Assembly: GCA_024278345.1 (NCBI GenBank)
Contig: JAJRTK010000544.1
Coordinates: forward strand, 1-18,906
Direction of reading: 5' to 3'
Source: a bacterium
Lineage (GTDB): Bacteria; CSSED10-310; JAJRTK01
Length of the DNA: 18,906 nucleotides
Numbering within the stretch: the first letter of the stretch is position 1; each line of letters begins with the position of its first letter. The notes beneath the pieces were generated by a model. It was not told the origin of the DNA. It did no database searches and saw only the letters and a list, made by a program, of their open reading frames with translations. Both the position numbers and the translations under genes were made by a program. Positions 1 to 18,906 of the stretch are shown here, piece after piece.

Positions 1-1
1 C

Positions 2-622
2 ACGATCCGAGGCACCACCGTGTGGGAACGCTCGGTGGAAGGAGAGCGCGTTCGAGCCGTGTTGGCTCGGGCTACGGCCGATCTGCCGCCTTGGCGAATC
101 TGGCGGACCATTATGGACTACGAGACTTTCCACCAGTTTGTTCCCTACGTATCCGAGACCAGGATCGTCGGGCGTGACGGAGAGGCTCTCTACATCTTCC
201 AGGCGCTGGATCTTCCCTGGCCCGTGGGCAATCGGTGTTTTACGTTGCGGTTCGAGCTTTCGGTTCCAGAGGTGCCCGTGGGTGTTTACCGCCAGGATTG
301 GGATCTGGCGCCCCCTTCCCGTCGCGTAGAAAAAAATTGCGGTGTCTGGACGCCGACGAACCGAGGGTCGTGGGAGCTTCAACCCATGGACGGAGGCCAG
401 CGAACGCTCATGACCTATCACCTGGTGAGCGATCCCGGAGGCAAGATCCCGAAGTTCGCCATTCGCCTGGCGAACCGGGGAGCCGTGCCGAAGCTTTTCG
501 ATGCCATCCGGCAAAGGGCGATCGACAAGCGATATTCGCGGCCGCTTGGCGAGCGTGGGGAGCGAGATCCATGGTCGGCCTTTTCTGATGCCAAGGAAGA
601 AACAGCGGGGAATGGAGATTGA
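2..622 (+). CDS. START/SRPBCC-like ligand-binding protein, 5' end outside window
   Basis: The reading frame is open to the left edge, so the true start is probably upstream; a GTG at 20 is the first in-frame start codon inside the window. The visible 200 residues look like a START-type helix-grip domain: an alternating beta stretch followed by PPWRIWRTIMDYETFHQFVP, which matches the usual 'DAPpe.vW..l.Dye.yp.f.P' segment, then the YIFQALDLPWPVGNR strand pair typical of bacterial START proteins, and a C-terminal amphipathic helix (PKLFDAIRQRAID). Such proteins bind hydrophobic ligands or lipids in a cavity; the ligand here cannot be told. No signal peptide is visible, but the N-terminus is missing. 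The stop at 620-622 overlaps the TTG start proposed for the next gene, so the two are probably co-transcribed. Assignment to the fold is fairly secure; function is unknown. Confidence 0.75.
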   Translation, partial: TIRGTTVWERSVEGERVRAVLARATADLPPWRIWRTIMDYETFHQFVPYVSETRIVGRDGEALYIFQALDLPWPVGNRCFTLRFELSVPEVPVGVYRQDWDLAPPSRRVEKNCGVWTPTNRGSWELQPMDGGQRTLMTYHLVSDPGGKIPKFAIRLANRGAVPKLFDAIRQRAIDKRYSRPLGERGERDPWSAFSDAKEETAGNGD

Positions 623-1056
623 GTGAACCAGGAATGGCGAGGCCCAGCGGCAGGGCGGTCTCCAACGGCGCTCCAGCCAGTCCCAGCTCGGCGGCCGATT
701 CGGTACTCCGGCAATTCGCGCAACTTCTTGGGCTTGCTCGCCGTGCGCGAAAGCTGGTTTTGGGCGTGACAGCAGTGGAAAACGAGCTCCGCCGGGAGCG
801 CGTGAAGCTGGTCTTGTTGGCCTTGGATGCCTCGTATGGCCAAAAGAAAGGCGTTGTCGGCCTTTGCCGAAAGACCGGGACGCCCATTTACGAGCGGTTT
901 AGAAAAGAGCAGATCGCCGCCTGGCTCGGCTGTGGCAAGGTCACGGCGCTGGGCGTCCAGGATGCGGGCTTTGCCAAGAGCTTAAAGCGGCTGCTGGAAC
1001 GGGTGGACGGAGCGAGTTCTTCCAGCCCATCAGGGGTCCATCCCTCTCGCACATAG
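619..1056 (+). CDS. L7Ae/L30e-family RNA-binding protein (YlxQ-like)
   Basis: This protein of about 145 residues has an L7Ae/L30e/Gadd45 core: LGLARRARKLVLGVTAVENE, then VKLVLLALDAS, a GLCRKTGTPIYE strand and a final GVQDAGFAKSLKRLLE helix. Members bind kink-turn or related RNA and are found with ribosomes. In many bacteria the gene (ylxQ) sits between nusA and infB; here it follows a START-domain gene instead. A Ser/Ala/Pro-rich N-terminal extension of about 30 residues and a low-complexity tail flank the core. The start is uncertain: TTG at 619 overlaps the upstream stop in a TTGA arrangement, while ATG at 634 is the first ATG; neither has a well-spaced Shine-Dalgarno. The 3' end overlaps the convergent glycosyltransferase gene by 27 bases. 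Confidence 0.8.
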   Translation: MSEPGMARPSGRAVSNGAPASPSSAADSVLRQFAQLLGLARRARKLVLGVTAVENELRRERVKLVLLALDASYGQKKGVVGLCRKTGTPIYERFRKEQIAAWLGCGKVTALGVQDAGFAKSLKRLLERVDGASSSSPSGVHPSRT

Positions 1057-2436
1057 TTTTTGGCTGTGGGACTCCTCCAGGGCAGAATTCGACCAAATCG
1101 CTTTCTTTTCTTTGGTCGCCTCGCATGGCATCGGCCCTTTTGCCGTAACTGTCAAAGGATCTCCCGGAAGCCTTACCAGAGGTCGCCCGGTTTGCACCAC
1201 GCGCTCGATGAGCCGGGCGGCCACGTCAGGGCCATTGGTTTGACCCAATGCATCCGCTATCTGGCGAGCCCGCGCTGCAAAAGAGGGCTCATCCAGAAGT
1301 CGATGGACTTTCTTCCGGATCTCTTCGGGTGTTGAACTCTTCAGGTCGGCTCTAAGGCCGGCTCCCAGGTAGACGACCCTGCTGGCATTGTCCCGCTGTT
1401 CGCCCCCTACGGGCATGATGAGCAAGGGCTTCCCAGCGGCCAACGTTTCGTTGGTGGTGTTGTTTCCACCATGGCTGATGACCGCGTCCACTTTTGTCAG
1501 AAGCTCCACTTGGGGAACCCGGGGGAACAACAGCAGATCGCCCCGCGGTTTTTGGGTCTTTAGCTTGGGAAATGCTCCCCCGGCGCTCACAATGAGCTGG
1601 TAGGCGCCATCTGCGAAGGCGGCGATAATTTTGGAGAAAACCTCGGGCTTTTTGTTGAAGACGGTACCGAGGGAGAGATAGACCTTGGGCTTGTCCGTGG
1701 CCAGGGTTTCGAAGGGAAAATCGCTTGGCTGGCTGGTGCCGCGCCCGGAAAAACAGGGACCCACGAAGAAAGTCTTATTGGAAGTGACCTTCCTGGGCGC
1801 CTCCATGGCCTCGGAAGTGAGCACCAGGGTCAGCCAGGGCGACGAAGGGTTGAGAAGATATCCCCCGGGGCCGGGTCCAAGCCCCATGCGTTGGCGGCAC
1901 CTGGCGATACTCTTATCCACGTAACGTTCCAGGTTTCGGATCCAAAACTCGTACCGCTTCTCTTTGCCATCCCATGGTCCGCCGATCGGCAGACCGCTGG
2001 CAAAAGGCGGGATCCCGTCGCCGGGATAAGGCAGCCCGGCGTGGTAAACGATGACGTTTGGAATTCCCTTACTTTCAGCGGCTACACAAGACCCGAAGAA
2101 GAAAAATTCGGCCACGGCTGCATCGGCTTTCACTTCATCGATGATCTTGGCCACTTGGCGAGCGTAAGTGGTTAGCCCGTGAAAAAAGAGCCGAACCGCG
2201 ACAAACGTCTCAAAGAAGCCCTCCGTCCAATTCAAGAGCTCCAGAGCTGCTGTCGCCAAAGGTGGCCGGAGTCCACAGAATTGAAAGCCCTGGCTTTCGA
2301 TGAACTGGCGTCGTCCTCCAACGTCGGGGACCGCAAAAACAGACTCATGCCCACGGTCATGAAGCGCTTGGGCAATACTGATCATGGGGTTCAGATGACC
2401 GGTGGCCGGCTGGCCGGAAAACAAAAAAACCGCCAA
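1030..2436 (-). CDS. GT1/MGT-family UDP-dependent glycosyltransferase
   Basis: A GT-B fold glycosyltransferase that moves a sugar from a nucleotide-sugar to a small, usually hydrophobic acceptor. The N-terminal domain begins with LFSGQPATGHLNPM and ALHDRGHESVFAVPD (acceptor side); the C-terminal domain has VYLSLGTVFN, then VPQVELLTKVDAVISHGG followed by NNTTNETLAAGKPLLIMP and GGEQRDNA, the donor-binding signature of the MGT family. The frame stays open upstream to a TTG at 2472, but I chose TTG at 2436 because GGGAGG lies at 2446-2451, inside the longer version, and because the family's N-terminus starts here. The product is about 468 residues, with a C-terminal tail of about 45 residues beyond the usual end. 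No transmembrane segment is evident, so it is likely cytoplasmic or peripheral. It follows acnA after 76 bases. The acceptor cannot be predicted. Confidence 0.88.
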   Translation of the reverse strand: MAVFLFSGQPATGHLNPMISIAQALHDRGHESVFAVPDVGGRRQFIESQGFQFCGLRPPLATAALELLNWTEGFFETFVAVRLFFHGLTTYARQVAKIIDEVKADAAVAEFFFFGSCVAAESKGIPNVIVYHAGLPYPGDGIPPFASGLPIGGPWDGKEKRYEFWIRNLERYVDKSIARCRQRMGLGPGPGGYLLNPSSPWLTLVLTSEAMEAPRKVTSNKTFFVGPCFSGRGTSQPSDFPFETLATDKPKVYLSLGTVFNKKPEVFSKIIAAFADGAYQLIVSAGGAFPKLKTQKPRGDLLLFPRVPQVELLTKVDAVISHGGNNTTNETLAAGKPLLIMPVGGEQRDNASRVVYLGAGLRADLKSSTPEEIRKKVHRLLDEPSFAARARQIADALGQTNGPDVAARLIERVVQTGRPLVRLPGDPLTVTAKGPMPCEATKEKKAIWSNSALEESHSQKLCARGMDP

Positions 2437-2445
2437 CAGAACCTT

Positions 2446-2451
2446 CCTCCC
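2446..2451 (-). promoter_or_regulatory. Shine-Dalgarno deciding the glycosyltransferase start
   Basis: On the minus strand GGGAGG is followed by AAGGTTCTG and then TTG at 2436. A purine-rich site of this strength inside the longer open frame argues that the 12 extra N-terminal codons from the TTG at 2472 are leader rather than protein. Confidence 0.55.
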
Positions 2452-2512
2452 AATGACGCCGCTGGGGGCCAACTGACGCCCACCCTTGCAACGCTTTGAG
2501 TTGTTTCAGATA

Positions 2513-5221
<2,709 letters not shown>

Positions 5222-5323
5222 GAAGTTCCTTTCTCCGTTTGCATCCAGCAAAGGTGCCGGATTCCGTCCGCCGTTCCGAAGCAAATACCCCTCCGCACCC
5301 GGAACCGCCCTTGACCGAGCCGT

Positions 5324-5713
5324 TCAACTCTTGCGGGACAGCGCCGCTCCGTTGGCCGCCAAAAAACGTGCGAAACACCCAATTCGCGGGTGCTCCTCAT
5401 GGTTTTGAAGCCAGTGAGCCGGGTTGACCTGGGCTCCGAACATGCGTTTGACCTCCCGGCGAAGCACCACCAACGCAAGGGAATCGTAGCCTATCTCCCA
5501 GAGCGTCTTGTCCGGTTCGATGGCTGAAAGCGGGATCTCGGGCTGCTGTTCGTGGATGACCTTTCGCAGGGCATCCAAGAGCGCCGATTCATCCGCGCTC
5601 AGCGGGTCCCCCACAGAATAGAGGGGCATCGAGGGTTCCGACCTCGTCCCTGTTCCACCCGCCGATTCTCCCGGCGACCGCGCAAGGTGACAACTCGTTT
5701 TATCCTTTACCAC
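5324..5713 (-). CDS. Stand-alone acyl carrier protein (phosphopantetheine attachment domain)
   Basis: The C-terminal ~100 residues form an acyl/peptidyl carrier domain: DESALLDALRKVI (helix 1), then TLWEIGYDSLALVVLRREVK with the DSL motif whose serine (about residue 78 from this start) would carry 4'-phosphopantetheine, and a last helix ending near RIGCFARFLAAN. It would hold an acyl chain as a thioester or receive one from the FAAL encoded just upstream. The start is a choice: the frame is open to an ATG at 5848, but that ATG lies inside a dispersed repeat and the first 45 residues look unstructured. GTG at 5713 has GGAGG with a five-base spacer (5719-5723), the strongest ribosome site nearby. 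ATG at 5629 would leave just the carrier domain. The product is about 129 residues from the GTG. No polyketide or peptide synthetase lies in the window to accept the chain. Confidence 0.82.
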   Translation of the reverse strand: MVKDKTSCHLARSPGESAGGTGTRSEPSMPLYSVGDPLSADESALLDALRKVIHEQQPEIPLSAIEPDKTLWEIGYDSLALVVLRREVKRMFGAQVNPAHWLQNHEEHPRIGCFARFLAANGAALSRKS

Positions 5714-5718
5714 TTTTT

Positions 5719-5723
5719 CCTCC
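5719..5723 (-). promoter_or_regulatory. Shine-Dalgarno deciding the ACP start
   Basis: GGAGG followed by five A residues and GTG (5713) on the minus strand. It selects the GTG over the ATG at 5848 and the ATG at 5629, neither of which has a comparable site. Confidence 0.55.
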
Positions 5724-5810
5724 GAAACTGGCAATACAGCCCGCGAAAAACTGCCGGACGGATTGGCCAAAATCCCCTGGCCGCACCGGCGTGACCCGGG
5801 AATCCTGCAT

Positions 5811-5816
5811 ATAATA
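5811..5816 (-). promoter_or_regulatory. Possible -10 box (TATTAT) in the FAAL-ACP gap
   Basis: TATTAT on the minus strand matches five of six bases of the sigma70 -10 consensus in an otherwise GC-rich gap. No recognisable -35 element lies 16-18 bases upstream, so this is a weak candidate for an internal promoter that would let ACP and acnA be made separately from dsbD-FAAL. Transcripts from here would have a leader of about 90 bases. Confidence 0.2.
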
Positions 5817-5830
5817 GGGTGATGACGGGT

Positions 5831-5862
5831 GTTGAGTTCCGCTTCCATCGGTCGCAGCCGCT
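5831..5862 (-). repeat. Dispersed leader repeat, copy 1
   Basis: This 32-base stretch in the gap between the FAAL stop and the ACP start matches 18290-18321 at 28 of 32 positions with no gaps, in the same orientation relative to the minus-strand genes. Weaker similarity continues for about 13 bases beyond. It contains the ATG at 5848 that would otherwise extend the ACP frame. It does not fold into an obvious strong hairpin by eye. The nature of the repeat is unknown. Confidence 0.55.
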
Positions 5863-5874
5863 CCCGCTGCTCGC

Positions 5875-7728
5875 CTACTCCTGCCTCCTGGCCGGAGCGT
5901 TGTCCCCGCTCCCCGGTGTGACCGAAGTTCCGGGGGCCAGTGGAACCACTTTTAGCTTCCCTTCCTGAAACAGGCGCCCCGACCGCTTCCGCTGGAGCTT
6001 GCCGCTGGTAGTCTTGGGAAGCTCCCTGGGCTCCAGCAATACGATGGAATCCGGCGGAAACCCGAAGGCGTCAAAGACCGCCCGGCGGATCTCGCCCGAG
6101 AGCCCGATGAGGTCTTCCTCTTTTTTCACACGGGTTTCCGCCAAAACGAAGATCCGCTCTGTCCCCCGTACAGGGTCTACGAAACCCACGGCCACGGTGC
6201 ATCCTCGGCGGACACCGACAACTTCGGAAACTACCGCCTCGATATCATGGGGATGCAGATTCCGCCCGGCCCGGATGAGCATGTCGCTCTCCCGGCCGGT
6301 GACATAGAGTTCGCCATGGGCCATGTAGCCGCGATCCCCCGTGCGCAGCCAAAAGCGCGAGGCCCTCCGTTTTTCGCCGGAAGTCTCTCTTGCCCCTCCA
6401 GCTATCCGCGCCATGGCGCGAGCCGTGGCCTCGGGGTTTCCCAGGTAGCCCCCCAGCATCGAGGAGCCTCGCAGATGGATCGCGCCCTCCAGTCTTTCGG
6501 GCAGGGTGCGCCCTTTCTCGTCCAGGATAGCGATCTCCGTCCCGGGAACGGCCTTTCCCAGGGCGGCCACCTCCTTGAGATCACCCGCCCCGGCAGGCGC
6601 CGGGACAGCACGGCCCGTAGCCTCGAACTCGGACCGAAAGATCCGGTCGAAAACCGGACCCCGGCCCAGGGGAGGAAAAGCCACGGCCAGCGTGTTTTCC
6701 GCCATCCCATAGACAGGGAGCAGCACCTCGGCCCGGAGACCCCACCGCTGGAACCTCTTGGCGAATCCCTCCAGAGTCGAGCGCTGGATCGGCTCGGCTC
6801 CATTGAAGGCCACCCGGATGCAGCTCAAATCTACACCCTCCAGCTCCTCGTCATCGATCCCCAGCAGGCAAAGGCCATACGCGAAATTGGGGGCCGTGGC
6901 GATGGTCACCCGGTACTGCGAGATCCCCTGGAGCCAGATGCTCGGCTGGAACAAGAACTGGATGGGCGTGGCGTGGATCGCTCTCCATCCCAGCAGCCAC
7001 GGAAAGATCAACCCACCAAACAGGCCCATGTCGTGGCAGTACGGAAGCCAAGAGAAGATCACGTCATCCCGCCGGCTGTCCATGGCCTCGCCGGTGGCCC
7101 AGCCGTTGGCCAGGATCGCCCGGTGGCTCAGCATGACTCCTTTCGGGTCGCCTGTGGAGCCAGAGGAATACTGCACCAGTGCCAGGTCTTCCGGATCGGG
7201 GTTGGCCGTCGTACGCAAGGGTCTTTCCGCCAAAGGAGGCTTCAGAAAACGCACTCCACTCCGGCCTAGCGCCTTGGAGGATTCTAGCATCTTCTCATCC
7301 ACGACGGCCGCGGCAGGCTCACACTGCTGAAGCATCTTTTCCAGCCGCCCCATGTACCGCGTCATGACCCTGGCTGTCTGGGGCGGCGGATAGATCACCG
7401 GCACAACGCCCGCCAGAATCATTCCGAAAAGCGTCTCCACGAAGTCGGGCTCGTTGGGCAGAAGGAGCAGGACCCGGTCACCGGGTCGAAGCCCCGATTC
7501 CAAGAGTCCCGCTCCCCTAAGGCGCGCACGGTGCAAGAGCGTGCCGGTGGCGAAGACCCGGTCTTCGCCCACGGGACTGACAAAGGTGAGGAATGGGTCC
7601 ACGTAGCCAGCTCGATGGAGAATCATCTCCACCAGGTTTTTGGGAACCAGTGGTGGCGTCACCTTTTCCGGACCATTCAGGGCCGTCGCGGGCGCTCCCG
7701 GACCATGGGTGGAACTCCTGGCGGTCAT
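5875..7728 (-). CDS. Fatty acyl-AMP ligase (FAAL-like adenylating enzyme)
   Basis: A 617-residue ANL-superfamily enzyme that would activate a fatty acid with ATP and pass the acyl group to a carrier protein. Motifs in order: VQYSSGSTGDPKGVMLSH (P-loop, about 185-202), SWLPYCHDMGLFGG (about 226-239, the FAAL-style 'SWLP.yHDMGL'), FNGAEPI (308-314), VYGMAENT (339-346), the linker between 350 and 395 ending ALGKAVPGTE, which resembles the FAAL-specific insertion and 'scG.p.pG' block, LRTGDRGYMAHGELYVTGR (461-479) and the C-terminal catalytic lysine in PKTTSGKLQR (Lys577). The FAAL assignment over an acyl-CoA ligase rests on these blocks and on the ACP gene that follows. The ATG at 7728 overlaps the dsbD stop by 4 bases, with AAGGAGG at 7739-7745. 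No membrane segment is seen. The stop is TAG. Confidence 0.88.
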   Translation of the reverse strand: MTARSSTHGPGAPATALNGPEKVTPPLVPKNLVEMILHRAGYVDPFLTFVSPVGEDRVFATGTLLHRARLRGAGLLESGLRPGDRVLLLLPNEPDFVETLFGMILAGVVPVIYPPPQTARVMTRYMGRLEKMLQQCEPAAAVVDEKMLESSKALGRSGVRFLKPPLAERPLRTTANPDPEDLALVQYSSGSTGDPKGVMLSHRAILANGWATGEAMDSRRDDVIFSWLPYCHDMGLFGGLIFPWLLGWRAIHATPIQFLFQPSIWLQGISQYRVTIATAPNFAYGLCLLGIDDEELEGVDLSCIRVAFNGAEPIQRSTLEGFAKRFQRWGLRAEVLLPVYGMAENTLAVAFPPLGRGPVFDRIFRSEFEATGRAVPAPAGAGDLKEVAALGKAVPGTEIAILDEKGRTLPERLEGAIHLRGSSMLGGYLGNPEATARAMARIAGGARETSGEKRRASRFWLRTGDRGYMAHGELYVTGRESDMLIRAGRNLHPHDIEAVVSEVVGVRRGCTVAVGFVDPVRGTERIFVLAETRVKKEEDLIGLSGEIRRAVFDAFGFPPDSIVLLEPRELPKTTSGKLQRKRSGRLFQEGKLKVVPLAPGTSVTPGSGDNAPARRQE

Positions 7729-10340
7729 GGGTTTGGCGCCTCCTTGCCCACTGCCGCCTTCACCTTTCTGAGGCGGTCCAGGAAGGGACCGGCCTTCTCG
7801 AATCCCGTGAGCGTCAAATCTGGAAAGGGTTTTCCTTCTGCCGTCAAAAAGAGAACCGTGGGCAGGCCCATGACCCCATATTTCTTGTAAAGATCCAGGA
7901 GCTCCGGTGTCTCGCGGGTCCCGTCGATCTTAATGGAGACGAACTCTTTCAGGAATTCGGCCACGCTATCGTCAGCATAGGTGTAGAGATCCAGCTCCTT
8001 ACACGCGGCGCACCAATCGGCGTAAAAATCGATCATGACGGGCCTCTCCAATTCCGAGGCCGCCTGGAACCCGCTTTCTTCCGAATGGTGCCATTCCACC
8101 TTGACCGCCGCGGCCTCCCTCTGCTGAACCGCGGTGGCCGACGCAAGCCCAGAGTCAAAGATCGCCGGCCAGCCCAGGGAGGCGGCGATCACAAGAAGAT
8201 AGGTCGCCACGGCGCCCATGGTGGCGGTGGCTGCCCGCCGCTGCCGCTCTGATTCCAGCTCGCCCATGGCAAGAACCAGCAGGACCAATGTCAGGAGAAC
8301 CAGCGGCACGAACGGTGGAAGGAGCGGCAGCGCGAAGAACCAGGCTACCCCGAAGAGCGTGGCTCCCAACAGATGTTTTACTCGGATCATCCAGGTTCCC
8401 GATTTCGGCAGGCTGGTGAGAACGCCGCTAAATGTGCCGATGATGACGAAGAGTATTCCCATTCCAAGGGCGAAAACGAACATCAAGGAGAATCCAAGGC
8501 CAAGGCTGGCTGCCCGCGATGTGCCAGGATCCGCCGCCGCCGTGGCGATCCAGCTCAAGATGCCGATGACCATCGGGCCTACGCAGGGCGACGCCACGAC
8601 TCCGGTGACCATGCCCACAAGGAAGGCGCCCTTGTGCCCCGACCCACCGATCCGGTTCAGCCGGTTGGCCATGGCGGGGGGCACCGCAAGCTCGTAAAAC
8701 TCGAACATCCCAAGCGCTAGAGCCGCAAAGACAAGGGAGACGAAGCCCACCACCCACGGGTTTTGAAGCACCCATCCGAAGACGCTTCCCGTAGCTCCCG
8801 CCACAACGCCCAGGAGTGCGTAGACCAGGGCGAGACCAAGGACGAAGAAAAGCGAGAGCACGAATCCTCTCCACCGGCTCTCCGCGCTACTGGCACCGAT
8901 GACCGCCACGGTGATGGGGATCATGGGGTAGACACATGGCGTCAAGCTCGCCAGAATGCCTCCAAGAAAGACGAAGAAATAGGCGTAGAGAAGGCCTCGC
9001 TTCAAGGCGGAACCAAGATCCTCCGCCGAAGTAACTCCTGTCCCGCCAGAGTCCGGAGCCGCCAAGGCCATACTGGCGACTTTCGCCGGAGACGCGATTT
9101 CCAGCGTCACACCGAGTTCTTTTGTGGTGGGAATGAAGCAGACTTCTTCACTACACGCTTGGTAGCGCACCTCCAGGATGAGGGTTTTCATCCCAAGAGT
9201 AGCCTCCGCGGCCACCCGGACTGGCAGGCGAACCACAAAATCCTCTTGGTAGATCCGGGCGACCTTGCCCAGGGACTGGACGTGCTTCTCCTTGGGCTTT
9301 GGAAACAGGGCCTCGCCCGCCTGGAGTCCCACCGAGAGTTTCTTGACCGTCACGTTAGTCAGGTCCCTGTTGACGTAGTGCGCGGCGGCAATCTGGAAGC
9401 GGATCTCGACGGCGGTCTTGCTTCCCGGCGCCGCCATTCCAGGGACGGCCACCGCCTGGATGCTCACCGGAGCCTCTTCCTTGCCGGTCTTTCCCAAACC
9501 TGCCTTCCCTTGGGCGGACATGTCCTCGGCAAAGACGAACTCCTTGCGAAGCCCAGTGTCAGGATGACTTTGTCCGACCGGGGCAGCCGGGGAACTGCTC
9601 TTCTCGCTTGGGCTTTCGTCGGCCGCCCCAGTGTTCCCAACGGCTTCCGGAGGCTTGTTACCGGCGGGCTCCGCGGGTATGCTCGTGCCAGAGGCCCCTT
9701 CGACGAAAGAAGTGATCTCTACCAGCAGCGGCCTCTTCACTGTCTCCGGAAGAAGGCAGAGCTTCTGACTACAGGCCTGATACCGGACGCGAAAAAGAAG
9801 AGATCGCTTCCCGCGATTGGCCGTTGCATCGATTCTTACGGGAACCCAAACGGAGAAGTCGTGAGGGTAAATCTTGGCGACTTTACCCAGGGAGGCCACG
9901 TGTTTTTCCTTCGGCTCCGGGAATTCGGGATCACCGAACGAAAGGCCGGGAGAGGGATCGAATTGGATTGAGGTCATCTCGCGATTGATATAGTGGCCTT
10001 CCGCCAGTTGAAATCGGATTTCGACCTTGGCTTCGGAACCTGCGGGCCAGACAGAGGCGGAAGATTGAATCGTCACCGAGACAGGCGCTTCGGCGGAGGG
10101 GGCATCGGCGGCTTCCGTCGAGATGGGAGCTTTCTCCATGGAGCTGCCACCACCCCTATTCAGAATCTCGTCCAGGTCGGGGCTGGGCCCGGCCCCGGAA
10201 AGGCTTGGATAGAGGCAAACAAGCGCCGCAAGGAACGTCCAAGTCCAGAAGCCTGTGCCCTTTTCGGCCTTCGATCTCGTTCCAGACTCCTGAAAAAAGA
10301 TACGCGGCATGGAAAGATCCCGTTTTTCGCTTTGTCTCAT
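7725..10340 (-). CDS. dsbD: Thiol:disulfide interchange protein DsbD with duplicated alpha domain
   Basis: A transmembrane reductase that carries electrons from cytoplasmic thioredoxin to periplasmic thiol partners. Residues 27-50 form a signal sequence (WTWTFLAALVCLYPSLSGA). Two N-terminal alpha domains follow, at about 86-210 and 291-415, each with a redox pair in YQACSQKLC (Cys190/195) and YQACSEEVC (Cys396/401), separated by a Ser/Pro-rich linker. The membrane beta domain (about 450-725) has about eight hydrophobic segments and the paired cysteines of LTPCVYPM (Cys469) and ASPCVGPM (Cys586). The gamma thioredoxin domain ends the protein with DFYADWCAACKE (Cys777/780). At 871 residues it is longer than the usual 550-600, owing largely to the second alpha domain. 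The ATG has GGGAG six bases upstream. It is the first gene of the minus-strand run, and its client here is unknown. Confidence 0.95.
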   Translation of the reverse strand: MRQSEKRDLSMPRIFFQESGTRSKAEKGTGFWTWTFLAALVCLYPSLSGAGPSPDLDEILNRGGGSSMEKAPISTEAADAPSAEAPVSVTIQSSASVWPAGSEAKVEIRFQLAEGHYINREMTSIQFDPSPGLSFGDPEFPEPKEKHVASLGKVAKIYPHDFSVWVPVRIDATANRGKRSLLFRVRYQACSQKLCLLPETVKRPLLVEITSFVEGASGTSIPAEPAGNKPPEAVGNTGAADESPSEKSSSPAAPVGQSHPDTGLRKEFVFAEDMSAQGKAGLGKTGKEEAPVSIQAVAVPGMAAPGSKTAVEIRFQIAAAHYVNRDLTNVTVKKLSVGLQAGEALFPKPKEKHVQSLGKVARIYQEDFVVRLPVRVAAEATLGMKTLILEVRYQACSEEVCFIPTTKELGVTLEIASPAKVASMALAAPDSGGTGVTSAEDLGSALKRGLLYAYFFVFLGGILASLTPCVYPMIPITVAVIGASSAESRWRGFVLSLFFVLGLALVYALLGVVAGATGSVFGWVLQNPWVVGFVSLVFAALALGMFEFYELAVPPAMANRLNRIGGSGHKGAFLVGMVTGVVASPCVGPMVIGILSWIATAAADPGTSRAASLGLGFSLMFVFALGMGILFVIIGTFSGVLTSLPKSGTWMIRVKHLLGATLFGVAWFFALPLLPPFVPLVLLTLVLLVLAMGELESERQRRAATATMGAVATYLLVIAASLGWPAIFDSGLASATAVQQREAAAVKVEWHHSEESGFQAASELERPVMIDFYADWCAACKELDLYTYADDSVAEFLKEFVSIKIDGTRETPELLDLYKKYGVMGLPTVLFLTAEGKPFPDLTLTGFEKAGPFLDRLRKVKAAVGKEAPNP

Positions 10341-10341
10341 G

Positions 10342-10384
10342 AAAGACTCCCAGGTTCGAAGAATGGTAGGATCATGGAGTCCCT
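10342..10384 (-). promoter_or_regulatory. Possible hairpin covering the dsbD ribosome-binding site
   Basis: In the dsbD leader GACTCC (+ strand GGAGTC, 10376-10381) can pair with GGAGTC (+ strand GACTCC, 10345-10350), extended outward by two G-U and one A-U pair. The 3' arm contains most of the GGGAG site of dsbD. The loop is 25 bases, so stability is modest. This is a structure seen by eye only. Confidence 0.25.
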
Positions 10385-10405
10385 GTACGTTTCCGAAACT
10401 TGCTC

Positions 10406-10429
10406 ATGATGAAGGTGACGATGCCTTGA
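10406..10429 (+). promoter_or_regulatory. Short upstream open frame before the radical SAM gene
   Basis: ATG codons at 10406, 10409 and 10421 share one short frame that ends with TGA at 10427-10429, two bases before the ATG at 10432. AAGG at 10412-10415 is well spaced for the ATG at 10421 and too far from 10432. Termination at this TGA could feed re-initiation at the radical SAM start, which has no Shine-Dalgarno of its own. This is an inference from spacing alone. Confidence 0.3.
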
Positions 10430-10431
10430 CG

Positions 10432-11886
10432 ATGTTTAGATGTAAAAAAAAGAAGAACAAGAAATTGGGTGTCGAGCCCGGAGCGTATCGAAAAGTCCAT
10501 GCGGCCGGCGGAGGAGTGGCCGCCCCAAAAAATCACGGGGTCCTGAATGCGCCGGTTTCCGGGTGGTGTCACTGGCCTTTCCGGTCAATGGTGCTTTCGT
10601 CCGATGGCAGTGTGGTCTGCGGTTGTGCCGATCCTTTCGTGCAGCGGCCTTTGGGAAACGCCGCTCAACAGAGCCTCCTGGAAATATGGAACGGCGAAGG
10701 GTTTCAGCAGATTCGGCGTGGAGTCAATGCCGGTGACCTGGCTGCCTGTGGCGACTGCGGGCTCCGAGAACTCCGGCCCGATCCCGCTCCGCCAACGCTG
10801 CCTCTTCAACTGGATCGCGGTCCCACGAGGCTGTTCGTCGAACCTTCCATTGTCTGCAACATCTCCTGCTACAAGGCGGTTTGCAACCAGGAGAACGGGA
10901 TTGTGGGCTCAAGAACGTCGAAGCTCCTCCCTTTTTGGCTGTTCAAAAAAACGATGGACGAGCTGGGTCCAGGACTGGAAAGGTTGGAATTCTACAATTA
11001 TGGAGAGAGTTTCGTCAATCCAAACTGCTACGACATGATCGCCTACGCTAAAGAGCGTTTTCCAGGGCTCTTCATCTACGCCTCCAGCAATGGGTTGCTC
11101 TTTTACAACCAGTCTCGTCGAGAAAAGCTCCTGAAAAGTGGCCTCGATGAAATCGTCTTTTCCATCGACGGCGCCAGCGCCGAAAGCTATTCCCGCTACC
11201 GAGTCAAGGGTGACTTTGAGCTGGTCACCAAAAACCTCCGGGAATGTGTCCGCCTGAAACGCATCCTTGGCCTCCAGCGACCCCGGATTATCTGGAGGTA
11301 CATTCTCTTTCGTTGGAATGATTCCCACGAAGAAATGACCCGGGCACTGGAGCTCGCCAAGAAAATCGGAGTCGATGGGTTTTATTGGGAGATCACCGAC
11401 CACCCCCCCGGGACGGCCTCGGAGCGGTTTGTTCCTGGCACGGAATCCTTCCAGCGGATTCGGCACCAGGTCTGGGGCTATTCTCACCTGGGCGCCAGGG
11501 CGGATCTGCGTCTCTTGGAGGCTCCGGTGGAAGTCATGGCCGGTGGCCGGTTCCAGCTTCTCCTCGATGCCAAGAACCTGGGTCACGATCTCTGGGAACC
11601 GAACCACCCGCTTCACAAGGAGTTCGTGCGGATCGGCGTTCAACTCTTGGATGAGCACGGGTTGCTCTTGAATCGGGACTGGTCCCGCCACTGGCTGCCC
11701 CATGCCGTGCGCCCGGGGGAATCGGTTCGTTTAAATCTCGAACTGACCGCTCCTCTGGATCCGGGGGATTACATCCTTCGAATCGACGGGGTCCTTGAGG
11801 GCGTCACGTGGTTCCAGGACGTCGGCTCACAGGTCCTGGAAGCGGAGTTTCGGGTCATAGGTCAATCGCCCATTTCCGGCGTGTAG
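10432..11886 (+). CDS. Radical SAM protein with N-terminal SPASM-like cysteines and C-terminal beta-sandwich
   Basis: About 484 residues in three parts. Residues 45-110 look like a SPASM auxiliary-cluster segment: WCHWPFRSMVLSSDG, CGC, LGNAAQQSLLEIWNGE and CGDC, with cysteines near 46, 63, 65, 106 and 109. A radical SAM core follows: VEPSIVCNISCYKAVC (cysteines near 142, 146, 151, spacing C-x3-C-x4-C rather than the usual C-x3-C-x2-C), FYNYGESFVNP in place of the GGEP block, IYASSNG and IVFSIDGASAESYSRYR. Residues about 360-478 form a beta-rich domain (RIGVQLLDEHGLLL, LPHAVRPGESVRL, LDPGDYILRID, VTWFQDVGS) like the sandwiches attached to some sugar-modifying or Wzt-type proteins. SPASM normally lies after the SAM core, so the order is reversed. 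ATG 10432 is chosen although it lacks a Shine-Dalgarno; TTG 10426 is an alternative. An A8 run at 10444-10451 encodes the first lysines. The substrate is unknown. Confidence 0.82.
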   Translation: MFRCKKKKNKKLGVEPGAYRKVHAAGGGVAAPKNHGVLNAPVSGWCHWPFRSMVLSSDGSVVCGCADPFVQRPLGNAAQQSLLEIWNGEGFQQIRRGVNAGDLAACGDCGLRELRPDPAPPTLPLQLDRGPTRLFVEPSIVCNISCYKAVCNQENGIVGSRTSKLLPFWLFKKTMDELGPGLERLEFYNYGESFVNPNCYDMIAYAKERFPGLFIYASSNGLLFYNQSRREKLLKSGLDEIVFSIDGASAESYSRYRVKGDFELVTKNLRECVRLKRILGLQRPRIIWRYILFRWNDSHEEMTRALELAKKIGVDGFYWEITDHPPGTASERFVPGTESFQRIRHQVWGYSHLGARADLRLLEAPVEVMAGGRFQLLLDAKNLGHDLWEPNHPLHKEFVRIGVQLLDEHGLLLNRDWSRHWLPHAVRPGESVRLNLELTAPLDPGDYILRIDGVLEGVTWFQDVGSQVLEAEFRVIGQSPISGV

Positions 11887-12779
11887 AGGACGACGCGGTT
11901 TCGGCCAAGATCCTTGGCCTTGTAGAGAGCCAGGTCGGCATTCTTGACCAGGACCTCCAGGGAATTCCCATCGTCGGGAAGTCCAGAAATCCCAATGCTG
12001 ATCGTGAGTTGAAGTTCAGTCGATTCGTATCGGAAGATGTGATCGGCGATCCGCTTGCGGAGACGTTCGGCTCCTGTGACGGCCTGGACCCTCGAGGTCT
12101 CCGGGAAGAAGGTGATGAATTCCTCGCCGCCATATCGGCCAGAAATATCGAGCTCGCGAAATGTGTGGCGGATAATGGCGCCGATCTGTTGGAGTACGGC
12201 ACTTCCCACAAGATGCCCGTACGTATCGTTGACCCGCTTAAAGTAGTCGATGTCCATCATGAGCACGGCCAAACTGTAGCCTCGCCTCCATGCACGCGAT
12301 ATCTCCCGGCTTAACTCCTTGTAAAAACTTGCTTTTGTCAAGAGTCCCGTGAGATCGTCATACCGGATCATCTCGTGGACCTTGGCGTGATACTGGAGAT
12401 CCTGTTCGTCCTGGTAGACGAATTTCAGCACGTGATCGCCTACTCGGATCTTGTCGCCGTCCTTGAGGTAGTGTTCCTTAATCGGCTTGTCATTGACGAA
12501 GGTGCCATTGGTGCTGTCGAGATCCCGCACCACGCACCTCAAAGGCTGGAGATCGATGACCCGAAGCTCGGCATGGAAACGGGAGATCAGGTAATTATCG
12601 ATGTGGATATGGGCTTCGGGGCTCCGGCCGATGAGATAGGCACCTTCGGAAAGGTTGTAGGTCGAGCCAAGGTTCATCCCCTCAATCACGACAAGGCCGG
12701 CCACCTTGCTGCGCGCTGCGGCAAGGGACTCGGGAAGCACAAGGCGCTGAGTCTGTTCGAGGTCAGTTTCCAGCTCCAT
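11862..12779 (-). CDS. FHA-GGDEF diguanylate cyclase
   Basis: A cytoplasmic signalling protein of about 305 residues. The FHA domain (about 30-125) should bind phosphothreonine: YLIGRSPEAH, LISRFHAEL and LDSTNGTFVND provide the conserved Arg52, Ser66, His69 and Asn91. A short helical linker leads to a GGDEF domain (about 140-300) with YDDLTGLLTKASF, MMDIDYFKRVNDTYGH and RYGGEEF (active-site GGEEF at about 217-221). RELD, five residues before it, is an intact product-inhibition (I) site. It should therefore make cyclic di-GMP from two GTP, with activity tied to a phosphoprotein partner. ATG 12779 has AAGGA eight bases upstream; GTG at 12800 is less likely. The coiled-coil gene precedes it on the same strand. 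The 3' end overlaps the convergent radical SAM gene by 25 bases. No Ser/Thr kinase is in the window. Confidence 0.95.
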   Translation of the reverse strand: MELETDLEQTQRLVLPESLAAARSKVAGLVVIEGMNLGSTYNLSEGAYLIGRSPEAHIHIDNYLISRFHAELRVIDLQPLRCVVRDLDSTNGTFVNDKPIKEHYLKDGDKIRVGDHVLKFVYQDEQDLQYHAKVHEMIRYDDLTGLLTKASFYKELSREISRAWRRGYSLAVLMMDIDYFKRVNDTYGHLVGSAVLQQIGAIIRHTFRELDISGRYGGEEFITFFPETSRVQAVTGAERLRKRIADHIFRYESTELQLTISIGISGLPDDGNSLEVLVKNADLALYKAKDLGRNRVVLYTPEMGD

Positions 12780-12930
12780 GGGGAGATTCCTTGGTCGCAC
12801 GGGGCAGTCGAACGAGACACCTTTCCACCCGAGTTCTCACTGGGGATCGCGGCAAGGCCATTGGAGGCGTATTCCCACCCTGTGTGCCGGCGTCCATCGC
12901 ATCGAGGCTTTTCGGGTTCCATCCTCCAGT

Positions 12931-12959
12931 AATCTATCGACTGGCCGCCCGGTTGTAAA
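12931..12959 (-). promoter_or_regulatory. Candidate sigma70-type promoter for FHA-GGDEF
   Basis: On the minus strand TTTACA (12959-12954) and TAGATT (12936-12931) are separated by 17 bases: five of six and four of six consensus matches at ideal spacing. Transcription from here would leave an untranslated leader of about 145 bases before ATG 12779. The intergenic stretch 12780-13025 otherwise holds no gene I can support. Confidence 0.45.
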
Positions 12960-13025
12960 CCGCGTTTCGGCAATTGGAACCCCCCGGAACAGTATGGAGC
13001 TTCTTCCGGAAGCCTCGCGCTGGCC

Positions 13026-13949
13026 TCAGGGACGGCGGAAAGCACTCCGGCGGGCGGAAGAAGAGCCTTTTTCCTGCTTGGGAATGGGCGCGAGCATTTC
13101 GGTCTGCCCTGATCCTGCCTGCCGGGGCGGGGTTTTCTTCACCGCGGGTTTGCGGGGGCGGGAACCTGGTCGTCGCGGGCGCCGGGGTGACTTGGGGCTC
13201 GGCGGCGCCTTCGGCAGACCGGCTTCCTTTGGAGCCATGAGCGCCCGAGGTTCGGGAGTCGGGCCGCTTGGCGCCGAATCCAACATGAGCGGCGAACTAC
13301 TGGGAACGTAAGCGGTTTCGCCCGGATCCTCCACGAGCTCAGCCAGGACCTGGCGCTCTTCGCCAGGGCCCGATCCGCCGCGGGGCTGCCACTGCGCTTT
13401 CTGGCGCTCCGCGGTCCTCGATCTTTCTTGGCGATAATCTTCCAATAGCCGGTCAAGAATATTTTCCGCCGCCGCAATCTGCCGGAAATCCTCATCATCG
13501 TGCAGATAGAACATGTAGTCAGCCGTCGTGTGCCGGATGTCATCTCGCTTGATGGCGAAATTCTCCTGGCGGATCAGGAACTCGTCCTCTTTTTCGCGAA
13601 ATTCGCTTTCACGAAACTCGCCAACCTCATTGCGAAACCGCAATTCGGCAAGAAGATCGTCCACTTGCTCGCCTTCCCGTTCGATTTGCGTCGCATCGAT
13701 CTGGAGGTTCTTAAGGGACTTGACAATTTCTATCATTCGAGGACGGAACCCCTCCTTTAAAGCTGCCAAGCGTGAGTTATAGTCCCGTTGGACGCGCCGA
13801 AATATCACGTCCTTGATGGAGCCCCGAAACTCCTCCATCTTCGCCAAACGCTCTTCCAGCGTCGTCCGATCCTGGACATAGGCCACCAGATCACCGAAAT
13901 CATCACCCTTTTGCACGTCCATTGCCCCTAGAATGCTAACTTCTTCCAT
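13026..13949 (-). CDS. Coiled-coil protein with Pro/Lys/Arg-rich tail, function unknown
   Basis: I do not recognise a named family. The 307-residue protein has a charged, almost entirely helical region from about 20 to 190 (for example LEERLAKMEEFRGSIKDVIF, RRVQRDYNSRLAALKEGF, EQVDDLLAELRFRNEVGEF), predicted by eye to be coiled coil. A disordered linker (190-240) follows, with several Ser/Thr residues including GETAYVPSSSP. The tail (240-307) is strongly basic and proline-rich (SPKSPRRPRRPGSRPRKPAV), which could bind nucleic acid or an acidic membrane surface. Because the next gene encodes an FHA domain, a phosphothreonine in this protein is a plausible docking site; that is inference. ATG at 13949 has no Shine-Dalgarno and lies where transcription would begin from the promoter at 13956-13985, suggesting a leaderless message; ATG at 13922 is an alternative. 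No transmembrane segment is seen. Confidence 0.75.
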   Translation of the reverse strand: MEEVSILGAMDVQKGDDFGDLVAYVQDRTTLEERLAKMEEFRGSIKDVIFRRVQRDYNSRLAALKEGFRPRMIEIVKSLKNLQIDATQIEREGEQVDDLLAELRFRNEVGEFRESEFREKEDEFLIRQENFAIKRDDIRHTTADYMFYLHDDEDFRQIAAAENILDRLLEDYRQERSRTAERQKAQWQPRGGSGPGEERQVLAELVEDPGETAYVPSSSPLMLDSAPSGPTPEPRALMAPKEAGLPKAPPSPKSPRRPRRPGSRPRKPAVKKTPPRQAGSGQTEMLAPIPKQEKGSSSARRSAFRRP

Positions 13950-13955
13950 AATCCG

Positions 13956-13985
13956 AAGCTAACAGGGCTTCTGACAGGGTGTCAA
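13956..13985 (-). promoter_or_regulatory. Candidate promoter for the coiled-coil gene
   Basis: A perfect TTGACA (13985-13980) is followed after 18 bases by TAGCTT (13961-13956), a weak -10 match. The predicted transcription start falls at or next to the ATG at 13949. The -35 box is half of an inverted repeat (separate entry). Confidence 0.4.
13972..13984. promoter_or_regulatory. Inverted repeat TGACA-GGG-TGTCA, operator candidate
   Basis: A perfect 5-3-5 inverted repeat in the divergent gap between the coiled-coil gene and the 71-codon gene. One arm overlaps the TTGACA -35 box of the minus-strand promoter candidate, the position expected for a repressor site. Arms of five bases can arise by chance. 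Confidence 0.35.
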
Positions 13986-14023
13986 CCTGGAACTCTCATC
14001 ACGGATCGCGGTGCTCTTCGATC

Positions 14024-14029
14024 TACAAT
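14024..14029 (+). promoter_or_regulatory. Possible -10 box (TACAAT) for the plus-strand ATPase unit
   Basis: TACAAT matches five of six bases of the -10 consensus and lies 67 bases before the GTG at 14097. No clear -35 element is found 16-18 bases upstream, so this is weak. Confidence 0.2.
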
Positions 14030-14096
14030 TGCCAAAAGACGGAGTTTGATATGACGTAGACTAGAGTTTCTTGCCACGCCTCCTCGCTTCAGGCCT

Positions 14097-14312
14097 GTGA
14101 AAACCATGATCGATTTTTTTAGACGGATTTTTGAAAAGCTACTGCGCGAACTTCTCCTGCAGGAACGGTATCACGAGCTTTCTTCCTCAGAGGTCGAACG
14201 AATCCTTCTTACCGTCGAGAGTGTTCTGGACGCTCCAACTCTAGTGCAGGGCGCAAGGGGCGTGTTGGAGCTCCTAGACGAAACCGAGCCAAGGGGCGGC
14301 GAGTCCTCGTAG
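14097..14312 (+). CDS. Small helical hypothetical protein
   Basis: I do not recognise this 71-residue protein. It is predicted by eye to be two or three amphipathic helices (IDFFRRIFEKLLRELLLQ, SEVERILLTVESVL, LVQGARGVLELLDE) with a short charged tail. It has no cysteines, membrane segment or signal sequence. The start is GTG 14097 or ATG 14106; only a weak AGG lies upstream. The stop (TAG) is 12 bases before the ATPase start, with GAGG between, so it is almost certainly co-transcribed with it. It may be an accessory factor for that ATPase, but nothing in the sequence proves this. Confidence 0.6.
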   Translation: MKTMIDFFRRIFEKLLRELLLQERYHELSSSEVERILLTVESVLDAPTLVQGARGVLELLDETEPRGGESS

Positions 14313-14324
14313 AACGAGGCTGAC

Positions 14325-15431
14325 ATGGGAGGAAGCCAGTTGGAGCGCGATAGAAGGATGGCACCACCGGAAAAGACAAGTCACATCTCCGCATCCATGG
14401 AGCTTGATTCCATCGAACTCCACAGAATCGGACCCCACCAATCCACAAGCCTGACGTTGACTCGCGGCCTCAACCTGATCTACGGCCCCAACGCCAGCGG
14501 AAAGAGCTCCATCGTCAACGCTCTCTATTTTGCTCTCACCGGACAAACCCTCCAACCCACTGCCAGGCCATCGGACTTCGCGACTCACGGTGCCGACACC
14601 GGCTCCGTGCGTCTGCTCTTTCGCTCCGGTCCCAAGCGATATGCTCTTTCCAGGACGACTTCCGGAGAGGCCGAGCTCCATGAGCTGGGTCGAGAAACTC
14701 GGCTTTTGGCCCGCACTCCCCAAATGAGCCGGCTAGCGATCCAACGCATGCTCGCCTTGGAACCCGGTCGCCTTGCCCTAGCCCACTTCTTGCGCGAGGA
14801 GGAGCTGGGCCACTTCCTGTCTCAGACTGCCGGGCAAAGGAAAAATCTGCTTCGGACTGCCCTGAACCTCGACAAATGGGAACGGAGCCTCAAAATCTAT
14901 CGGGAGGCCCGGCGGTTGGCTCGAAACCGATTCAAAGAGCTCGGCGCGGCTCTCCGGCAGATGGAAGAACCCTTGGAAGGTCCAGCAAATCGCCTGAAAG
15001 AGATGCGGGCGGAATTGCGGGACCACCGCGAAGAGCGCCGGGCGCTCCTGAAATCCGACGGCGGCGGCCATCTTGAGGAGCTGGGACGAATCCAAAGCCG
15101 CTATCTGACCCTCCACCGCGAGCTCGACGAGATCCTCTTTCCTCTTTCTTCTATCGAACGCCTCAACCGGGAGCTCGAACAGCTCGACAAAAAGGTCGCC
15201 CGACTCACCACCTTGGAGTCCGATATCGCCTTCGGTCGCCAGCGGCTGGGGGAACTTCGGGGGCTCCAACAGTCCATCACGTCGGATCTGGCCCGCCTCC
15301 AAAGCCTCCTGGACGCCGGCGAAAGAGAATGCCCCACCTGCGAGCAACGCCTGGAACTCCCTAGGATCCAAACATTGATCGAGCAAAAGAAAATGGTTCT
15401 CCAGAGAATCGGCGGCGACCTCCGCGACTAG
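14325..15431 (+). CDS. Rad50/SbcC-like zinc-hook ATPase, N-terminal part up to internal amber codon
   Basis: The first 368 codons of a 623-codon frame. The protein begins with the ABC-ATPase N-lobe: SIELHRIGPHQSTSLTL and the Walker A GPNASGKS (about 54-61), followed by strands ending near 135. A coiled coil runs from about 185 to 330 and reaches ECPTCEQRLE (Cys336 and Cys339), a Rad50-type zinc hook that would join two molecules. The returning coil has only just begun when TAG occurs at 15429-15431. This half alone lacks the ABC signature and Walker B and could not hydrolyse ATP. GAGG five bases before ATG 14325 supports that start; ATG 14397 is closer to the usual family N-terminus. The complete frame (622 residues) is shorter than typical SbcC (about 1000), and no SbcD/Mre11 nuclease lies next to it. 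Confidence 0.82.
   Translation: MGGSQLERDRRMAPPEKTSHISASMELDSIELHRIGPHQSTSLTLTRGLNLIYGPNASGKSSIVNALYFALTGQTLQPTARPSDFATHGADTGSVRLLFRSGPKRYALSRTTSGEAELHELGRETRLLARTPQMSRLAIQRMLALEPGRLALAHFLREEELGHFLSQTAGQRKNLLRTALNLDKWERSLKIYREARRLARNRFKELGAALRQMEEPLEGPANRLKEMRAELRDHREERRALLKSDGGGHLEELGRIQSRYLTLHRELDEILFPLSSIERLNRELEQLDKKVARLTTLESDIAFGRQRLGELRGLQQSITSDLARLQSLLDAGERECPTCEQRLELPRIQTLIEQKKMVLQRIGGDLRD
15429..15431 (+). other. In-frame amber codon inside the zinc-hook ATPase frame
   Basis: TAG is codon 369 of a frame otherwise open from 14325 to 16193. No frameshift is needed: 15432 continues in the same phase, and the translated sequence goes on as charged coiled coil. A single C-to-T change from CAG (Gln) would explain it. 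The same codon ends five other genes here, so general reassignment of TAG to sense is unlikely. Confidence 0.85.
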
Positions 15432-16193
15432 AGACGAAAAACCGAAGAGCTCGAGCAGGCCGAACGGCTTCTGGATGAAGCACGTCGCCGGCGGGGCGAT
15501 CTTCGGGTCAAGAGGGAAAAAGTCCGGACCCTGGAATCGGAACTCGACGATTTGGAAAGGCATGTTTCCAGCCTTGCCCCGCGGGGGGCCGATGCTTCGG
15601 CGAAGCATCTCTTGGATCTCGACCAATCCATCGCGGCCCTGGAACAGCAAATCGAAGGACTTCTCGTGGAGCAGGGAGCGATGACGGAGCGGCGGGAACA
15701 GCTCCGTCAGCTCAGGCGCCGCCGCGATGGCGCCCGGATGCTCAGGCTCCGGACGGAGGCAGCAGTGGAAGGCCTGGAGGGCGCCCTGTCCGAAATCGCC
15801 GACGGCTGGTTTTCCCCCTTGGAACAGCGCCTGGAGTCTCTCCTGGGGGCCGTCGGGCTCCTCCAGTGCGCCAAAATTGACGTTCATTCCGATCCCATGC
15901 GGCCTCGCGTCCTAAACAGCGGAGACACCAGGGACTTTGCCGCACTGAGCGGAAGCGAGCGCGCACTGGTCTACCTTTGCCTCAAGGCGGCGCTTTCCGA
16001 AACCATCGGAGTCGTTCCATTTTTGGTCCTAGACGAGCCCACGGTTTACCTGGACCCAGACCGTAAGCGGCGCCTCGTCCGCTTGCTCACGCAATTGGCG
16101 GGGTCCCGCCGCCAGCTCCTGGTGGTGACGAACGATCCCTGGCTTAAAGACGAGCTGGGCCATGCTCAGATCATCGAATTGGAGCGGGGTTGA
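15432..16193 (+). pseudogene. Rad50/SbcC-like ATPase, C-terminal part after the amber codon
   Basis: This stretch continues the upstream frame without any shift. It encodes the returning coiled coil (about 370-490 of the whole) and the ATPase C-lobe: ALSGSERALVYLCLKAALSE with the ABC signature LSGSE (541-545), then VVPFLVLDEPTVYLDPD with Walker B and catalytic Glu (Asp570, Glu571) and the D-loop, and LLVVTNDPWL with a likely switch segment. All ATPase motifs are intact, so it does not look like an old, decayed gene. Separate translation is doubtful: the first candidate start is TTG 15552 with no Shine-Dalgarno, and ATG 15681 has GGGAG only two bases away. It could be a recent nonsense mutation, a sequence error, or a readthrough or two-chain product. 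The 3' end overlaps the convergent M16 gene by 23 bases. Confidence 0.7.
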
Positions 16194-18276
16194 CTTCGAT
16201 TTTGTGGACGACCATCGTCATGAAAGGCTTCCCATCCTTCGTGGCTTCCCTTCTGAACGGAAAGAGAATGCCATCCACTTGGCGCCAGTTCATGGAGGTC
16301 TCCACGACCTCCGCCGGTGCGCCCTCCGCCACGGAGCGGTAAGTCTTTGTCAGAATCCTACCGGTTTCGGCCTCCACCACAAGAGTCGCCGCTGCCCCCT
16401 GCTCCCCGGAGCGAACCACGCGAATCTCGTAGGCTGGTTTCTTGTCTTGAGCCGTCTCCCTCAGGAACTGGACCTGCAAATCAGAGTCGGCCAGGAGGTT
16501 GAAGAGTTCCAGATTGCATTTTTCCAGCTCCGCTGCCGCGGCACTCTCTGGCATGGTCCGCGTGCCTTGGGGGGATTCCACGGTCAAGCTCTTGCCGTCA
16601 AAGAGCTGGCGAACCGAACCGAACGGAAGCTCCAATGTCGATTGGACCTGGCAGGGTAACTCACGGAGGATCCGCGCCTTGAGAGTCATGTTGCCCTGGG
16701 GGGTATTGAGCTGGATAGAGGCTTCCAGGCGAAAAGAGCGGAGCCCGGCCAGGGCCTCACCTCCATACGATTCCCGGACCTGTTTCCAAACTTCCGAGCC
16801 CCGTCGAAAGCTCGCGGCATCCCCTTCGGGAGCCTTTTCCACGGGAACCTTAATGGAAATGTCCAGAGGCACCGGCTCCCCGGCACCGAGCTCCGTCAAA
16901 GGTGCATCGAATTCTTCGGGGTTTCCCACCACAAGGTAGACAAGCTCGTCGGGGCGAAGATGTTTTCTGGCAACACGAACAACGTCCTGAACCGTGACCT
17001 CCTCGATCCCCGCCTTGAACCGGAGCAAGGTGTCGGCCGGATAACCGTGGTAGGCGTAACGAATGATCCGGCTGATGATCTTCTCCGGCGTGTCGAAGTT
17101 GAAGACGAACGAGTTCAGAATCGAGTCCTTCGCCTGCTTGAGCTCCCCCGCCGTGGGCTCCTGCTCCAGCATTCCCCGAAGGGTCTGTACGAAAACCCGG
17201 ATCGCCGCCACCGTGGAACCGCTCTTCGTCCCTCCCCGCATGATAAAGAGGCCTGGTGTCTCATAACCCGTGCCCCAGCCACCATAGGCAAAATATCCAA
17301 GGCCTCGCTTGGTCCGGACCTCATTCAGGAGCCGGGAGCTGAACCCGCCGGAACCAAAGATCTCGGACATCACCACAAGCGAGTAAAAATCCGGATCGCT
17401 CTTGAGACCACCCAAATGGCCGATGGCGAACTGCGTCTGGTTGACCTCTTTCTTCTCCACAAGAAATACGGCGTTCCGCCCTTCCACCAAAACCTCCGGC
17501 ATCACCACGCCATCCGGAGGCCCGTCTCCGGCCCAATCCCCAAATTCCCGAGCCACAAGCTCTAGCACCTGTCCCGAATCGAAATCCCCCACGAAACCAA
17601 TGAGCACGTTCTCAGGGCGAAAAAAGCGACCGTGGAACGAAACGAGGTCTTCACGCGTGATGGCGGCTACCGTGGAATACTCCGGCTGCCGCGCGTAGGG
17701 GGAATCACTCCCCTGAACAAGCCTCTTGAACTCGCGATCAACAATTCCACCTATGTCATCATTTCTCCGGGCGATGGAATCCCGAAGCGTCACCTTGGCG
17801 AGCTCGATCTTCTCTTCCGGGAAAGCAGGATTCCTCAAAATATCCGCCAACATCTCAATGCCCAAGGCCAGATCTTCCCTGAGCACGAACAGGTTCGCGG
17901 TGGCTTCCGTTCTGTCGATAGCGGTCTCCACGCTGGCGCCCAGATTTTCCAGAAGCTCGTCAAGTTCTTCGCCCTTGTGGGACGCCGTACCGCCTGTCCT
18001 CATGACCGTTCCTGTAATCCTGGCCAAGCCAGCCTTCTCCATCGGCTCCCAGGCAGAGCCAGCACGCACGGTCGCCACGGCCTGGACCATGGGAAGCGTG
18101 TGGTCCTCCAGAAGGTAAATCCGCAAACCGTTGGGAAGAGACTCGGTCACCGGGGCCGGGATCTCAAACTGCTTCAAGGGGGGGAATTCAATCTCGTTCC
18201 AGCTTTTTTGCGCCATCGCCTCACTACTACAAATAGAGGTTAGGAGAATCAGGACGAAAGAAAGATCTCGCCACAC
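16171..18276 (-). CDS. M16-family peptidase homolog without zinc motif, fused to LolA-like domain
   Basis: From GTG 18276 the protein has about 701 residues and a clear signal peptide (LSFVLILLTSICSSEAMA), so it is exported. An M16 (insulinase/processing-peptidase) double repeat spans about 35-475: LPNGLRIYLLEDHTLPMVQ, then AGLARITGTVMRTGG where active members have HxxEH (the positions read R, G and T), and later SSRLLNEVRTKRGLGYFAYG, which keeps the Arg/Tyr substrate-binding pair. It is thus probably the non-catalytic partner of the M16 protein encoded just upstream. Residues about 477-701 form a beta-rich domain ending GILFPFRREATKDGK and VHKIEVN, resembling LolA-like lipoprotein-carrier folds. 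ATG 18405 overlaps the upstream stop (ATGA) and would add 43 residues in front of the signal peptide; I prefer the GTG, preceded by AGAGAGG, although the three-base spacing is short. Confidence 0.85.
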   Translation of the reverse strand: MWRDLSFVLILLTSICSSEAMAQKSWNEIEFPPLKQFEIPAPVTESLPNGLRIYLLEDHTLPMVQAVATVRAGSAWEPMEKAGLARITGTVMRTGGTASHKGEELDELLENLGASVETAIDRTEATANLFVLREDLALGIEMLADILRNPAFPEEKIELAKVTLRDSIARRNDDIGGIVDREFKRLVQGSDSPYARQPEYSTVAAITREDLVSFHGRFFRPENVLIGFVGDFDSGQVLELVAREFGDWAGDGPPDGVVMPEVLVEGRNAVFLVEKKEVNQTQFAIGHLGGLKSDPDFYSLVVMSEIFGSGGFSSRLLNEVRTKRGLGYFAYGGWGTGYETPGLFIMRGGTKSGSTVAAIRVFVQTLRGMLEQEPTAGELKQAKDSILNSFVFNFDTPEKIISRIIRYAYHGYPADTLLRFKAGIEEVTVQDVVRVARKHLRPDELVYLVVGNPEEFDAPLTELGAGEPVPLDISIKVPVEKAPEGDAASFRRGSEVWKQVRESYGGEALAGLRSFRLEASIQLNTPQGNMTLKARILRELPCQVQSTLELPFGSVRQLFDGKSLTVESPQGTRTMPESAAAAELEKCNLELFNLLADSDLQVQFLRETAQDKKPAYEIRVVRSGEQGAAATLVVEAETGRILTKTYRSVAEGAPAEVVETSMNWRQVDGILFPFRREATKDGKPFMTMVVHKIEVNPAPIR

Positions 18277-18289
18277 TTTCCTCTCTTGG

Positions 18290-18321
18290 GTTGCGTTCCG
18301 CTCCCATCGCTCGCATCCGCT
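18290..18321 (-). repeat. Dispersed leader repeat, copy 2
   Basis: This stretch matches 5831-5862 at 28 of 32 positions without gaps. It lies just upstream of the preferred GTG start of the second M16 gene, in a segment that the longer frame would translate as a basic, non-family N-terminus. Confidence 0.55.
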
Positions 18322-18401
18322 GCGCGCTGGCAGCCTTTCATCTCTGCGGAGATCCTTCTTTGTCCGCAACGCTGACGTCTGCCCACAAGCCCGGAGGACG
18401 C

Positions 18402-18906
18402 TCATTTCAACTCCTCCCCCTCTTCGCCGCCGCCTTGCTCTTCCGGTTCCATGACGGCAATGGTCCGGTTGCTGTCACGGAATGTCTCTCTCGCCACCCG
18501 CTGGACGTCTTGAGGAGTCACGGCGGCGATCCTATCAAGAGTCCCGAACAGCTCTCGCCAGTCCGAAAGCGCCTCCTGTTGCGCAAGGCGGATCGCCAGC
18601 CCCAAATTCGAAGAGAGACGCCGCACAAAGCTCGCCTTGGCCTTGGCCTTCACCCGAGCCAACTCCTGAACCGTCACGGGCTCGTTCTTGAGCCTCTCAA
18701 TCTCCAGGTCCATCGCTTCCAAAACCTCTTCATTCGTGTGACCGGGAGCCGGCAGAGCGAAGAATAGAAAGAGGCTGGGATACTTCTGTTGGCCGTGAAG
18801 ATTCGCATCCCCAGCAGCGTAGGTGGCAATCCGCTTTTCTTGCACCAATTGGCGGTAGAGGCGCGAGGTCCGACCCGCGGACAAGATGGACGATAGAGCT
18901 TGAAAC
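18402..18906 (-). CDS. M16-family zinc peptidase, C-terminal part only (cut by right edge)
   Basis: The frame is open to the right edge, so the 5' part lies outside the window. The visible ~168 residues are the C-terminal half of an M16 protein: SILSAGRTSRLYRQLVQEKRIA is the typical 'L..G..SRLy..LV.e..la' block, then FALPAPGHTNEEVLEAMDLE, TVQELARVKAKAKASFVRRL and VTPQDVQRVARETFRDSNRT, ending in a Glu/Gly-rich tail. The HxxEH zinc site would be in the missing N-terminal half, so whether it is active cannot be seen. The following gene encodes a homolog lacking that site, and the 4-base ATGA overlap suggests tight coupling, as in heterodimeric M16 pairs with one catalytic and one substrate-binding chain. 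Confidence 0.88.
   Translation of the reverse strand, partial: FQALSSILSAGRTSRLYRQLVQEKRIATYAAGDANLHGQQKYPSLFLFFALPAPGHTNEEVLEAMDLEIERLKNEPVTVQELARVKAKAKASFVRRLSSNLGLAIRLAQQEALSDWRELFGTLDRIAAVTPQDVQRVARETFRDSNRTIAVMEPEEQGGGEEGEELK

Follow-up and report, generated by a model that had tools for sequence, protein, structure and literature searches.

Radical SAM enzymes are recognised by the spacing of their cysteines. The usual motif is CX3CX2C, and non-standard spacings have been described for HmdB (CX5CX2C), QueE (CX14CX2C) and ThiC (CX2CX4C) (PMC4389238). In HmdB and QueE the first gap is lengthened and CX2C is kept, whereas in the family described here it is the second gap that is lengthened; ThiC, with its non-canonical architecture and C-terminal motif, is unlike this family. 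A lengthened second gap is not known to us from any radical SAM enzyme described so far that has the usual fold, and a literature search for CX3CX4C, N-terminal SPASM and permuted SPASM returned no report, which is weak evidence of absence as most subscription papers lay outside its scope.

The nearest named radical SAM cores are TIGR04317 (W_rSAM_matur, tungsten-oxidoreductase maturase) and TIGR04311 (rSAM_Geo_metal). Both carry their own SPASM domain at the C terminus, and in both it aligns to the N-terminal segment of the protein analysed here; the protein scores well below their cut-offs (90.3 bits vs 380 and 77 bits vs 400, respectively). The comparable canonical relatives that were examined had CX3CX2C. 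An N-terminal twitch before the radical SAM core is the hallmark of a further named family, NF033640 (N_Twi_rSAM, NCBIfam); the N-terminal segment of our protein aligns to positions 4-73 of this profile, at a score of 27.2 bits vs a cut-off of 170. Among solved structures the best relative of a profile built from the family was BtrN (PDB 4M7T), a 2-deoxy-scyllo-inosamine dehydrogenase (1.9e-16), next to which the cytosylglucuronate decarboxylase BlsE was matched (7e-7); both similarities are distant, and no peptide maturase was found among the solved relatives of the profile at E 0.01. BtrN has one twitch auxiliary cluster, its twitch is C-terminal in alignment order, and it has no beta-sandwich. 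Its cysteine motif is CX3CX2C.

The radical SAM gene and its stretched cysteine motif

The gene lies at 10432..11886 on the forward strand of the window, the whole stretch of 18,906 nucleotides that was analysed, and encodes 484 amino acids (stop codon included in the coordinates). Its first ~43 residues are not conserved among homologs. The start codon is uncertain, as homologs begin near C46 and an in-frame ATG lies upstream at 10309, from which the protein would be 41 residues longer. A DsbD gene (7725-10340, reverse strand), whose product carries two N-terminal DsbD_N domains (Pfam), is transcribed divergently, and an FHA-GGDEF gene (11862-12800, reverse strand) is convergent and overlaps the end of the radical SAM gene by 25 bases. 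By eye, an acyl carrier protein-like gene adjoining a fatty-acyl-AMP-ligase-like gene was seen at 5324-7728 (reverse strand) and a glycosyltransferase-like gene at 1030-2472.

The protein has cysteines at positions 4, 46, 63, 65, 106, 109, 142, 146, 151, 199 and 272. The radical SAM core comprises residues 131-325 (10822..11406, forward strand), as delimited by matches to TIGR04317/TIGR04311, PF04055 and solved enzymes; the TIGR04317 match covers residues 132-315 (E 1.3e-25, NCBIfam). Inspection of the codons at 10855..10884 (forward strand; CNISCYKAVC) bore out the spacing C142-x3-C146-x4-C151 given in the initial annotation. The canonical CX3CX2C is thus absent from this protein, and CX3CX4C was found in 11/11 family members. 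Membership of the superfamily rests on the fold and on the other motifs, CX3CX2C being usual and not strictly defining, as HmdB and QueE illustrate. Apart from the three cysteines, E137, N143, N189-Y190-G191, S244, D246 and R257 are invariant in the 11 members and E192 is nearly so; by position, the conserved NYGE (189-192), S244 and R257 correspond to the SAM-binding GGE and ribose motifs of SkfB (PMC6231123).

A first AF2 model, built from 3 rows, was poor (pLDDT 61). The second, built from 32 rows including pieces of phage-contig relatives, reached a mean pLDDT of 72, with values of 82-98 for the blocks of residues 161-320 and 71-94 for the twitch blocks (51-100), while the motif loop was of low confidence (pLDDT 66 in block 141-150, 47 in block 151-160). 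Compared with solved structures, the modelled core matched BlsE (Foldseek, E 1.5e-9) and DesII (VIA-align, Z 14.7, rmsd 4.5 over 233 residues), many other radical SAM enzymes scoring only slightly lower; the fold also matched NifB and viperin. Structure matches to GH158 were set aside, as their rmsd was near 18.

Relatives with 37-45% identity to the window protein were found in 6/7 other genomes of the same phylum, one of them truncated at a contig end. Together with a member from another phylum (G041), two from public MAGs labelled Acidobacteria (L038 and L039) and a paralog in the window's own genome (L002), the family has 11 members, window protein included. All of them have C-x3-C-x4-C, in the forms CNISCYKAVC, CNLRCPIPSC, CNINCYNSHC, CNLDCYKSVC, CNISCFQAVC, CNISCYKSVC, CNLRCPTPHC and CNISCLDACC, and L038 and L039 carry an additional cysteine at x3. 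As the spacing is invariant in 11/11 members at 37-45% identity, it is more than chance. G003, the one of these seven genomes without the gene, encodes other radical SAM/SPASM/sandwich proteins, and no CX3CX4C was present among those examined; a wider outgroup of radical SAM/SPASM proteins had CX3CX2C throughout. These comparisons identify a small, previously unnamed bacterial radical SAM subfamily whose second and third cysteines stand two residues further apart than in the usual motif.

In a census of 386 genomes the DNA pattern E-x4-C-N-(L/I/M)-x-C-x4-C, which would miss motifs without the Glu or Asn, occurred at 28 places, 9 of which belong to the family. The remaining matches in radical SAM reading frames all have a cysteine at x2 as well, and thus the canonical motif; the rest were short frames and not radical SAM genes. 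Within the reach of this pattern, every radical SAM gene with CX3CX4C and no CX2C in the 386 genomes therefore belongs to the family. A profile census of the same genomes returned the same family plus one locus in G146, a genome of the same phylum as G041. This protein (L066) has the same layout and the motif CNLDCPTSC, i.e. CX3CX3C. Two further proteins, L067 from a phage contig and L080 (G125), share with the family the N-terminal twitch and a WQYILFDWND-type motif (W/Y-x-Y-I-L-F-x-W-N-D) after the core; these sister rows differ from it by CX3CX2C and by the absence of the sandwich. The phage contig (IMGVR_UViG_3300032118_000034) carries L067 at 102-1046, adjoining tail-like genes. A viral scan with L067 as query gave no match beyond L067 itself, and ordinary radical SAM genes were seen at 28 further viral loci, the majority having their SPASM at the C terminus.

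In a maximum-likelihood tree of the core, L066, L067 and L080 joined the family with support of 100/99. The same grouping was obtained with the motif loop cut from the data (98/99.9), so that it spans spacings of X2 (L067, L080), X3 (L066) and X4 (all others). In the tree without the loop the X4 rows formed one side of a branch at 82/88, a support that is not strong, and L067 and L080 sit on long branches, their exact place being unsure. The simplest reading of these trees is that the twitch was already N-terminal when the loop became longer.

An N-terminal twitch-like segment and a reused beta-sandwich

Residues 46-109 (10567..10758, forward strand) match PF13186 (SPASM; E 5e-12, profile 1-66 of 67, Pfam), a match shared by 10/11 family members, the remaining one being truncated. 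The cysteine segment hence stands upstream of the core match at 132-315, as the initial annotation had it, and it is to this N-terminal segment that positions 266-317 of the TIGR04317 profile, its C-terminal SPASM part, align; the order is therefore SPASM/twitch, then core. AF2 predicts a beta-hairpin and a helix here. C46, C63, C65, C106 and C109, near-invariant in the 11-member alignment, are candidate ligands of an auxiliary cluster. The full SPASM motif has seven cysteines and serves two auxiliary clusters (PMC6231123). Because only five candidates are present, the segment is, by its sequence, twitch-like with room for one auxiliary cluster, and the label SPASM holds for the profile match and its conserved cysteines and not for a seven-cysteine domain.

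The suggestion that this layout is without precedent was not upheld, since NF033640 is a named family with this order and an N-terminal SPASM/twitch ahead of a canonical core was found in L054, L055, L059, L080, L067 and L005. L054 lies above the NF033640 cut-off and has CX3CX2C, an N-terminal twitch and no beta-sandwich; L055 and L059 are weaker relatives with the same twitch position and motif. L005, a 599-residue protein of the window's own genome (G000:C53), has a SPASM-like segment at its N terminus, followed by a canonical core and, at the C terminus, two sandwiches. As it shares the order and lies elsewhere in the core tree than the window family, the reversed order most likely arose more than once. 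In the SkfB structure the chain, on leaving the core, runs back to where the core begins and only then forms the twitch (PMC6231123), a path that may explain why reordering would be easy.

Other arrangements were seen among radical SAM proteins. L008, also from the window's own genome (G000:C448 19030-20900, 623 aa), has a CX3CX2C core, a beta-sandwich, a SPASM and a second beta-sandwich, and a similar protein is present in G007:C256 (L156). In L027 (259-2628, G058, 790 aa) a radical SAM/SPASM protein is joined to a glycosyltransferase-2-like domain. L154 (G003) and L160 (G001) are 750-765 aa long, with radical SAM, SPASM, a long coiled-coil-like stretch and a C-terminal sandwich. L157 (350-4182, G004:C3), L158 and L159 are canonical radical SAM/SPASM proteins of 630-650 aa with an uncharacterised C-terminal half; proteins of this type are common to several genomes of the phylum, and two stand in tandem in G004.

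At the C-terminal end the fused beta-sandwich was confirmed: residues 366-476 were predicted mostly as beta strands in the AF2 models, and the Ig-like domain was delimited to residues 364-476 (11521..11859, forward strand). The best family match was the NBR1 Ig-like N_BRCA1_IG/FW domain (PF16158), with 17.5 bits vs a gathering score of 28 for the window protein and weak matches in 6/11 members (best 3.7e-5); Wzt_C (PF14524) reached 13.7 bits vs 30.4. Several other radical SAM proteins of the phylum carry this domain as well; with partners judged by eye, it is also present on a 1170-aa Caldilineaceae protein and on a Nitrosomonas protein resembling a non-ribosomal peptide synthetase. By its distribution it is regarded as a common, widely reused accessory domain; the proposed sugar- or envelope-related type fits in that the domain recurs on other proteins, and it is weakened by the NBR1-type match being the best.

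Proposed function and alternative explanations

Since the SAM-binding residues are conserved, the window protein is probably an active radical SAM enzyme of this subfamily with one auxiliary cluster. The core [4Fe-4S] cluster would be bound through C142, C146 and C151, the ligation by C151 being presumed. In canonical enzymes the residue between the second and third cysteine of CX3CX-phi-C contacts the adenine of SAM (PMC6231123). The two-residue insertion would lengthen the loop at exactly this adenine-packing site, and the SAM pocket is therefore probably remodelled. The cluster would cleave SAM to the 5'-deoxyadenosyl radical, which would take a hydrogen atom from the substrate, and the auxiliary cluster in the twitch might act as an electron acceptor, a role that has been proposed for those of BtrN and anSME (PMC6231123). 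Although it precedes the core in sequence, the twitch could fill the same place in space as a C-terminal one, since in enzymes of the usual order the chain returns to the N terminus of the core before it forms the twitch. The Ig-like sandwich may hold the substrate or a partner. A stepwise lengthening of the gap from X2 through X3 to X4 within a canonical fold, by which the adenine-contacting residue was moved, SAM binding was remodelled and the chemistry possibly altered, has in our view slightly less than an even chance of being correct. For the substrate we lean tentatively to a sugar, cyclitol or glycan, because BtrN and BlsE, the nearest solved relatives by sequence, act on an aminocyclitol and a nucleoside sugar. 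Function within the SPASM/twitch subfamily is hard to predict from similarity (PMC6231123).

It is rather unlikely, if still to be reckoned with, that the protein is a maturase which modifies a peptide or protein, for instance a metalloenzyme or an exported protein, docked by the sandwich. TIGR04317, matched by 11/11 members (best 9e-31), and TIGR04311 are the nearest NCBIfam cores, and NBR1-type Ig domains bind proteins. Some members also adjoin genes for exported-looking proteins: an LVIVD lipoprotein gene in the close relatives G002 and G005, where the two starts overlap and an operon is likely, an M14 peptidase gene with regulators in the close relatives G004 and G007, and the gene of a sulfatase-fold protein in G001. 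Against this stand the TIGR04317 score (90 bits vs 380), the lack of any peptide-binding RRE-type domain among the Pfam matches of family members, and the neighbourhoods themselves: when those of the members were compared, no gene neighbourhood, operon or partner and no precursor peptide or small ORF beside the gene was conserved across the family, and the survey gave no pathway. A role as sulfatase maturase, raised by G001, was dropped, as no other member lies beside a gene of this kind and the segment examined in the G001 neighbour was without the usual C/S-x-P-S-R.

Rather than marking a remodelled ordinary site, the stretched motif might reflect a changed mode of cleavage or SAM binding, with another SAM-derived radical or another fourth ligand. 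The insertion does fall where the canonical residue contacts the adenine (PMC6231123), and in Dph1-Dph2 an unusual cysteine arrangement accompanies a different radical (PMC11048331); all members, however, keep the canonical SAM-binding residues, and the X2-X3-X4 series suggests that the change came gradually in a fold that is otherwise canonical, so that we regard a changed mode as improbable. Even less probable is a degenerate, non-catalytic protein whose fold is kept as a scaffold. The PF04055 match of the window protein would fit it, being below the gathering score (24.9 vs 29.5 bits) and beginning only at residue 190, past the cysteine motif, but PF04055 matches another member at 3.9e-14, and at identities of 37-45% all 11 members keep the residues of the cluster and of SAM binding unchanged. 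That the spacing stems from faulty assembly, a frameshift or misalignment, finally, has next to no likelihood and is refuted by its recurrence in genomes independent of one another, in two MAGs that were assembled differently and in a paralog.

The reading we favour is an active radical SAM enzyme with a probably remodelled SAM site. The layout and the spacing described in the initial annotation stand, while its emphasis on domain order was partly misplaced: the reversed order is already known and named (NF033640), whereas CX3CX4C with no CX2C was, within the reach of the census pattern, confined to the window family among the radical SAM genes of the 386 genomes. Of the three features that it had singled out, CX3CX4C is the distinctive one, and the interest lies in the stretched second gap. 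Searches based on the usual motif would miss enzymes of this kind, and the series of X2, X3 and X4 in close relatives would allow a direct test of what this loop contributes to SAM binding and radical control.
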